Shown: positions 1 through 58,833 of the stretch, in pieces
Numbering within the stretch: the first letter of the stretch is position 1
How the letters are laid out: every line of letters begins with the position of its first letter
IMG/VR virus record: IMGVR_UViG_3300028361_000031
Span: 1 to 58,833 of that record
Strand: one strand, 5' to 3'
Origin: a virus
DNA: 58,833 nt
The notes under the pieces: generated by a model
Databases searched by the model: none
What the model was told of the DNA's origin: nothing
The model's input: only the letters and a program-made list of their open reading frames with translations
Made by a program: the position numbers and the translations under genes

Positions 1-1
1 G

Positions 2-406
2 CTTCGTGTTAAACAAACATCAGAAGTTTTCACGCCAACGGAACTGGTGCAAGAAATGTTGGATGAACTAGATCAAGAACTATTCAAGGATATATCCAAG
101 AAGTTCCTAGACCCATCTTCTGGTGATGGACAGTTCCTAAGTGAAGTAGTAATTAGAAAAATGGAATTAAGTGGTTGTACATTGGAACATGCACTATCAA
201 CTACATACGGTGTAGAGTTGATGGAAGATAACGTAAAACTTTGTAAGGAGAGATTGGCAGGGCCGAACCCAACAAAGGAAATATTGGCAATATTGGACAA
301 TAACATAGTATGTGCTGACTCACTCAAATATCATTACAGGTTCGATGGCACACCACCTTATAGTACGGATCTAGAATTAAAATCAAATGAGTTCTTTTCT
401 TTTTAA
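2..406 (+). CDS. N6-adenine DNA methyltransferase-like protein (5' partial)
   Basis: The reading frame is open at the left edge, so the start lies outside the window; an internal GTG at 47 is not needed. The protein begins with a TSEVFTPTELVQEML-type segment, followed by DPSSGDGQFL, the SAM-binding motif I of gamma-type N6 methyltransferases. A later CADSLKY segment fits the strand carrying motif III. The catalytic NPPY (motif IV) that should follow is absent: the ORF ends about 20 codons after the CADSLKY segment. This is either a short phage-type variant or a truncated, inactive enzyme. Family membership is fairly sure; activity is doubtful. Confidence 0.6.
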   Translation, partial: LRVKQTSEVFTPTELVQEMLDELDQELFKDISKKFLDPSSGDGQFLSEVVIRKMELSGCTLEHALSTTYGVELMEDNVKLCKERLAGPNPTKEILAILDNNIVCADSLKYHYRFDGTPPYSTDLELKSNEFFSF

Positions 407-423
407 AAATAACTTCAAAATTA

Positions 424-456
424 TTAGGATATACGAAATATATTTCGTATATTTAG
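424..456 (+). promoter_or_regulatory. Bacteroidota-type promoter overlapping a 24-bp palindrome
   Basis: TTAG at 424-427 lies 20 bases before TATATTTAG at 448, matching the -33/-7 layout seen at twelve other sites in this window. A perfect 24-bp palindrome (429-452) fills the spacer and runs into the -7 box, so it could be an operator. The promoter would serve the ORF starting at 478. Confidence 0.6.
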
Positions 457-477
457 TGAAACGATAAAACTTTTTCT

Positions 478-804
478 ATGTCCCAACTCACAGGTACAAC
501 AATTAGTGCCAGTAATTTATTAGCCAATTCCATTGTTACTGCCAGTGGCTCGAGTACAGGTATTGGTATACCGCGGTACCGCGAAGTACCACCTAAACCT
601 ATTTTTATTTTCGGTGTACCTTCCGGCACACCCCACGTCGAGGTGGATAAGATTACAAATAAATTATTCGAAAGATTAACAGACTACCATGTATTGGTAA
701 TAGTAAATGCACACATTGGATACACAGCTAAAGTATATTCGGTATCAGGTGATTTTATACATGATTTAGATGATATAAAAAATTACATAAAATCGAAACT
801 TTAA
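478..804 (+). CDS. Hypothetical protein, 108 aa
   Basis: Not recognised. The first 35 residues are rich in Ser, Thr, Gly and Ala. The rest (IFIFGVPSGTP, then VLVIVNAHIGYTAKVYSVSG) looks like a small alternating beta/alpha domain. It has its own promoter (424-456) and ends 116 bases before the SSB gene. ATG start chosen; no Shine-Dalgarno is visible, as elsewhere here. Confidence 0.55.
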   Translation: MSQLTGTTISASNLLANSIVTASGSSTGIGIPRYREVPPKPIFIFGVPSGTPHVEVDKITNKLFERLTDYHVLVIVNAHIGYTAKVYSVSGDFIHDLDDIKNYIKSKL

Positions 805-920
805 CACGTTTTAACATTATGTTTTCCATATTTTCCTATATATATATAAACACCGCGAGTAGGAAAAGACTCGTAAATAAAACCATAAAAACTAAATATT
901 AATTTTTAAATTCAAACACA
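805..920 (+). promoter_or_regulatory. Leader of the ssDNA-binding protein gene with a small hairpin
   Basis: Non-coding stretch. It holds an AT-rich TATATATATAAACACC segment (about 838-854), which shares TATAAACACC with the leader of the H1-like gene near 9460. A short stem-loop follows: CGAGT 856-860 pairs with ACTCG 869-873 around an A/G-rich loop. T4 gp32 represses its own mRNA through a leader structure, so autogenous control is possible but is inference only. Confidence 0.35.
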
Positions 921-1745
921 ATGGCAATTGACATTAATGCAATCCGTGGTAGACTGAACAAGCTACAAAACACACAAAGAAAATCTGATCTTCAATGGAA
1001 ACCGACTCCTGGTAAACATCAATTGAGAATCGTACCTTACAAATATGACAAGGATAATCCTTTCATAGAATTATTTTTCCACTACAACGTAAACAACAAA
1101 ACCTATCTGTCCCCAAGTTCATTTGGTAGACCTGATCCAATTGTGGAATTCGCCGAAAAACTGAAAAGAATGGGTGATAAAGAAGATTGGAAATCTGCAA
1201 AACAAATGGAGCCAAAACTTCGTACATTCGTTCCAGTATTGGTTCGTGGTGAAGAGGATCAAGGAGTAAAGTTTTGGGGATTTGGTAAAACTGTATATCA
1301 AGAAATTCTTGGTTACATTGCTGATCCTGATTACGGTGATATCACTGACCCGATTGCTGGTAGAGATATTTCGGTAGAGTATATTTCTGCAGAAGATGCA
1401 GGTGCATCTTACCCTAAGACAATTGTCAGGGTTAAACCCAACAAGACACCATTACATGATGATGTTGAAAAGGCAAAATCATTTATAAGTAATCAAGTTG
1501 AGGTTACGGAAATGTATTCGGAATTATCCTATGATGAACTTAACACCGTACTACAAGGGTGGCTGAATCCGGATGGTGATGGTGATACTACAAAATCGGT
1601 TACACAGGAAAATTTATCACCCAAACCGGTAACTGAACAAAGTGCACCATCGAGTACCCGATCACATCCAGTTGAAACCGAAACCTCAAACTCTAAACCG
1701 AGTGAAGTGGGTGCAGCATTTGATGCACTGTTCAAGAATAACTAA
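921..1745 (+). CDS. 32: Single-stranded DNA-binding protein, gp32-like
   Basis: At 274 aa it is near the 301 aa of T4 gp32. The N-terminus has a basic LNKLQNTQRK segment like the T4 LAST region. An OB-fold core follows (KHQLRIVPYKYDKDNPF, then FIELFFHYNV and VKFWGFGKTVYQEIL), then a low-complexity Ser/Pro/Thr linker. The C-terminal tail is EVGAAFDALFKNN, in the position of the protein-interaction tail. There is no cysteine, so the zinc site of T4 gp32 is missing. The next gene, the RecA/UvsX recombinase, starts 14 bases downstream, as expected for a recombination/replication operon. Confidence 0.85.
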   Translation: MAIDINAIRGRLNKLQNTQRKSDLQWKPTPGKHQLRIVPYKYDKDNPFIELFFHYNVNNKTYLSPSSFGRPDPIVEFAEKLKRMGDKEDWKSAKQMEPKLRTFVPVLVRGEEDQGVKFWGFGKTVYQEILGYIADPDYGDITDPIAGRDISVEYISAEDAGASYPKTIVRVKPNKTPLHDDVEKAKSFISNQVEVTEMYSELSYDELNTVLQGWLNPDGDGDTTKSVTQENLSPKPVTEQSAPSSTRSHPVETETSNSKPSEVGAAFDALFKNN

Positions 1746-1759
1746 ACCCCAGAAACATA

Positions 1760-2908
1760 ATGGCAAAGAAAAAAGTGAGTAAACCAACTCCTGAGCTTGC
1801 CGATATTCTGGCTGATGAACTCAACAAATTTGATAAGACACAAAAAGTAGCATACTTTTTAGACCAACACGATTCCCCAACCGAAATAGATGGTTGGGTA
1901 TCGTTTGGTAATGATGTTTTGGATTTAGTTGTTTCAAACAGGCCGAATGCTGGAGCTCCAATTGGGAGAATTATAGAAGTTACCGGGATGGAACAATCTG
2001 GTAAGTCCTTATTATCGGCACATTTACTAAAATCAACTCAACAGGCAGGCGGTGTAGCTGTGATGATTGATACGGAAAATGCGGTTAGTTTCGAATTCTT
2101 GGAAGCAATCGGAGTAGATATAAGTAAGATGATATATGTTCAAGCGGATTCGGTAGAATCGGTATTTGAACTAATGGAAGTTGTCATCGTCAAGATGCGA
2201 GAACATGGGAGTGATGTTCCAATGACCATAGTTGTTGATTCCGTGGCAGCCGCGAGTACCAAAGTGGAACTTGCCGCAGATTATGACCAAGCGGGATATG
2301 CGACTCAAAAGGCGATTATCATTTCCAAGGCAATGCGAAAGATTACCAATATGATTGGTAGACAAAAAATTCTCGTATCCTTTACGAATCAGTTAAGAAT
2401 CAACTTAGCTGCAATGGCGTTCGGTGATCCCTACACCACAAGTGGCGGAAAGGCATTACAATTTCATGCATCTGTTCGTTTACGTTTAAAACCAAAAGGA
2501 CAGATTAAACAAGGTGATAGAATTGTAGGAATGAAAGTACAATGTCAGGTCGTAAAAAACAGGCTCGGCCCACCAAAAAGAACAATGGAATTCGATATTT
2601 TCTTTGATAGGGGTATTGATAACTTTGGTTCATGGTTAAAGGTTCTTACAGAGGCCAAGGCCATCAAAAAAGGTGGGGCTGGCTGGTATACAGCTATAAA
2701 TCTAACGACTGGTGAGGAATTCAAATTCCAGGCCAAGGATTTCGAGGGTATATTAAAAAATAACGATGATTTAAGACAACAGTTATATTCAGCTCTTTGT
2801 GAGGAAATGGTCATGAAGTATCAACAAGTGGATACATCCGATCCGGATAGCTTAACATTCACGGATTCAGAAGTAGATGAATCCGATAGAGTAGTTGAAG
2901 AAAATTAA
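1760..2908 (+). CDS. uvsX: RecA/UvsX-type recombinase
   Basis: 382 aa. Walker A is GMEQSGKS (residues 76-83) and Walker B is MTIVVDS (about 155-161). The L2-type segment NQLRINLAAMAFGDP is followed by TTSGGKALQFHASVRLRL, which resembles bacterial RecA more than T4 UvsX. The C-terminal part (KNRLGPPKRTMEFDIFFDRGI) is also RecA-like, and the tail is acidic. It forms filaments on ssDNA and drives strand exchange with the adjacent gp32-like SSB. No intein interrupts it. Confidence 0.92.
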   Translation: MAKKKVSKPTPELADILADELNKFDKTQKVAYFLDQHDSPTEIDGWVSFGNDVLDLVVSNRPNAGAPIGRIIEVTGMEQSGKSLLSAHLLKSTQQAGGVAVMIDTENAVSFEFLEAIGVDISKMIYVQADSVESVFELMEVVIVKMREHGSDVPMTIVVDSVAAASTKVELAADYDQAGYATQKAIIISKAMRKITNMIGRQKILVSFTNQLRINLAAMAFGDPYTTSGGKALQFHASVRLRLKPKGQIKQGDRIVGMKVQCQVVKNRLGPPKRTMEFDIFFDRGIDNFGSWLKVLTEAKAIKKGGAGWYTAINLTTGEEFKFQAKDFEGILKNNDDLRQQLYSALCEEMVMKYQQVDTSDPDSLTFTDSEVDESDRVVEEN

Positions 2909-2915
2909 AAATTAA

Positions 2916-3107
2916 ATAAAGGTTATAATATATTTACAAGATGGTGTACATATACGTACCATCCAAAGTAAAGGACAATTACAATTAATTAATTGTCTTA
3001 TAGATATTGGGTATATATTTAAAACAATATGGCAATATGATTGGGAAACTAATCAACAATATGAACTTAAAAAATTAATACAATTTATAAATGAAACAGT
3101 TACATAA
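2916..3107 (+). pseudogene. Relic of a Vsr/EDxHD-type homing endonuclease C-terminus
   Basis: An ORF segment without a start codon lies between recA/uvsX and the exonuclease gene and runs 17 bases into the latter. Its end reads GYIFKTIWQYDWETN then ELKKLIQFINET. This mirrors the C-terminal 'GY-x-V-x-x-(I/V)WE-x-(D/E)' plus helix of the intact endonuclease at 4977-5882 (GYDVLVVWENEYN). A GACAATTA/TAATTGTC inverted repeat (2974/2997) lies inside. Upstream sequence is degenerate. The assignment rests on a short similarity read by eye. Confidence 0.4.
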
Positions 3108-4140
3108 AGATATTTTAGAATCAATAAAAACTCAGCCCGTCCGCCCGAGTACACGTAATGGTCGTGTACTTATAGTGGACGGGCTGTGACTGAACACCTT
3201 TATTCGATGTTGGTCAAGTATACCAACTATGAACGAAGATGGTGAACACGTTGCTGGTGTTACTGGTGTATTAAAATCAATAGGTTTAGCAATACGCACC
3301 GTGAAACCCACTAGGGTCATCGTAGTGTTCGATGGTAAGGGGGGATCCACTTCCAGAAAAAAGGTATTCAGTGGTTACAAGGAAGGTAGGGAAAAGAATA
3401 AATTAAGGGTAAATCGACAGTACGCTGATATGATGAACGAGGAAGATGAACGTACATCTATGAAACGTCAATACGTTTGGTTATCCGATATGATAGATCA
3501 CCTACCCATGACAACCATGATGTACGATGGCATAGAAGCGGATGATGTTATGGCTTACATAGCAACCGATTTACTAAAAGAAGATGAGCAGGCGGTGTTG
3601 ATGTCAACCGATAAGGATTTTTTACAACTTGTCAATGACACCACCATCGTCTGGTCACCTACTAAAAAGAAAATATATAACAAACAAACGATAAAGGAAG
3701 AATTTGGATTGGAATCTAAGAACCTATTGTTATATAGGGTATTGGATGGCGATGTCTCGGATAGAATTCCTGGAGTTAAGGGTGTGGGATTAAAGACTCT
3801 TTTGAAACGAATACCCGAAATCTCCGGTGAAGAACAAATGCAAGTAAGTGATTTACTTAGGTTGGCGGAAGAAAAACGTGGTAAAATCAGAATATATGAT
3901 ACTATATTGGAATCCAAGGAACAAATTCTAATGAACGAGAAACTTATGCAATTGAAATCTACCACCATGATAAATGGTATCTCCAAGATGAAAATCTTGG
4001 ATCTATATAATGAAGAACTCAAACCAGTAAACAAAATGAATTTCTTCAAAGTTTGTATGAAGTATAAGGTTATCAACAATATGGGAGATATTAACAAGTG
4101 GCTACACACTACTTTCAGTAATTTGATTACAGAAAAATAA
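3091..4140 (+). CDS. 5'-3' exonuclease (FEN/RNase H family), in-frame TGA after codon 32
   Basis: A FEN-like nuclease of the T4 RNase H/Pol I 5'-nuclease type that removes RNA primers. Downstream motifs are VIVVFDGKGGS, DGIEADDVMAYIA, STDKDFLQLV and the helix-3-turn-helix DRIPGVKGVGLKTL. The first catalytic Asp lies upstream, in GRVLIVDGL (codons 24-32), followed by TGA (3187-3189), CTG, and then NTFIRCW. The nearest ATG after the stop is 3229; starting there would lose the VDG motif and the conserved Arg. The ATG at 3091 is preceded by an in-frame TAA. The TGA sits between two CTG codons and right after a strong stem-loop. Hopping over TGA-CTG gives VDGLNTFIR with the family's normal spacing. 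Otherwise the gene is inactivated. Confidence 0.75.
3133..3186 (+). promoter_or_regulatory. GC-rich two-part stem-loop ending at the in-frame TGA
   Basis: Ten-base outer stem: CAGCCCGTCC (3133-3142) pairs perfectly with GGACGGGCTG (3177-3186). Eight-base inner stem: AGTACACG (3148-3155) pairs with CGTGTACT (3163-3170) around a 7-base loop. It lies in the coding region and uses GC-rich codons unlike those of the surrounding genes. The last stem base touches the TGA at 3187. No U-tract follows, so it is not a typical terminator. A recoding signal is the favoured reading. Confidence 0.75.
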
Positions 4141-4940
4141 TGGATACAAGTGAACAACTAGATACCTTACAAGAATTTGGCCATAGTTTTCAGACAAAAG
4201 TAATAGCAGCATTATTAACGGATATTAAATTTTTAGATTCATTATCCGATATAATGCATATTAAATTCTTTGAATCTGAAGCTAACAAATGGATTGTGGG
4301 GGAAATTATAGATTACCATAGACAATATAAGAAATCACCATCAATGGATGTTTTCAAGGTACAGTTATCGAAAATAGATGATAATAGTATCCTTAAAAAA
4401 ACAGCGGTGGATCAACTCCGTCATGTTTATACAAGCGTGGGTAACCTTGATATGGATTATATTAAAAATCAATTCACTAATTTTTGTATAAACCAAAATT
4501 TAAAGGTAGTTATATTAAAATCGGTCGATTTACTAAAAATTGGTTCATATGATAAAATAAAGGAACTTACCGATGAGGCACTAAAAGTGGGTACACAAGT
4601 CGATTTGGGCCACAACTATACGGAGGATTATGCGGAAAGATATGATGAAGATAAACGAACTACGATAAAAACCGATTGGGATATAATCAACGACTTGATG
4701 AACGGTGGTCTGGGACCAGGTGAATTAGGTGTAGTGGTTGCACCAAGTGGTGTGGGTAAATGTATAGGTGGTGATTCAACAATTGAAATACAGTATGATG
4801 AAATCGGATTTGAATTAGATAATGGGTATATTTTATGGTGTAAACCTTGGTATGTAATTCAATTGAATGATAATATTAATATAACGGCAAAACAGGCTCA
4901 ATTATTAATTTCCACCAATGGAAACGGTAAAACTATGTAA
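4140..4940 (+). CDS. 41: Replicative DNA helicase gp41, N-terminal piece fused to split-intein N-fragment
   Basis: Residues 1-207 are the N-terminal domain and start of the RecA-like core of a DnaB-family helicase, ending APSGVGK, the first part of Walker A. At Cys208 (base 4761) the intein begins: CIGGDSTIEIQYD is block A, and the fragment runs 59 aa to a stop. Block B is not here but on the partner ORF at 5879, so the break lies between blocks A and B, which is atypical. The start overlaps the exonuclease stop by one base. Trans-splicing with the 5879 product is required to complete Walker A (GVGK^T). Confidence 0.85.
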   Translation: MDTSEQLDTLQEFGHSFQTKVIAALLTDIKFLDSLSDIMHIKFFESEANKWIVGEIIDYHRQYKKSPSMDVFKVQLSKIDDNSILKKTAVDQLRHVYTSVGNLDMDYIKNQFTNFCINQNLKVVILKSVDLLKIGSYDKIKELTDEALKVGTQVDLGHNYTEDYAERYDEDKRTTIKTDWDIINDLMNGGLGPGELGVVVAPSGVGKCIGGDSTIEIQYDEIGFELDNGYILWCKPWYVIQLNDNINITAKQAQLLISTNGNGKTM

Positions 4941-4952
4941 AATTTTATTTTT

Positions 4953-4963
4953 TTATATTTATA
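4953..4963 (+). promoter_or_regulatory. TTATATTTATA motif (late-promoter candidate) before endonuclease ORF
   Basis: Exact TTATATTTATA, 13 bases upstream of the ATG at 4977. The same 11-mer is found before the endonuclease ORFs at 7051, 12117 and 32837, and related forms before others. By analogy with T4 late promoters (an octamer at about -10) it may drive late expression. Confidence 0.45.
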
Positions 4964-4976
4964 TTAAACTATTATA

Positions 4977-5882
4977 ATGGAATATATAGAATGTAAAATT
5001 TGTGGATTTGAGGGGAAGTCATTGACAAGTCATATAGCTCGGAAACATAATATGAAAATATCCGAATATAAATCTAAATATGGTGTAGATGTTGTTCAAA
5101 TAATGCCAGAATCACAAAAACAATATCTTTCTGAATTATGGAAAAATAGAATGAAGGAATCTATCTGGCAAGATAAATATAATAAAAATAAAACTTCTAT
5201 TTGGTCGGAGAAATATTGGATAAATTTGGGATATTCCAATCAAGGTGCAAAGAACAAAATTTCAGACATACAACGTAAGAATTCCAAGAAACGTGATTAT
5301 GATAAATCACCTAGTACATTAACAAAGGAATTTTGGATTAATAGGGGATACTCAAATGATGAATCAAAGAAACTAATTTCAGATATACAGTCAAAATTAT
5401 CAAACGTTTCTCCTAAGTTTAGTGGTAAAGCTCATAGTAAAAAAAGTAAATTAAAAACATCGAACTCTATGAGAAAATATATCACTAATTTTGGTAAAGA
5501 TAAATGGGTTGGTCATTTTGGTGATTTTAATGATATAAAATACAGAAGTGAAGATGAAATAGATATATTTAATTTTATATCAAATGAATTAAAATTCCAA
5601 GCCCAATCTAATGTTTTTATATCTGGATATAATGTGGATATTATAGTAGGAAATAAAATAATAGAATATTTTGGAATTTTTTGGCATGCACATACTGATT
5701 TATTTGAAGATAATGACATGCATCCTATAATAAATAAAACTGCATTAGAGATTAGGAAATATGATTTGGATAAAATTAACACATTACGGAATTTAGGATA
5801 CGATGTACTGGTTGTGTGGGAAAATGAATACAATATTAATAAAAAATTAATAAAAGAATCGATTCGTAAATATTTACAATGA
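4977..5882 (+). CDS. EDxHD (Vsr-like) homing endonuclease between gp41 pieces
   Basis: 301 aa. The N-terminal zinc finger is CKICGFEGKSLTSHIARKH (residues 6-24, C2H2-like). Next come two copies of a YW-I-x-x-GYS repeat (about 81-90 and 118-127), probably DNA-binding. The C-terminal nuclease domain has YRSEDEIDIF, then SGYNVDIIVGNKIIEYFGIFWHAH, the E/D/H pattern of the I-Bth0305I-type family. It lies between the two halves of split intein 1 and presumably spreads that cassette to empty helicase genes. Its stop overlaps the next ATG (ATGA). Confidence 0.8.
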   Translation: MEYIECKICGFEGKSLTSHIARKHNMKISEYKSKYGVDVVQIMPESQKQYLSELWKNRMKESIWQDKYNKNKTSIWSEKYWINLGYSNQGAKNKISDIQRKNSKKRDYDKSPSTLTKEFWINRGYSNDESKKLISDIQSKLSNVSPKFSGKAHSKKSKLKTSNSMRKYITNFGKDKWVGHFGDFNDIKYRSEDEIDIFNFISNELKFQAQSNVFISGYNVDIIVGNKIIEYFGIFWHAHTDLFEDNDMHPIINKTALEIRKYDLDKINTLRNLGYDVLVVWENEYNINKKLIKESIRKYLQ

Positions 5883-6991
5883 TACATAAAAGAACTATTA
5901 CAGAAAAAATTAGAATTGATGATTTTTTCGAATTAAATAAAATACCTGAAATAGAAAATCATTTCGAAGATTTAGAATATGATATTAAAGTAAATACACC
6001 GTATGGATTTCACAAAGTCCCATCAGTTTGTAGAACTGTAAAACAAGTAGCGATTCGAATTTACTTTACCAATAATGTTACACTTGAATGTGGGTGGGAA
6101 CATAAATTAAAAGTAAACGGTGAATGGAAGGAAGTCCGCGATATCAATATGGATACCGATATCATAGAAACCGAGAGCGGAACTACTAAAATTAGACGTA
6201 TTAAGGAAAATAAAGAGAAAATTTTATATGATATAATGGTCGATACGGTTCACTGCTTTTATGCAAATGGTATATTATCACATAATACGTGGATACTAAC
6301 CGCAATAGGTGCAGCCGCGGTAAAACAAGGATTGACCGTTGCACATTATTCAATGGAATTATCCGAATTTTACGTGGGTCAGAGATACGATACAGTGTTC
6401 ACAGGAATACCGACAAAGGAACATCCTGATAGGCGGGATGATCTTGAATCAAAGATAAAAACACTCCAAGGAAAACTATTCATAAAATATTTCCCACCAA
6501 GGGGGGTAACTTCTAAAAAATTAGAACAACACATCGATAAGTTATCGGCATCGGGTAATAGACCCGATTTGATTATTGTTGATTACGCAGATTTACTGTT
6601 ATCATCCAACAAGAACAATGATTCCACATACGCTGAACAAGGTGGTGTGTACATTGAATTACGTGGTATGAGTGGTGAAATGGGTATCCCTATCTGGACT
6701 GCATCTCAAACAAACAGATGTTGTGAAATTTCTGAACTGGTAGACACAAAACAAGGCAAAATTGAAATTGGTAAAATTAAAGAAAACGATGAAATTTTAA
6801 CACACGATGGTTATAAAAAAGTAACAAGGGTTTTTCCAATTGAAACCCAACCTGTATATGAAATTACATTAAAAAGTGGAAAAACAGTAAAATGTTCATT
6901 ACGTCACGAATTTCCTGTAAAATATGGAAAGCTTAAATCGTTAGAAAGTGGATTAAAAGTTGGTGACAAATTATTTACAAAAAAATCATAA
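5879..6991 (+). CDS. 41: gp41 middle piece flanked by intein-1 C-fragment and intein-2 N-fragment
   Basis: Three modules. (1) Residues 1-136 are the intein-1 C-fragment: the block-B region (VTLECGWEHKLKV) and the C-terminal VHCFYANGILSHN, with +1 Thr at base 6287. (2) Residues 137-280 are the helicase core: TWILTAIGAAAVKQG finishes Walker A, then HYSMELSE, then Walker B DLIIVDYADLL, ending WTASQTNR. (3) Cys281 (base 6719) starts a 90-aa intein-2 N-fragment with PVYEITLKSGKTV, a His-containing block B and SGLKVGDKL, closely matching the published split intein gp41-8. One ORF thus needs two trans-splicing events, one at each end. Confidence 0.88.
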   Translation: MIHKRTITEKIRIDDFFELNKIPEIENHFEDLEYDIKVNTPYGFHKVPSVCRTVKQVAIRIYFTNNVTLECGWEHKLKVNGEWKEVRDINMDTDIIETESGTTKIRRIKENKEKILYDIMVDTVHCFYANGILSHNTWILTAIGAAAVKQGLTVAHYSMELSEFYVGQRYDTVFTGIPTKEHPDRRDDLESKIKTLQGKLFIKYFPPRGVTSKKLEQHIDKLSASGNRPDLIIVDYADLLLSSNKNNDSTYAEQGGVYIELRGMSGEMGIPIWTASQTNRCCEISELVDTKQGKIEIGKIKENDEILTHDGYKKVTRVFPIETQPVYEITLKSGKTVKCSLRHEFPVKYGKLKSLESGLKVGDKLFTKKS

Positions 6992-7026
6992 AAAATTTGT
7001 GTATCCGTTCCGATTTTATAAAAGCC

Positions 7027-7037
7027 TTATATTTATA
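7027..7037 (+). promoter_or_regulatory. TTATATTTATA motif (late-promoter candidate)
   Basis: Identical to the motif at 4953-4963 and likewise 13 bases upstream of the start codon, here the GTG at 7051. The shared spacing suggests function. Confidence 0.45.
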
Positions 7038-7050
7038 ATAAAGAGACATT

Positions 7051-8100
7051 GTGGAATTATATTATAAAAACGTCGATCATATTTTAAGGGTGAAACCTTT
7101 TAATGAATTTGACAATATAACGGATTATATTATAGAACAATTGAATGGAGTTGTAGTGGAATTTACTAAACAGGAAATTCAAAGTAAATCATTACATATC
7201 AAAACTTTAATTAAATATAATGTAGATGGTAATTGGGTTGATAAAATAAATGAAAGTAAAAAGTTTGGAAATGATAGTAGTTCATTAGACTGCTTTATTA
7301 CCAGATATGGTGAAAATATTGGGAAGCAATTATTTGATGAAAAGTTAAAAAACTCTATTATAACTGAAAAAGATTATATAATAAAATTTGGTAAACTATT
7401 AGGTAAATCTGAATGGAAGGAATTGTGTAAATCAAAAGGCAACTTTTCAGAACAACATTTTATAGATAAATTTGGTAAAAAACTTGGTAGACAAAAGTGG
7501 CAGGAAATATTGACCAAAAAATTAAAAACTCAAAAAGAGAATTTTAAGAATAAAAAATGGAAAAATGGACGAACACTTGAAGAATATCAAGAACGATATG
7601 GTATAGAAGATGGATATAATCGATGGAAATTGCGAAATGATAAACACAAATATAGATTATCCCGTGATTATTATATAGATAAATATGGTAAAGAACGAGG
7701 TTCAATTGAATATAGATTATATGTAGAACAAAATATTAGAAATTTTAAATCGACTGGTGGTTATAGTAAAATATCCCAACGATTGTTCAATCAAATTTAC
7801 AATAAATTAAACCGAAAACTTCAAGAAAAATGTAAATATGCAACTTGCGGTGGAGAAGTTAGATTTTTTATGAATAATGATAAGTTATTTTTAACCGATT
7901 TTAAATGTGGTAATAAAATAATTGAATATGATGGAACATATTGGCATAGTTTTAATGATACACAAAACAATGACAAAATAAAGCAATCGTTTTTAGAAAG
8001 TAAAGGATATACTGTTTTAAGAATACCGGAATCAGACTACCTAAAAAATAAACAACAAGTTATAAACAAATGTATAAATTTTATAAATGAAACAACATAA
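7051..8100 (+). CDS. EDxHD (Vsr-like) homing endonuclease with FxxKYGxxxG repeats
   Basis: 349 aa from a GTG start (no in-frame ATG occurs until late in the frame). It has four or more copies of a short repeat of the type (F/Y)I-x-(K/R)(Y/F)G-x-x-x-G (CFITRYGENIG, HFIDKFGKKLG, YYIDKYGKERG), probably DNA-contact modules. The C-terminal nuclease has FLTDFKCGNKIIEYDGTYWHS and a closing GYTVLRIPESDY. It is a second member of the family at 4977 but with a different binding region, as expected for a different target. It sits between the halves of split intein 2 and overlaps the next ORF by 14 bases. Confidence 0.75.
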   Translation: MELYYKNVDHILRVKPFNEFDNITDYIIEQLNGVVVEFTKQEIQSKSLHIKTLIKYNVDGNWVDKINESKKFGNDSSSLDCFITRYGENIGKQLFDEKLKNSIITEKDYIIKFGKLLGKSEWKELCKSKGNFSEQHFIDKFGKKLGRQKWQEILTKKLKTQKENFKNKKWKNGRTLEEYQERYGIEDGYNRWKLRNDKHKYRLSRDYYIDKYGKERGSIEYRLYVEQNIRNFKSTGGYSKISQRLFNQIYNKLNRKLQEKCKYATCGGEVRFFMNNDKLFLTDFKCGNKIIEYDGTYWHSFNDTQNNDKIKQSFLESKGYTVLRIPESDYLKNKQQVINKCINFINETT

Positions 8101-8587
8101 TTTAAATCCGAAAGATTTTGAAATGGATGAAATCGTTTCAATTGAATTAATCGGTGAACGAGAAACCGTAGATATAACAGTAGAAGATACTCATATGTTT
8201 TTCGCTAATGGTATATACACCCATAATTCAGGCATTGACTCGGAAGTAATTGAAGCCGATAAAATAGCTGATTCATATGCAAAGGTAATGAACGCCGATT
8301 TCATTATGAGTTGGAGTAGAAGGGCAAAGGATAAGTTGAACAACACCGCACGTGCACATATTATGAAAAATAGATTCGGGCCCGATGGAATCACGTTCCC
8401 ATGTAAGATGGATACGTTTAACGGGGTTATAGAAGTTTATGATGGTAACTCCCCACAAGGTATAATAACATCCAAGGAAACAGAGAATGGTAACTCCGTT
8501 CAGAAACAATTACTTCATAAGAAGTATCTTGATACAATGGGAGTTATTTTGTTCCTTTTATCGGTTCTACCGATTTTGGGTACATAG
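8087..8587 (+). CDS. 41: Intein-2 C-fragment fused to gp41 C-terminal piece
   Basis: Residues 1-47 are the intein-2 C-fragment (ETVDITVEDTHMFFANGIYTHN), very like gp41-8 IntC, with +1 Ser at base 8228. The helicase then resumes: SGIDSEVIEADKIADSYAKV and KNRFGPDGITFPCKMD, ending after 119 extein residues. The three helicase pieces add up to 470 aa, against 475 for T4 gp41, so the spliced product would be full length. The last 14 residues (VILFLLSVLPILGT) are oddly hydrophobic and may be a changed C-terminus. Confidence 0.85.
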   Translation: MKQHNLNPKDFEMDEIVSIELIGERETVDITVEDTHMFFANGIYTHNSGIDSEVIEADKIADSYAKVMNADFIMSWSRRAKDKLNNTARAHIMKNRFGPDGITFPCKMDTFNGVIEVYDGNSPQGIITSKETENGNSVQKQLLHKKYLDTMGVILFLLSVLPILGT

Positions 8588-8627
8588 TAAGAAAATAATC
8601 CAAATTTTAAAAACAAGTGTACGTTAA

Positions 8628-9395
8628 ATGGTAAAATCGGAAGCATATAAAAAATTCATAAAACCCACAAAAAAGGTGGAACATCCAATACAATTCATAA
8701 AGGATTCGGGTAATCTGCTTGAACTTTTTGCTGGGTCGCGTTCCATAGGTAAAATGGGTGATATGTTGGGATTCAAAACCTTTTCAGTTGATTGGGAGGG
8801 ATATGATGGAATTGATTTACAAATAGATATATCGGAATTAAATATGTACTATGTACCATTTGTACCCGATGTTGTGTGGGCATCACCCGATTGTACCACA
8901 TATACCATCGCTGCTATTAGTAAACATCGAAATGGTACGAATCCTAAAAGTGAATACGCTAGACAATGTGATGCGGTGAACAAACACTTTATATCATTGA
9001 TAGGTGAGTGGTTGTCAATAAATCCAAAAATGGTTTTTTTCATAGAAAATCCGAGAGGGATGTTAAGACACATGCCCTTTATGAAGGATTTTAAACGACA
9101 TACCGTGTGGTACTGTACCTACGGTGATAATCGTGCAAAACCAACGGATATATGGACCAATTCAGTTGATTGGCAACCTCGAGCACAATGTCATAATTAC
9201 AAATATGATGGGGATGGGAACATAATAGATAAACATTGCCATCATGAATCCGCCCGTAGGGGATCACGTACAGGTACACAGGGAAGAAAGGGAAGTTATG
9301 ATAGATCAAAAATACCCGAACAACTTTGCTTGGAAATATTGTCCGCATCCCGGGTTAGTAGTATCAATATATCAAATGTAACGGATAACAAATGA
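8628..9395 (+). CDS. C5-cytosine DNA methyltransferase
   Basis: 255 aa. Motif I is NLLELFAGSRSIGKMG (about residues 28-43). The motif IV equivalent ASPDCTTYT carries the catalytic Cys, although the usual Pro-Cys is Asp-Cys here. Motif VI-like FFIENPRGMLRHMP follows. Variable and C-terminal parts are short, as in many phage versions. It probably modifies phage DNA against host restriction, or makes 5-methylcytosine for further decoration. Confidence 0.75.
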   Translation: MVKSEAYKKFIKPTKKVEHPIQFIKDSGNLLELFAGSRSIGKMGDMLGFKTFSVDWEGYDGIDLQIDISELNMYYVPFVPDVVWASPDCTTYTIAAISKHRNGTNPKSEYARQCDAVNKHFISLIGEWLSINPKMVFFIENPRGMLRHMPFMKDFKRHTVWYCTYGDNRAKPTDIWTNSVDWQPRAQCHNYKYDGDGNIIDKHCHHESARRGSRTGTQGRKGSYDRSKIPEQLCLEILSASRVSSINISNVTDNK

Positions 9396-9422
9396 AAATA
9401 TAAAATATAAAATTATTTACCA

Positions 9423-9455
9423 ATATAGTATATTGTTTTTGAATATATACTATAT
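9423..9455 (+). promoter_or_regulatory. Perfect 11-bp inverted repeat after the methyltransferase gene
   Basis: ATATAGTATAT (9423-9433) and ATATACTATAT (9445-9455) form a stem with an 11-base loop. TATAAACACC follows (also found before the SSB gene), then a small CCCC/GGGG pairing at about 9465-9481. It lies directly upstream of the H1-like gene. It has no U-tract. Operator or leader structure is possible. Confidence 0.4.
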
Positions 9456-9514
9456 CTATAAACACCCCCTTATAATTGGGGATTAAATTAATTAAAAATA
9501 ACAAAAACTTATTT

Positions 9515-9685
9515 ATGAAAAACTCACAAGAATTATTTGAAGAAATTAAAGAATTATTCACCCAATTTGAAGATGAACACAATTCCCCCACAAAATCAGC
9601 AAAATCGAGAGCTAGAAAAGCTATCGGTGAAATCAAAAAATTAGTAACAGAGTACAGAAAAGTATCGGTGGAGGAAAATAAATAA
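9515..9685 (+). CDS. Histone H1-like DNA-binding protein (Hc1 family)
   Basis: 56 aa from ATG 9515, preferred to an upstream TTG at 9476 that falls in the leader structure. An acidic amphipathic N-terminal helix (ELFEEIKELFTQFEDE) is followed by the basic core KSAKSRARKAIGEIKKL and the tail TEYRKVSVEENK. This is the compact Hc1/H1-like pattern common in Bacteroidota (S-A-x-R-A-R-K-x-L then RK-x-S-V). It could coat or condense phage or host DNA. It lies one base before nrdB. Confidence 0.7.
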   Translation: MKNSQELFEEIKELFTQFEDEHNSPTKSAKSRARKAIGEIKKLVTEYRKVSVEENK

Positions 9686-9686
9686 T

Positions 9687-10958
9687 ATGGAGGCGGATAA
9701 TACTATAATTAGATTAGTAAAAAAACGTGATGGCTCAATAAAACCATTCGATATTACCAAGATTCAGAGTGCTATTTCGAAAGCAATGATTGATGTGGGT
9801 TCGTATGATGAAAGAATGGTAGAAAAGATTTCTAATATCGTTGCAAGAAATTTATATAGGGGAAATGATTCGTTTTATGTTCCTCATGTGGATGTTATCC
9901 ATGATAAGGTGGAAAACGAACTCATGGATTGTGGATTGAACTATGTCGCGAAACACTACATCCTATACCGGAACGAAAACAAACCGAGTATTTTTACGAA
10001 ACGGATTGCACTCAAACCATTCGAGTACCCTGAATTATACGAATACGTGGAAGCAATCCGTCATTCATATTGGGTACATACCGAATTTAATTTCACATCC
10101 GATATTCAGGATATGAAAGTACATTTGAACGATTCAGAAGTTACTACCATCACACGAGCAATGTTAGCTATTTCACAAATAGAAATTGCGGTAAAAACAT
10201 TCTGGGGAGATATATACAAGAAACTACCAAAACCAGAAATAGGTGGAGTTGGAGCTACATTCGCAGAATCCGAAGTCAGACACGTAGATGCGTACGCACA
10301 TCTAATTGAAATATTGGGATTGAACGATCAATTCGATGAATTATTGGAAGTTCCTGTAATCAGAAGAAGAGTCAAGTATTTGGAAAAATGTATATCAAAC
10401 ACCAAATCCATGGATAATAAAGATTACTTTGAATCAGTCGTCCTATTCTCCATGTTTGTAGAAAATGTATCATTGTTCTCACAATTCTTGGTAATCATGT
10501 CATTTAACAAACACAAAAATATGTTAAAGGGTATGAGTAACGTAGTCGAAGCGACTTCAAAGGAAGAAAACATCCATGCAGAATTTGGATTTGATTTGGT
10601 AAATATCATTAAAAAGGAAAATCCCTCTTGGTGGACTGATGAATTGGTGGAGGATTTGGTAGATGCAACGTTGGATGCATTCGATGCTGAATCGGATATC
10701 ATTGACTGGATATTTCAAAAGGGTGATTTGGATTTTTTAACAAAACAACAAACACTTGAATTCATTAAGGATAGATTTAACAGGTCATTGAACAACATTG
10801 GAATTGATAATATATTTGTATCGGATCCAGAAATTCTTAAAACAACGGAGTGGTTCGATGATGAAATCCTAACAACCAAACACACTGACTTCTTTAACAA
10901 GAGAAGTATAAACTACACAAAACGAGGTAAATCCGTCACAAGTGATGATTTATTTTAA
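9687..10958 (+). CDS. nrdB: Ribonucleotide reductase class I, beta subunit with N-terminal ATP-cone
   Basis: 423 aa. Residues 6-95 form an ATP-cone (IIRLVKKRDGSIKPFDITKI...), normally found on NrdA. The ferritin-like core carries E196-x-x-H199-x-x-x-Y203 (iron ligands and radical Tyr), E259, and E294-x-x-H297. The C-terminus (TKRGKSVTSDDLF) would dock in NrdA. An ATP-cone on the beta subunit is known from a Flavobacteriia enzyme (Leeuwenhoekiella), where dATP inhibits by making beta oligomerise. The partner NrdA here has no cone, so activity control appears moved to NrdB. Confidence 0.9.
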   Translation: MEADNTIIRLVKKRDGSIKPFDITKIQSAISKAMIDVGSYDERMVEKISNIVARNLYRGNDSFYVPHVDVIHDKVENELMDCGLNYVAKHYILYRNENKPSIFTKRIALKPFEYPELYEYVEAIRHSYWVHTEFNFTSDIQDMKVHLNDSEVTTITRAMLAISQIEIAVKTFWGDIYKKLPKPEIGGVGATFAESEVRHVDAYAHLIEILGLNDQFDELLEVPVIRRRVKYLEKCISNTKSMDNKDYFESVVLFSMFVENVSLFSQFLVIMSFNKHKNMLKGMSNVVEATSKEENIHAEFGFDLVNIIKKENPSWWTDELVEDLVDATLDAFDAESDIIDWIFQKGDLDFLTKQQTLEFIKDRFNRSLNNIGIDNIFVSDPEILKTTEWFDDEILTTKHTDFFNKRSINYTKRGKSVTSDDLF

Positions 10959-10982
10959 TTAACAATATAATAAAAATTAAGA

Positions 10983-12059
10983 ATGGACGAAAGAGAACCG
11001 TTTGATTGGATAACGGCAGAATCCCGCACCTTTTTGGAAAGGGGTTATTTAAGCGAAAGTGAAGAACCGACCGATAGAATAAAATCAATAGCAGAACATG
11101 CAGAAAAATTATTGGGTATAGAGGGATTCGCTGATAAATTTTATGGTTATATGGGTAAGGGGTGGTACTCCCTTTCTTCACCCGTATGGGCAAATTTTGG
11201 AAAAGAAAGAGGTTTGCCCGTTTCTTGTTTCGGATCAAATATATCCGATGATATTGAATCCATTTTATTCACAGCTGCAGAAGTTGGTGAGATGAGTAAA
11301 ATGGGTGGCGGTACATCGGGATATTTTGGAAATATTAGAGGCAGAGGTGCACCTATTACAGATAACGGGAGTGCACCTGGATCGGTACATTTTATGAACT
11401 TGTTTCAAAGTATGGTCGATAACATATCACAGGGGAACACACGGAGAGGAAGATTTTCACCATACCTACCATTAGAACATCCAGACATTATGGAGTTCTT
11501 AGAAATCGGCACAGAAGGGTTTCCTATACAAGATTTAACCCATGCGGTTACAGTTACCGATAAGTTCATGGATGAAATGATTGCAGGGGATGTTGAAAAA
11601 CGAGCAATTTGGGCTAAAGTAATCCAACGAAGGGGTGAAATCGGTTATCCGTATATTATGTTTCATGATACAATGAATAAAAACGCACCCGATGTATATC
11701 GTGATAAAGGTGCTAAAATATATAACTCGAATCTATGTGTAACAGCTGATACTTTAGTTGATATAAAATTGAATGGTGTAGAAATGAATGTGCCTATAAT
11801 TGCTCTTAATGGATTCTTTCAATTGGGCGGATACAGATCATTAGAGGTTAAATCGTTTAATATTGATACTGGAATTGTCGAATATAAATCGGTTACTGAT
11901 AGTGAGTTGACAGCTCGTAGTGCTAAAATTATGAAAATTACTGATGAAGTTTCAGGAAAATTTATTAAATGCACACCTGAACATAAAGTTTATACATCCA
12001 ATCGAGGTTATGTAATGGCAAAGGATTTACATATTGATGATCAATTAATTATCAATTAA
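10983..12059 (+). CDS. nrdA: Ribonucleotide reductase alpha subunit, N-terminal piece with split-intein N-fragment
   Basis: Extein residues 1-251 start directly in the catalytic barrel (SSPVWANFGKERGLPVSCFG, MGGGTSGYFGNIRGRG), with no ATP-cone. They end YNSNL, just before the catalytic-site Cys. At Cys252 (base 11736) a 107-aa intein N-fragment begins (CVTADTLVDIKLNG) and carries block B FIKCTPEHKVYT. The partner is the ORF at 13056. SNL^C is a known NrdA intein site in the active-site loop. Confidence 0.88.
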   Translation: MDEREPFDWITAESRTFLERGYLSESEEPTDRIKSIAEHAEKLLGIEGFADKFYGYMGKGWYSLSSPVWANFGKERGLPVSCFGSNISDDIESILFTAAEVGEMSKMGGGTSGYFGNIRGRGAPITDNGSAPGSVHFMNLFQSMVDNISQGNTRRGRFSPYLPLEHPDIMEFLEIGTEGFPIQDLTHAVTVTDKFMDEMIAGDVEKRAIWAKVIQRRGEIGYPYIMFHDTMNKNAPDVYRDKGAKIYNSNLCVTADTLVDIKLNGVEMNVPIIALNGFFQLGGYRSLEVKSFNIDTGIVEYKSVTDSELTARSAKIMKITDEVSGKFIKCTPEHKVYTSNRGYVMAKDLHIDDQLIIN

Positions 12060-12076
12060 AAAGTTCTATGTTCAGA

Positions 12077-12116
12077 AATTTCATTTCTTTATATTTATAC
12101 GTAAAGAAATGAAATT
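12077..12116 (+). promoter_or_regulatory. 14-bp hairpin with late-promoter-like loop abutting the HNH start codon
   Basis: A perfect 14-base stem (12077-12090 with 12103-12116) encloses a 12-base loop. TTATATTTATA (12089-12099) straddles the end of the left arm and the loop, and the ATG at 12117 follows the right arm at once. In a read-through transcript the start region is sequestered. A transcript started from the loop would lack the left arm and be open. This is the T4 I-TevI control layout. Confidence 0.6.
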
Positions 12117-13055
12117 ATGAACTATGTTAAATTATATTACAATTTATGCAACTATTGTAGAGATACTAATGTTATAGATAGAATGGTTACTAGAAATAAA
12201 AATGATGAAAGAATTGGGAAAACGTACATATATACCGAAATCCATCATATTATACCTAAACATTCTAATGGATCGAATGACGATGTAAATTTAGTAGAAA
12301 TGTTACCAGAGGAACATTATATGGCACATTTAATTAGATATTATGCGTATGATGATAGAAATGATTTTATATCGATTCGTCTAATGATTAATGGTTATAT
12401 TGGAAAGAAATATGTTAATGATATACCTGTTAAAACTATGAACAAAATGGTCAAAGGATTCAAGCAGAGAATATATGAATTTAGAAAGTATAATGAGTGG
12501 CATACCAAAGAAGGAAGAAAATCAATTTCAAACTCACGTAAAGGTACATTTCCAGTAATTGATAGTATTACACGTGAAAGTATGGGTTCGGTTTCTAATT
12601 CACATCCAAATATTAAATCTGGGAAATGGATACATCATTCAAGTGGAATGACTTCAGTTACAGATCAAGATGGCAACAAACTATATATATCCTCAGCTGA
12701 ATATCAAGCGAATAAGGATATATATCGAGCCAATGTTGGCGATGTTAGTGGTGAATTAAATCCGAGGTATTCTGGGATTAGCGATATTGAGATTATTAAT
12801 CACTTATCTGAATTTTCACATAAAATAGATTGTGGATATATAATTAATTACGGTAGATTTAGAGATTTTTATGAAAAATACTATAATATAAAAATGCCAA
12901 AATCTTTTACTAAGTTTCGATTTGATGGTGCCGGGGTTGAAATGTTATATAATATTGTAAATAAAAAAACAGGACTATTAATAAATAAGTACCCTAGAGG
13001 ATTACTTAATATGGAAATTAAAGAAAAAATGAATAATTTAAAAAGAATATTATAA
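12117..13055 (+). CDS. HNH homing endonuclease between nrdA pieces
   Basis: 312 aa. The HNH motif is YTEIHHIIPKHSNGSNDDVN then LPEEHYMAHLI (about residues 40-75). This is followed by basic and NUMOD-like linker segments (HTKEGRKSISNSRKGTFP). It lies between the two halves of the NrdA split intein, whereas the gp41 inteins carry EDxHD enzymes. Its TAA is directly followed by the next ATG. Confidence 0.8.
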   Translation: MNYVKLYYNLCNYCRDTNVIDRMVTRNKNDERIGKTYIYTEIHHIIPKHSNGSNDDVNLVEMLPEEHYMAHLIRYYAYDDRNDFISIRLMINGYIGKKYVNDIPVKTMNKMVKGFKQRIYEFRKYNEWHTKEGRKSISNSRKGTFPVIDSITRESMGSVSNSHPNIKSGKWIHHSSGMTSVTDQDGNKLYISSAEYQANKDIYRANVGDVSGELNPRYSGISDIEIINHLSEFSHKIDCGYIINYGRFRDFYEKYYNIKMPKSFTKFRFDGAGVEMLYNIVNKKTGLLINKYPRGLLNMEIKEKMNNLKRIL

Positions 13056-14111
13056 ATGGGATTAAAAATAGAATATATAGATGAACCAGTTCCAGTATAT
13101 GACATAACCGTAGAGGATAATCATAATTTCTTCGGTAATGGTATATTAGTACACAACTGTTCCGAAATTGCTCTACATAATTCGGATGATGAATCCTTCG
13201 TATGTGTGTTATCATCAATGAACGTATTGCACTACGATGAGTGGAAATCAACCGACGCGGTTCAAACTATGATTTATTTCTTGGATGCTGTTGTTTCTGA
13301 TTTTCTAAAGAAGTTGGAAGATTTGAGGGATTCATCCACCACAAGTGGAAAACGTGCATTCATATACATGGAAAAGGCCTATAATTTCGCTAAAAGACAG
13401 AGAGCACTTGGGTTGGGAGTCCTTGGATGGCATTCACTTCTACAATCCAAGGGGTTGCCGTTCGATAGTGTTGAAACATCTAAATTGAATGTTGAAATAT
13501 TCCGATTCATTAAGGATAAATCATATAAGGCATCAGCCGAACTGGCTGATTTTTTCGGTGAACCGGAATACTTAATAGGATATGGTAGAAGAAATGTAAC
13601 TTTAAACGCAGTTGCACCGACTACATCATCTGCATTTATATTAGGACAGGTATCTCAATCAGTTGAACCAATCTGGTCGAATTGTTATGTAAAAGATGTT
13701 GCGAAGATGAAAGTAACCATACAAAATCCGATATTAAAGAAATTCTTATGTTCTATAAATAAGGATAACAAAACCATATGGGATAGTATTAAGAAACATG
13801 ATGGTTCGGTACAACATCTGGATTTTCTATCGACATCACAAAAAGACGTATTTAGAACATTTGCCGAAATAAATCAATCATCCATTATTAATCAGGCAGC
13901 GGTTCGTCAAGATTATATTGACCAATCACAATCGCTGAATTTAATGATACCACCGGATTTATCCACAAAAGATGTAAATAAATTATTAATTGATTCGTGG
14001 AAATTGGGAGTAAAAACACTTTATTATCAACACTCAATGAATTCAGCTCAAGTTCTTTCACGGAAGAAATTACAAATAAATGATCAAGAATGCTTGGCAT
14101 GCCAAGGATAA
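13056..14111 (+). CDS. nrdA: Split-intein C-fragment fused to NrdA C-terminal piece
   Basis: Residues 1-34 are the intein C-fragment (VPVYDITVEDNHNFFGNGILVHN), and +1 Cys at base 13158 is the conserved NrdA Cys in SNL^CSEI. The barrel continues (RALGLGVLGWHSLLQSKGLP, LNAVAPTTSSAFILG, the radical-transfer KTLYYQHS tyrosine pair). It ends ECLACQG with the C-terminal redox Cys pair. The spliced protein would be 568 aa, short because it lacks an ATP-cone. Confidence 0.88.
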   Translation: MGLKIEYIDEPVPVYDITVEDNHNFFGNGILVHNCSEIALHNSDDESFVCVLSSMNVLHYDEWKSTDAVQTMIYFLDAVVSDFLKKLEDLRDSSTTSGKRAFIYMEKAYNFAKRQRALGLGVLGWHSLLQSKGLPFDSVETSKLNVEIFRFIKDKSYKASAELADFFGEPEYLIGYGRRNVTLNAVAPTTSSAFILGQVSQSVEPIWSNCYVKDVAKMKVTIQNPILKKFLCSINKDNKTIWDSIKKHDGSVQHLDFLSTSQKDVFRTFAEINQSSIINQAAVRQDYIDQSQSLNLMIPPDLSTKDVNKLLIDSWKLGVKTLYYQHSMNSAQVLSRKKLQINDQECLACQG

Positions 14112-14147
14112 TATAAAGAATCTACAGAAAAAGCTGGTAGATCTCTA

Positions 14148-14300
14148 AAGAAAAGTGGAAAGCAAAAACGAGGAAACAATTCAGCTGCAAAACGGATATC
14201 CATTGATGGTATTGAATTTCCATGTGTGCGTGATGCAGTTGATTATTTTAATGTAAGTATATACAAATTAAAGAAACATTATAAATATAAAGAATTATGA
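14148..14300 (+). pseudogene. Relic of a homing endonuclease C-terminal NUMOD1-like module
   Basis: An open segment without a start codon follows an in-frame TAA at 14145. It reads GNNSAAKRISIDGIEFPCVR then DAVDYFNVSIYKLKKHY. The intact GIY-YIG enzymes at 28635 and 46201 end with the same module (RRVEVDGIVYKSVADAARKL; RHITDNIEFNSIKEAAEHYG). The nuclease part is lost. The relic's stop overlaps the thioredoxin ATG. Confidence 0.55.
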
Positions 14301-14557
14301 TAGAAGTAAAGAAATTCAGTTCAATTTATTGCGGCCCATGTCGTATGTTACAAAGAACATTCGATGAAGTGAAATCCGAAGTTAGTGGTGTATCGTTTAC
14401 CGATGTGGATGTGGATATTAATGAGGCAGAAGCAATAAAATATGGAGTAAGTTCTATTCCATTGGTAGTCATTGAAAAGAACGGTCAGATTGTCAAAAAA
14501 ATACAGGGAAGCCAACCAAAATCCACATACGTTAACGCAATAAATGAGTATAGGTAG
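14297..14557 (+). CDS. Thioredoxin-like protein
   Basis: 86 aa. The active site is YCGPCRML (residues 11-18), and the cis-Pro segment is VSSIPLVVIEKNG (about 51-63). The compact single-domain thioredoxin fold directly follows nrdA and nrdB, so it is the probable electron donor to the NrdA C-terminal Cys pair. It overlaps the next ORF by 14 bases. Confidence 0.9.
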   Translation: MIEVKKFSSIYCGPCRMLQRTFDEVKSEVSGVSFTDVDVDINEAEAIKYGVSSIPLVVIEKNGQIVKKIQGSQPKSTYVNAINEYR

Positions 14558-14729
14558 ACTACGTGGGGAAAACCATCCTAGATCAAAATTAAAGAACGAT
14601 GAGGTTTTAAAAATAAGAGAATTATATAGGATGGGATTCTCCACGAATGTTATTGCAAGAAATTTCAAAGTAAGCAAATGGAACATACAGGAAATAGTTG
14701 ACGAAAAAACTTGGAAACATTTATCATAA
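14544..14729 (+). CDS. Small helix-turn-helix protein, possibly an endonuclease remnant
   Basis: 61 aa: RGENHPRSKLKNDEVLKIRE, then LYRMGFSTNVIARNFKVSKW (HTH) and KTWKHLS. This module is usual at the C-terminus of phage HNH endonucleases and also occurs alone. Here no nuclease domain precedes it. It could be a regulator or what is left of a homing enzyme near the nrdA/thioredoxin junction. Confidence 0.5.
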   Translation: MSIGRLRGENHPRSKLKNDEVLKIRELYRMGFSTNVIARNFKVSKWNIQEIVDEKTWKHLS

Positions 14730-14733
14730 AAAA

Positions 14734-14764
14734 TTAGGTAAATCCATATATTTTTCGTATCTTG
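14734..14764 (+). promoter_or_regulatory. Bacteroidota-type promoter
   Basis: TTAG at 14734, 20-base spacer, TATCTTG at 14758; starts TTAGGTAAATCC and has TCGTATCTTG, almost the same wording as the promoters at 17100 and 22676. Serves the ORF at 14785. Confidence 0.65.
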
Positions 14765-14784
14765 TGTAAAATTAAAAGTAAATT

Positions 14785-15393
14785 ATGTCAAAACTAAAAA
14801 CAATAATACGGGAATCTTCATTATCTAGAATATGGAAACACGTATCGGAACACGATTCGGGTACAATCTCAGCAGAACGATCAAGGGAAGGGTGTAGCGA
14901 TGGTGATCGTATAACAAAGGCTACAAATAATAAAAATAGTAGTAAGTTAAAAAGTAAGTTATTATCTATGGGGTATGGTGTAACTAAAGTTATGGGAACT
15001 TACATAGAAAACTACGGATCAAATAATGAAATACCTGTCAAAGAAGTAGCATTCGTTGTTATTGATTTAAAGGATACAGGAAAATTAAAATCAGATTTAA
15101 TAAAACTTGGTACATATTTCAACCAAGATAGTATTACATTCTCCAAACCATCGGGTGCATACTTCCTTATCAGTACTAATACGTGTCCAGATGGTTACCC
15201 AGGTAAGGGTAGTATTGGAAAGAGTGTAAAACTTGGTAAATCATTCTTTGGTAAATCCGGTCAGTTTTATTCGAGTATTAATGGACGTCCGTTTACATTT
15301 GAATCGGTCGATAGAAATTTGGATACCATATTATCATATAGTATATCAGAAATACGGTCAATAAAACATTTAGCTGAATCAGTTAAAATATAA
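14785..15393 (+). CDS. Conserved phage-type protein of unknown function, 202 aa
   Basis: Not assigned. The pattern SRIWKHVSEHDSGTISAERS, SSKLKSKLLSMGYGVTKVMG, TYIENYG, VAFVVIDLKDTGKL and YFNQDSITF looks like a single alpha/beta domain with a conserved QDS near the last strands. It has its own promoter at 14734, separate from the nrd genes. Confidence 0.55.
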   Translation: MSKLKTIIRESSLSRIWKHVSEHDSGTISAERSREGCSDGDRITKATNNKNSSKLKSKLLSMGYGVTKVMGTYIENYGSNNEIPVKEVAFVVIDLKDTGKLKSDLIKLGTYFNQDSITFSKPSGAYFLISTNTCPDGYPGKGSIGKSVKLGKSFFGKSGQFYSSINGRPFTFESVDRNLDTILSYSISEIRSIKHLAESVKI

Positions 15394-15406
15394 ATAAAAA
15401 TAAGAT

Positions 15407-15643
15407 ATGGCATCAATAAAAGTTTACATGAAAAACGAAGATGAGTACAAAGTTATAGGAACTCCATCTGTCCCCAAAGAACTAAGTAAACAATTTTTAA
15501 ATCCAGATACAGGTGAAACCTTGTATTATATCGATAGGGATTATGGACTAGGACGGGGATTTATCAGTAAAATGGATTTTAGAAACTCACTATCCCAATG
15601 GCCAGATATGTGTAGGATAAACATTAAAATTAACAGAACATAA
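15407..15643 (+). CDS. Hypothetical protein, 78 aa
   Basis: Not recognised; no motif or membrane segment. The sequence has mixed charge, with LNPDTGETLYYIDRDYGLG in the centre. It starts 13 bases after the previous gene and is probably co-transcribed. Confidence 0.5.
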   Translation: MASIKVYMKNEDEYKVIGTPSVPKELSKQFLNPDTGETLYYIDRDYGLGRGFISKMDFRNSLSQWPDMCRINIKINRT

Positions 15644-15660
15644 AAAATATAAAATAGGTT

Positions 15661-16305
15661 ATGAGAAAATACACAGATGAACGATTAGAAGAAAATTACA
15701 ATACTTTCATTAAAGCAATTAAAACCTCATTCAATGGTGATAGATTGGATAAATTACTTTATATGTACTCGATGGATGAACTAGGTCCAAATCTTTTACT
15801 TGCACCTGCTAGTGGAAATAAATATTATCATAATTCATATGATGGTGGATATATAGATCATGTCATAAACGTTGCAAGAAATTCGATTCGTATGTTTAAG
15901 TTATACCAAGATGTAGGTGGAAAGCCAAATTTTACACAAGATGAATTATTATTTGCTGCATTCCATCATGATTTGGGAAAACTAGGTACGAAAGAACACG
16001 TACACTACATACCCAACCCATCGGATTGGCACGTAAAAAATCGACACGATATTTACACGAGTAATCCCGAATTAAGTTGGATGTCCCACACCGATAGAAC
16101 AATGTTCCAATTAGCACACTACGGTATCAAATACAACGAAAATGAGTATTTTGGTATGAAATTGACTGACGGGATGTATGATGAGGACAACGTTAAATAT
16201 CTACGGACATATCAAAAGGAAAAGAACCAACGTTCCAATATAGGTTATATACTACACCTTGCAGACCATTTAAGTACATTAGTCGAAAGAGACTCAATAC
16301 GATAA
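15661..16305 (+). CDS. HD-domain phosphohydrolase
   Basis: 214 aa. Metal-binding HD pattern: a first His in YIDHVINVARNS, the HD pair in FAAFHHDLGKLGTKEH, and later His/Asp in AHYGIK and LHLADHLST. Such enzymes cleave nucleotide phosphates or act as nucleotidases. In a region of dNTP genes a role in nucleotide turnover is likely, but the substrate cannot be told. It ends one base before the next ATG. Confidence 0.75.
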   Translation: MRKYTDERLEENYNTFIKAIKTSFNGDRLDKLLYMYSMDELGPNLLLAPASGNKYYHNSYDGGYIDHVINVARNSIRMFKLYQDVGGKPNFTQDELLFAAFHHDLGKLGTKEHVHYIPNPSDWHVKNRHDIYTSNPELSWMSHTDRTMFQLAHYGIKYNENEYFGMKLTDGMYDEDNVKYLRTYQKEKNQRSNIGYILHLADHLSTLVERDSIR

Positions 16306-16306
16306 T

Positions 16307-17107
16307 ATGAAGGAAGCCGATAAGGTGTATTGTGATACATCTATAATATCCATAGCACCAATTACCAAAGCTGTTGCCAAGAAAATGATTATAGAAAATC
16401 ACTATACCCATGCTTGGACGATGTGTCGTTATGCGTTGGGTGTATTCGTAAAATCCGATGAAGCTACTTTCTTCGGTGAATCGAAATTGATTGGGTGCAT
16501 CATATATGGATATCCAGTCGGCCGCTCGGCTTCAAGAGCATTCTCGGAAGAATTGAAATCAGACCAGATTTTAGAATTGACTAGATTATATATAGATGAT
16601 GGATATGGTTCGAATATCGAATCCTATGTATTGGGTCAAAGTTTTAAGTGGTTAAAGGAAAACGATAAGGATATCAAAGTACTATTATCATATGCTGATA
16701 ACGGCCAAGAGCACTTAGGAAGTATCTATCAGGCCACTAACTGGATTTATCAAGGCTTGAACACGGATATGAACCTGATGCCGAACTGGAGTATTTCGAT
16801 ACAAGAAAATCCGTACAAATGGATACATAGTAGAACAGTATTCAGTAAATGGGGGAGCCATAATATAGAACACCTTAAAACCGAAATAGGTAAAGATGGA
16901 TATAAAAACTTTTGGCGAATGCAGGAATCCGGTAAACACCGATACTTTCAGGTATTGGGACAGGACAAGACTGAAAAGAAAGCATTGTTAAAAACTATGA
17001 AATATCCACCAAAACCATATCCCAAAAGTGCTAGGGAATACGCTCCCGAAGTTACAAGGTACGAAACATACGAACCGGATAAAAGTAATGAAGTTAAATT
17101 TTGGTAA
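16307..17107 (+). CDS. Mom-like GNAT-fold DNA modification protein
   Basis: 266 aa. The core ILELTRLYIDDGYGSNIESY, SFKWLKENDKDIKVLLSYAD, and NGQEHLGSIYQATNWIYQG matches the acetyltransferase-like Mom family of phage Mu, which adds a carbamoylmethyl group to adenine. The C-terminus is basic and Pro-rich (KYPPKPYPKSAREY). Together with the C5-methyltransferase it suggests modified phage DNA. It overlaps the -33 box of the next promoter. Confidence 0.6.
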   Translation: MKEADKVYCDTSIISIAPITKAVAKKMIIENHYTHAWTMCRYALGVFVKSDEATFFGESKLIGCIIYGYPVGRSASRAFSEELKSDQILELTRLYIDDGYGSNIESYVLGQSFKWLKENDKDIKVLLSYADNGQEHLGSIYQATNWIYQGLNTDMNLMPNWSISIQENPYKWIHSRTVFSKWGSHNIEHLKTEIGKDGYKNFWRMQESGKHRYFQVLGQDKTEKKALLKTMKYPPKPYPKSAREYAPEVTRYETYEPDKSNEVKFW

Positions 17108-17131
17108 ATCCAAAAAAAAATCGTATCTTAC
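17100..17131 (+). promoter_or_regulatory. Bacteroidota-type promoter overlapping a stop codon
   Basis: TTTG at 17100-17103 (inside the last codons of the Mom-like gene), 20-base spacer, TATCTTAC at 17124. Serves the small ORF at 17149 and possibly the polymerase gene. Confidence 0.65.
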
Positions 17132-17148
17132 AAGGAATATACATAAAT

Positions 17149-17262
17149 ATGAAAATAGACTTAAGTAACGTATCTAGTATTGCTATCATGGATAATGATA
17201 AGAAAGTAAATGTGCTAACGGGAATTCCCGTACATATAGGATTATCTAATAATGGGGTCTAA
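17149..17262 (+). CDS. Small hypothetical protein, 37 aa
   Basis: ATG shortly after the promoter at 17100; reads MKIDLSNVSSIAIMDNDKKV and ends HIGLSNNGV. Not recognised. The clear promoter and ATG support expression; it could also be a leader peptide for the polymerase gene 64 bases downstream. Confidence 0.4.
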   Translation: MKIDLSNVSSIAIMDNDKKVNVLTGIPVHIGLSNNGV

Positions 17263-17326
17263 CAATTTACGTACAATCCGCCGTTCAATCTCATATCAAA
17301 TAATATAATCACTAAAAAATAAAAAT

Positions 17327-20300
17327 TTGTACAAAAATATTCATTATTCACGTCGTAAAAACATGATTTATGTTTGGGACGACGTTTTGGGATTGAAAAC
17401 CTTTAAATATATCAAGTATGCATATCAACCCGCAATAAATGGTGAATATAGATCAATTTATGGTGATAAGTTAACAAAGACATATCAATATAACCATGAT
17501 GATGCAGGATTGTTCGAATCCGATGTTCCCGAAACTACTCGTACTTTAATTGATATGTATTCTGAATCGGATGATGTATCGAACGGACACACCATACTTA
17601 CTTATGATATTGAGTGTGAGATGATTAGTGGGTTACCAGATCCATTAGAGGCAACTAACGAACTAACATCCATAGCGTTACATAGTTCATACAATGACCA
17701 ATATTGGGTACTCGTAATGGACAAGGATGGGTCCATGGTAGAACGGAAAACTGATAAAGCAATAGTTATTCCATTCCAACGGGAAGAAGATATGTTATTG
17801 AAATATTTGGAATTATACGAGCAGATCGCTCCAACCATCGTTACAGGTTGGAATTGCATTCCCACTAATTCTAATATTTGGAAAAAGCATGAAATTGTTA
17901 AACTAAATACTATATTAAAGAATGACGTATTATATGATTCTAAATGTACGGAATTATATCCAGTTTCAGAAAAAATAATAAATACAATATCTCTTAAAAA
18001 TGGTGAGTGTCTTGATGCTTCAAGTGAACATAAATTTTTAGTTAGATATAAACATAAATCTAAATACACAAATTTACAGTCGTCATCCAATACATATACC
18101 GAATCATACCTAAGCACATCAGATATAAGAGAAAAATCTGATATGTATGATATATTTTTCCAGGTGAATGTAAATGATAATACTAATAATGATATAGAAA
18201 TTTCTGATGATTGTCTTTATGCAATGGGATTAATATATACTGACGGTTCTATTAGCAAAACAGACAAATGTGTGTCTATTTATAATAATGATTATAATTT
18301 AATATGTGAAGTTAAAAAATACCTTGACACACAAAAACGTGTATTTCGTACTTCCAATTTTAGGGAATTGCCACCCAAAACAACATATAGATTGCGAACT
18401 TGGATGACAGAATACAATGAATTAACTAAGTATATAAACTTTATTTGGAACCCTGACATAAAGTGTAAACAACTAAATGTAAATTTATTATCAAAGTTAT
18501 CCAAGCGTCAGTTCTGGATTTTTATGAGTGGGTGTATTGATGGTGACGGTCATGTTTTTAAGGATGGAAGTCGAGGAGTTAATTTGTGCAATTATAACGG
18601 AGATATTCATAATTTTGTAGAATTAATTCGTTGGAACGGTGCATTTTCATACAGCAATGATAATCAATTAACCATTCCGATGAATTCTAATAACTTATGG
18701 CTAAAAAAATATTTAATCTTAAAAATAAAATATAAAAAAGATGGACTCCAATCCCATAATACTTATGATATTAAGTATTCTAGATCAAAGACTATTAAAT
18801 GGCGGTATGATTCCATTAGTAAATCATACTTTGTTGCACTAAAATCAATTGAGGTTTCAGACAAATCATCTGAAATGATGGATATAAGTTGTACGGGTGG
18901 TCAATTTAAGTATCGTGGGATTAGTACTCATAATTGTGATAATTTCGATACACCTATGTTGTACAATCGAATAAAACGATTATTAGGGGAAACCACTGCA
19001 AACAGATTATCACCGATAGGGGAGTGCTATTATTCACCTAATCGTAAACGATTTTCAATTGCAGGGGTTTCATATTTAGATTACATTACTCTATACAAAA
19101 ACTATAATTTTGGAGAACTACCAAATTACAGACTAGATACAGTTGCTAAGATAGAGTTGGGTAGGGGTAAAATAGAATATGATGGAAATTTGGATGAATT
19201 ATTTAAGGATGATATTGAAAAATTCATAGAATATAACTTAGTCGATGTAGAACTGGTCGTGGATTTTGAAAAGAAATTACAATTTATAGAATTATGTAGG
19301 GGTATATGTCATGCGGGTCATGTTCCTTACGAAGATTTCCCTTGGTCATCAAAATATTTAGAAGGTGCATTGTTGACTTATTTACGTAGAGGAAATTTAG
19401 TTGCACCGAATAAACCAAATAGAGTTACGTTACGCATTAAATCGGGTAGTAAGGGTGATAAGAATATTTATATGGATAAACTTCCACAAAATACACCAAC
19501 ATCAGGAAATATAAAAATATCAAAATCCCCATCATCACATTTTCAACTTGAATTTTCGGATGTTGATTTTAAAACGAATTCATTTATATTAAAAGAACCA
19601 CTACCAACTACATTATTATCGGAGTGGAAGTTGAAAATAGATTTTGCTGGAGCATATGTGAAACCACCAATAGTAGGAAAATATGATTGGATCTTCGATT
19701 TGGATTTAACATCACTATATCCAAGTATAATAATGAGTTTGAATATTAGTCCTGAAACAAAAATTGCTAAAATAAAAGACTGGGATGCTAATAAGTTTTT
19801 AAACGGTGATGTTGATGAATATAGTATTGATGGTAATATAATTACTAAGGAAAATTTAAGAAAATATCTTGATGAAAGTAAATATACAGTTGCATCCAAT
19901 GGAATGTTGTATCAAACTGATATAGTAGGTTGTATTCCCGGGATATTGGATTTATGGTTTAATAAAAGGGTAGAATACAACACCGAAAAGAAAAAATGGG
20001 GTAAACTTGGTGACAAAGATAAATATGATTTCTATGATAAACGACAGTTGGTACAGAAGATTTTACTTAACTCCCTTTATGGTTGTTTAGGGTTGGAAAT
20101 CTTTAGATTCTTTGATATTCAAAATGCGGAGGCAGTAACGACTACTGGTATTTTCGTAATTAAATCTACGGCCGACATGACAAATATCAAATATAATAGA
20201 GAATTGGGCGGTCAACCTTATATTTTTAAATTAGAAAATGGAGAAACTATACAGAGATGGCCGAATTCAGATGTAAGTGTAAACCGTGAAGGTATAATTC

Positions 20301-20350
20301 AAATCATCAAGGCAAAGGATTTAGTTGAATTGGATGATATAATTATTTAA
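17327..20350 (+). CDS. 43: Family B DNA polymerase, N-terminal piece with contiguous intein
   Basis: TTG start at 17327 chosen because YKNIHYSRRKNMIYVWDD begins there and no ATG exists between the upstream stop (17306) and codon 13. Contains 3'-5' exonuclease motifs (LTYDIECEM; Exo II GWN^CDNFDTPML split by the intein) and palm motif A (DWIFDLDLTSLYPSI). Motif B is KILLNSLYGCLG, followed by NAEAVTTTG. It stops after an extra segment (KLENGETIQRW ... IKAKDLVELDD), before motif C, which is on the ORF at 20478. Extein length is 647 aa. With the second ORF the total is 933 aa, against 898 for T4 gp43. Confidence 0.88.
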   Translation: MYKNIHYSRRKNMIYVWDDVLGLKTFKYIKYAYQPAINGEYRSIYGDKLTKTYQYNHDDAGLFESDVPETTRTLIDMYSESDDVSNGHTILTYDIECEMISGLPDPLEATNELTSIALHSSYNDQYWVLVMDKDGSMVERKTDKAIVIPFQREEDMLLKYLELYEQIAPTIVTGWNCIPTNSNIWKKHEIVKLNTILKNDVLYDSKCTELYPVSEKIINTISLKNGECLDASSEHKFLVRYKHKSKYTNLQSSSNTYTESYLSTSDIREKSDMYDIFFQVNVNDNTNNDIEISDDCLYAMGLIYTDGSISKTDKCVSIYNNDYNLICEVKKYLDTQKRVFRTSNFRELPPKTTYRLRTWMTEYNELTKYINFIWNPDIKCKQLNVNLLSKLSKRQFWIFMSGCIDGDGHVFKDGSRGVNLCNYNGDIHNFVELIRWNGAFSYSNDNQLTIPMNSNNLWLKKYLILKIKYKKDGLQSHNTYDIKYSRSKTIKWRYDSISKSYFVALKSIEVSDKSSEMMDISCTGGQFKYRGISTHNCDNFDTPMLYNRIKRLLGETTANRLSPIGECYYSPNRKRFSIAGVSYLDYITLYKNYNFGELPNYRLDTVAKIELGRGKIEYDGNLDELFKDDIEKFIEYNLVDVELVVDFEKKLQFIELCRGICHAGHVPYEDFPWSSKYLEGALLTYLRRGNLVAPNKPNRVTLRIKSGSKGDKNIYMDKLPQNTPTSGNIKISKSPSSHFQLEFSDVDFKTNSFILKEPLPTTLLSEWKLKIDFAGAYVKPPIVGKYDWIFDLDLTSLYPSIIMSLNISPETKIAKIKDWDANKFLNGDVDEYSIDGNIITKENLRKYLDESKYTVASNGMLYQTDIVGCIPGILDLWFNKRVEYNTEKKKWGKLGDKDKYDFYDKRQLVQKILLNSLYGCLGLEIFRFFDIQNAEAVTTTGIFVIKSTADMTNIKYNRELGGQPYIFKLENGETIQRWPNSDVSVNREGIIQIIKAKDLVELDDIII
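17855..18934 (+). other. Contiguous PolB intein with LAGLIDADG endonuclease (360 aa)
   Basis: Starts at Cys177 (CIPTNSNIWKKHEIVKLN) and ends at ISTHN before +1 Cys537. Block B is LDASSEHKFLV. The two LAGLIDADG helices are LYAMGLIYTDGSIS and IFMSGCIDGDGHVF. It is inserted in the Exo II motif (GWN^CDNFD) of the proofreading domain, so failure to splice would disable proofreading. It is the only unsplit intein in the window. Confidence 0.9.
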
Positions 20351-20477
20351 ACAAAAAACAAATATGAAAATAACAAAAATTACTCGTGGGAACATCAGTA
20401 TAGATGAAAGAGGACAGTGCGACTCTAACATTTATATTGATTTCTAATCCCCGTTAGTTAATTCTTTCGGGGATAAA
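20351..20477 (+). other. Linker between the two polymerase ORFs with a hairpin
   Basis: 127 bases. A 27-codon ORF (20364-20447, MKITKITRGNISIDERGQ...) is present but not recognised. ATCCCCG (20447-20453) pairs perfectly with CGGGGAT (20468-20474), three bases before the ATG of the second piece. The hairpin could cover or expose that start codon, or be a trace of an inserted element. No intein sequence is seen on either side. Confidence 0.5.
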
Positions 20478-21338
20478 ATGTACACAGATTCAGTATTTTT
20501 TAGTGCAACACCATTGATGGATAATAGGTTGCCTAATTGGAAAAATGAAACACAGGAAATAATAACAGGATATGTAAACGATATTGCAACCGAAGTCCAA
20601 GATTATCTAAATAATTTTTATGATGTCCTTGCACCTAAAATATTTAATATCGATAAAGATAAACATAGATTTGAGATAAAGAAAGAATATGTTGCAAAAT
20701 CTGGAATTTGGATTGCAAAAAAGAGATATGCACAGTGGATAATATCAGATAATGGGTTACCAGTTGATAGATTGGATGTAAAGGGATTGGATGTCAAACG
20801 TAGTTCATTTCCAACTGCGTTCAAGGGAATCATGTCAGAGGTTCTAATTTCAATACTAAAGGGTGAAACTGAACAAGATTTATCAGACAAAGTTTTGAAA
20901 TTCAAAAAATCATTACCATCCATAAAAGTCAAATCCATATCTAAAAACTCGGCAGTTAAAGAGTTATCAAAGTATGTATCGAGTGGTGATAGACATCTAT
21001 TTCAATTTAAAAAAGGAACACCCGCCCACGTAAAGGCCGGGATTGCATATAATGATTTACTAATACATTATAAATGTGATTTTAAATATGCTCCACTTTC
21101 GAACGGATCAAAAATTAAATGGATATATTTACGGAATAATCCATTAGGATTGGATGCACTTGGATTTACAGGATATCAGGATCCACCTGAAATTTTGGAA
21201 TTATTGGAAACATACGCACATCATGATAAGATGTTCGAACGGGATTTAGAGGGCAAGCTCCAAGATTTTTGGGATTCGTTGGGTTGGGGAAAAGTAATAG
21301 ATCAAAAGAAATCAGCAGAAAAGTTTTTCAGTTTTTAG
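20478..21338 (+). CDS. 43: Family B DNA polymerase, C-terminal piece (motif C, thumb)
   Basis: 286 aa beginning MYTDSVFFSATPL, i.e. motif C (usually YxDTDS) is at the very N-terminus. The second, metal-binding Asp is kept, but the first Asp position is Tyr. KKRYAQWIISDNG is the KKRY motif, DVKGLDVKRSSFP follows, and a thumb-like C-terminus ends EKFFSF, like a clamp-binding tail. Polymerase genes split in the palm are known in some T4-related Aeromonas phages, where the two proteins assemble. The same is inferred here. Confidence 0.85.
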   Translation: MYTDSVFFSATPLMDNRLPNWKNETQEIITGYVNDIATEVQDYLNNFYDVLAPKIFNIDKDKHRFEIKKEYVAKSGIWIAKKRYAQWIISDNGLPVDRLDVKGLDVKRSSFPTAFKGIMSEVLISILKGETEQDLSDKVLKFKKSLPSIKVKSISKNSAVKELSKYVSSGDRHLFQFKKGTPAHVKAGIAYNDLLIHYKCDFKYAPLSNGSKIKWIYLRNNPLGLDALGFTGYQDPPEILELLETYAHHDKMFERDLEGKLQDFWDSLGWGKVIDQKKSAEKFFSF

Positions 21339-21376
21339 ATTGTGGAAGTAATGATTATAAATAAATTAAGTGAACT

Positions 21377-21526
21377 ATGATTGACACATTTGAAGAACGA
21401 ATAAAACATAAACTCCGTATTCGGGGGTTTTCGGAAAAAACAATACTCAACAATAGAGGTTTAATCGGTGCTGTAATCGAAGATGTAATATTAGACATGA
21501 ATTTGAATGATTTAAAAAATAAATAA
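21377..21526 (+). CDS. Small hypothetical protein, 49 aa
   Basis: MIDTFEERIKHKLRIRGFSE then LIGAVIEDVILDMNLNDL. Mostly helical by inspection. Not recognised. ATG follows the polymerase gene by 38 bases and the stop lies 5 bases before the MazG start. Confidence 0.5.
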   Translation: MIDTFEERIKHKLRIRGFSEKTILNNRGLIGAVIEDVILDMNLNDLKNK

Positions 21527-21531
21527 AAATT

Positions 21532-21900
21532 ATGAAAGAAACAAGTTATGCAGATATGGTTACTGCATTAGTAAAACCAGGAAAAGACATTCTAACATCA
21601 TTGACATCTGAACAATGTGATATGTTACATATGGGAATTGGAATATCAGGAGAATCAGGGGAACTTTTGGACGCAATAAAAAAATCGACCATTTATCAAA
21701 AACCTATTGATAGGGAAAATATCATAGAAGAATTGGGTGATTTAGAATTTTATATGGAGGGTTTACGACAAAATCTCGGAATATCACGTGAAGAAACTAT
21801 TAAACAAAATATGGATAAATTATTAACAGGAGAAAAGGCTAGATATAAAGTTGGAAAATACACAGATCAACAAGCACAAACTCGTCAAGATAAAGAATAA
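21532..21900 (+). CDS. MazG-like nucleotide pyrophosphohydrolase
   Basis: 122 aa, all-alpha NTP-PPase type: GISGESGELLDAIKKS carries the first metal-binding ExxE and EELGDLEFYMEGLRQNLG the second ExxD. It hydrolyses NTPs or dNTPs to monophosphates and may shape the dNTP pool or alarmones in infection. It sits with the dNMP kinase and clamp genes. Confidence 0.8.
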   Translation: MKETSYADMVTALVKPGKDILTSLTSEQCDMLHMGIGISGESGELLDAIKKSTIYQKPIDRENIIEELGDLEFYMEGLRQNLGISREETIKQNMDKLLTGEKARYKVGKYTDQQAQTRQDKE

Positions 21901-21903
21901 ATT

Positions 21904-22674
21904 ATGAAACTATACGGTGTATCCGGTAAGATAAACTCGGGCAAGGATGAAATCGCGAAAATGATTCAATATTTGAATTATTGCAAATATAATAATGTAA
22001 ACGAATTATCCTATGATGATTTTGAAACTTTATATGATACCGTGCGAACGGATATATCACGTACTAAAATAGAAAAGTTCGGTAGTAAGTTAAAGGATAT
22101 TGTTTGTATCTTATTAGGTTGTACTAGAGAACAATTGGAAGATAGGGAATTTAAAGAAAAAGAATTAGGAGAAGAATGGTGGTATTATGGTTTTGGAGAA
22201 AACAAAATTAATGGAGTTGTTAAACTTGATTATAATAGTCATAAAGAAAACGTCACTGAAAATGGAGTAGATAAAAATGAACAATATATAGTTAAACTTA
22301 CACCTAGACTTTTACTTCAATTAATTGGAACTGAATGTGGCCGTGAAATTATACACCCCAATATTTGGGTAACCTCGACTCTATCTAGTTATAAGGAACA
22401 ACTTAGGTGGTTAGATGTGGATAACTACAATATAGAAAAACAACCAAATTGGGTAATTTCCGATGTAAGATTTCCAAATGAAGTAAGTAGTATCGAAAAT
22501 TTAAATGGAATTGTAATTCGTGTTATCAGAGGAGACAATATAATCACGGAAAAAGAACATGAATCAGAAACTGCGTTAGATTCTCATATATTTGAATATA
22601 TAATTGAAAATAATGGTACAAAGGCTGAATTATTAGAAAAAGTTAAAAAAATAATTGAAAATAAATCCAAATAA
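21904..22674 (+). CDS. Deoxynucleoside monophosphate kinase (T4 gp1-like)
   Basis: 256 aa. P-loop is GVSGKINSGKDEIAKMI (residues 5-21). TPRLLLQLIGTECGREIIHP and NWVISDVRFPNEVSSIE are hallmark segments of phage dNMP kinases. It makes dNDPs for phage DNA synthesis. A 40-residue insertion (about 55-110) separates the P-loop from the RLLLQ motif. It ends one base before the promoter at 22676. Confidence 0.8.
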   Translation: MKLYGVSGKINSGKDEIAKMIQYLNYCKYNNVNELSYDDFETLYDTVRTDISRTKIEKFGSKLKDIVCILLGCTREQLEDREFKEKELGEEWWYYGFGENKINGVVKLDYNSHKENVTENGVDKNEQYIVKLTPRLLLQLIGTECGREIIHPNIWVTSTLSSYKEQLRWLDVDNYNIEKQPNWVISDVRFPNEVSSIENLNGIVIRVIRGDNIITEKEHESETALDSHIFEYIIENNGTKAELLEKVKKIIENKSK

Positions 22675-22675
22675 A

Positions 22676-22706
22676 TTTGGTAAATCGAAATAAAAATCGT
22701 ATCTTG
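22676..22706 (+). promoter_or_regulatory. Bacteroidota-type promoter of the clamp gene
   Basis: TTTG 22676-22679, 20-base spacer, TATCTTG 22700-22706. Shares TTTGGTAAATC and TCGTATCTT with the promoter at 17100. Serves the sliding clamp at 22746. Confidence 0.7.
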
Positions 22707-22745
22707 TATGGGATATAATATAATCTAAAATTAAAATAATTACAA

Positions 22746-23459
22746 ATGGAAAAACAAAAATTAAACAAGTTTATTAGTAAATATTCACTTGGTTCACTCA
22801 TTGAAAGTGTTAAATGGCAATCTGAAAATAACACTTTACAAACATCATTTATTTCAGATGATAAATCTGTATTGGGTAAGGTATCCATGACTGAATTTGA
22901 ATTTGATAATTCTGAATTCGGTGTATATGATACAAGTAAATTAAAAGGAATGTTATCCGTACTTGGTGATGATATTGATTTCTCAATCACATCTGCAAAT
23001 GAAAAATCAGTTTCATTGAAATTCAAGGATAAATCAACTTCTATTAATTATATGTTAGCAGACTTATCGGTAATACCAAATGTTCCCGATTTAAAGACAT
23101 TACCAGATTTCGATGTTGAAATTAAATTAGATGATGTCTTTATTAATAAATTTATTAAAGCAAAAGGGGCTCTTTCAGAGGAAAATAACTTTACGTTCAT
23201 ATCTAAGAATGGGAAAGATCAAATAATCCTAGGGTACACCACTATTAATTCAAACCGAATTACAATTGATGTTGATAGAGATGGTACAGGTGATGTAGAA
23301 CCTATTTCATTTTCAGCAACATATTTGAAAGAAATATTACTTGCGAATAAAGATGCATCGGATGCAACATTAAAAATATCAACACAAGGATTATCTCATA
23401 TTCATTTTAATGTAGGTAATTACTTATCAGATTATTATCTTGTGGAAGTTAAATCGTAA
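22746..23459 (+). CDS. 45: DNA polymerase sliding clamp, gp45-like
   Basis: 237 aa against 228 in T4. Starts KLNKFISKYSLGSLIESVKW. The strand-rich two-domain pattern (KLKGMLSVLGDDIDFSI; FSATYLKEILLANKDASDATLKIS) is typical of gp45-type trimer clamps. It has a private promoter. The clamp loader subunits are at 29283/29962 and 33480. Confidence 0.85.
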   Translation: MEKQKLNKFISKYSLGSLIESVKWQSENNTLQTSFISDDKSVLGKVSMTEFEFDNSEFGVYDTSKLKGMLSVLGDDIDFSITSANEKSVSLKFKDKSTSINYMLADLSVIPNVPDLKTLPDFDVEIKLDDVFINKFIKAKGALSEENNFTFISKNGKDQIILGYTTINSNRITIDVDRDGTGDVEPISFSATYLKEILLANKDASDATLKISTQGLSHIHFNVGNYLSDYYLVEVKS

Positions 23460-23473
23460 AAATCTTAATTTAA

Positions 23474-24613
23474 ATGAACGATTTTTTCGGCACGGTTGAT
23501 ATGGATAATAGTAGGAAAGTTTTGGTGATACCAAATATCACCAATTATTCCAACATTGAAAAGGACTCCTTTGTGGATGTTATTAATAATCACATCGTTG
23601 CTTTACAACATCGAGGTGATTATTTTTGGCACATCATAATGCCAACCGGAAATCTTAGTAAGAAATTGAACTTGTTAGATAACGTTCAACAACATCAAAT
23701 GGATATTCCAGGTGATATGATGAACCAACGTTCATTTCCATCCCCAGATATTATCAAATTATTACGTGATATCGATTATGATGCTATTTATTCACACTTA
23801 CCCGATTGGGTACAAGTTGGTAGGTATAAAAAATCAGTAGATACCAAGATAATTGGATATTGTCATTGGTGGGAAATGAAAGGTGCCAACGGTGTAGATT
23901 ATAGAGCTGGAAAACCTAAATGGATGTGGTTACCGGTAGAATTATTGGGAATTTCACAAATGGAAACGTGTTATCTAAATACACAAGACCAAAAGAATAG
24001 GGTAATTGAACAAGCTAAGGAAACCTTTAACGAAGACTTTGTAAAAAAATTGGAAGATATATTAGTGGTATGGAATCTCGGTGTGAACAAAAAATCGATA
24101 ATCACTACTGCTAAAGACGAAAAAGAAAAAGTGATTGTGTTCAATCACCGTGCAGCCTCGTATAAGGGGTATCCGAAGTTCATAGAATATATGAAGGATT
24201 ATCGGAAAAAAAGACAGGATTTTACGGTATGGGTGCCTCAACTAAACGGCACTCCTGATGAATCTTGGATAGATAATACCAAAGTACCCAAGCACGAATA
24301 CTATAAACGATTACAGAGCTGCACCGTCGGTATCCAAATGAGGCAGACTAATTACGGTTGGTCGGTAAGTGGTACGGATTGTATGATGAACGGTACACCT
24401 ATGGTATGGCAGGAATCCGATTGTTATCATGAAATAGATCCAGACGGATTGTTTTTCAAGACAAAGAACGAGTTGTTCGAACTATTGGATAAATTATTGG
24501 ATAATTTAGAATTCCGTAAATTAAATGAAGCTCGCAGTTTACACCGATCACATATACTTTCAGAAAACGAAGGAAAAATGATTGACAAACTTAACGAAAA
24601 ATTAAAGAAATAA
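23474..24613 (+). CDS. GT-B-fold glycosyltransferase
   Basis: 379 aa. The N-terminal acceptor half (VLVIPNITNYSN ... CHWWEMKGANGVDYR) is followed by a C-terminal donor half (VIVFNHRAASYKGYPKFIEY, VPKHEYYKRLQSCTVGIQMR, NYGWSVSGTDCMMNGTPMVW). It may decorate modified DNA bases or virion surfaces. Position after the clamp and before two DUF4338 proteins does not settle the target. Unlike two other GT-B genes here, it is a single ORF. Confidence 0.75.
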   Translation: MNDFFGTVDMDNSRKVLVIPNITNYSNIEKDSFVDVINNHIVALQHRGDYFWHIIMPTGNLSKKLNLLDNVQQHQMDIPGDMMNQRSFPSPDIIKLLRDIDYDAIYSHLPDWVQVGRYKKSVDTKIIGYCHWWEMKGANGVDYRAGKPKWMWLPVELLGISQMETCYLNTQDQKNRVIEQAKETFNEDFVKKLEDILVVWNLGVNKKSIITTAKDEKEKVIVFNHRAASYKGYPKFIEYMKDYRKKRQDFTVWVPQLNGTPDESWIDNTKVPKHEYYKRLQSCTVGIQMRQTNYGWSVSGTDCMMNGTPMVWQESDCYHEIDPDGLFFKTKNELFELLDKLLDNLEFRKLNEARSLHRSHILSENEGKMIDKLNEKLKK

Positions 24614-24614
24614 T

Positions 24615-25775
24615 ATGAAATTTTGGGATACTGGTATTGATACTTCTATATTCGATTTCGAACGGGAAAAAAAAACCCTAATCGATAATCTTGAATACCT
24701 GAATTCTATGGGTGTTGAGGAACAGACCTTATATAAGAAATATGTAGAGTTACAGACACCATCGAGTATTAATAGTAGATCTGATTTTGCTAGATATTAT
24801 GATTGGCAATGGTCACCAACCGATATAAACAATAAAGAACTTACGATTAAGGAGATAAGTGCGTTGGATCCTTATATCGAAATCGTAGAACGGGATGATC
24901 AGTTGGTGAAATGGACTTCGGTACGTAAGATGATACATACTATGAGTTGGACTGCTAACCCAGGTCGTAACGTGAAGATTTTTGTAATCGATAGAACATC
25001 GGGTAAACTTTTGGGATTGATTTCCCTTGCTTCAGATGTAACGTCCATCGGTTGTAGGGATAGGTATATCGGTTGGGGTAAGGAAGATAAGTTTGAAAAT
25101 GGTAAACTTAACAGTACCACTATCGCTTCAACGATTGTATGTACCCAACCTTTAGGATATAATTTTCTAGGTGGAAAATTGATAGCGATGATGTGTACTT
25201 CACCTGCGGTAAGGGAACATTGGAAAGAAAAATATGATGATATCCTTATAGGTGTAACCACTACGTCATTGTACGGCATACATTCACAATATAACGGAAT
25301 ACCACATTTTAAGACAGTTGGTGAAACCACGGGTCAAACTTCACAGAAACCTGATGATTTCATTTATAAACCATGGCATGATTGGTTGAAGCAAAATTAT
25401 TATGAGGAATGGCATAAAGCTGTTAGTGCTACAGGCCCTAAGCAAAATATATTGAATCGTATCTATAAACATATAGATATGTCAAGTAAACAATTCCAAC
25501 ATGGGTTCAGACGAGGTGTATATTTTGCTCAAATGTACGATAATGGGAATGATTTTCTATGTTCCAAAATTGATGAAAGTGAATTGGTAATGAAACAGAA
25601 AATGGTAGATGGTGTTCCATATATCAATAATTGGTGGAAACGTCAGGCTACCAAACGGTATGTAAAATTACACGAACAGGGTAGATTGAAACCTGATTGT
25701 CTATATTATCACAATGCAGTTGGCTGTAGCTGGGAAGAAATGAAGAATAAATATTTAAAAGAAGTTGGACGTTAA
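24615..25775 (+). CDS. DUF4338/DruA-like protein, copy 1
   Basis: 386 aa. GRNVKIFVIDRTSGKLLGLI, RDRYIGWGKEDKFENGKL, CTQPLGYNFLGGKLIAMM, HWKEKYDDILIGVTTTSLYG and HFKTVGETTGQ follow the DUF4338 layout (RD-x-x-IGW, W-x-x-x-Y, T-x-x-x-Y-G, G-x-T-x-G). DUF4338 defines DruA of the Druantia anti-phage system; its biochemistry is unsettled. It is paired with a paralogue, probably from tandem duplication. Confidence 0.6.
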   Translation: MKFWDTGIDTSIFDFEREKKTLIDNLEYLNSMGVEEQTLYKKYVELQTPSSINSRSDFARYYDWQWSPTDINNKELTIKEISALDPYIEIVERDDQLVKWTSVRKMIHTMSWTANPGRNVKIFVIDRTSGKLLGLISLASDVTSIGCRDRYIGWGKEDKFENGKLNSTTIASTIVCTQPLGYNFLGGKLIAMMCTSPAVREHWKEKYDDILIGVTTTSLYGIHSQYNGIPHFKTVGETTGQTSQKPDDFIYKPWHDWLKQNYYEEWHKAVSATGPKQNILNRIYKHIDMSSKQFQHGFRRGVYFAQMYDNGNDFLCSKIDESELVMKQKMVDGVPYINNWWKRQATKRYVKLHEQGRLKPDCLYYHNAVGCSWEEMKNKYLKEVGR

Positions 25776-25776
25776 T

Positions 25777-26988
25777 ATGGAGTTTTGGGATGCAGAAGAT
25801 GATAGGGTAGATTTTAATTTTGATACCGAAAAAAAGTACTTGATGGAAAACATGGAGTATCTTATGAATATGTCCGTTGAGGAGCAGACCTTATATAAAA
25901 AGTGGGTGGAATTACAAGAACCCAATGTTATAAAGGAAAAGTATTCTTCGTACGCTGGATTATACGATTGGCAATGGAAACCGACTGATATCTATAATAA
26001 GGAACAAACTATCAAAGAGATAGAAGAACTTGAACCCGAAGTATGGATAGTAAAGGATGATTCCGAGGCCACACGTTGGGTTAAATCTCGGAAGATGATA
26101 CACACAATGAGTTGGACTGCTAATCCAGGTCGTAATATGAAAGTATATGTTACCGATAAAAAATCCCATAAGTTATTAGGACAGATTTCGATTGCATCCG
26201 ATGTGACTTCATTAGGGGTACGGGATAAATATATCGGTTGGTCAAAGGATAATAAATTTAAGGATGGTAAATTGAACCATACAGCTATCGCATCAACGAT
26301 AGTTTGTACGCAACCATTGGGATATAACTTTTTAGGTGGGAAATTAATTGCTATGATGGCCACAACAGCTCCAATACGTGATTTTTGGGAAGAAAAGTAC
26401 GGACAGAAATTAATCGCTCTTGGTACAACTTCTTTATATGGAATTCACTCGCAGTATAATGGAATTCCACATTATAAAACTCTTGGTGAATCCAAAGGAC
26501 AGGTATCCGTAAAACCAGATGATTCATTTTATGATCCATGGCATCAATGGTTGAAGGAAAACCGAAGTGAGTGGTATCAAAAAAATATAACCGATGAACG
26601 ATTACGAAATGGTGAATCTATGGGAATCGCTTCTGGACCTGTGAATGGTATCAAGCAAAAAATTCTTGGTAAGATATTCAAGGAAATTAATATAAACCCA
26701 AAGATATACAATCATGGGTTTAAACGCGGTATCTATTTAGCTCAAATGTATGATAACGGTAATGAATTTTTACGTTCCGAGATAGATGAATCAGAATTAA
26801 AATTGAAAAAGAAATTCGATGATAATGTTACATATATAACAAATTGGTGGAAACCAAAAGCGATTAGACGATATACCAAGTTGTTCGATGAAAATCGTAT
26901 CAAACCAGAATGTTTGTTTTACTTAGATGCTATCGGAACTTCTTGGGAAATGGTAAAAGATAAATACTTAAATGAAGTTGGACGTTAA
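25777..26988 (+). CDS. DUF4338/DruA-like protein, copy 2
   Basis: 403 aa from ATG 25777, directly after the copy-1 stop (an upstream TTG at 25765 is less likely). It is collinear with copy 1 throughout (EEQTLYKKWVELQ, MIHTMSWTANPGRNMKVYV, YNFLGGKLIAMMATT, LYGIHSQYNGIPHYKTLGES), with a 17-residue insertion near residue 280. Both copies look intact, so both are probably used. Confidence 0.6.
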   Translation: MEFWDAEDDRVDFNFDTEKKYLMENMEYLMNMSVEEQTLYKKWVELQEPNVIKEKYSSYAGLYDWQWKPTDIYNKEQTIKEIEELEPEVWIVKDDSEATRWVKSRKMIHTMSWTANPGRNMKVYVTDKKSHKLLGQISIASDVTSLGVRDKYIGWSKDNKFKDGKLNHTAIASTIVCTQPLGYNFLGGKLIAMMATTAPIRDFWEEKYGQKLIALGTTSLYGIHSQYNGIPHYKTLGESKGQVSVKPDDSFYDPWHQWLKENRSEWYQKNITDERLRNGESMGIASGPVNGIKQKILGKIFKEININPKIYNHGFKRGIYLAQMYDNGNEFLRSEIDESELKLKKKFDDNVTYITNWWKPKAIRRYTKLFDENRIKPECLFYLDAIGTSWEMVKDKYLNEVGR

Positions 26989-26996
26989 AAATAAAC

Positions 26997-27018
26997 CTAA
27001 ATGTTTTTAAAACGAAAA
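26997..27018 (+). repeat. Short dispersed repeat, copy 1 (second copy 27431-27452)
   Basis: CTAAATGTTTTTAAAACG and CTAAATGTTTTTTAAACG head two tiny ORFs (27001-27072, MFLKRKYNERIYK..., 23 aa; 27435-27482, MFFKRKIQKKYITTI). The shared ATGTTT(T/A) context suggests a duplicated leader or start region rather than chance. Confidence 0.35.
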
Positions 27019-27073
27019 TATAATGAAAGAATATATAAGTACGAACCGTGTTTAACTTTTTTGAAAAAATAAT

Positions 27074-27319
27074 ATGAAACGTTATCAAGAATGTAATTTT
27101 TTAGAGAAGATTTGGAGGACCAGGTGGTATTTGGTTCTACCGTTTATTTTCTTATATGAATATACTAAGTATTCGTATAAAACAAAAACATTTGATAAAT
27201 ATGGGGCTAATCTTATTTGGAGTATTAATGTTAGTATATTACAGTTAGATAAAATGAATTATTATTGGGAATCGGAAGAAGTTTTTAGTAGAATCAAAAC
27301 CGTAATAGAAAAAAAATGA
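27074..27319 (+). CDS. Small membrane-associated hypothetical protein, 81 aa
   Basis: One strongly hydrophobic stretch (WYLVLPFIFLYEY, residues 18-30) after a basic segment, then a Lys/Tyr-rich region. Not recognised. It overlaps the next small ORF by ATGA. Confidence 0.5.
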   Translation: MKRYQECNFLEKIWRTRWYLVLPFIFLYEYTKYSYKTKTFDKYGANLIWSINVSILQLDKMNYYWESEEVFSRIKTVIEKK

Positions 27320-27417
27320 TAGAACATCAAAAAATAATAGATAAACTCTATTTTGATTTATTTGGCCAACGGATAAATACATTAGATGTATTTGATGATA
27401 AATTTTGGGAAATATGA
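27316..27417 (+). CDS. Small hypothetical protein, 33 aa
   Basis: MIEHQKIIDKLYFDLFGQRI then NTLDVFDDKFWEI. The ATGA overlap with the upstream gene supports translation. Function unknown. Confidence 0.4.
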   Translation: MIEHQKIIDKLYFDLFGQRINTLDVFDDKFWEI

Positions 27418-27578
27418 AATTAAAACAAGACTAAATGTTTTTTAAACGAAAAATTCAAAAAAAGTATATTACTACTATATAGATGGTGTCGATGTTGAAA
27501 CCATATCTGCACTATTAGGAATACACCATGATGATGTAGATGAAATAATTGATTATTTAAACTATTTAATATAAAGAT
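27418..27578 (+). other. Intergenic stretch with an ORF fragment lacking a start
   Basis: An open frame ending at 27573 reads YYYYIDGVDVETISALLGI then HHDDVDEIIDYLNYLI and looks protein-like. It is preceded by a TAA at 27443 with no ATG, and the tiny ORF at 27435 covers its start in another frame. It may be a decayed small gene. Confidence 0.3.
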
Positions 27579-27731
27579 ATGGCAGGAAACGACAACGTAT
27601 CATACAGTGGATGGTATACGGCCCGTGAAGTATTTGAAATAGAAAACATAAAACAAAGGCATATAACTACTGTAACTCGTGGTTGGGTTAACAGATCCGG
27701 GAACGTGGTAACATTTGGGATGTGTAAATGA
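27579..27731 (+). CDS. Small hypothetical protein, 50 aa
   Basis: MAGNDNVSYSGWYTAREVFE, with a beta-rich C-terminus (HITTVTRGWVNRSGNVVTFG). Not recognised. It ends in an ATGA overlap with the SLOG gene, so the two are probably translationally coupled. Confidence 0.45.
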   Translation: MAGNDNVSYSGWYTAREVFEIENIKQRHITTVTRGWVNRSGNVVTFGMCK

Positions 27732-28294
27732 TGAAAGAATATATAAATCATACAGGAGGTTGTGTCGGTGCGGATATGAGTTGGGAAACCCAAGGGATTG
27801 AATATGGTATATATTCTATATCATATTCATATAGAAACCATCACCAAAGTGGTAGAAATCAATACATCATGACCGTGGATGAATTGATGGAGGGATGGGA
27901 AAATGTACAAAAGGCAGGACAATCATTAAAACGGAATTTAAAGACAATTGAGTATAATCCGTATGTTAAAAACTTACTATCACGAAACTGGTTTCAAGTA
28001 AAACATTCAGATGCAATATTTGCCATAGGTACATTTGTGAATTCCAAATTAACAGAAGTAAGTGGTGGTACAGGTTGGGCAGTACAAATGGGAATTGATA
28101 ATAATAAACCAGTATATGTTTTTGATCAAGAAATGAATAGTTGGTTTATGTACTTATATTCAGAATGTAAATTTACTAAGTGTTATTCGATACCTAAATT
28201 AACAGAAAATTTTGCAGGAATTGGTACACGCGGCCTAAATATTTTTGGAAAACAAGCAATAGAAGAAATATATAAACATAATTTTAAGAAATGA
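27728..28294 (+). CDS. SLOG-superfamily (Rossmann-like) protein
   Basis: 188 aa. Glycine-rich nucleotide-binding signature near the start (HTGGCVGADMSWE), then HSDAIFAIGTF, SGGTGWAVQMGIDNNKPVYV and FAGIGTRGLNIFGKQAIEEI. SLOG/LOG/DprA-type proteins bind or cleave nucleotides, and some act in NAD+- or cyclic-nucleotide-based immunity. In a phage it could be a nucleotide sensor or a counter-defence factor. The next (decayed) gene begins 4 bases before its end. Confidence 0.65.
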   Translation: MMKEYINHTGGCVGADMSWETQGIEYGIYSISYSYRNHHQSGRNQYIMTVDELMEGWENVQKAGQSLKRNLKTIEYNPYVKNLLSRNWFQVKHSDAIFAIGTFVNSKLTEVSGGTGWAVQMGIDNNKPVYVFDQEMNSWFMYLYSECKFTKCYSIPKLTENFAGIGTRGLNIFGKQAIEEIYKHNFKK

Positions 28295-28574
28295 CTTGCA
28301 TAGTTGGAATAATAGATAAGGAATCCGCATTGGTGGTAATTCCGTCGGTGTATACTGGACAGATATATACATTAGAAAGGATGTAAAGGTATTTAGAGTA
28401 GGTGAATCACATGATAATTATGCATTAATCGGATGTGGTGAATCATATGCATTGGGTTCTTTATTCGAAACTCAATCAAATCTATCACCGAAACAGAGAA
28501 TAATCAAATCGTTGTAATGTATATCCAAATTCAGTAATGGAGTAGCACCACCATTCATACTAGAAAAAATATAA
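28291..28574 (+). pseudogene. Decayed Ntn-hydrolase (HslV/proteasome-like) gene
   Basis: ATG 28291 gives MTCIVGIIDKE. The frame must then shift to read IGGNSVGVYWTDIYIRKDVK and VFRVGESHDNYALIGCGESY, then meets TAA at 28515 before CISKFSNGVAPPFILEKI. This matches phage HslV-like proteins, which start MTCIVG and end with a FSNGV-x-x-PF motif. It has one frameshift and one stop codon. A GIY-YIG gene follows immediately, possibly the cause of the loss. Confidence 0.65.
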
Positions 28575-28621
28575 TTTAACAAAACTTTAACTTTTAGTAT
28601 GTGGTAGAAAAGTATAGACCT

Positions 28622-28637
28622 CATACTTATAAGTATG
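28622..28637 (+). promoter_or_regulatory. 16-bp palindrome covering an endonuclease start codon
   Basis: CATACTTATAAGTATG is a perfect palindrome whose last three bases are the ATG of the GIY-YIG ORF. It also resembles the TTATATTTATA class of motif. It could sequester the start in mRNA or be a protein-binding site. Confidence 0.45.
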
Positions 28638-29279
28638 ATTATATACAAAGTAACAAATACTATAAGCAATAAAGTTTATATAGGACAAACAATTCAGACA
28701 CTACCACAAAGACAATCGGTACATCGAAAAACAGCAAAGAATGGATCCGAAACTAATTTCCATAGAGCATTGAGAAAATACTCAAAACGCAATTGGAAAT
28801 GGGAAGTATTGGAAACTGTAAAATCGGCTGAATTACTTAATGAACGAGAGATATTTCATATTAGAGAATATGATGCATATAAGTCAGGATATAATATGAC
28901 CGAAGGTGGTGATGGGGGATTGACATATAAAAAGGGAACTGAATTATACGAACGTATCAAACATAAACTTGGTAAATGGGAGAATGGAAATCCGGGTGCA
29001 ACACCAATTGCAATAAAAAAGAGATTAGAAACTTTCAAATCCGTAAATTGGCCAAGCGGTGAAACTCACGGTAACTATGGAACGCATCCTGAAAAACCAT
29101 CTTTACGTGGCAGTGGTAATCCAATGTATGGTAAGACACCTACAAATGCTCGTAGAGTAGAGGTTGATGGAATTGTATATAAAAGTGTTGCTGATGCAGC
29201 TCGGAAACTGGATACCAATAATAATACGATTAGGAGAAGGTGCTTAAATGAAGAATTAACAAATTATAAATATAAATAG
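28635..29279 (+). CDS. GIY-YIG homing endonuclease
   Basis: 214 aa. GIY-YIG nuclease: IIYKVTNTISNKVYIGQT (residues 2-19), Arg in ALRKYSKRNWKWEV, Glu in LLNEREIFHI, and the closing GYNMTEGGDGG. NUMOD3-like repeats (GSGNPMYGKTPTNARR) and a C-terminal NUMOD1-type HTH (VEVDGIVYKSVADAARKL) bind DNA. It is free-standing between a pseudogene and the clamp loader gene, and is a probable SegA-like mobile element. Confidence 0.85.
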   Translation: MIIYKVTNTISNKVYIGQTIQTLPQRQSVHRKTAKNGSETNFHRALRKYSKRNWKWEVLETVKSAELLNEREIFHIREYDAYKSGYNMTEGGDGGLTYKKGTELYERIKHKLGKWENGNPGATPIAIKKRLETFKSVNWPSGETHGNYGTHPEKPSLRGSGNPMYGKTPTNARRVEVDGIVYKSVADAARKLDTNNNTIRRRCLNEELTNYKYK

Positions 29280-29282
29280 AAT

Positions 29283-29933
29283 ATGGGGTTTTTTGAAGAA
29301 AAGAAATCAGTAAAAAAAGTAAGTAATTCACTTTGGTGTGAACAGTATAGACCAACAAATTTAGAAGAATATGTTGGTAATACACATCTAAAGGAAAAGA
29401 TTCAGGGGTATTTGGAATCGGGTGATATTCCACATTTATTGTTATTTGGTAAAGCTGGCACCGGCAAAACTACATTAGCTCGATTGATAGTAAACACAAT
29501 AGAATGTGATCACATAATCATAAATGCATCCGATGAAAACAACGTGGACACGGTAAGAACCAAGGTCAAGGGATTTGCATCAACCGTGGGGTTTAAGGAT
29601 AAGAAAGTTATTATATTGGATGAGTGTCTAGATGAAAATACATTGGTTTCGGTTATGCGGAATGGTAATGAAGTTAAACTTCCAATTAAAAGTTTAGATG
29701 ATAAAAATGATTTAGTAAAATCGTGGAATGTGGATAAGAGTCAAATCCAATGGCGACCTTTTTATCATTGGAATGTGGGTGTTAGGGATGTCTATGAAAT
29801 TGAACTTGAAAATGGAGAAATAGTGGTATGTACCGAAGAACACAAATGGTATGTATTGGATAAGAATGATAATCTGATAGTAGTAAAAACTAAAGATTTA
29901 CATAAATATAATTATATTTTATCCCCACAATAG
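29283..29933 (+). CDS. 44: Clamp loader large subunit gp44, N-terminal piece with split-intein N-fragment
   Basis: Extein residues 1-114: LWCEQYRPTNLEEYVGN, Walker A LLLFGKAGTGKTTLARL (about 53-69), ending IILDE. At Cys115 (base 29625) a 102-aa intein N-fragment begins (CLDENTLVSVMRNGNEVKLP) with block B VVCTEEHKWYVLD. The insertion is inside Walker B (DE^CD), so the ATPase is dead until spliced. No endonuclease gene lies between the halves, only 28 bases. Confidence 0.9.
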   Translation: MGFFEEKKSVKKVSNSLWCEQYRPTNLEEYVGNTHLKEKIQGYLESGDIPHLLLFGKAGTGKTTLARLIVNTIECDHIIINASDENNVDTVRTKVKGFASTVGFKDKKVIILDECLDENTLVSVMRNGNEVKLPIKSLDDKNDLVKSWNVDKSQIQWRPFYHWNVGVRDVYEIELENGEIVVCTEEHKWYVLDKNDNLIVVKTKDLHKYNYILSPQ

Positions 29934-29961
29934 GATAAAAAAATACAATTAAATAAGTTAT

Positions 29962-30702
29962 ATGATGGAGTTAAAAAAAATTAAAATCAATTCAATAAAT
30001 AAGTTAACCGAACAACGTAGCGTCTACGATATATCGGTTGAAGGTAATCATAATTTTTTCATTGGAAAAACGGAAACACTAACACACAATTGTGACTATT
30101 TAACCCCAAATGCTCAAGCTATAATGCGTAATCTAATGGAAACGTTCTCACATCACTGTAGGTTCATCCTAACGTGTAATTACGTGGAAAAGGTTATACC
30201 ACCCATTCAATCCCGATGTCAGACGTTCCAGATAGTACCACCGACCAAGAAGGATGTAGCAGTTCAAGTCGCGAGGATACTTGGGTTGGAGAGTATTACA
30301 TACGAACCGCAAAATATTGTAACAATAGTAGATTCAGCTTATCCGGATATTCGTAAGATTATCAACACTGCTCAAATGAATTCTAGTAAAGGTACACTAA
30401 AGTTGGATAAAACTAATATCATAGATTCGGATATACGGACCAAGATTGTAGAAATATTACAATCTAAGGATGATAAACGAAACAAATATATGAATTCAAG
30501 GAAGGCTATTGCTGATTCACGGATGCAGGATTTTACCGAACTGTACACGTATTTATATGAGAAAGTAGATGATTATGCGGATGGAAATACATCATCGGTA
30601 ATCTTGTTATTAGCAGAAGGACAATATAAGGATGCAATGGTCGTGGATCGCGAAATCGTTTTTATGGCCACTTTGGTAAATATAATCGGAGTTGTATCGT
30701 AA
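29962..30702 (+). CDS. 44: Split-intein C-fragment fused to gp44 C-terminal piece
   Basis: Residues 1-43 are the intein C-fragment (RSVYDISVEGNHNFFIGKTE, ending LTHN), with +1 Cys at base 30091. The extein continues CDYLTPNAQAIMRNLMETFS, FILTCNYVEKVIPPIQSRC (sensor 1 and the SRC arginine finger), YPDIRKIINTAQMN (sensor 2). Spliced gp44 would be 317 aa against 319 in T4. Frame and stop differ from the first piece, so this is a genuine two-gene arrangement and not a single stop mutation. Confidence 0.9.
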   Translation: MMELKKIKINSINKLTEQRSVYDISVEGNHNFFIGKTETLTHNCDYLTPNAQAIMRNLMETFSHHCRFILTCNYVEKVIPPIQSRCQTFQIVPPTKKDVAVQVARILGLESITYEPQNIVTIVDSAYPDIRKIINTAQMNSSKGTLKLDKTNIIDSDIRTKIVEILQSKDDKRNKYMNSRKAIADSRMQDFTELYTYLYEKVDDYADGNTSSVILLLAEGQYKDAMVVDREIVFMATLVNIIGVVS

Positions 30703-30706
30703 TTAA

Positions 30707-30738
30707 TTAGGAATTCTCATTTAAAATTTGTATATTAC
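30707..30738 (+). promoter_or_regulatory. Bacteroidota-type promoter
   Basis: TTAG 30707-30710, 20-base spacer, TATATTAC at 30731. The start codon at 30740 is only 2 bases after the -7 box, so the transcript would be leaderless or start at an inner codon. Confidence 0.55.
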
Positions 30739-30739
30739 A

Positions 30740-30910
30740 ATGATGGAAGCAAACGTAACAAAACGCACCGATGATTATATCTTAATCTTTTGGGAAGATG
30801 ATTGGGAATTCGGTAACATTAAAATAGAACGAGATGGAAATGGTATGAAAGTAGATTCGGAGTGCATTGGATTTGATAAATTTTTGAAAGTGATGCGAAA
30901 TATAAATTAA
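30740..30910 (+). CDS. Small hypothetical protein, 56 aa
   Basis: ATG 30740 preferred to a TTG at 30728 lying in the promoter. Beta-rich: DDYILIFWEDDWEFGNIKIE then SECIGFDKFLKVMRNIN. Not recognised. Confidence 0.45.
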   Translation: MMEANVTKRTDDYILIFWEDDWEFGNIKIERDGNGMKVDSECIGFDKFLKVMRNIN

Positions 30911-30938
30911 TACAACTATACAAAATCAAACTATAGAA

Positions 30939-31334
30939 ATGAGTACCAAGGAGAGTATTTTAAAAAAATTCGAAGGACTAAAGGGTCAATTTGTAATTAT
31001 ATCAAACTGGAAAATTGAAAGATTAGTTGCTGTTGCAGAGGATTTGGACGATTATTATTATATTACATATAATGGGTCGAAGTTAAATTTTCAAACTTGT
31101 TTATGTAAGTTAGTCCAATTAAAGGGAAAACTTGATGAAAGAGATTATAATGAATTTGAGCGATTATCAAGGTTAAACCATTATGATAAATTAATACGTA
31201 CTGAAACATATCGGTGCTATCATAGTGAACTTGGACAACCATTACCAACACTAGATGAATATAAACAATCACTAATATCAACTTGGGATGTAAATGATAA
31301 ATTATTAACTGAAATTATTTTTGATGATGAATAA
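30939..31334 (+). CDS. Hypothetical protein, 131 aa
   Basis: Starts KESILKKFEGLKGQFVIISN, with an SH3-like strand pattern (WKIERLVAVAEDLDDYYYIT), then a charged helical half. Not recognised. No membrane segment. It lies between gp44 and the ligase. Confidence 0.5.
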   Translation: MSTKESILKKFEGLKGQFVIISNWKIERLVAVAEDLDDYYYITYNGSKLNFQTCLCKLVQLKGKLDERDYNEFERLSRLNHYDKLIRTETYRCYHSELGQPLPTLDEYKQSLISTWDVNDKLLTEIIFDDE

Positions 31335-31371
31335 CATTCTACAACGAGAGTTGTTGACATAAATAAATAAA

Positions 31372-32409
31372 ATGAATTTATATAAATTGGATAGTAAAGG
31401 TAAATTACGAATTTTAATCATAACTGCTGAAAGCGGTAATTTAATTCAAGAATCCGGACTTTACGATGGAAAACACGTAATTCATAGTAAATTATGTAAA
31501 CCAAAGAACATAGGTAAATCAAATGAAACCACGGAAATTACACAAGCGGAATGTGAGTTAGATGCATTGGTCATTAAAAAATTACGTGAGGGGTATTCAT
31601 CTACCATAGATGGTGCAAGGAATACCATAACGATTTTACCCCAACTAGCAAAGGACTTTTTCAAGGAATATAAAAAAGTGGATTGGAATGATGCATATGT
31701 CCAACCAAAATTGGATGGCATGAGAGCATTGGGTAAGAGTGGTACATTGACATCGAGGACAAATTCAGTGATTACTACATTATCACATATTGAAAATTCC
31801 ATAACTAACGAGGTTCAGTTTATTGATGGTGAATTATATGCACATGGGTTATCATTCCAAGAAAATATGAAAATCATTAAAAAATACAGAAAGGGTTTAA
31901 CAGAAAATGTAAAGTTCCATGTATATGATATGATTTCAGATAAACCATTTATCGAAAGATACGAGGGATTAAAGGAAATCGTTGCAGGTTTACCACATAT
32001 CGAACTAGTACCAACTTTCAAAATCAACAATATAGGGGAGTTGGAAGATAAATACATAGAAATGATGCAGAACGGATATGAGGGTGTTATGTTACGTTGG
32101 GGAAGTTCCGGGTATCAAATCAACTCTAGAAGTTCTAATTTACTTAAATACAAGAAATTTTTCGATATTGCGTTACCTATTGTAGATATCACCCCGAACG
32201 ATGCAACACCGACACACGGTACTGTTTGGGTCGAGTATAATGGTCAAATTACAAAAACAGGAGCTAAGTTATCCCATAAAGACCGCGAAGAATTATTAAT
32301 CAATAAGGATGAATATATAGGAAAAACCGCGGAAATTCGGTATTTTGAAGAAACGGATGAAGGTTTAATGAGATTCCCTGTATTTTATGGAGTTAGATTG
32401 GATAAATAA
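31372..32409 (+). CDS. ATP-dependent DNA ligase
   Basis: 345 aa. Adenylation motif I PKLDGMRAL with Lys113, motif III FIDGELY, motif IV EGVMLRWG, motif V LLKYKKFFD. An N-terminal WGR-like domain (residues 1-75: NIGKSNETTEITQAECELDA, LREGYSS) precedes the catalytic part, and an OB domain ends it. It seals nicks after primer removal by the exonuclease. T4 has a longer ligase without WGR. Confidence 0.85.
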   Translation: MNLYKLDSKGKLRILIITAESGNLIQESGLYDGKHVIHSKLCKPKNIGKSNETTEITQAECELDALVIKKLREGYSSTIDGARNTITILPQLAKDFFKEYKKVDWNDAYVQPKLDGMRALGKSGTLTSRTNSVITTLSHIENSITNEVQFIDGELYAHGLSFQENMKIIKKYRKGLTENVKFHVYDMISDKPFIERYEGLKEIVAGLPHIELVPTFKINNIGELEDKYIEMMQNGYEGVMLRWGSSGYQINSRSSNLLKYKKFFDIALPIVDITPNDATPTHGTVWVEYNGQITKTGAKLSHKDREELLINKDEYIGKTAEIRYFEETDEGLMRFPVFYGVRLDK

Positions 32410-32430
32410 GACAACAAAACAAATAGAATT

Positions 32431-32688
32431 ATGTCTAAAATATTAGGAAAAGATGGAATGGGAAATCCAGTAAAACCCAAAACAGCGTTAGAACAATCTA
32501 CACCAATGGAATGTACTAATTGCAGTAATGATGTTTATATACCTGCGATTAAAATGAGAAGATTATCAAAGCTTTTAAGTGGTAAACTGAAAGATGATAT
32601 TATTCCTATTGAAGTATATTGTTGTTCGAATTGTGGTGAACTAAACGAGGAATTATATCCGGAGGAATTGAAATCTTTATTATTATAG
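32431..32688 (+). CDS. Small zinc-ribbon protein
   Basis: 85 aa. Two Cys pairs, MECTNCSNDV (about 27-36) and VYCCSNCGELNEEL (about 62-75), would bind one zinc. KMRRLSKLLSGKLKDDIIPI lies between. It resembles small conserved zinc proteins of T4-like phages. Role unknown. Confidence 0.55.
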   Translation: MSKILGKDGMGNPVKPKTALEQSTPMECTNCSNDVYIPAIKMRRLSKLLSGKLKDDIIPIEVYCCSNCGELNEELYPEELKSLLL

Positions 32689-32689
32689 T

Positions 32690-32788
32690 ATGAGATTAAT
32701 ATTAGGTGATAGTGCAATAAAATTAAGAGAATTGGATGATAATTCCGTAGATAGTATCGTGACTTGTTGGGACACAATGTGTTTTTGA
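32690..32788 (+). pseudogene. N-terminal remnant of a DNA methyltransferase gene
   Basis: MRLILGDSAIKLRELDDNSV then DSIVTC matches the start of beta-type N4/N6 methyltransferases (GDS, then 'DNSVDxIVTDPPY'). It breaks off exactly where the catalytic TDPPY should be and stops at 32788. The HNH ORF at 32837 follows. A possible C-terminal scrap is at 33430-33477. Confidence 0.6.
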
Positions 32789-32826
32789 TTATTTCCTTAT
32801 ATTTATACATAAAATAAATAATCAAA
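32784..32826 (+). promoter_or_regulatory. 11-bp hairpin with late-promoter-like loop before HNH ORF
   Basis: TTTGATTATTT (32784-32794) pairs perfectly with AAATAATCAAA (32816-32826); TTATATTTATA (32797-32807) lies in the loop, and the ATG at 32837 follows by 10 bases. It has the same layout as 12077-12116. Confidence 0.55.
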
Positions 32827-32836
32827 GAATAACTTT

Positions 32837-33430
32837 ATGGATAAACGAAAATTAAAAAATAGCAGTTGGGATAATTTAATAAAAGGGCCAGATGTGATGA
32901 AGAAAATCTCAATTAGTAATCAGTTATATAATACTTGTTTGAATTGCAATGAGAAAATCAAAGTATATCCATCAACACAATCCATAAGAAAATTTTGCAA
33001 TCAAGATTGTAAAAATAAAGGACAATCCAAAGGATTAACCGCACCAATGCGAAAAGGAACAGGTGTTGATATAGTGACAAAGAATCTTAAAGGAAAATAT
33101 TATAAATATAGAAAAAAAGATAAAGTATTAGATTATTCGGTAAGTGAGTTTATAGATAGAATATATAATGGTCATTGTGAGTATTGTGGTAGTACTGAAC
33201 ATCAAACACTTGGACTTGATAGAATTGACAATGATATGCCACATTTATTAAATAATACTAATGTTTGTTGTGAATTATGTAATACAACACGAGGTCATAG
33301 ATTTGATGTAATTCAAATGAAAAGAATTGGGAAACTCATAAAATCTTTTAATATGAATGGTTGGCGGGTTATGAATGAAAAATCTTTATTAAAAATGAAA
33401 GAATCAATAAATAATAAAATACTAGATTAG
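32837..33430 (+). CDS. HNH endonuclease inserted in a methyltransferase gene
   Basis: 197 aa. Zinc-rich N-terminal part (TCLNCNEKIKVYPS ... KFCNQDCKNKG). HNH core: GHCEYCGSTEHQTLGLDRID then NVCCELCNTTRGHRF (Cys pairs framing the HNH). It is a probable homing enzyme whose insertion removed most of the methyltransferase. Confidence 0.75.
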   Translation: MDKRKLKNSSWDNLIKGPDVMKKISISNQLYNTCLNCNEKIKVYPSTQSIRKFCNQDCKNKGQSKGLTAPMRKGTGVDIVTKNLKGKYYKYRKKDKVLDYSVSEFIDRIYNGHCEYCGSTEHQTLGLDRIDNDMPHLLNNTNVCCELCNTTRGHRFDVIQMKRIGKLIKSFNMNGWRVMNEKSLLKMKESINNKILD

Positions 33431-33477
33431 AAGTTAAACCAGAAGTAGTAAAAACTTTGAATAAATTTTTTGGATAA
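33430..33477 (+). pseudogene. C-terminal scrap of the interrupted methyltransferase
   Basis: Open frame EVKPEVVKTLNKFFG and stop, starting at the last base of the HNH gene. Proposed as the tail of the gene begun at 32690. Too short to prove. Confidence 0.3.
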
Positions 33478-33479
33478 TT

Positions 33480-33947
33480 ATGAGTAATACGACAAAAGAA
33501 ACCGCTACTTTGTTTTCACACATCAAACAAATAACTGGTGTACAGGACCCCAAATATTGGGATAATTTGGATGATGCATCTAAACGAACGTGGAGTAACT
33601 ATATGGTGCATAGATTTTTATCAATGGAACCTGATTGGTTAGAAACTATATCAGATTTACAACCTTACACGGAAATATTAGAACCAAGAGAACTTTATCT
33701 TGTATATATTGGTATTCTGCCGAAATCAAGAAAGTTCTTAAAGTATGTTAAGGGTAAGAAAGAAGATAAGCATGAAAAGTGGTTGGTGGAATTAATAAAA
33801 CAGGATTATCAGTGTTCACTAAAGGAATCCACGGATTATTTGGATATTTTATATGCTACCAAAAAAGGAAAGGAACATATAAAGTATATTTGTGAAAAAT
33901 ATGGCACGGATCCCAAAGTTATTGTTAAACTTCGACTTGGTAAATAA
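33480..33947 (+). CDS. 62: Clamp loader small subunit, gp62-like
   Basis: 155 aa. LFSHIKQITGVQDPKYWDNL, TWSNYMVHRFLSMEPDWLET, LYLVYIGILPKSRKFLKYVK and CSLKESTDYLDIL fit the weakly conserved gp62 family of T4-like phages (YM-x-(N/H)RFLSM, then IPK-x-(R/K)-x-(F/Y)-x-x-YVK). It completes the gp44/gp62 clamp loader with the clamp at 22746. T4 gp62 is 187 aa. Confidence 0.65.
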   Translation: MSNTTKETATLFSHIKQITGVQDPKYWDNLDDASKRTWSNYMVHRFLSMEPDWLETISDLQPYTEILEPRELYLVYIGILPKSRKFLKYVKGKKEDKHEKWLVELIKQDYQCSLKESTDYLDILYATKKGKEHIKYICEKYGTDPKVIVKLRLGK

Positions 33948-33979
33948 TCAAAATAAACAGGACAGGGGCCAAAATTTTT

Positions 33980-34032
33980 GTTAAATTTTAAGATTTATAA
34001 TTAGGATACTCCGATTTGATTTTGTATATTTA
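33980..34032 (+). promoter_or_regulatory. Promoter with upstream TTAAAnTTTAA palindrome
   Basis: Palindrome GTTAAATTTTAAG (33980-33992), 8 bases, TTAG (34001), 20 bases, TATATTTA (34025). The 8-base and 20-base distances recur at 34525, 35139, 35696 and 43969. Confidence 0.7.
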
Positions 34033-34068
34033 CTACATAGTAACTAATAAAAGCTAAATGAATAAGTT

Positions 34069-34434
34069 ATGCGTATATTAAAAATATTATCTAATAGGTA
34101 TTTTGCACAGGAATTAGAAGATGATGATGTCAAAAAATTCAAGGTGATGATTAAACACATCAACGGAAAGGATACCGAGTTTTCCGTTACTTCCGATGGG
34201 ATGGAATTTATTATATCAAATGATAAGACACATTATGATTTACTCATCAACGATACTGGTATTCAGTTGGTAAATACAAAAGATATAATTGATATCCACG
34301 TTTCGGATAGAATTAAACAAAAAGTACTGAATCGTGTTCAGAGCAACATAAACAAAGAAAGACGTGCACGGATACAGAAGATACTATCACGTAAAGAAAA
34401 CACCTTGGATAACATATTATCCAAAATGAACTAA
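34069..34434 (+). CDS. Hypothetical protein, 121 aa
   Basis: N-terminal strands (MRILKILSNRYFAQELEDDD ... TEFSVTSDGMEFIISND), then a basic helical C-terminus (RVQSNINKERRARIQKILSR). Not recognised. The last 13 codons are duplicated just after the stop (34434-34472). First gene behind the promoter at 33980. Confidence 0.5.
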   Translation: MRILKILSNRYFAQELEDDDVKKFKVMIKHINGKDTEFSVTSDGMEFIISNDKTHYDLLINDTGIQLVNTKDIIDIHVSDRIKQKVLNRVQSNINKERRARIQKILSRKENTLDNILSKMN

Positions 34435-34472
34435 AAGAAAACACATTGGATAACATATTATCTAAAATGAAC
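34393..34472 (+). repeat. Tandem 39-bp duplication across a stop codon
   Basis: Copies at 34393-34431 and 34434-34472 differ at two positions. Copy 1 encodes KENTLDNILSKMN, and copy 2 lies beyond the stop. Recent slippage or recombination. An imperfect CCTCTA/TAGGGG hairpin (about 34476-34492) follows and may terminate transcription. Confidence 0.7.
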
Positions 34473-34524
34473 CGACCTCTACTTTGTAGGGGTAGTCTTG
34501 TATCCGATATTCTCGCGTAAGTAT

Positions 34525-34577
34525 GTTAAACTTTAACATATTAAATTAGGAATTGTAAAATTTATTTTGTAGATTAG
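34525..34577 (+). promoter_or_regulatory. Promoter with upstream TTAAAnTTTAA palindrome
   Basis: GTTAAACTTTAAC (34525-34537), 8 bases, TTAG (34546), 20 bases, TAGATTAG (34570). Part of an ~85-bp cassette repeated before 35220 and 35776, including the stretch TAATAAGA-x-GATA-AATT before the ATG. Confidence 0.7.
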
Positions 34578-34605
34578 TGAGATAATAAGAAAAAAGATAT
34601 AAATT

Positions 34606-34839
34606 ATGACACAGAATGATTTGATTGAAATAGGATTTAAATTATGTGGGGTAGAAGATGACGACCCATATTACAAATTAACATACAGGCCTCCTTTTAA
34701 CTTTTGCATAAGTAGTTTAAGCGGTGTATTAGAAGAGGGTAGTTTTTGGCTTTATGGAAACGACAAACGCTACTCGGATAAAAACGAATTAAAAGAAGTG
34801 ATAAATATATTGGGTAATGAGTTTTATAATTTTACCTAA
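34606..34839 (+). CDS. Hypothetical protein, 77 aa
   Basis: MTQNDLIEIGFKLCGVEDDD, YYKLTYRPPFNFCISSL, FWLYGNDKRYSDKNELKEV. A small beta/alpha protein of a type common in Bacteroidota phages, but not assigned. Lies behind a strong promoter cassette, so probably an early gene. Confidence 0.5.
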   Translation: MTQNDLIEIGFKLCGVEDDDPYYKLTYRPPFNFCISSLSGVLEEGSFWLYGNDKRYSDKNELKEVINILGNEFYNFT

Positions 34840-34847
34840 CACATTGA

Positions 34848-35105
34848 ATGAATTATTATACTAATTTAAAAAATATAAAAATGGATATAGAACAAATGAC
34901 CGATAAGGAAAAAACGGAATTACATATAGATTATGTCAATGAGAGTTATTTAGTTTTTACTGGTAGGTTGAAAACACTGGAGATAAATAAATATGATGAT
35001 GGTGATGTAGAATTAAATTTGGATGATGGTAGGGAACGAATTACATATGTATTTAACAAAAATCAAATAGAATTCCTATCGAAATGGTTGGGTAATTCCC
35101 ATTAA
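34848..35105 (+). CDS. Hypothetical protein, 85 aa
   Basis: First ATG at 34848; an in-frame ATG at 34881 (MDIEQMTDKEKTELHIDYVN) is equally plausible. Beta-rich acidic middle (YDDGDVELNLDDGRERITYV). Unknown. Confidence 0.45.
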   Translation: MNYYTNLKNIKMDIEQMTDKEKTELHIDYVNESYLVFTGRLKTLEINKYDDGDVELNLDDGRERITYVFNKNQIEFLSKWLGNSH

Positions 35106-35138
35106 CGATTGTGTAACCACAATTCATCATAACCTACT

Positions 35139-35191
35139 CTTAAACTTTAACATATTAAATTAGGAATTGTAAAATCATTTTTGTACTTTAG
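35139..35191 (+). promoter_or_regulatory. Promoter with upstream TTAAAnTTTAA palindrome
   Basis: CTTAAACTTTAAC (35139-35151), 8 bases, TTAG (35160), 20 bases, TACTTTAG (35184). Nearly identical to the cassette at 34525. Confidence 0.7.
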
Positions 35192-35219
35192 TAGGGTAAT
35201 AAGAAAAGAGATAGAAATT

Positions 35220-35441
35220 ATGAGAAATTATTTTGAAGAAATAAAGAAATTTTATGGGTATGTATGGGAGTTCTATAACTTAGAAAGTGGTATATATCCA
35301 ATCGCTACCGATGAAAAAATTCAAGAATCGGTAAATATATATTTGGAATCAAAACCCTTGGGTGAGATTCATTTCGATTCATTCGATAGGGAATCGGTTC
35401 GTATGATAATAGAACCGAGTTATTCAATGTTCTTATCTTAA
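35220..35441 (+). CDS. Hypothetical protein, 73 aa
   Basis: ATG 35220 taken, because a TTG at 35181 lies inside the promoter. MRNYFEEIKKFYGYVWEFYN, then SVNIYLESKPLGEIHFDSF. Unknown small early-type protein. Confidence 0.45.
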   Translation: MRNYFEEIKKFYGYVWEFYNLESGIYPIATDEKIQESVNIYLESKPLGEIHFDSFDRESVRMIIEPSYSMFLS

Positions 35442-35459
35442 ACATAAAATTACAAAATC

Positions 35460-35597
35460 ATGACACAGATCGATGCAATGAATTTTTACATAGTAGGAAT
35501 GTCCTACTTTATTTTAATGGTGTTAGCATACGTAGTATACAACTATATTAGTGCAGTAATTAACGAACGTAGAACTTTTAAAAATAGAAAACCATGA
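35460..35597 (+). CDS. Small single-span membrane protein, 45 aa
   Basis: Hydrophobic segment YIVGMSYFILMVLAYVVYNY (residues 10-29), with a basic C-tail (NERRTFKNRKP) that should stay in the cytoplasm. Overlaps the next ORF by ATGA. Unknown; small phage membrane proteins often act in superinfection exclusion or host takeover. Confidence 0.5.
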   Translation: MTQIDAMNFYIVGMSYFILMVLAYVVYNYISAVINERRTFKNRKP

Positions 35598-35707
35598 AAC
35601 AACAATCACAATCAGAAACACTAGAATATTGGTTTACAATTGGAATGGGTAAGGGATTATCATTTGAAGATGCTGTGTTGTACGCAGAAAAAAATGTTAA
35701 AATTTAA
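35594..35707 (+). CDS. Small hypothetical protein, 37 aa
   Basis: MKQQSQSETLEYWFTIGMGK then GLSFEDAVLYAEKNVKI. ATGA overlap upstream. Its stop lies inside the operator-like palindrome of the next promoter (35696-35708). Confidence 0.45.
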   Translation: MKQQSQSETLEYWFTIGMGKGLSFEDAVLYAEKNVKI

Positions 35708-35748
35708 CATTTTATATTAGGAATTGTAAAATCAATTTCGTACTTTAG
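35696..35748 (+). promoter_or_regulatory. Promoter with upstream TTAAAnTTTAA palindrome
   Basis: Perfect GTTAAAATTTAAC (35696-35708), 8 bases, TTAG (35717), 20 bases, TACTTTAG (35741). Third copy of the cassette. Confidence 0.7.
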
Positions 35749-35775
35749 TACGGTAATAAGACAGGGATAGAAATT

Positions 35776-36003
35776 ATGAAAACTGTAAAAGAAATCAGAA
35801 ATACACACGCTGACAGATTTGATATGGGTAATACTAGTAGTAGTTTTTACGAGTTAATCGACAAATTGGAGGAACATGCTAAACTCAAAGACCCACGATT
35901 GGGGAGGTGGGATATAGATACCTATTATAATATTGCGTTCGCTTGGATGGGAAAGGACAAGGAACTGAAACAGAAAGTCGATAGTCTTGATTTTGGAAAG
36001 TAA
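35776..36003 (+). CDS. Hypothetical protein, 75 aa
   Basis: MKTVKEIRNTHADRFDMGNT then SSFYELIDKLEEHAKLKDPR. Mostly helical. Unknown. Behind the promoter at 35696. Confidence 0.45.
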   Translation: MKTVKEIRNTHADRFDMGNTSSSFYELIDKLEEHAKLKDPRLGRWDIDTYYNIAFAWMGKDKELKQKVDSLDFGK

Positions 36004-36075
36004 TCCCAAATCGGCGATTTAATCACGGAATTTAGTAAATGAATAATTAATAATTAAGCAAAATAGTTTTAAAAG

Positions 36076-36090
36076 AACCGTAACACGGTT
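36076..36090 (+). terminator. Small hairpin, possible terminator
   Basis: AACCGT (36076-36081) pairs with ACGGTT (36085-36090) around AAC. No U-run follows, so termination is uncertain. Confidence 0.3.
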
Positions 36091-36131
36091 AAACTTTGAA
36101 TTATGACAGAAGAAAATAAAAATACAGAACA

Positions 36132-36425
36132 ATGAAAATAAGCAAAGCACTTAAAAAAACATTTAACGCTAATGTTAAAATACTTACTAAAAATGCTATT
36201 AAAACCATAAAGTTAGCGTGTAATGATGGAAGTTACACTGCGGAAGTGGAATTTCTTGAAGATGACTTAAAAATCAGACCAACCTTTAAGATTAACCAAC
36301 AGCTTGTAAGTAACCTACAAAAATTAGGCTATAGAATAGGAAGCCATAACAAATCCTTGCAAGGATTTGTTAATGTTTTTTGGGATGAACCAGATCTTAA
36401 TAAAGAAGATTTTACAAACTCTTAA
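36132..36425 (+). CDS. Hypothetical protein, 97 aa
   Basis: MKISKALKKTFNANVKILTK, with strands IKLACNDGSYTAEVEFLEDD and a helix QQLVSNLQKLGYRIGSH. Small mixed domain, unknown. Confidence 0.45.
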   Translation: MKISKALKKTFNANVKILTKNAIKTIKLACNDGSYTAEVEFLEDDLKIRPTFKINQQLVSNLQKLGYRIGSHNKSLQGFVNVFWDEPDLNKEDFTNS

Positions 36426-36718
36426 TTGGATATAACGGACGTCAATATGAAGTGGTTGTTTTTCACAACTGATTTATATCGTGTGTTGTACACATTCCGG
36501 ATTTAGTAAAAGGACAAATTTACAATAACATTTTAGATAAAGATATTCCTTTAATGTTTGCAGGTAAAAAACACACAAAAAACGAAATGGGATATTTTTC
36601 TACCTTAGCACAGTTTATTCCTGTAAAAACAGAAAAAAATAAAAATTGGTTTAATTCTATCGAAGTTTATAACAAAAACTTTGATAACGATAACGGAAAT
36701 AAATACATAACTCAATAA
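36404..36718 (+). pseudogene. Decayed ORF with in-frame TGA
   Basis: One frame reads KLLIGYNGRQYEVVVFHN, TGA (36470), then FISCVVHIPDLVKGQIYNN, KKHTKNEMGYFSTLAQFIPV and ends GNKYITQ at 36718, overlapping the next ATG. It is protein-like on both sides of the stop, but no start codon is seen. No hairpin or matched codons flank this TGA, unlike at 3187, so simple decay is preferred. Confidence 0.4.
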
Positions 36719-37083
36719 TGGAACTATCAGAAATAGTAGAGCAAATATTAAAAATTACAAATGAATCTCCTCATAGCCACTTAGATATGGATAGCACAGA
36801 ATCTGGCGAAATATGGAAAATTTTAAATAAAGAACTGATCCAGACCGGGAAGTTTACCGTTGGTGATACAGCACCAACGTCAAAGTTTACCGTTGGTGAT
36901 ACAGCACCAACGTCAAAGTTTGCCGTTGGTGCTGAAGTTGAAATACATGAATGTATTCACGGACACGAATTTGAATTTGGTGAAAAAGTTATTTTAATAG
37001 AAAGGGATGAGGATATGTGGTGTTCTATAAATGAGAAAGGTGTACGGTGGTTTATAGGCGAAGATGAGGCAAATGTTTGCTGA
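36718..37083 (+). CDS. Hypothetical protein with tandem KFTVGDTAPTS repeats, 121 aa
   Basis: Residues about 45-71 hold two exact 11-residue repeats plus a partial third (KFAVGAEVEI). The C-terminal half is a small beta domain (CIHGHEFEFGEKVILIERDE, MWCSINEKGVRWFIGEDEAN). The repeats look like copies of the domain's own N-terminal strand. Unknown function. Confidence 0.5.
   Translation: MELSEIVEQILKITNESPHSHLDMDSTESGEIWKILNKELIQTGKFTVGDTAPTSKFTVGDTAPTSKFAVGAEVEIHECIHGHEFEFGEKVILIERDEDMWCSINEKGVRWFIGEDEANVC
36850..36931 (+). repeat. 33-bp tandem repeat (2.5 copies) with internal hairpins
   Basis: Unit starts AAGTTTACCGTTGGTGATAC; copies at 36850-36882, 36883-36915 and a partial copy to 36931. 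Each full unit contains CGTTGGTG/CACCAACG, a perfect 8-bp inverted repeat (36858-36879; 36891-36912). Confidence 0.8.
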
Positions 37084-37129
37084 CCCCTGGGTATGTTCAG
37101 AAAATTTAACGATTAAATAAAATTAAATT

Positions 37130-37312
37130 ATGAATATAAGAAAAGTTAAACAATTGATTAAAATTGCAAGAGAATATAAAATGTATCCATTGGTAAAATA
37201 TTATGAATTGAAAATAGAACTCATCCGAATTACCGATGAGTTGATTGAATGCAAAAAAACTAAAGTTGGAACATACCAAGATTCTGCAGAAGGATATTTT
37301 ACAAAATATTAA
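37130..37312 (+). CDS. Small hypothetical protein, 60 aa
   Basis: Basic, helical: MNIRKVKQLIKIAREYKMYP then YELKIELIRITDELIECKKT. Unknown. Confidence 0.4.
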   Translation: MNIRKVKQLIKIAREYKMYPLVKYYELKIELIRITDELIECKKTKVGTYQDSAEGYFTKY

Positions 37313-37338
37313 ATTAGGAAAATCCTTAACATTTATTA

Positions 37339-37370
37339 TTTGGTAATATCAATTAAATTTTATAAATTAG
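37339..37370 (+). promoter_or_regulatory. Bacteroidota-type promoter
   Basis: TTTG (37339-37342), 20 bases, TAAATTAG (37363). A half-site TTAAC ends 8 bases upstream, the position of the palindrome at related promoters. Serves the kinase at 37394. Confidence 0.6.
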
Positions 37371-37393
37371 TAAGGTAATAAAAAGTAGTAATT

Positions 37394-37792
37394 ATGAACA
37401 CATTATATTTAATAAGAGGACTTCCGGGAACCGGTAAATCTACATTAGCAAAAACACTGGTCGGCGAGGATGGTAGAAACTATGAGGCCGACATGTATTT
37501 TATTGATGAAAAAACAGGTGAATATAAATTTGATGTTAATAAGTTAGGGGCCGCACATAAATGGTGTGAATACATTACAGGATATACGATGAGTTTCGGT
37601 GTACGTGATGTGGTTGTATCGAACACACTTACTACGGAAAAAGAAATGAAACCATATTTGGAATTGGCGAAATCTTATGGATATAAAGTTGTATCTTTAG
37701 TAGTTGAAAACATTCACAATGGTAAATCCATCCATAACGTACCCGATGAAACTATCGAAAAAATGAGGAAACGATTTACAATCCGAATATAA
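37394..37792 (+). CDS. P-loop kinase (polynucleotide kinase-like)
   Basis: 132 aa. Walker A LIRGLPGTGKSTLAKTL (residues 6-22). A short lid/helix region follows, then VVVSNTLTTEKEMKPYLELA, VVSLVVENIHNGKSIHNVPD and the basic MRKRF near the end. It resembles the 5'-kinase domain of T4 Pnk and related AAA_33 proteins. No phosphatase domain is attached. It may feed 5'-phosphate ends to the RNA ligases at 42346 and 44611. Confidence 0.65.
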   Translation: MNTLYLIRGLPGTGKSTLAKTLVGEDGRNYEADMYFIDEKTGEYKFDVNKLGAAHKWCEYITGYTMSFGVRDVVVSNTLTTEKEMKPYLELAKSYGYKVVSLVVENIHNGKSIHNVPDETIEKMRKRFTIRI

Positions 37793-37794
37793 TT

Positions 37795-38061
37795 ATGAAT
37801 AAATATAGAATAATTAGAACCGATGAATACGATAAACATGGATTTAATAAAGGATCCATATTTAGGATTCAACGAAAATTCATACTATTTGGATTTGAGT
37901 TTTGGATTTACGTTATAGATAAAACTACTAATATACTATTCGAACCAATTACACCAAAAATCTATTTTACTACATTACATCTAGCACAAGATTTCATAGA
38001 AACGGTATTGGTACAAAATAAACCGTATAATACATCAACCAACGAAATTATAGAATCATAA
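37795..38061 (+). CDS. Hypothetical protein, 88 aa
   Basis: Beta-rich with aromatic residues: RTDEYDKHGFNKGSIFRIQR, LFGFEFWIYVIDKTTNILFE. Unknown; directly follows the kinase and may be co-translated. Confidence 0.45.
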   Translation: MNKYRIIRTDEYDKHGFNKGSIFRIQRKFILFGFEFWIYVIDKTTNILFEPITPKIYFTTLHLAQDFIETVLVQNKPYNTSTNEIIES

Positions 38062-38106
38062 TGGATTCATATATAGAGAATGAAATAATATTAGATATAA
38101 CAATAG

Positions 38107-38277
38107 ATGGATATAAATAAACTTAGGGCACTCAATGTTAGCATGATGATAATTTTCCTTGTGGCTAAATTAACAACCACGCGGCATTTCGGTTGGGATT
38201 TCTCATTGGATATATTAATTATTTGTATGGTCGGTATATTAATAGAAAATTATTTACAAGAATTAGGAGATGAGTAA
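38107..38277 (+). CDS. Small membrane protein with two spans, 56 aa
   Basis: Two hydrophobic segments, VSMMIIFLVAKL (about 11-22) and LDILIICMVGILIENYL (about 34-50). Unknown. A 19-codon ORF (38061-38120) overlaps its start. Confidence 0.45.
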   Translation: MDINKLRALNVSMMIIFLVAKLTTTRHFGWDFSLDILIICMVGILIENYLQELGDE

Positions 38278-38338
38278 AGATTATAAAGTAATCGAGGTTG
38301 ATTTTATAAAAATAAATAAAAATCAAGAAGATGGATAG
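38270..38338 (+). CDS. Tiny hypothetical ORF, 22 aa
   Basis: MSKDYKVIEVDFIKINKNQE; overlaps both neighbours by a few bases in a chain of coupled starts. May only serve re-initiation. Confidence 0.25.
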   Translation: MSKDYKVIEVDFIKINKNQEDG

Positions 38339-38735
38339 TGATAAAGAAAAAATGATGGAGGATTTGGTTGAACTTCTCAACGGTTATATGGAAAAATCGG
38401 TGCAATTGGATAATCAATACGTTGTTGGGTATTACAGAGTTAAGGATGATGAATTATTAGGCTACCACCAATCTTCTTTTTGTGAAATTACCAACGAGAT
38501 ATTGCGGGGAAAACGATATACTGCTGATAACCCATATGCACAAATACAAACAATCAGTGATAATTTAAAGTACATATTGGAATGCACGGAATCGAATCCT
38601 GGATTTATGTCCATGGGTAATGTAATACGTAAAAAATATTTTGATGGGTACACACATGAAGAACTGTATCTTCAAGTGGTTCACCTTACAGATGGTACAC
38701 CGACACATCCAATAAAATTTACATATAAAAGTTAG
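38331..38735 (+). CDS. Hypothetical protein, 134 aa
   Basis: MEDLVELLNGYMEKSVQLDN, VVGYYRVKDDELLGYHQSSF, MSMGNVIRKKYFDGYTHEEL. One alpha/beta domain by eye. Unknown. Confidence 0.5.
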   Translation: MDSDKEKMMEDLVELLNGYMEKSVQLDNQYVVGYYRVKDDELLGYHQSSFCEITNEILRGKRYTADNPYAQIQTISDNLKYILECTESNPGFMSMGNVIRKKYFDGYTHEELYLQVVHLTDGTPTHPIKFTYKS

Positions 38736-38781
38736 GATATGTGGATTATTATTCGTACATTAGTATTCTAATAAAAAGGTA

Positions 38782-39513
38782 ATGGACATTAAACAAATTA
38801 TAGGATTCGCGAATAAGTATTATACTCTATGGGATTATTCTACGGAGAAAAATTATGTTACTAATTCAAGTGGTAATTCACAGGTATCATCAGTTTATCA
38901 TAAATTTCAATATCTTAAAAACATTTCATTTGATCTTGATAAAGTTAAATCTTTATATCCGAACGTTGAAATCGATGATAGTTTACGTGGTATGAGTTCA
39001 TCATTCATTCGAACTGAAAAAATAAATGTTCCCGAAAATGTTATTCCATTTGGTAAATATTATGGATCCATTATCGATGATATCCTAAAATCAGATTTTA
39101 AATATTGTTTATGGTTGGTTGATAACTCAAATCATGAGTGTGTCGGGTATATAAAGAATAATCCAATTTATATTTCTTACATAGAATCTCTTCTTTCCGC
39201 GGATCGGGAAATCTTAAATAATTCAAATCTACTTAAAGTTGGGGATGTTGTAGATGTGGAGTTTCTTACAAATGGTTATAATTCGAATGAAGATTATACC
39301 GAATGTTTTACCGCCGGCCGGTATGGTGATATTCGGTTATCCATTAGGTGTAATGGGGTTAGAAGGGTAGATGGAATGTATCCATATTTAATGCCAATGG
39401 TTGATGGTAAAGCACAGAGAACAAAAAATAAAACAATCAAAGTAACTATTTCAGAAAACAGTAGAACCTACATCAGTGATGGGGAGGTTGTACAGGATAT
39501 AGCAATATTATAA
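38782..39513 (+). CDS. Protein with exonuclease-X-like C-terminal (FGKYxG) motif, 243 aa
   Basis: The centre holds IPFGKYYGSIIDDILKSDFK then YCLWLVDN, the 'FGK-(Y/H)-x-G-x-x-(I/F)...(Y/F)L-x-W' module found at the C-terminus of ExoX-like nucleases and alone in phage proteins. Flanking regions are not recognised. No nuclease catalytic motif is seen, so it may be a DNA- or protein-binding factor. Confidence 0.45.
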   Translation: MDIKQIIGFANKYYTLWDYSTEKNYVTNSSGNSQVSSVYHKFQYLKNISFDLDKVKSLYPNVEIDDSLRGMSSSFIRTEKINVPENVIPFGKYYGSIIDDILKSDFKYCLWLVDNSNHECVGYIKNNPIYISYIESLLSADREILNNSNLLKVGDVVDVEFLTNGYNSNEDYTECFTAGRYGDIRLSIRCNGVRRVDGMYPYLMPMVDGKAQRTKNKTIKVTISENSRTYISDGEVVQDIAIL

Positions 39514-39514
39514 A

Positions 39515-40117
39515 ATGGTAAACAACAAAGAACAAATTATAAAATTATTGGAGTTTGAAACTAAAGATGATTTTTACTATCTTCAAGTTCTTCAACGAAA
39601 AAAAGAAAATCCTGAAATCGGCAGTAAATCATATTTGGTAAAATCATATCAGATTACATCAATTAAAAATATGGAACGAAAGATGTCTGAAATTATAAAT
39701 CTATGTGAATTTCATAATGCAAGGGCATACATTAATTTAAATCGTAGAAGTTTTAGAAAAGTTGCATTTGAACTAAATCTTAAAATTGCAAATCAATTTA
39801 AGAACCAGGATTATTTATCGGTACGTAAATCATATGATTCGGTATGTGGTACATCCGAGGGTATGAATCAAAAAAACAGAAGATGGGTGGTTGATATAGA
39901 TACTCATGATGTTGAAACAATCAAAGAAATATCAGAATTTATTAATTCAATTCAACCAGTATCAAGGGATGGTGATGCGACAAGAATCATTTGTTCATTA
40001 AAAACCCTAAACGGTATTCACTTGATTACCAACTCATTCCGGCTAGATACATTCAAACAGAAGTATCCGGATGTAGACGTTCAACGTAATAATCCCACTT
40101 TGTTATACATAAGTTAG
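39515..40117 (+). CDS. Conserved phage protein of unknown function, 200 aa
   Basis: The C-terminal half (RRWVVDIDTHDVETIKEISE ... LKTLNGIHLITNSFRLDTFK, YPDVDVQRNNPTLLYIS) has a DID pair and a later His, loosely like archaeo-eukaryotic primase/PrimPol layouts. That similarity is weak. Starts right after the previous stop. Confidence 0.45.
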   Translation: MVNNKEQIIKLLEFETKDDFYYLQVLQRKKENPEIGSKSYLVKSYQITSIKNMERKMSEIINLCEFHNARAYINLNRRSFRKVAFELNLKIANQFKNQDYLSVRKSYDSVCGTSEGMNQKNRRWVVDIDTHDVETIKEISEFINSIQPVSRDGDATRIICSLKTLNGIHLITNSFRLDTFKQKYPDVDVQRNNPTLLYIS

Positions 40118-40147
40118 TAAATTTAAAAATAATTCACATATTAGAGT

Positions 40148-40921
40148 ATGAAAATAATTAAAGATAAAACGCATAATGTATGGTTCTTTTCAGATCCCCA
40201 TTATTCTCACAAGAACATCGTGGCAGGTGTAACCGAATGGGATAAAAGTAGAGCAAATAATAGTACACGGAAGTTTGATACTATTAAACAAATGAATAGG
40301 ACAATTGTTGACAACATCAATGAAGTTGTTATGCAAAAGGATACCTTAATTTGTTTGGGTGATTGGTCATTCGGTGGGATAGAGGAAATATGGAATTTTA
40401 GACAACAGATAATCTGCGAGAAAATTATATTGGTACTTGGTAATCATGATCATCATATCAGAGATAACAAAGTTCTACCCAACGTACACCAACATAGAGA
40501 TTATGAAGGAGTACTCATCAATGGAAAAAATACAAATAGCTATGGTGATTCTCGGGATGATATGTTCGGTGTACATGCACATGACCTATTCGAATGGGTC
40601 GGGGATTACTTGGATTTGACCATCGTGGATAACACGGGTTCTAATTTAGTATCAAAGAACAGAATAAGTATGGTCTGTACACATTATCCAATGGCAAGTT
40701 GGGATAGATTGGGTAAGGGAAATATCCACCTACATGGACATATCCACACATCAAAACAATTCATAATTCCTAAGATTGGAAAAATGATGGATGTTGGTAT
40801 GGATGGAAACGATATGAAACCTTGGTCACTCGATGACGTCGTAAAACTAATGGGGAGACAAAAAATAGGTGGATTACTACAACATGGAGGTGATCACCAC
40901 ATTGACAAAGATACTCATTAA
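40148..40921 (+). CDS. Calcineurin-like metallophosphoesterase
   Basis: 257 aa with all metal motifs: FFSDPHYSHKNI (D-x-H), CLGDWSFGG (GDxxxG), VLGNHDHHIR (GNHD), VCTHYP, and LHGHIHTSK (GH-x-H). Such phage enzymes hydrolyse phosphodiesters or 2',3'-cyclic ends. A role in RNA end repair beside the ligases is possible. Substrate unknown. Confidence 0.85.
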   Translation: MKIIKDKTHNVWFFSDPHYSHKNIVAGVTEWDKSRANNSTRKFDTIKQMNRTIVDNINEVVMQKDTLICLGDWSFGGIEEIWNFRQQIICEKIILVLGNHDHHIRDNKVLPNVHQHRDYEGVLINGKNTNSYGDSRDDMFGVHAHDLFEWVGDYLDLTIVDNTGSNLVSKNRISMVCTHYPMASWDRLGKGNIHLHGHIHTSKQFIIPKIGKMMDVGMDGNDMKPWSLDDVVKLMGRQKIGGLLQHGGDHHIDKDTH

Positions 40922-41001
40922 ATTATTTATTGTGAAAAAAACATGGAACGTAATAAATATTTTAATGGATTATCTTTACTAAAACTTAATAAATAATAAT
41001 C

Positions 41002-41253
41002 ATGAAACCAAAAAAATTCAAAGAAGCAACAGTAGAACTAAAAAAACCAGACTCGATGACGGATGATGAATGTGGTAGTTTATTTATACATCAATCCAAA
41101 ACTGGAGAATGTATTTCATTATGGAATACAACGTTTTGGGAACGATTAAAGTTTCTTTTTCATGGTAATCTATGGATAGGTGTGTTAAGTGGTAAAACTC
41201 AACCACCTATATGGTTGGACATGACAGAAACTGTATTTATAGATGAAAAATAA
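41002..41253 (+). CDS. Hypothetical protein, 83 aa
   Basis: PDSMTDDECGSLFIHQSKTG, FWERLKFLFHGNLWIGVLSG, TQPPIWLDM. The pattern 'F-W-x-R-L...L-x-G-x-L-W-(I/L)-x-V-x-S-G-x-T-x-P-P' recurs in small phage proteins of unknown role. Overlaps the next ORF. Confidence 0.5.
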   Translation: MKPKKFKEATVELKKPDSMTDDECGSLFIHQSKTGECISLWNTTFWERLKFLFHGNLWIGVLSGKTQPPIWLDMTETVFIDEK

Positions 41254-41782
41254 TATGTGTAGTGATATAGAAATATTTGGAAAGTGGGCAGAACTAGAAG
41301 CTTTAAAGATTATTTCACAGAACTTATCTATTACTGAAATGAATCCTAGTGTTTGTAAGTATTCACCCATCGATGCGATTGTATTACAAGATAACAAATT
41401 GTACCCCATACAGATAAAAACACGATCACCCCGAGCACTGTACCGTGATATATCTTTGCCATTAAAACAATGGAAAAATTATCAAGATATTGCAGAAAAG
41501 AATACCACATATGAGTGCTTCTTAATATGTGATATGTATAACCCGCAACATGATATCGATTATAAGATGTACTCGTTCGATGTTGGTACGGTCAAATACA
41601 CAAATGGAGGTTTCAGTAGTAAGGACGGACGGGAATGTGTATTCATTAAGTTAAGGGACATGAAGGAGTACAATTGTTTTACAAGTGAGTTCCAACAAGA
41701 ACTGGAACTAAAACATATAGAATTAATACGGCCAGGTATACCTCGGAGAAATTTACAATTTTATAAAAATAAATTCCAATAA
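41243..41782 (+). CDS. Possible PD-(D/E)XK nuclease-like protein, 179 aa
   Basis: FGKWAELEALKIISQNLSIT, then YSPIDAIVLQDNKLYPIQIK TRSPR. The D...QxK arrangement after a helix with Glu resembles the restriction-endonuclease-like fold (E, D, Q-x-K). No clear family. ATG at 41243 or 41255. Confidence 0.45.
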   Translation: MKNNMCSDIEIFGKWAELEALKIISQNLSITEMNPSVCKYSPIDAIVLQDNKLYPIQIKTRSPRALYRDISLPLKQWKNYQDIAEKNTTYECFLICDMYNPQHDIDYKMYSFDVGTVKYTNGGFSSKDGRECVFIKLRDMKEYNCFTSEFQQELELKHIELIRPGIPRRNLQFYKNKFQ

Positions 41783-41783
41783 C

Positions 41784-41915
41784 ATGAAACAATACATAAA
41801 TATTTTTCTTACCGTCTGTTCTATACTTTCACTTCTATTATCGGTAATCGAAACCTTTGCAGGTAGAATAGATGAATCTATATTATTTTTAATATGGTCG
41901 ATTTATTTAAGATAG
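41784..41915 (+). CDS. Small membrane protein, 43 aa
   Basis: Hydrophobic IFLTVCSILSLLLSVIETFA (residues 7-26) and a second segment ILFLIWSIYL. Unknown. Confidence 0.45.
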   Translation: MKQYINIFLTVCSILSLLLSVIETFAGRIDESILFLIWSIYLR

Positions 41916-41926
41916 CTATCCCAAAA

Positions 41927-41958
41927 TTAGGATAATCTAAATAAAAGTTGTATATTAG
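41927..41958 (+). promoter_or_regulatory. Bacteroidota-type promoter
   Basis: TTAG (41927), 20 bases, TATATTAG (41951). No palindrome upstream. Serves 42002. Confidence 0.65.
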
Positions 41959-42001
41959 TACAATAATAAAAATTATCCCTAAAAAATGTATTACGGATGT
42001 G

Positions 42002-42343
42002 ATGATGATGGAATATACACATCACGTGGAAGTACGTAAAAAAGATAATGAAGGATTAGCAAATCCCGACGTGGTGAAGGTTCGAATCTTCATCGGCCAC
42101 ACTACAGTCAATGGTAGGAAAGAGGTGTTCAATGGAGTAATCGCGGGAATGAAACGGTTTATAATAGAACCACCACAGGGATTGGATAATTCAATACTAA
42201 AGGGTATGGTTTCACAAGAACAGCACGGGTACTTTACGGTGTCTCATTTGAATAAATTACTTAGAATTAGTAATCAGTATGATATTAATTTATGTATCCC
42301 TAAGATTTGGAAAACCTTAATTACCGAATACACAAGTTTATAA
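42002..42343 (+). CDS. Hypothetical protein, 113 aa
   Basis: Start set at the ATG run at 42002; a TTG at 41948 lies in the promoter. EYTHHVEVRKKDNEGLANPD, VKVRIFIGHTTVNGRKEVFN. Unknown. Ends 2 bases before the RNA ligase ATG. Confidence 0.45.
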   Translation: MMMEYTHHVEVRKKDNEGLANPDVVKVRIFIGHTTVNGRKEVFNGVIAGMKRFIIEPPQGLDNSILKGMVSQEQHGYFTVSHLNKLLRISNQYDINLCIPKIWKTLITEYTSL

Positions 42344-42345
42344 GA

Positions 42346-43365
42346 ATGGATTTAAAAAAATTAGAACAATATTATAACGATGGGTGGTTGATAAAACAAA
42401 CACACCCCACTCTTCCGTTGACTATTTGGAACTATTCTCAAACCACGCAATTCGAACGAAACTGGGATGAGGTAACACTCGCGTGCAGGGGACTAGTAAC
42501 AGATGATAATACTGGAAACGTGGTAGCAAGACCTTTTAGGAAATTCTTTAACATAGAGGAATCTAAACATACACCTACAAAAGAATATTCAGTATTTTCA
42601 AAAATGGATGGTTCGTTGGGTATTTGTTTTTTCTATAATAATGAATGGATATTTGCATCCAGGGGTTCATTTACTTCCGATCAAGCAATAAAGGGAAAGG
42701 AATTATTAAACAAATATGATATGGAGTTGTTATCTACTGGATATACTTACTTATTTGAGATAATATTCGAATCGAACCGAATCGTGGTGTCATATGATTA
42801 TGAAGATGTCGTCTTACTTGGATGTATAGAAATTACCGATGGAACTGAAATTGATATTCATACTAATTATTATAAGGATAACTTTAACGTAGTTAAAAAA
42901 TTAAGTACTAACTTAGATTTTGTTTCACTCAAAAATTTAGATTTACCGAATGAAGAGGGATTTGTAATTCATTTTTCCAATGGTCATAGGGTAAAAATAA
43001 AATTTGAAGAATATTGCAGGTTGCACAGGATCATGACTGAAGCATCAACCACTGCAATATGGGATATTTTGAGAAATGACGATTCAATGGAAGAATTTCT
43101 AAAGGAAGTTCCGGATGAATTTTATGTAAAAATCAAAGACTTCAAAGATTCATTGGAAGATGAATATTGGGAAATCGCTGATAGGGTTAAAGGGATGTTC
43201 TCTATAATCTATAAAGATGGAATGACTCCAAGGGATTTTTCAAAAGAAGTTAGATATATCCCACAACCATATGTTACTTTATTATGGTGCCAGTTCAATA
43301 TGAAAATGAGTGGATATTCGGAATGTATCTGGAGTAGTATTAAACCTGAATATAGAAAATTATAA
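42346..43365 (+). CDS. RNA ligase 1-like (T4 RnlA family)
   Basis: 339 aa from ATG 42346 (a TTG at 42307 is rejected). Motif I is FSKMDGSLG with Lys87 as the adenylated residue. An upstream LACRGLVTDDNTGNVVARPF then RKFFNIEE is diagnostic of Rnl1. Motifs IIIa/IV follow (YTYLFEIIFESNRIV, EGFVIHFSNGHRVKIK). It repairs tRNA cut by host anticodon nucleases. T4 Rnl1 is 374 aa. Confidence 0.85.
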   Translation: MDLKKLEQYYNDGWLIKQTHPTLPLTIWNYSQTTQFERNWDEVTLACRGLVTDDNTGNVVARPFRKFFNIEESKHTPTKEYSVFSKMDGSLGICFFYNNEWIFASRGSFTSDQAIKGKELLNKYDMELLSTGYTYLFEIIFESNRIVVSYDYEDVVLLGCIEITDGTEIDIHTNYYKDNFNVVKKLSTNLDFVSLKNLDLPNEEGFVIHFSNGHRVKIKFEEYCRLHRIMTEASTTAIWDILRNDDSMEEFLKEVPDEFYVKIKDFKDSLEDEYWEIADRVKGMFSIIYKDGMTPRDFSKEVRYIPQPYVTLLWCQFNMKMSGYSECIWSSIKPEYRKL

Positions 43366-43368
43366 ATT

Positions 43369-43731
43369 ATGGCAGTGATCAGTATAGATTATAATGAACC
43401 GAACGTAAATGAATATCTGGCCGTAAAATTATCCAATCCAGAAGGATCAGCTGGTAGTTGGAATTCTGGTGATTTCGTAAAGGATTGGTATGATTGCATG
43501 AAGTTTATACTTACGGGCAAAATAGGTGAATATTTTTTTGTAATTCATTCGTCTAGTGTAGATCATTTTATAATGGATGATATATCTGATAAATACGAAA
43601 GCTGTTGGTTGGTGACAAGTAAAGATCCCGTAGAATTTGTGAAGAAACATTCAGGAGAAGGAATCGAGTTCTTCGTTAATAAAGGATGGAGCGGAACTTG
43701 GGAAGAATTTAAAGATAAATACGAAAACTAA
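43369..43731 (+). CDS. Hypothetical protein, 120 aa
   Basis: MAVISIDYNEPNVNEYLAVK, DWYDCMKFILTGKIGEYFFV, FFVNKGWSGTWEEFKDKYEN. Compact alpha/beta, unknown. Follows the RNA ligase by 3 bases. Confidence 0.5.
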   Translation: MAVISIDYNEPNVNEYLAVKLSNPEGSAGSWNSGDFVKDWYDCMKFILTGKIGEYFFVIHSSSVDHFIMDDISDKYESCWLVTSKDPVEFVKKHSGEGIEFFVNKGWSGTWEEFKDKYEN

Positions 43732-43735
43732 GAAT

Positions 43736-43966
43736 ATGAAAGCACAACAAGCACAAGATATAACAAATACCATCAATGACCGTTTAGATACTGATAATTA
43801 TAAACATATTATTGAAAAAATAACAAGTTCTGCTAGTTCGGGTAATTATACCGTGGGTATCACGAGTATACGAGAAAATACAATAGCAGCATTAAAGAAA
43901 GATGGATATAAAGTAATAGTGGATCCGGATCCTCGGGACTATGGTTATACGATATCATGGAAATAA
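43736..43966 (+). CDS. Hypothetical protein, 76 aa
   Basis: NTINDRLDTDNYKHIIEKIT, GNYTVGITSIRENTIAALKK, then DGYKVIVDPDPRDYGYTISW. The 'IRENTIAALKKDGYKV' pattern occurs in small phage proteins of unknown role. Confidence 0.5.
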   Translation: MKAQQAQDITNTINDRLDTDNYKHIIEKITSSASSGNYTVGITSIRENTIAALKKDGYKVIVDPDPRDYGYTISWK

Positions 43967-43968
43967 AT

Positions 43969-44021
43969 CTTAAATTTTAACAGTTAGAATTTGGTAGTTC
44001 AGTTAATTATTTGTATATTAG
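43969..44021 (+). promoter_or_regulatory. Promoter with upstream TTAAAnTTTAA palindrome
   Basis: CTTAAATTTTAAC (43969-43981), 8 bases, TTTG (43990), 20 bases, TATATTAG (44014). Same geometry as at 33980-35748. Confidence 0.7.
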
Positions 44022-44072
44022 AGTATTGATAAAAAATGGGTTATGTGAATATCCCGAAAATAAAGATTAATT

Positions 44073-44255
44073 ATGAAAACTAGATTAAAATATTTGTTAA
44101 TATCGATTGTATCCTTCATAGGAGCCATTGCCATTTCTTCATATCAACTAATTACAGATACACCATTTGATTCGGTATATTATTTACAAGTAGTTCTATT
44201 GGTTATAGGTTGGATATTCTTAATTAAAATGAAACCAATAAAATCGATAAAGTAA
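44073..44255 (+). CDS. Small membrane protein with two spans, 60 aa
   Basis: Segments YLLISIVSFIGAIAISSY (8-25) and YYLQVVLLVIGWIFLIKM (36-53), with basic ends. Unknown. Confidence 0.5.
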   Translation: MKTRLKYLLISIVSFIGAIAISSYQLITDTPFDSVYYLQVVLLVIGWIFLIKMKPIKSIK

Positions 44256-44277
44256 AAAAAGAAATAACACGTAGAAA

Positions 44278-44607
44278 ATGAATGAACTATATGTAGAATC
44301 GATACACCGTAATGCAATACAGGGTGATACCTCTTTTACGGAAACGGGATTTTGGGGAAGTACTCCATCATACTCACAAGCGGAAGTCCGAAAGATTTGG
44401 TTCGATGGTATCAAATCAGGTATACGGACTGGGTTACATAAAGCCAGTTTACCCAGCCAGAAAATAGAACTCACATCAAGTATAAAGAATAATAATCAAC
44501 GTGAATTTATAGAGAAATTCTACGAATTATGTGAAAATCACAATTGTGCGATAGTATTCCATCCAGAACATGGTATGGTTATATCGGATTTGAACAAAAA
44601 TATATAG
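44278..44607 (+). CDS. Hypothetical protein, 109 aa
   Basis: VESIHRNAIQGDTSFTETGF, SYSQAEVRKIWFDGIKSGIR, REFIEKFYELCENHNCAIVF. Unknown. Ends 3 bases before the Rnl5-like ligase. Confidence 0.45.
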   Translation: MNELYVESIHRNAIQGDTSFTETGFWGSTPSYSQAEVRKIWFDGIKSGIRTGLHKASLPSQKIELTSSIKNNNQREFIEKFYELCENHNCAIVFHPEHGMVISDLNKNI

Positions 44608-44610
44608 AAA

Positions 44611-45696
44611 ATGGAAAGAAAACTTGCAACATTAAGAATAGTATCAAAGTTAGAACCAATTGAGGGAGCTGATAGGATTGAACTTGCAACCGTAGATGGT
44701 TGGAAAGTTGTAGTTGCAAAGGATGTAGGTCATAAAGTAGGTGATATGGTTGTTTATTGTGAAATAGATTCATTTCTGCCGATTAGACCAGAATATGAGT
44801 TTCTACGTAAAACCTCATTCAAAAAAATGGGGGATTTCGAAGGATTCAGATTAAAAACTACAAAGTTCCGCGGCACAATCTCCAATGGATTGATATTACC
44901 ATTGCATGCATTAGAGAATGATAATAAAATGAAAATCGGAGTTTCAAGACAACCACATGGTGATCAATTACAATTGGGGCCGTATGATGATGCATTTATA
45001 ATAGAAGTGGGGGCTGATGTAACAGAGTTATTAGGTATCGTTAAATACGACCCACCGATGCCTGCATGCCTAAATGCGGTTGCAAAGGGGTATTTTCCTG
45101 GGTTCATCCCAAAAAGTGATGAAATCAGATGCCAAAATTTTACTGCATCCGAATACGAATCATTGAGGGAAAAGGAATATTATGTTGCGGAAAAGTTGGA
45201 TGGAAGTTCAGTAACCTTTTTCTTGCATGATAACGAATTCGGTGTATGTTCACGAAATTTAGAATTAATAGAGGATGATACTAATTCAATTTGGAAAGTT
45301 GCAAGGGAACTGAAAATTGAAGAAAAATTAAGAGGATGTGGTATACCCGGAATCATGATACAGGGTGAAATAATCGGTGAGGGAATCCAGAAAAATTCAT
45401 ATAAGATAAAGGGGCAGACTGTTAAGTTCTTCACCGCGTATAACATTGGGAATCGTTCTCGTTATAAATTCAATAGATTTGAAGAAATTATCAGAGATTT
45501 GGGATTAGAAACTGTACCCATATTATCACAAAATATAAAATTACCTGATAATATTGAGGATTTGGTTAAAAGTGCAGACGGTAAATCAATATTGAATAAA
45601 AATACAAACCGTGAGGGATTGGTATATCGTAGTTTAGATGGTGAAATTTCATTTAAATGCATAGGAAATGAATTTTTAATTAAAGAAACGGATTAA
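44611..45696 (+). CDS. RNA ligase, Rnl5 (Deinococcus DraRnl-like) family
   Basis: 361 aa. An N-terminal OB-type domain (residues 1-140: RKLATLRIVSKLEPIEGADR, MVVYCEIDSFLPIRPEYEFL) is typical of the DRB0094 family. The catalytic domain has motif I YVAEKLDGSS (Lys195), IMIQGEIIGEGIQKN, and EGLVYRSLD then ISFKCI near the end. The family seals 3'-OH/5'-PO4 RNA nicks. Second RNA ligase in the window. Confidence 0.85.
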   Translation: MERKLATLRIVSKLEPIEGADRIELATVDGWKVVVAKDVGHKVGDMVVYCEIDSFLPIRPEYEFLRKTSFKKMGDFEGFRLKTTKFRGTISNGLILPLHALENDNKMKIGVSRQPHGDQLQLGPYDDAFIIEVGADVTELLGIVKYDPPMPACLNAVAKGYFPGFIPKSDEIRCQNFTASEYESLREKEYYVAEKLDGSSVTFFLHDNEFGVCSRNLELIEDDTNSIWKVARELKIEEKLRGCGIPGIMIQGEIIGEGIQKNSYKIKGQTVKFFTAYNIGNRSRYKFNRFEEIIRDLGLETVPILSQNIKLPDNIEDLVKSADGKSILNKNTNREGLVYRSLDGEISFKCIGNEFLIKETD

Positions 45697-45699
45697 ATT

Positions 45700-45859
45700 A
45701 TGATGGATACATACATTTATAACGACACACGTAGGTCCGTGGAAAAAAAAATGCAAGAAACTATATAAAAAAGGATTCTTCGATAGATTTTGGAATAAAG
45801 AAGTTGATCCTATAATGAAAATGAGGTTTAGTAAAATACAAGATTGGTTAAATGAGTAG
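45700..45859 (+). pseudogene. Small ORF with a shift at an A9 run
   Basis: ATG 45700 gives MMDTYIYNDTRRSVEKK and soon stops at 45768. After nine A residues (45743-45751) another frame continues CKKLYKKGFFDRFWNKEVDP and ends DWLNE at 45859, overlapping the next start. Either a sequencing or mutational indel in the A-run, or slippage that joins the two parts. Confidence 0.35.
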
Positions 45860-46037
45860 AAGAGAAATAAAACTAACATATGAAAGAATGGGCCACGTAA
45901 GGGAAATGTTGGCTCGGTGCTTACATACTGGAACTACCGAATTCCTATTACGTATATATGAAACCGGATGTTACACAAGTGATGATCGAAGCCGATTAAA
46001 TATAATCGTGGAGAAATTTAATAAAGAGAATGATTAA
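45852..46037 (+). CDS. Small hypothetical protein, 61 aa
   Basis: MSRREIKLTYERMGHVREML then TTEFLLRIYETGCYTSDDRS. Helical. Unknown. Overlaps the next ORF by 8 bases. Confidence 0.45.
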   Translation: MSRREIKLTYERMGHVREMLARCLHTGTTEFLLRIYETGCYTSDDRSRLNIIVEKFNKEND

Positions 46038-46134
46038 GATGGAAGAAGAAACTAAATTATTAATAGAACAATGTTATGTATTAGCAGAGGATTTCGAAGA
46101 TTTTTATGGAATGATTAAAAACCTATTAAAATGA
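46030..46134 (+). CDS. Small hypothetical protein, 34 aa
   Basis: MIKMEEETKLLIEQCYVLAE then DFEDFYGMIKNLLK. Acidic amphipathic helix. Unknown. Confidence 0.35.
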   Translation: MIKMEEETKLLIEQCYVLAEDFEDFYGMIKNLLK

Positions 46135-46186
46135 GTAAACTTTAACAAAAATTTAACAAAATATACACACTATATTTGGAACACCA

Positions 46187-46200
46187 ACATATTTATATGT
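46187..46200 (+). promoter_or_regulatory. Palindrome abutting an endonuclease start codon
   Basis: ACATATTTATATGT (46187-46200) is a perfect inverted repeat ending one base before the ATG. It contains the TATTTATA core but is too close to the ATG for a usual late promoter with leader. Confidence 0.4.
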
Positions 46201-46857
46201 ATGGTAATATACAAGACAACAAATTTAATCAATGGCAAAATCTACGTTGGTAAGGATACAAAAAACAAACCAAGTTATATTGGTTCTGGAAAGATATTAA
46301 AACAGGCCATAAAAAAACACGGTAAAGAAAACTTTAAGAAAGAAATACTGGAATATTGTAATGATATGGTAGAATTGGAACAACGTGAGATATACTGGAT
46401 ATCCAAATTGAATTCAATATCCAATGGATACAATATAACAGAGGGAGGGACAGGTGGTGATACGTGGACTAATAATGATATATCTACACATTGGAATACC
46501 GGAAAGACTCCGTGGAACAAAGGTATTCCAATATCAGATGAAATGAAATCTCGGATCAGTGAAACTAAAAAAGGAAACTCAAAGTCCAATTCGGGATCAT
46601 ATAAAAAAGGCAAGGAAAATCGTCATTTCGGAAAAAAACAAAAAGATAGTACTGTAAATAAACGTGTTAACACTAGAAGAAAAAATGGGTCGTATGTGGG
46701 TATAGGTATATTCAAACCAAAAGGAGTAAGACACATTACAGATAATATAGAATTCAATTCAATAAAAGAAGCAGCAGAACATTACGGTATCACTAGAGAT
46801 AGAGTGGGATATAGTTGTAGAACAGAATGGAAAAATGGTAAATTCAGATTTATATGA
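46201..46857 (+). CDS. GIY-YIG homing endonuclease
   Basis: 218 aa. MVIYKTTNLINGKIYVGKDT, AIKKHGKENFKKEILEYCND, Glu in LEQREIYWISKL, GYNITEGGTGG. NUMOD3-like segments (STHWNTGKTPWNKG; KGKENRHFGKKQKD) and a C-terminal NUMOD1-like HTH (EFNSIKEAAEHYGITRDR). Free-standing before the RecB-like nuclease gene, with a 4-base overlap. Confidence 0.85.
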   Translation: MVIYKTTNLINGKIYVGKDTKNKPSYIGSGKILKQAIKKHGKENFKKEILEYCNDMVELEQREIYWISKLNSISNGYNITEGGTGGDTWTNNDISTHWNTGKTPWNKGIPISDEMKSRISETKKGNSKSNSGSYKKGKENRHFGKKQKDSTVNKRVNTRRKNGSYVGIGIFKPKGVRHITDNIEFNSIKEAAEHYGITRDRVGYSCRTEWKNGKFRFI

Positions 46858-47738
46858 TCGAAGAAATAAAAAAAAGAAATAAAGTAGTTAGTTTTTCACA
46901 ATATACAATGTTTAGTTCTTGTAAGAAAAAATATAAGTTAAGGTATATTGATAAATTAGCTAAAGGTAGTGGTAATGTGCATAGTGTTTTCGGAACTGCT
47001 ATACACGAAACTATACAAAGTTTCCTAAAGGTAATGTACGGTGAAAGTAAGAAAGCCGCTTTGAATATCAATCTGGATTCTTTATTGTATGAGAATTTAA
47101 TAATAGCATTTCAAACCGACCAAAAAAAAATGGATGGTGCACTGCCGTGTACCAAGGAAGAACTTATAGAATTCTACGAGGACGGTCAAAATATACTACA
47201 GTATTTTACAGGTAAATTAAATAAGTTCTACCCGAAACAGGGATATGAATTAGTTGCCATAGAATATAGAATCGAGGAAGAATTAAAACCTGGAGTTATA
47301 TTCTGGGGATTCATAGATGTGGTATTACGTGATAATATTTCAGGCAAGATAATAGTAATCGATTTAAAAACATCCACCAAAGGCTGGGGTTCATATAAGA
47401 AGAACGATAAAATCGGTACATCACAAGTACTGTTATACAAAAAACTATATTCTGAAAAGGAGGATATTCCACTTAATGATATAAGTGTGGAGTATCAGAT
47501 TATGAAACGTAAGTTACCTCAAAATTCAGAATGGCCGATTCCAAGAATTTCCAAGTTCGTACCCGCTAACGGAAAACCATCGGTAAACAAAGCATGGAAT
47601 TCATTTATGGAATTCGTAGATTATGTATTCGATGGAGAAGGTAACTACCGTACAGAAAATTTATTTGAAGCAAGCCCTTCCAAACTTTGTGATTGGTGTT
47701 TTTTCAAAACTTCTGGACATTGTGATTCATGGAGATAA
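46854..47738 (+). CDS. RecB/Cas4-like PD-(D/E)XK exonuclease with Fe-S cluster motif
   Basis: 294 aa. VVSFSQYTMFSSCKKKYKLR (Cys23), GTAIHETIQSF, the nuclease motifs GFIDVVLRDN and IIVIDLKTSTKGWGSY, then QVLLYKK. The C-terminus has Cys279, Cys282 and Cys290 (CDWCFFKTSGHC). One N-terminal plus three C-terminal Cys is the 4Fe-4S arrangement of AddB and Cas4. Probably a DNA end-processing nuclease in phage recombination. Confidence 0.8.
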   Translation: MIEEIKKRNKVVSFSQYTMFSSCKKKYKLRYIDKLAKGSGNVHSVFGTAIHETIQSFLKVMYGESKKAALNINLDSLLYENLIIAFQTDQKKMDGALPCTKEELIEFYEDGQNILQYFTGKLNKFYPKQGYELVAIEYRIEEELKPGVIFWGFIDVVLRDNISGKIIVIDLKTSTKGWGSYKKNDKIGTSQVLLYKKLYSEKEDIPLNDISVEYQIMKRKLPQNSEWPIPRISKFVPANGKPSVNKAWNSFMEFVDYVFDGEGNYRTENLFEASPSKLCDWCFFKTSGHCDSWR

Positions 47739-47756
47739 TCGATCAAATAAAAATAT

Positions 47757-48059
47757 ATGGATATAATAGAACTAGAAAAAAAAAGAATGGAACGGTCATT
47801 AAAAACATTCCCCCATGCTACCCCACGTGGTTCATTGGAAAGGGCTAAAGAAGAGATTAAGGAAATTCAAGAATATATTGACAATGGGGTAAAAGACCCA
47901 TATGAATATCTCGATGCAATTATGTGTATATTTGATGTCGCAGGCAGGATGGGTATTAGTGCCAGAGAAGTAATGATTGCGTATGAACTGAAACTCGATA
48001 TCAACACAAAACGTACTTGGAACAGGAATCCAGACAACAGTTATTCCCACAAAAAATAA
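47757..48059 (+). CDS. MazG-like / DUF550 dNTP pyrophosphohydrolase
   Basis: 100 aa: SLKTFPHATPRGSLERAKEE, IKEIQEYIDNG, EYLDAIMCIFDVAGRMGIS, KRTWNRNPDNSYSHKK. Acidic pairs E-x-x-E and E-x-x-D fit the MazG fold. The closing RTW-x-x-NPDNSYSH is typical of the dATP/dGTP pyrophosphohydrolase family. Second MazG-type enzyme besides 21532. Confidence 0.6.
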   Translation: MDIIELEKKRMERSLKTFPHATPRGSLERAKEEIKEIQEYIDNGVKDPYEYLDAIMCIFDVAGRMGISAREVMIAYELKLDINTKRTWNRNPDNSYSHKK

Positions 48060-48075
48060 ACTTCATAATTTATTT

Positions 48076-48107
48076 ACGTTTTTCTAAAACGTATATATGT
48101 ATATACG
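48076..48107 (+). promoter_or_regulatory. Two overlapping inverted repeats, operator candidate
   Basis: ACGTTTT/AAAACGT (48076-48092, 3-base loop) and CGTATATA/TATATACG (48090-48107, 2-base centre) share three bases. They lie 39 bases before a ribbon-helix-helix gene and could be its own operator. Confidence 0.5.
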
Positions 48108-48145
48108 ACCAATATATAAGTATATATTAATTATGAAAAAATGAC

Positions 48146-48346
48146 ATGGCAAAAACAGAAACAAAATTAACTTCTGTAAAGATTATTAAGGACATTTACA
48201 GTAGGTTTAAGAAATTATCTTTTGAAAGTAATTTGACATTACAAAAACTAGTCAACCGCTCGTTGACAAAATATGTAGAAGATGAAACCTTCCGAGTAGA
48301 AATAAAGGAATATACGGAACTAGAAACTTCTGGTTCACAATTTTAA
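48146..48346 (+). CDS. Ribbon-helix-helix DNA-binding protein
   Basis: 66 aa. TKLTSVKIIKDIYSRFKKLS (strand plus helix A), NLTLQKLVNRSLTKYVED (helix B), ending SGSQF. This is the Arc/CopG layout common in T4-like phages. Probable autoregulator binding the repeats just upstream. Confidence 0.7.
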   Translation: MAKTETKLTSVKIIKDIYSRFKKLSFESNLTLQKLVNRSLTKYVEDETFRVEIKEYTELETSGSQF

Positions 48347-48353
48347 AAAACAA

Positions 48354-48914
48354 ATGAAGTTACGTAATTTACTACCAAAATCCTTATTAAAAGAGGGTGT
48401 AAAACATAAGTTTGGATATATAGCGTTATTTTTCACATTTACCGAAATGAAAAAAATACATTCGGTAATTGATTCTAATGATATATTCATAGATGATGAT
48501 GATGATGATTCATTTGGATTAGAAACAGAACCGCATACAACTCTTTTATATGGGATACACGAGGAAGTTTCCGTGCAAGATGTAGAGGATATTCTAAATA
48601 AATACACATACTATACGTGTGAAGTAAGTAACCCATCATTATTTGAAAGTGATAAATACGATGTATTAAAATTTGATGTTACAGGAGACAACCTCCATGA
48701 AACAAACGGTGATTTAAAATCATTACCACATACATCAAGTTATCCGAAATACCATCCACACTTAACGATTGGATATGTAAATCCAGGTAAAGGAAAGAAA
48801 TACGTAGATAAATTGAACAAAATTGGACAAAACTCATTTTGGTTAACACCACAGTACGTTGTGTTTTCACGAGCAAACGGTAAAAAAACAAAAATTAAAA
48901 TAAGAATAGATTGA
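48354..48914 (+). CDS. 2H phosphoesterase (2'-5' RNA ligase-like)
   Basis: 186 aa. Two H-x-T motifs: EPHTTLLYG (His61, Thr63) and YHPHLTIGYV (His136, Thr138). Six Asp in a row (residues 47-52, a GAT microsatellite at 48492-48509) sit in a loop. In phages 2H enzymes cleave cyclic oligonucleotides (Acb1-type, 2'-5' oligoadenylate) or process RNA ends, so it may oppose CBASS/type III signalling. Confidence 0.75.
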   Translation: MKLRNLLPKSLLKEGVKHKFGYIALFFTFTEMKKIHSVIDSNDIFIDDDDDDSFGLETEPHTTLLYGIHEEVSVQDVEDILNKYTYYTCEVSNPSLFESDKYDVLKFDVTGDNLHETNGDLKSLPHTSSYPKYHPHLTIGYVNPGKGKKYVDKLNKIGQNSFWLTPQYVVFSRANGKKTKIKIRID

Positions 48915-48940
48915 TATGGCACTAAATAAAGTAAATTAAA

Positions 48941-49510
48941 ATGAATAAAGACAATTTTGGTAGTAATGGTAAAAAATGTATTTTGTTGCTGAGTGATGAT
49001 TTAAGAATGGCAAGTGGTATAGCTACGATGTCGAAGGAATTCGTACTAGGTACACTTGATAAATATAACTGGGTTCAGTTGGGTGCAGCGATTGACCATC
49101 CCGACCAAGGGAAGGAGTTGGATATGAATGATGATGTTAGGAAATCAACAGGAATTAAGGATGCAGAACTTAGATTGATCCCATGGAGTGGATATGGTGA
49201 TGCAAATATCCTACGCCAACTTATAATGAAATACAGACCAGATGCAATACTACACTTTACTGATCCGAGGTATTTTTATTGGTTATACGAAATTGAGGCT
49301 GAAATTAGGGAGAACATTCCAATACTATACTATACTATTTGGGATAATGTGGGAACACCGGAAACCGATTGGGCAGGTGATCCTGATTACAATTCAGAGT
49401 ATTACTCATCATGTGATGGGTTATTCTGTATCTCCCGACAGACGTATGGAATGGTTAATCGGGTAATATCAAAAAAATATGGAGATGAGTTAGAAATTGT
49501 TAATAACTAA
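48941..49510 (+). CDS. GT-B glycosyltransferase, N-terminal half
   Basis: 189 aa covering only the first Rossmann domain: CILLLSDDLRMASGIATMSK, YRPDAILHFTDPRYFYWLYE, LFCISRQTYGMVNRVISKKY. It stops just where the interdomain linker should be. The missing donor-binding half is at 50267-51157, beyond a GIY-YIG gene and an RHH gene. Confidence 0.75.
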   Translation: MNKDNFGSNGKKCILLLSDDLRMASGIATMSKEFVLGTLDKYNWVQLGAAIDHPDQGKELDMNDDVRKSTGIKDAELRLIPWSGYGDANILRQLIMKYRPDAILHFTDPRYFYWLYEIEAEIRENIPILYYTIWDNVGTPETDWAGDPDYNSEYYSSCDGLFCISRQTYGMVNRVISKKYGDELEIVNN

Positions 49511-49567
49511 TTGAACTTATTTGAATGTTTTTTAGGTTTTTTTGATTGTTTTTTTGTTTTTCTTATA

Positions 49568-49581
49568 TTCATATGTATGAA
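49568..49581 (+). promoter_or_regulatory. Palindrome over an endonuclease start codon
   Basis: TTCATA-TG-TATGAA (49568-49581) includes the ATG at 49577. The preceding CTTATATTCATA resembles the motif before other endonuclease ORFs. Confidence 0.4.
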
Positions 49582-50134
49582 GCATTATGTATATAGATTA
49601 GAAGATCCGATAACTAATGAATTTTACATTGGAAGTAGAAGCTGTAAATGTGATATAAAAGATGATCCTTATATGGGTAGCTATTATACTTGGAAGCCAG
49701 AAGACAAATCAATCTTGGTAAAAACAATATTAAAATCAAATTTTAGAAAACGAGAAACTTGCATAAAATACGAAGCTAAAATTATTAAAGAAAATATTGA
49801 TACTAAATTAAACAGGAATTATCACATTCCGAAAGCTGGATTTCATACTATGGGAAAATCATGTAGTGATGAAACCCGTAAAAAGTTAAGTAATATAATA
49901 TTAAATAATTTAGAAGAACACCGAGCACGGGTAAAAAAGTACCATGCTGATGTTAGAGGTGAAATGAACCCCTTTTACGGAAAACATCATACGGATAAAA
50001 CTAAATTAAATCATAGTAAATTTATGAAATCACAACCATCTATTAAATGTCCTTATTGTGATAAAGTTGGAGGGAATGGTATAATGCAACGTTGGCACTT
50101 TGATAATTGCAAATTAAAAAATAAAAATGACTAG
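49577..50134 (+). CDS. GIY-YIG-type homing endonuclease splitting a glycosyltransferase
   Basis: 185 aa from ATG 49577 (the open frame upstream is a hydrophobic T-rich leader). MKHYVYRLEDPITNEFYIGS replaces the usual GIY...YIG by VYR...YIGS. A NUMOD3-like GEMNPFYGKHHTDKTK follows, and a C-terminal zinc finger CPYCDKVGGNGIMQRWHFDN. It lies between the two domains of one glycosyltransferase. Confidence 0.75.
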   Translation: MKHYVYRLEDPITNEFYIGSRSCKCDIKDDPYMGSYYTWKPEDKSILVKTILKSNFRKRETCIKYEAKIIKENIDTKLNRNYHIPKAGFHTMGKSCSDETRKKLSNIILNNLEEHRARVKKYHADVRGEMNPFYGKHHTDKTKLNHSKFMKSQPSIKCPYCDKVGGNGIMQRWHFDNCKLKNKND

Positions 50135-50270
50135 ATACACAGTAAATATAAAAGAAGAAGCATATTCAAAGATAAGGGAATATTGTAAAGAAAATGCATT
50201 AAAAATTAATGGTTGGGTAGAAAAAATACTAATGGATAAATTAGATGAAATTAACAAGAAAACATTATGA
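50127..50270 (+). CDS. Small ribbon-helix-helix-like protein, 47 aa
   Basis: MTRYTVNIKEEAYSKIREYC then NGWVEKILMDKLDE: one strand and two helices as in Arc/MetJ. It overlaps the endonuclease end by 8 bases and the next gene by 4. It may regulate the endonuclease or travel with it. Confidence 0.5.
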   Translation: MTRYTVNIKEEAYSKIREYCKENALKINGWVEKILMDKLDEINKKTL

Positions 50271-51157
50271 AAAACCTAAAAGGAGAAAAATCCAATTGTG
50301 TAATAACGTATTGCCCACATGGTATTAATGATAAAATTTTCAAACCCGTCAACGTGGAAGATGAATTCAGACAATCGCTTTTCGGCCAGAAAAATTATAA
50401 ATTCGTATTGTTTTGGATGAACAGAAACATAAAACGTAAACAACCCAGCGATGTAATATGGGCGTACAAAAAATTCGTGGATAGTATCCCCACAGAAAAC
50501 CGTAAGGAAGTATGTTTAATAATGCATACGAATCCAATCGATACCAATGGAACGGATCTAGTTGCGGTCAAGAAAAAGATTTGTCCTGATTACGAGGTTA
50601 TCTTTTCAACAAATAGAATTGATCAATCTCAATTAAATAAACTTTACAACATATCCGATGTTACGATAAATATCGCTGGTAACGAGGGATTTGGATTAAC
50701 AACCGCAGAATCACTGATGGCTGGAACTCCGATAATCGTAAACGTTACGGGAGGGTTACAGGATCAATGTGGTTTCCGAGTAGGTGGGAAAGAACTAACT
50801 ACGGAAGATTACATTAAAATCGGATCACTACACGAGTACAAAAAGTGGGAGGATACGGTTACCCACGGTAAGTGGGTCAAACCCGTATGGCCACGAGTAC
50901 AGACAATGGTAGGATCAGTATCGACCCCATATATTATAGATGATAAAGTGAATGTGGATGATGTCACGGATGCAATTAAGTACTGGTACGATATGACAAA
51001 AATGGAACGTACCGAATGTGGTACATCCGGTAGGGAATGGATGAATAAGAAAAATGGGTTGAATTTAAAGACCATGTGTGATACTATGACCAATGGTATT
51101 GAGGCGGCACTTAAAAACTTCAAGCCCAAACCTAGATATAACCTTTATAAAATTTAA
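50267..51157 (+). CDS. GT-B glycosyltransferase, C-terminal half
   Basis: 296 aa: CVITYCPHGINDKIFKPVNV, YKFVLFWMNRNIKRKQPSDV, LNKLYNISDVTINIAGNEGF, GLTTAESLMAGTPIIVNVTG. This is the donor-nucleotide domain (E-x7-E-like GNEGFGLTTAE). Together with 48941 it would form one 485-aa enzyme. Own ATG overlaps the RHH stop. Confidence 0.75.
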   Translation: MKNLKGEKSNCVITYCPHGINDKIFKPVNVEDEFRQSLFGQKNYKFVLFWMNRNIKRKQPSDVIWAYKKFVDSIPTENRKEVCLIMHTNPIDTNGTDLVAVKKKICPDYEVIFSTNRIDQSQLNKLYNISDVTINIAGNEGFGLTTAESLMAGTPIIVNVTGGLQDQCGFRVGGKELTTEDYIKIGSLHEYKKWEDTVTHGKWVKPVWPRVQTMVGSVSTPYIIDDKVNVDDVTDAIKYWYDMTKMERTECGTSGREWMNKKNGLNLKTMCDTMTNGIEAALKNFKPKPRYNLYKI

Positions 51158-51161
51158 TAAT

Positions 51162-51302
51162 ATGAAAATAAATAAGAGATATTTTTATGTTGGGATTATA
51201 TCGATTATGATAATATATTCATGTAAGAAATCATATGATTTGATATCCGAAGCGATTACAATAGAAGATTTAAAAAAAGAAAATATAACAGAAAATGAAT
51301 AA
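51162..51302 (+). CDS. Small lipoprotein, 46 aa
   Basis: Signal peptide II: basic start MKINKRYF, hydrophobic VGIISIMIIYS, lipobox IYSC with Cys21, then a short charged tail. A phage lipoprotein of this size fits superinfection exclusion or receptor masking, but function is unproved. A few bases overlap with the next gene. Confidence 0.6.
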   Translation: MKINKRYFYVGIISIMIIYSCKKSYDLISEAITIEDLKKENITENE

Positions 51303-51820
51303 CAAACCATTACTAGTATTTCAAGCCCCGATTGCCACACGGTCGGGGTATGGGTGATCATTCAAGAGATTTATTAAGAAGTCTTTTTGAGATAGATAGA
51401 TTCGATATAAAAGTAGTTCCGACAAAATGGGGGAATACACCACAAAATCAATTAACCGATGATACCGAATTCGGTAGAATGATTTTAAATAATATTATAA
51501 CTACATTGGATAGGAAACCCGAAGTGTTTATACAAGTCAGTGTTGCAAACGAATTTAAACCAGTTGGTGTTTTTAATATCGGTATTACTGCGGGGGTAGA
51601 GACAACTGCGGCTCCCAAGGATTTTATTGAGGGGTGTAATCGAATGGATCTGGTAATCGTTCCATCCGAATTCACAAAACGAACATTACAGAACACAGGA
51701 TACAACCAAATAGATAAACGAACGGGTAAAACGGTATCGGTGTTAAAATTAGAAAAACCGATAGAAGTTCTCCATGAGGGATTAAATTTAGAAGTTTTCA
51801 ATAAAATAGAATGGGTATAA
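51295..51820 (+). CDS. GT-B glycosyltransferase, N-terminal half, with frameshift
   Basis: ATG 51295 reads NKPLLVFQAPIATRSGYG and stops (TGA 51355). The next frame continues GDHSRDLLRSLFEIDRFDIK, VFNIGITAGVETTAAPKDFI, DLVIVPSEFTKRTLQNTGY, EVLHEGLNLEVF to 51820. The expected RSGYGDHSRDL is restored if one G of TATGGGTGATC is removed. Either a sequencing/mutational +1 or a frameshift site. It covers only the acceptor domain; the donor half is the next ORF. Confidence 0.65.
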
Positions 51821-51821
51821 T

Positions 51822-52598
51822 ATGAAAGTAAGTAAAAAAAATAGTGATATATACCAACTATTAGATAATGATGGTATTCCCTCATGGAATTTTTTATTCG
51901 TAGGACATTGGCTACAAGGCAACGTTGGTGAGGACAGAAAGGATATTGGTATGATGATAAAGACATTCTGCTCAATATTCAAGGATTACCCAAAGGAAAA
52001 ACAGCCTGGAATTATCATGAAAACATCGACTGCAGGATTCTCGATGATGGGCAGGGAGGATATTAGAATAAAGATAGATAATATCAAAAATCAATTTGGG
52101 GATAAGTGTCCACCAATATTCCTATTGTTCGGTGATTTGAGAGAAAGTGAAATGAACGAACTTTATAATCACCCCAAATGTAAAACAATGATTTCATTTA
52201 CCAAGGGTGAGGGGTATGGTAGACCATTGCAAGAGTTCGCAATAACAGGAAAACCAATAATAGTATCCAAGTGGAGTGGTCAAATGGATTTCCTACCAGA
52301 AGAAAATGTAGTATTCCTAGAGGGTGATGTAAAACCTGTCCATGAATCCGCGGTAAATCAATTTTTACTAAAAGAATCAAGTTGGTTCACGGTAAATTAC
52401 TCACAGGCAGCACAGAAGATGTACCATGTACATAAGAACTATGATGATTATTTAAAAAAATCATCACCGTTAACCAAGTACACCGAGGATAATTTTTCAT
52501 TATCTAAGATGACCGATAAGTTAAAATCCATATTAGAGAAAAATGTACGGGCCACCGAGCACGTAGAATTAGTATTACCTAAAATTACTAAATTATGA
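51822..52598 (+). CDS. GT-B glycosyltransferase, C-terminal half
   Basis: 258 aa: WNFLFVGHWLQGNVGEDRKD, IGMMIKTFCSIFKDYPKEKQ, MISFTKGEGYGRPLQEFAIT, GKPIIVSKWSGQMDFLPEEN. A donor-binding domain with the G-E-G-x-G-(R/L)-x-x-x-E pattern. It has its own ATG one base after the partner's stop and a different frame. Second GT-B enzyme here divided at the domain boundary, but without an endonuclease in the gap. Confidence 0.75.
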   Translation: MKVSKKNSDIYQLLDNDGIPSWNFLFVGHWLQGNVGEDRKDIGMMIKTFCSIFKDYPKEKQPGIIMKTSTAGFSMMGREDIRIKIDNIKNQFGDKCPPIFLLFGDLRESEMNELYNHPKCKTMISFTKGEGYGRPLQEFAITGKPIIVSKWSGQMDFLPEENVVFLEGDVKPVHESAVNQFLLKESSWFTVNYSQAAQKMYHVHKNYDDYLKKSSPLTKYTEDNFSLSKMTDKLKSILEKNVRATEHVELVLPKITKL

Positions 52599-52810
52599 GT
52601 CAGTGGAGAAGATATAAACGCAAGAGTATAAGTGAAATGAGAACCTATGAAGAGGGTGAGATATTGTCGGATAGAGTTTCCATATCTGCTTCTGATTTAG
52701 AAAATGGCAGCCCCAAAATTGGTGATATGATTGCTAGAAACCCCATGAACCATGAAGATATGTGGTTGGTCGCTAAAGAATACTTTGATGATAATTTAGA
52801 ACCAATATAA
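52595..52810 (+). CDS. Conserved small phage protein, 71 aa
   Basis: RRYKRKSISEMRTYEEGEIL, VSISASDLENGSPKIGDMIA, RNPMNHEDMWLVAKEYFDDN. The 'GDMIARNP-x-(N/D)-H-x-D-x-WLVA' pattern is common in T4-like phages. Role unknown. ATGA overlap with the previous gene. Confidence 0.6.
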   Translation: MSQWRRYKRKSISEMRTYEEGEILSDRVSISASDLENGSPKIGDMIARNPMNHEDMWLVAKEYFDDNLEPI

Positions 52811-53337
52811 TGAGTTTCACAAATCAATATAGGCAAATTATGCAACCAGAGGCCCGAGTTGCAAGGACTGCTATCAAACCTAGAAATGTATATCGCGTGA
52901 GCACGTATACGGGTAGCAAACCCATCACAAAAACGGGTGATGAATCTAGGTGGATTTTTGTAATTGGTGTAGTGGGTGATAAAATACACTGTATTAGGTT
53001 AAATGAAATAAAACCCTTAGATTTCACTAATTTTATAAACAAAATTCGTGATAAACGTACACCCATAACTGATGATAAACTTCTAAGTTTGTTCCTAAAG
53101 AAATTTAGTACGAATGGATCTGATTTATTTGAACAACATATAAAGGGTGATTCAAAAATATATCCAGGTGGAAAATCTGCATATAGAATCTATATGTTGG
53201 AGAAAATTAGATATGTATTTGAAATCAGATTCGAAACAGGTTATTTACGTGAATTGTTCGGAGAAATAAATACACCAAATACATCACAACAGCAAAGAGT
53301 TGTACAGGAAAAAGAAATAGATGAAAAGGATGGATAA
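52810..53337 (+). CDS. Hypothetical protein, 175 aa
   Basis: ARTAIKPRNVYRVSTYTGSK, RWIFVIGVVGDKIHCIRLNE, IKPLDFTNFINKIRDKRTPI. A beta-rich N-terminal half and a disordered Gln/Glu tail. Looks like a conserved phage family but is not assigned. Confidence 0.5.
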   Translation: MSFTNQYRQIMQPEARVARTAIKPRNVYRVSTYTGSKPITKTGDESRWIFVIGVVGDKIHCIRLNEIKPLDFTNFINKIRDKRTPITDDKLLSLFLKKFSTNGSDLFEQHIKGDSKIYPGGKSAYRIYMLEKIRYVFEIRFETGYLRELFGEINTPNTSQQQRVVQEKEIDEKDG

Positions 53338-53761
53338 AATCGATAAGTTTAGGGGCGAGTATAATTGGTTAAGCAACTTCTATGATGTTAGGATTGAATT
53401 CGGTGAAAGGGTTTACAAATCAATAGAACACGCGTATCTAAGTGCTAAGTGTGATGATGAACAATGGAAACAATTATGTTCGGAAAACCAGCCCGCGGTA
53501 GAACTTAAAAAGATATCCAAGGGAATACCAATTGTAGCAAACTGGGAAGATCAGAAACTTAGTGTAATGAAGGTATTATTGGTAAAGAAATTCACACAAG
53601 AACCATTTAAATCCAAACTCATCAAAACATCGGGTAAGTATATAGAGGAAGGTAATACTTGGTATGATACCTTTTGGGGTGTCGATTTAAAATCAGGATT
53701 TGGAGAAAATCATTTAGGTAAAATTATAATGGATATCCGAGATATAATATTAAAAAAATAA
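53321..53761 (+). CDS. NADAR/YbiA-like N-glycosidase
   Basis: 146 aa: FRGEYNWLSNFYDVRIEFGE, VYKSIEHAYLSAKCDDEQW, LLVKKFTQEPFKSKLIKTSG, YIEEGNTWYDTFWGVDLKSG, GENHLGKIIMDIR. All conserved NADAR segments are present (LSNFY, SIEHAY, KF, EGNTWYDTFWG). Family members cleave glycosidic bonds of ADP-ribosylated or riboflavin-pathway compounds, and some reverse guanine ADP-ribosylation on DNA. Probably protects phage DNA or NAD metabolism. Confidence 0.75.
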   Translation: MKRMDKIDKFRGEYNWLSNFYDVRIEFGERVYKSIEHAYLSAKCDDEQWKQLCSENQPAVELKKISKGIPIVANWEDQKLSVMKVLLVKKFTQEPFKSKLIKTSGKYIEEGNTWYDTFWGVDLKSGFGENHLGKIIMDIRDIILKK

Positions 53762-53764
53762 ATT

Positions 53765-54508
53765 ATGACAATAAGTTATTGTATTACCGTGTGTAACGAG
53801 TTATTAGAAGTTACAAAACTGATAAATTTCTTACAACTACATATCAATCCAGATGATGAAATCGTGGTACAATATGATGAAACCGCAGTTACATCGGAAG
53901 TACTTGCTTATCTAAATATAGCAGATAAAATGGAGGCAAGATTGAAAGTAGTCGGATTTCCATTGAATAAAGATTTTGCATCATTTAAGAACAATCTCAC
54001 AAAACACTCAACCAAGGATTATATATTATCGATCGATGCCGATGAAATTCCACACGAGAACTTGGTGGAACTATTGGGACAAGTACTGGATACAAATCCA
54101 GTTGATTTAGTTTTCGTACCAAGGATAAATACAGTCGATGGAATAACCGAACACCATGTAAAAAAATATGGTTGGAAAATTACAAAGATAGAATCGGATA
54201 CTCTAATACATGAAAAGGTAATTGATATTGATAGTGCGGAATATCAATTACTGAAAAAATATGATTTGATAATCGAAGAAACCCATAGTGGATTGGTGAA
54301 ATATTATAGACCCGTTAATCAATTTCCAGATTATCAAACAAGATTGTACAGGCGGACAGATGATATTGAGTGGCAAAACAAGGTGCATGAACGGATTACA
54401 GGATACAATAATTTTTCCAACTTCCCCGCAAAAGAAGAATGGTGTATTTATCATCACAAGTCCATAGACAGGCAAATTGTTCAGAACAATTTTTATGAAA
54501 CAATATGA
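53765..54508 (+). CDS. Family 2 (GT-A) glycosyltransferase
   Basis: 247 aa: ISYCITVCNELLEVTKLINF (start typical of GT2), DYILSIDADEIPHENLVELL with the D-x-D motif, then RLYRRTDDIEWQNKVHERIT and IYHHK. Start of a run of five glycosyltransferase-like genes. Confidence 0.8.
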   Translation: MTISYCITVCNELLEVTKLINFLQLHINPDDEIVVQYDETAVTSEVLAYLNIADKMEARLKVVGFPLNKDFASFKNNLTKHSTKDYILSIDADEIPHENLVELLGQVLDTNPVDLVFVPRINTVDGITEHHVKKYGWKITKIESDTLIHEKVIDIDSAEYQLLKKYDLIIEETHSGLVKYYRPVNQFPDYQTRLYRRTDDIEWQNKVHERITGYNNFSNFPAKEEWCIYHHKSIDRQIVQNNFYETI

Positions 54509-55404
54509 AACGTAAGTTTACAGCAATATACGCACATGATGGTGAAGAATGGTCGACCCCATATTCAATAATTCAGGAATTTGAAGCAAGGGGGTGGGAA
54601 ACGGAGATAGTAAGTATAGGTTCTAATAAAACGGGTAGATACAATGATATTTCACTTCATGAGTGGATTCATTCAGATAAACAAACTGATATTGTAATGC
54701 TATTTGATTGGGGACGGTTCGATTCACCATTACTTGATAAGAATAAAAAGAATGCGTTTTGGGTACAGGAAAGTGGAGATGATCCACAAAACTTCGATAG
54801 GAACTTCCCCAAGTCCGACAGATTCCATGTAACCCTATCACCTGATTTCGAATCGACGGAAGAATATAAGAAACGTGGCATCGATGCGTATTGGTTTAAT
54901 CATTTTGCAGATACCAGAGTTCAATTTCCAATAAAAAGTGAAGTAGATTACGTTGCATTAACAACGAGGGGAATCGGTGGTTCACAATTCTTGGATACCC
55001 TGACCAGACATGGGGATGGTGCGTTTGGTAATAGAAACGGATTAAATTCCGAAGAACATACCAAATTCCTCAATTCAGGATTAATGGTTGTACAAAATTC
55101 AAGGTGGGGAGAAATTACCCGCAGAATATTTGAAGGAATGGCGTGTGGAAAATTGGTACTCACAGATAGATTATCGGATTCCAAGAAACTACAAGAACTA
55201 TTCATAGAAGGTCAGGAAATTGTATTCTATGATGATATAATAGATTGTATCCATAAGATGAACCACTTTTCGGAACAAGATAAAGTACGTGAGGGTATCG
55301 CAAAAAAAGGAATGAAAAAAGTATTAGAAAATCACACACAGATTCAGAGAGTTGATTTTATTATACAAAAATATAATGAATTTTTAACAAAAATAAATGA
55401 ATAA
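54505..55404 (+). CDS. GT-B/CgeB-like glycosyltransferase
   Basis: 299 aa: TAIYAHDGEEWSTPYSIIQE, RGWETEIVSIGS, FWVQESGDDPQNFDRNFPKS, QNSRWGEITRRIFEGMACGK then LVLTDRLSD. The C-terminal 'R-x-FE-x-MACG' is the donor-binding signature of glycosyl-transferase-1-type domains. ATGA overlap with 53765. Confidence 0.7.
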   Translation: MKRKFTAIYAHDGEEWSTPYSIIQEFEARGWETEIVSIGSNKTGRYNDISLHEWIHSDKQTDIVMLFDWGRFDSPLLDKNKKNAFWVQESGDDPQNFDRNFPKSDRFHVTLSPDFESTEEYKKRGIDAYWFNHFADTRVQFPIKSEVDYVALTTRGIGGSQFLDTLTRHGDGAFGNRNGLNSEEHTKFLNSGLMVVQNSRWGEITRRIFEGMACGKLVLTDRLSDSKKLQELFIEGQEIVFYDDIIDCIHKMNHFSEQDKVREGIAKKGMKKVLENHTQIQRVDFIIQKYNEFLTKINE

Positions 55405-56137
55405 ATTACCACTTTCAATTGGCATCCTTGCGTGGAATAGTGGTCAAACGTTGGTAAACACCCTCCAGACTTACTTTGATCGACGTATGCTACATTATGT
55501 AAATGATGTAACCATTTTGTTCCAATCGGTGAATGAACAAGATAAGGAAATCGCACGACATTTTAATATCCCATATATTGGGTGTGAATCAAACATTGGT
55601 ATTGGCCAAGCATTTATCAAATTGACCGAGAACTCACAGACAGAAAATGTAATGGTGTTGGAACATGATTGGAAGTTGATAGAGGATGAAACAATCACAA
55701 TAGATAGATTAAATAGTGGTATAGAATTACTGAATAAAGGATTTTCGTGTGTTAAATATAGACACAGAAAACGTCCAGGCAAACCTTTATTTTCACAAAT
55801 TCATGAGGGAAATGAATTGAATTATTATGATAGGGAGATAGAACAAAAATCCCCACATCTATTGGACTCCGTGCATTGGTGTAATCCGAATGAAAAGTTC
55901 CCCAATTATATTCAGAAGGAAGGTGAGTATTTTACAACTACTTCCCGTTGGGCAAATTGGACTAACAACCCGTGTATGTACAAGAAAGAATTTTATTTGG
56001 AAACAGTAACACCGTTCGCTGGTAACGGTATCGATCTAGAAGGTAATATTGGTAAGTGGTGGGCAAAACAAGAGTATAAGGTCGCACATGGCAACGGGCT
56101 TTTTACTCACTTGGATGAGGGAAAATATGGAATATAA
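55397..56137 (+). CDS. GT-A-like glycosyltransferase
   Basis: 246 aa: LPLSIGILAWNSGQTLVNTL, IGCESNIGIGQAFIKLTENS, VMVLEHDWKLIEDE. The E-H-D segment stands where GT2 enzymes have D-x-D. Unknown acceptor. Overlaps 54505 by 8 bases. Confidence 0.65.
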   Translation: MNKLPLSIGILAWNSGQTLVNTLQTYFDRRMLHYVNDVTILFQSVNEQDKEIARHFNIPYIGCESNIGIGQAFIKLTENSQTENVMVLEHDWKLIEDETITIDRLNSGIELLNKGFSCVKYRHRKRPGKPLFSQIHEGNELNYYDREIEQKSPHLLDSVHWCNPNEKFPNYIQKEGEYFTTTSRWANWTNNPCMYKKEFYLETVTPFAGNGIDLEGNIGKWWAKQEYKVAHGNGLFTHLDEGKYGI

Positions 56138-56160
56138 AAAAGTAAAACCAATAGATTAAA

Positions 56161-56937
56161 ATGAAAGATTTAATAATCTCAGCAATAGCAAACTATAGCA
56201 AAGAAAAAATCAAAATCTATGTTGAATCATTAGATAGAACTGGATTTTCGGGGGATAAGATAATGGTGTGTTACAATATACCACCTGATACCATTTCCTA
56301 TCTAAAATCCTTTGGATGGGAGTGTTATGGTATGAAACTACAAGGTCATCCACATATGAGGCGATTACTTGATATGTGGTATATAATTCAGAACGATACT
56401 CGAAAATGGAATCATATAGTAACCACAGATGTCCGTGATGTAGCATGGCAAACAAATCCATCAAATTGGTTAGAAAATTATTTGGAATCGGAAATTATAG
56501 TAGCATCCGAGAGTATACATAATGAAGATGAGCCTTGGGCGAAGAAAAATCTACACGAGGGATACGGCCCGATATTTTGGGATTATATAAAATCGAACAC
56601 GGTAGCTTGTGTAGGTGTTTTAGCTGGTAAGGGTCAATCTATGAAAGATTTACTAATGATTAACTGGTTGATATCACAGGCAGGAGATACCCAACACTTT
56701 ACAGACCAGAGTGCATTGAACTTAATACTTCATAATTCTCTAATATCGGATAAGTTAAAACCAAATAGTGATTTTGCATTACAAGTGGATTCTTTAAAGA
56801 ACCCTAATCGATTTGAAAAAACAGATGTTGTTATAAAAAACGATATGGTAATGAATGGGGATAATCCATATGTACTCGTTCATCAATATGATAGATTACC
56901 GAACTTGAATAAAATGTTTACAGAAAAACATAAATAA
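56161..56937 (+). CDS. Putative glycosyltransferase (DxRD type), 258 aa
   Basis: MKDLIISAIANYSKEKIKIY, MKLQGHPHMRRLLDMWYIIQ, WNHIVTTDVRDVAWQTNPSN, QHFTDQSALNLILHNSL. The T-D-V-R-D segment matches a GT-A-like family of phage and capsule enzymes. Starts 23 bases after the previous gene. Confidence 0.6.
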   Translation: MKDLIISAIANYSKEKIKIYVESLDRTGFSGDKIMVCYNIPPDTISYLKSFGWECYGMKLQGHPHMRRLLDMWYIIQNDTRKWNHIVTTDVRDVAWQTNPSNWLENYLESEIIVASESIHNEDEPWAKKNLHEGYGPIFWDYIKSNTVACVGVLAGKGQSMKDLLMINWLISQAGDTQHFTDQSALNLILHNSLISDKLKPNSDFALQVDSLKNPNRFEKTDVVIKNDMVMNGDNPYVLVHQYDRLPNLNKMFTEKHK

Positions 56938-57828
56938 ATGAAAATAATCATAACATCGTTTGTAATGCCACATGAGTTGGATGACTTGGAACGTGTTTTG
57001 ATAGAGTTCAACAAATCATCAAAGTATGTAGATGGTAAGGATTATGGATTCAATATTTCCATGAACATTTCTGATTATTTAGTTGATTGGGATAATTCAA
57101 TTGCACCACCAAAGTATTTCGAGGAAAAATTCTACAAACTTAAAAAACTAACTGAATGGTGTGGTGATTCTACATTCCAAATTCGTGATGATATACGAGG
57201 TGCACTACAAGCAAAGAGATATGCACACATGGAAACTCCAAATGCTACCCATTTTATATGGATGGACACGGATATTGTATTTGATGAAATGGCACTAGCA
57301 TATATTGAAAACGGTATAAAATCAATAGAATCAAATGAAATATATAAGTACATCATAACACCTGAAATTGTTAGGTATTGGGATACTACTTGGGATTGTC
57401 TTGTCAATGAAAAATACATGGAAATGGAACTGGATTATTGTAAGATATGTAATCCATTCACGGATAGTGGTGTCAAGGGATCAGTGTCAGTCGAAAGTGT
57501 AAATAATAGAGTACATGGACAACCAAGATTTAAGTTCGGTGCGGGTTGGTTGACATTGATATCCAAACCGTTATTGGATAGAATACCGTTACCGGAATCC
57601 ATGGGAGCATACGGCCCCGATGATACATTTTTGATGTGGGGTATGGAAAAGTTAAAATCCCAAGGAGAAAATATATTCCAGTTCAAACTTAAAAATTACA
57701 TAGTTTGTGAGAATTTTAGGTACAGAAATCAATCAGAGTACGGGTATCTAATAAAAAGGATAGACCGCAAGGATGAGTTTCTACAAATATCCAATGATGC
57801 AATCAATTCAGAAATACAAAAATTATAG
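56938..57828 (+). CDS. GT-A-like glycosyltransferase, 296 aa
   Basis: MKIIITSFVMPHELDDLERV, RDDIRGALQAKRYAHMETPN, THFIWMDTDIVFDEMALAYI with D-x-D, KFGAGWLTLISKPLLDRIPL, GAYGPDDTFLMWGMEKL (probable acid/base region). Ends the glycosyltransferase run. Confidence 0.65.
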   Translation: MKIIITSFVMPHELDDLERVLIEFNKSSKYVDGKDYGFNISMNISDYLVDWDNSIAPPKYFEEKFYKLKKLTEWCGDSTFQIRDDIRGALQAKRYAHMETPNATHFIWMDTDIVFDEMALAYIENGIKSIESNEIYKYIITPEIVRYWDTTWDCLVNEKYMEMELDYCKICNPFTDSGVKGSVSVESVNNRVHGQPRFKFGAGWLTLISKPLLDRIPLPESMGAYGPDDTFLMWGMEKLKSQGENIFQFKLKNYIVCENFRYRNQSEYGYLIKRIDRKDEFLQISNDAINSEIQKL

Positions 57829-57985
57829 TTTATGTAAATCCGATCATAAATTAATAACATCCACCAATCACCTTTATTTATTATATATTCATATTTATAT
57901 AGGTATAGTAGCATATACAGTTATAAAATCTATTTTTTTTAAAAAATAGTAAATAATATTTTATGAAAATAAAGATGTATACATA
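57829..57985 (+). promoter_or_regulatory. Intergenic region with late-promoter-like motif and hairpin
   Basis: TATTCATATTTATATAGG (about 57886-57903) resembles the motif before endonuclease ORFs. CTATTTTTT/AAAAAATAG (57930-57949) makes a 9-bp hairpin after it. It precedes a membrane/coiled-coil gene pair that looks late (lysis or virion), consistent with a late promoter. Confidence 0.45.
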
Positions 57986-58222
57986 ATGACGGATCTAGTA
58001 GTTTTTATTTTACCCTTTTTTACTGGATTAATTGGTATCGTAGTCGGACAATTTTTTAGAAAAAATAAAAAACCGATATCATGTAACATCAATTTAAATG
58101 AGTTAATAAAATCTATAGATTTATATAAACAATCAACAAATAAACTTCATAAAAAAACACTTAATCGTATAATTGAACTCGAATGTTTGAAACAATCCCC
58201 CAATATTGATGAACACGGATAA
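57986..58222 (+). CDS. Membrane protein, 78 aa
   Basis: N-terminal span LVVFILPFFTGLIGIVVGQF (residues 4-23), then a basic, helical cytoplasmic part (FRKNKKPIS ... KSIDLYKQSTNKLHKK). Holin-like size, but a single span only. Overlaps the next ORF by 17 bases. Confidence 0.5.
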   Translation: MTDLVVFILPFFTGLIGIVVGQFFRKNKKPISCNINLNELIKSIDLYKQSTNKLHKKTLNRIIELECLKQSPNIDEHG

Positions 58223-58595
58223 CCTACTATCACTTATGCCATATATAGCACCCATAATCACTGCATTCGCGGGAATTCGTTGGGGTGGAGTTATATTGGA
58301 TAAGTTAAACATAAAACAAAAACGGGGAGATGTCGAAAGTGATTCCCTACGAAACCTTAAAAGGAATCTTGAACTGTACCAGGAAATAGTTGATGATCTT
58401 AATCAAAAATACAAAGAAAGAATATTCGATTTCGAAGAGAACTTCAATCAGAGTTTAATTAGATTGAAGTTGGAGTTGGAAGATTTACGTTCGGTAAACG
58501 ATGGACTTCAACAAATAATTATAGAACAAAGGGCTCTAATAGTAAGACAATCCAAGAGTATTAAATATTACGAAAGTAAGTGTAATCAAGAGTAA
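58206..58595 (+). CDS. Membrane-anchored coiled-coil protein, 129 aa
   Basis: N-terminal hydrophobic LLSLMPYIAPIITAFAGIRW (residues 7-26), then a long coiled coil from about 45 to 120 (LKRNLELYQEIVDDLNQKYK, LIRLKLELEDLRSVNDGLQQ). Could be a spanin-like or scaffold protein; unproved. Confidence 0.5.
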   Translation: MMNTDNLLSLMPYIAPIITAFAGIRWGGVILDKLNIKQKRGDVESDSLRNLKRNLELYQEIVDDLNQKYKERIFDFEENFNQSLIRLKLELEDLRSVNDGLQQIIIEQRALIVRQSKSIKYYESKCNQE

Positions 58596-58627
58596 TATTT
58601 ACAAAATCAAAATTAAACTATATAGAA

Positions 58628-58659
58628 TTAGTAAAATAGATTTAATTTTTGTATATTTG
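58628..58659 (+). promoter_or_regulatory. Bacteroidota-type promoter
   Basis: TTAG (58628), 20 bases, TATATTTG (58652), a perfect -7 consensus. Serves the ORF at 58685. Confidence 0.7.
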
Positions 58660-58684
58660 TCAAAGTTAATAATTAGTTATAGAT

Positions 58685-58833
58685 ATGATATCACGTTCAT
58701 TATTTTACGAAAACAAAAAATTATTCGTATTTTCATCCGCAATGTTAAACGATATGAGTGATGTGTATAAAATGAAAGATACAACGAATAAATTAATCAA
58801 AATATCACATTCGACTGGAAAAGATATAATTTA
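58685..58833 (+). CDS. Hypothetical protein (3' partial)
   Basis: Starts MISRSLFYENKKLFVFSSAM and runs off the window after 49 codons. Unknown. Confidence 0.45.
   Translation, partial: MISRSLFYENKKLFVFSSAMLNDMSDVYKMKDTTNKLIKISHSTGKDII

Follow-up and report, generated by a model that had tools for sequence, protein, structure and literature searches.

Putative stop-hopping over five to seven nucleotides, linked to mobile homing endonucleases, in 5′-exonuclease genes of bacteriophages

How is an exonuclease gene read when a stop codon stands among the codons of its active site? This question is raised by a 58.8-kb virus record, the whole of which (58,833 nucleotides) was analyzed and is called the window in the following; the features described for the exonuclease locus lie on its + strand. 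Translation from the ATG at 3091 gives MKQLHKDILESIKTQPVRPSTRNGRVLIVDGL, then TGA CTG, and then NTFIRCWSSIPTMNEDG... up to a TAA ending at 4140. The product was identified as a 5′-3′ exonuclease by Pfam profile search (5_3_exonuc_N, PF02739, E 6e-27; 5_3_exonuc, PF01367, E 8e-8, the latter below the curated cutoff). The 5′ part of the gene comprises 32 codons ending in ...RVLIVDGL (3091..3186) and is supported by its translation and by a prefix and VDG motif common to uninterrupted relatives. The 3′ part, assigned by Pfam, extends from NTFIR, with AAC at 3193 as the resume codon, to the TAA at 4138-4140 (3193..4140). The prefix MKxLYKxIL...RVLIIDGL is common to uninterrupted genes; therefore, translation probably starts at ATG 3091, which places the stop within the gene.

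A sequence-only reading had proposed that ribosomes hop here from one CTG to a second one. Its rendering of the site as VDGL-TGACTG-NTFIR was correct base for base on re-reading. Based on the sequence and on cross-phage comparison, the take-off codon would be CTG (Leu; 3184..3186) and the landing codon the CTG at 3190..3192, which would stay undecoded. The TGA between them (3187..3189), evident from sequence and translation, would occupy the A site at take-off, and TGACTG (3187..3192) would be the bypassed insert of 6 nt. The spacing argument for the hop, VDG followed by five residues and Arg, also held up in a gapless alignment with solved structures (Taq VDGHHLAYR and another bacterial Pol I, LDGNSLAFR), and this spacing is free of insertions in uninterrupted relatives and in the aligned solved 5′-nucleases. 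A hop restores it, while readthrough gives two extra residues. A tRNA gene search of the window found none, so that no suppressor tRNA is encoded there. Recoding of TGA was rejected, as TGA terminates 8 of the 64 window ORFs counted and relatives have TAG and TAA at this position.

The stop codon is preceded by a hairpin, described by the sequence-only reading as a stem-loop of 10 bp plus 8 bp ending at the TGA, and both stems proved perfect. The 5′ arm of the lower stem, CAGCCCGTCC (3133..3142), includes a conserved CCRTY and is supported by arm pairing, folding and covariation. Its 3′ arm, GGACGGGCTG (3177..3186; arm pairing and comparison), encodes the active-site D-G-L and ends at the stop. 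The upper stem is formed by AGTACACG (3148..3155) and CGTGTACT (3163..3170), both assigned by arm pairing. With −36.5 kcal/mol, the hairpin at 3133-3186 is the most stable 56-nt hairpin in the window on both strands (runner-up −26), and the wider region has a folding z of −5.6, with 0 of 200 shuffles as stable. The GC content is 59% in the hairpin versus 32.5% in the window, and rare codons are used in both arms. Also, CAGUUAC after the start codon (3097-3103) can pair with the stop-landing segment GUGACUG (3186-3192); a similar outer pairing, AGUUAGAG with CUCUGACU, was seen at locus L335, and L125 apparently lacks it as judged by eye.

Alignment with the 80 nearest IMG/VR exonucleases, proposed earlier as a check, showed that the six bases are missing from 78 of them, which read DGLNTFIR or DGLNTYIR. 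The two insert-bearing members are the window's own phage (8.6-9.1 kb, 100% and 99.98% identity). Since the sequence was thus found again in two other IMG/VR contigs over more than 8.5 kb, a one-off assembly error is excluded; as copies of the same phage, the contigs corroborate the base calls without adding an independent case, and only one phage population is known to carry the allele of the window. In the nearest annotated isolates, Microcystis phage Mel-JY01 and Flavobacterium phage immuto, the exonuclease is annotated as one uninterrupted gene, and no cultured phage with the insert was found among the nearest records examined.

Broad gapped scans gave mostly noise among the matches listed, but they provided the first independent cases from diverged phages. 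A follow-up scan used the pattern DG-codon-stop-N{1,25}-NTFIR, permitting insert lengths from +4 to +28. Over 216 exonuclease loci, 140 had no insert, 39 had +6, 25 had +5 and 11 had +7, and other lengths were absent; these counts are skewed to NTFIR/NTYIR-type motifs and are not an estimate of prevalence. One further gene among the 216 lacks the DG pattern but reads through. The 75 insert-bearing records, in which some contigs are counted twice, correspond to 37 distinct sequences, and the insert sits at one and the same codon across diverged phages. A stop-blind scan of relatives of the L374 exonuclease detected an insert in 24 of 80 (19 with +5, five with +7), and the stop came first in all 24. 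The relatives thus do not hold a random nonsense mutation without a stem, the outcome named beforehand as speaking against a hop. A stop-containing insert recurs at this codon in many diverged phages and invariably follows a hairpin; an isolated nonsense mutation was rejected. Two apparent +25 cases, L297 and L404, were discarded as ordinary genes in which the pattern match started upstream of the start codon. Among bacterial and archaeal genome contigs, a search with the +6 pattern gave no hits. A general screen for hairpin, stop and open downstream frame returned 785 candidates, mostly chance occurrences in GC-rich phages, and a check of flanking genes for similar interruptions found only the exonuclease, plus one probable indel.

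In all 37 distinct sequences the stop (TGA, TAG or TAA) directly follows the take-off codon, which is always a Leu or Thr codon (CTN, TTG, ACG or ACT). For the window, the proposed 6 nt and matched codons agree with the sequence, in which the CTG/CTG match is exact; elsewhere, lengths of 5, 6 or 7 nt occur, and many landing codons match only in part. Of the 24 distinct +6 sequences, 22 have CTN as the codon before AAY. The +5 forms land on GTG for CTG or TTG, on GCT for ACT, and on GCG or ACA for ACG; the +7 forms land on GTC for CTC, with one outlier (AAA for CTA). Take-off and landing codons agree at two of three bases in all +5 and in all +7 forms except one. It is mostly the first base that differs, an unusual situation for re-pairing that counts against a hop. 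Because the +5 and +7 landing codons are imperfect, the data suggest that mRNA geometry sets the landing position there at least partly. The poor matches at L422 (CTT/CGA), L375 (CTT/GTA) and L387 (CTA/AAA) are either decaying alleles or a sign that the codon match is dispensable. The frame is the same on either side of the stop in the +6 forms, including the window, but not in the +5 and +7 forms. No common nascent-peptide motif was evident by eye in the prefix of 32-42 codons.

The hairpin is as constant as the stop. Its 3′ end lies 0-4 nt ahead of the stop in all 37 distinct sequences, and it is located wholly 5′ of the gap and not inside it. In its core, CCRTY pairs with GAYGG, the Asp-Gly codons, and R and Y agree in 37 of 37 sequences (26 G-C and 11 A-T); these sequences are related by descent, and the covariation does not represent 37 independent events. 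The R/Y agreement was not built into the anchor search, which accepted every R/Y combination. Clade A2 has pairing in 96.5% of cells and compensatory changes at four pairs, and only 1 of 500 shuffles gave a covariation score as high; support is weaker in clade A1 (21 of 500). Median hairpin stability is z −4.5 for insert-bearing genes versus −1.6 for uninterrupted relatives. Some uninterrupted relatives also have hairpins before VDG, either weaker or strong but differently placed; the hairpin may therefore be older than the bypass or have another role.

Further structures were observed near this site. One clade of uninterrupted exonucleases (L511, L513, L539 and similar loci) has another strong hairpin of ~17 bp, AAGGAGGGTGTTGGAA...TTCTGACATCCTCCTTG, located ~60 nt before the VDG codons, ending before GATGG and without a stop; in some members an SD-like AAGGAGG lies within its 5′ arm. 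At L478, L359, L390 and L387, which carry +5/+7 elements, an SD-like AAAGGAG or AAGGAGG is found directly 5′ of the hairpin base.

Where does the insert come from? The sequence-only reading had noted an endonuclease relic overlapping the start of the exonuclease gene, and this relic is real. It consists of the C-terminal 55 codons of a homing endonuclease gene (HEG) of the EDxHD/MTES_1575 type (2940..3104, stop at 3105-3107); the relic's frame, stop included, shares the 17 bases with which the exonuclease gene begins. The assignment is based on a weak Pfam match to MTES_1575 (profile positions 64-96, the C-terminal third; E 0.005, below the curated cutoff) and on HEGs ending at the same place in relatives. 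Using motifs, an HEG-type C-terminus was detected directly upstream in 49 of 75 insert-bearing records versus 0 of 141 records without insert. Two kinds of nuclease occur, one MTES_1575/EDxHD-like and one HNH, both combined with NUMOD3; their MTES_1575 and HNH matches are below curated cutoffs. Other insert-bearing loci have a relic, as in the window, or uvsX directly upstream.

Near-isogenic phages with flanks of ~98-100% identity differ by a cassette consisting of HEG, exonuclease N-terminus, hairpin and stop. In L519 (+5) and the uninterrupted L511, 1,906 nt upstream are 100% identical, and the exonuclease body, beginning exactly at the AAY codon, is 99.6% identical; between these shared flanks, L519 has ~1,095 nt (HEG, exonuclease N-terminus, hairpin and TAGTG) versus ~128 in L511. 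The pair L481/L480 shows the same presence/absence pattern with the HEG partly deleted. In L518 and L519, the HEG regions are 100% identical over 960 nt and the prefixes 99.2%, at 87.9% identity for uvsX and 83.8% for the exonuclease body. Such identical cassettes inside flanks of only 84-88% identity show that the cassette is mobile and has moved horizontally. Judged by these comparisons, the HEG cassette is a unit that moves between phages and replaces the 5′ end of the resident exonuclease gene, with the join exactly at the NTFIR codons. Insert presence requires 12 changes on a tree with 63 representatives, which was built by a quick method and has several long branches; at least 10 of the changes are forced by well-supported branches.

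The sequence behind the stop was analyzed in pairs of insert-bearing genes with unsaturated synonymous sites. The dN/dS values past the stop were 0.029 (L478/L501), 0.067 (L518/L519), 0.118 (L354/L385), 0.124 (L405/L454) and 0.18 (L405/L398); in recently arrived cassettes, low values partly reflect earlier history. By this measure, the coding sequence past the stop is under purifying selection. All sampled members of the clade with HNH-type HEGs (9 representatives) and of the L335/L398/L405/L411/L412 clade carry the insert, so the stop probably dates back through the whole history of both; sampling there used stop-containing patterns, which weakens the argument for long presence. The DG before the stop is kept in all 37 distinct sequences and 20 of the 37 have no in-frame ATG within 60 codons past the insert; therefore, the N- and C-terminal parts most likely form one chain.

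Taken together, the locus very probably represents a programmed translational bypass, or stop-hop, over 5-7 nt, borne by a mobile homing-endonuclease cassette. For the window, the 6-nt hop tied to a mobile endonuclease, as suggested beforehand, is the explanation best supported by the comparative evidence, from which we infer a full-length product. In the proposed course of events, the HEG would cut the uninterrupted VDGL/NTFIR site and the insert would render the cassette-bearing allele uncuttable. During translation, the ribosome would stall at the stop codon while peptidyl-tRNA(Leu/Thr) occupies the P site, anticodon and codon would separate, and the upstream hairpin, re-zipping behind the ribosome, would help to push it 5-7 nt forward. 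The tRNA would re-pair at or near the codon before AAY and decoding would restart, giving VDG-L-NTFIR in the length of uninterrupted relatives. In the window, the endonuclease would have decayed to a relic with the bypass retained.

One family-length product from the +5, +6 and +7 forms alike is obtained only via a hop. The insert could alternatively be translated, by readthrough in +6 and by −1 and +1 frameshifting in +5 and +7, so that VDGL and NTFIR would be separated by two additional residues in the exonuclease. By arithmetic on the sequences each class could in principle rejoin in this way, and many inserts read stop-C, a leaky context in bacteria. However, readthrough is unable to restore the frame in +5 and +7 and cannot explain these forms, and three different recoding events would be needed at one homologous site. 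All three stop codons occur there, and recognisable slippery sequences are absent at the +5 and +7 sites. The VDG-5-Arg spacing without insertion in uninterrupted relatives and aligned solved homologues also argues against two extra residues, and the likeness of landing to take-off codons would be left unexplained. We therefore regard translation of the insert as quite unlikely. That the insert inactivates the exonuclease, with the cassette disrupting a non-essential gene to be safe from its own endonuclease and the frame past the stop left as a decaying remnant, is quite unlikely. RNase H is dispensable in T4 in the laboratory, so exonuclease loss need not be lethal, and the insert in near-isogenic pairs may be too young to judge; but the all-insert clades have an open downstream frame and low dN/dS at high synonymous divergence, hairpin, stop, take-off codon and the upstream DG motif are preserved, and insert lengths are confined to 5-7 nt.

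A split protein, in which an N-terminal peptide of 32-42 residues cooperates with a C-terminal protein started downstream by re-initiation, would find a start in the window at an in-frame ATG 13 codons past the insert (3229). It is very improbable, given the 20 distinct insert-bearing sequences lacking such a codon, and a start at 3229 loses NTFIR and the metal-binding Asp motif. The exact coincidence of the cassette's right boundary with the insert would also fit a feature of the DNA only, an immunity or co-conversion scar with which translation copes by an unspecified route such as removal at the RNA level. The constant stop and the covariation at coding positions point to translation instead, we know of no machinery that removes 5-7 nt from RNA, and we consider this explanation extremely improbable.

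Returning to the stop-hop, the data can likely be extended to a natural family: HEG-linked mini-bypass cassettes would have invaded the active-site codons of phage 5′-exonuclease genes repeatedly, the hop of 5, 6 or 7 nt would be set mainly by re-zipping of the upstream hairpin and not by a strict codon match, and the bypass would be kept after loss of the endonuclease.

Other genes of the window also appear interrupted. At 20442-20483, in a family-B DNA polymerase gene, a 42-nt insert (TTC TAA TCCCCG...CGGGGATAAAATGTAC), whose second codon is a stop and which has a small hairpin, lies between YID and TDSVFF of catalytic motif C; relatives read YIDTDSVFF. The polymerase frame is also split near 20350, and the insert is possibly a second, longer bypass or belongs to a broken gene. 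A gp41-like replicative helicase at 4140-8587 is apparently broken into three pieces by two split inteins, with an HEG in between in each case. A ribonucleotide reductase (10983-14111) and a clamp-loader gene (28635-30702) look intein-split, and endonuclease-like genes were found between the reductase halves (12117-13055) and before the clamp-loader gene (28635-29279).

The best comparison is T4 gene 60, with a 50-nt bypass, a stop after the take-off codon, a stem-loop and the adjacent mobA, whose insert was proposed to protect against the homing endonuclease (PMC5009743; PMC3014915). The exonuclease element shares with it the immediate stop, the matched or near-matched landing codon and the stem-loop at the take-off site, as well as an insert missing from relatives, an upstream HEG and the proposed endonuclease immunity. 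It differs in the gene (5′-exonuclease instead of topoisomerase), in the gap (5-7 nt versus 50), in take-off from Leu or Thr instead of Gly, in a hairpin entirely 5′ of the gap, and in its occurrence in many phages with two HEG families. Synthetic stop-hops in E. coli constructs, in which codon-stop-codon decodes nine nucleotides as one amino acid (PMC5009743), likewise have matched codons flanking a stop; the present cases are natural, have a hairpin and include the frame-changing +5 and +7 forms. According to a review from 2016, short counterparts had long been presumed, yet no natural in-frame stop-hop was known (PMC5009743). In mitochondria of Magnusiomyces capitatus, many short inserts (byps) are bypassed with imperfect take-off/landing matches, reportedly independent of mRNA context (PMC5009743), whereas here one site in bacteriophages is concerned, with a conserved hairpin and HEG linkage. 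Like free-standing EDxHD/Vsr-like and HNH HEGs of phages, the MTES_1575/NUMOD3 or HNH/NUMOD3 genes adjoin their presumed target; unlike the usual ones, they travel with a bypass that would keep the target gene readable. No prior report of an exonuclease stop-hop element was found in the open-access full texts searched, which leave subscription papers mostly uncovered.

For decades, the only bacteriophage bypass studied in depth has been that of T4 gene 60. With three proposed hop lengths, covarying hairpins, variation in the stop, take-off and landing codons, and near-isogenic alleles free of the insert, the 37 distinct natural sequences allow the requirements for ribosome hopping to be tested by comparison. 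Insert-bearing exonucleases would be overlooked or cut short by gene callers. The cassettes also illustrate how the active-site codons of a gene can be invaded by a selfish endonuclease, apparently without the gene being silenced.
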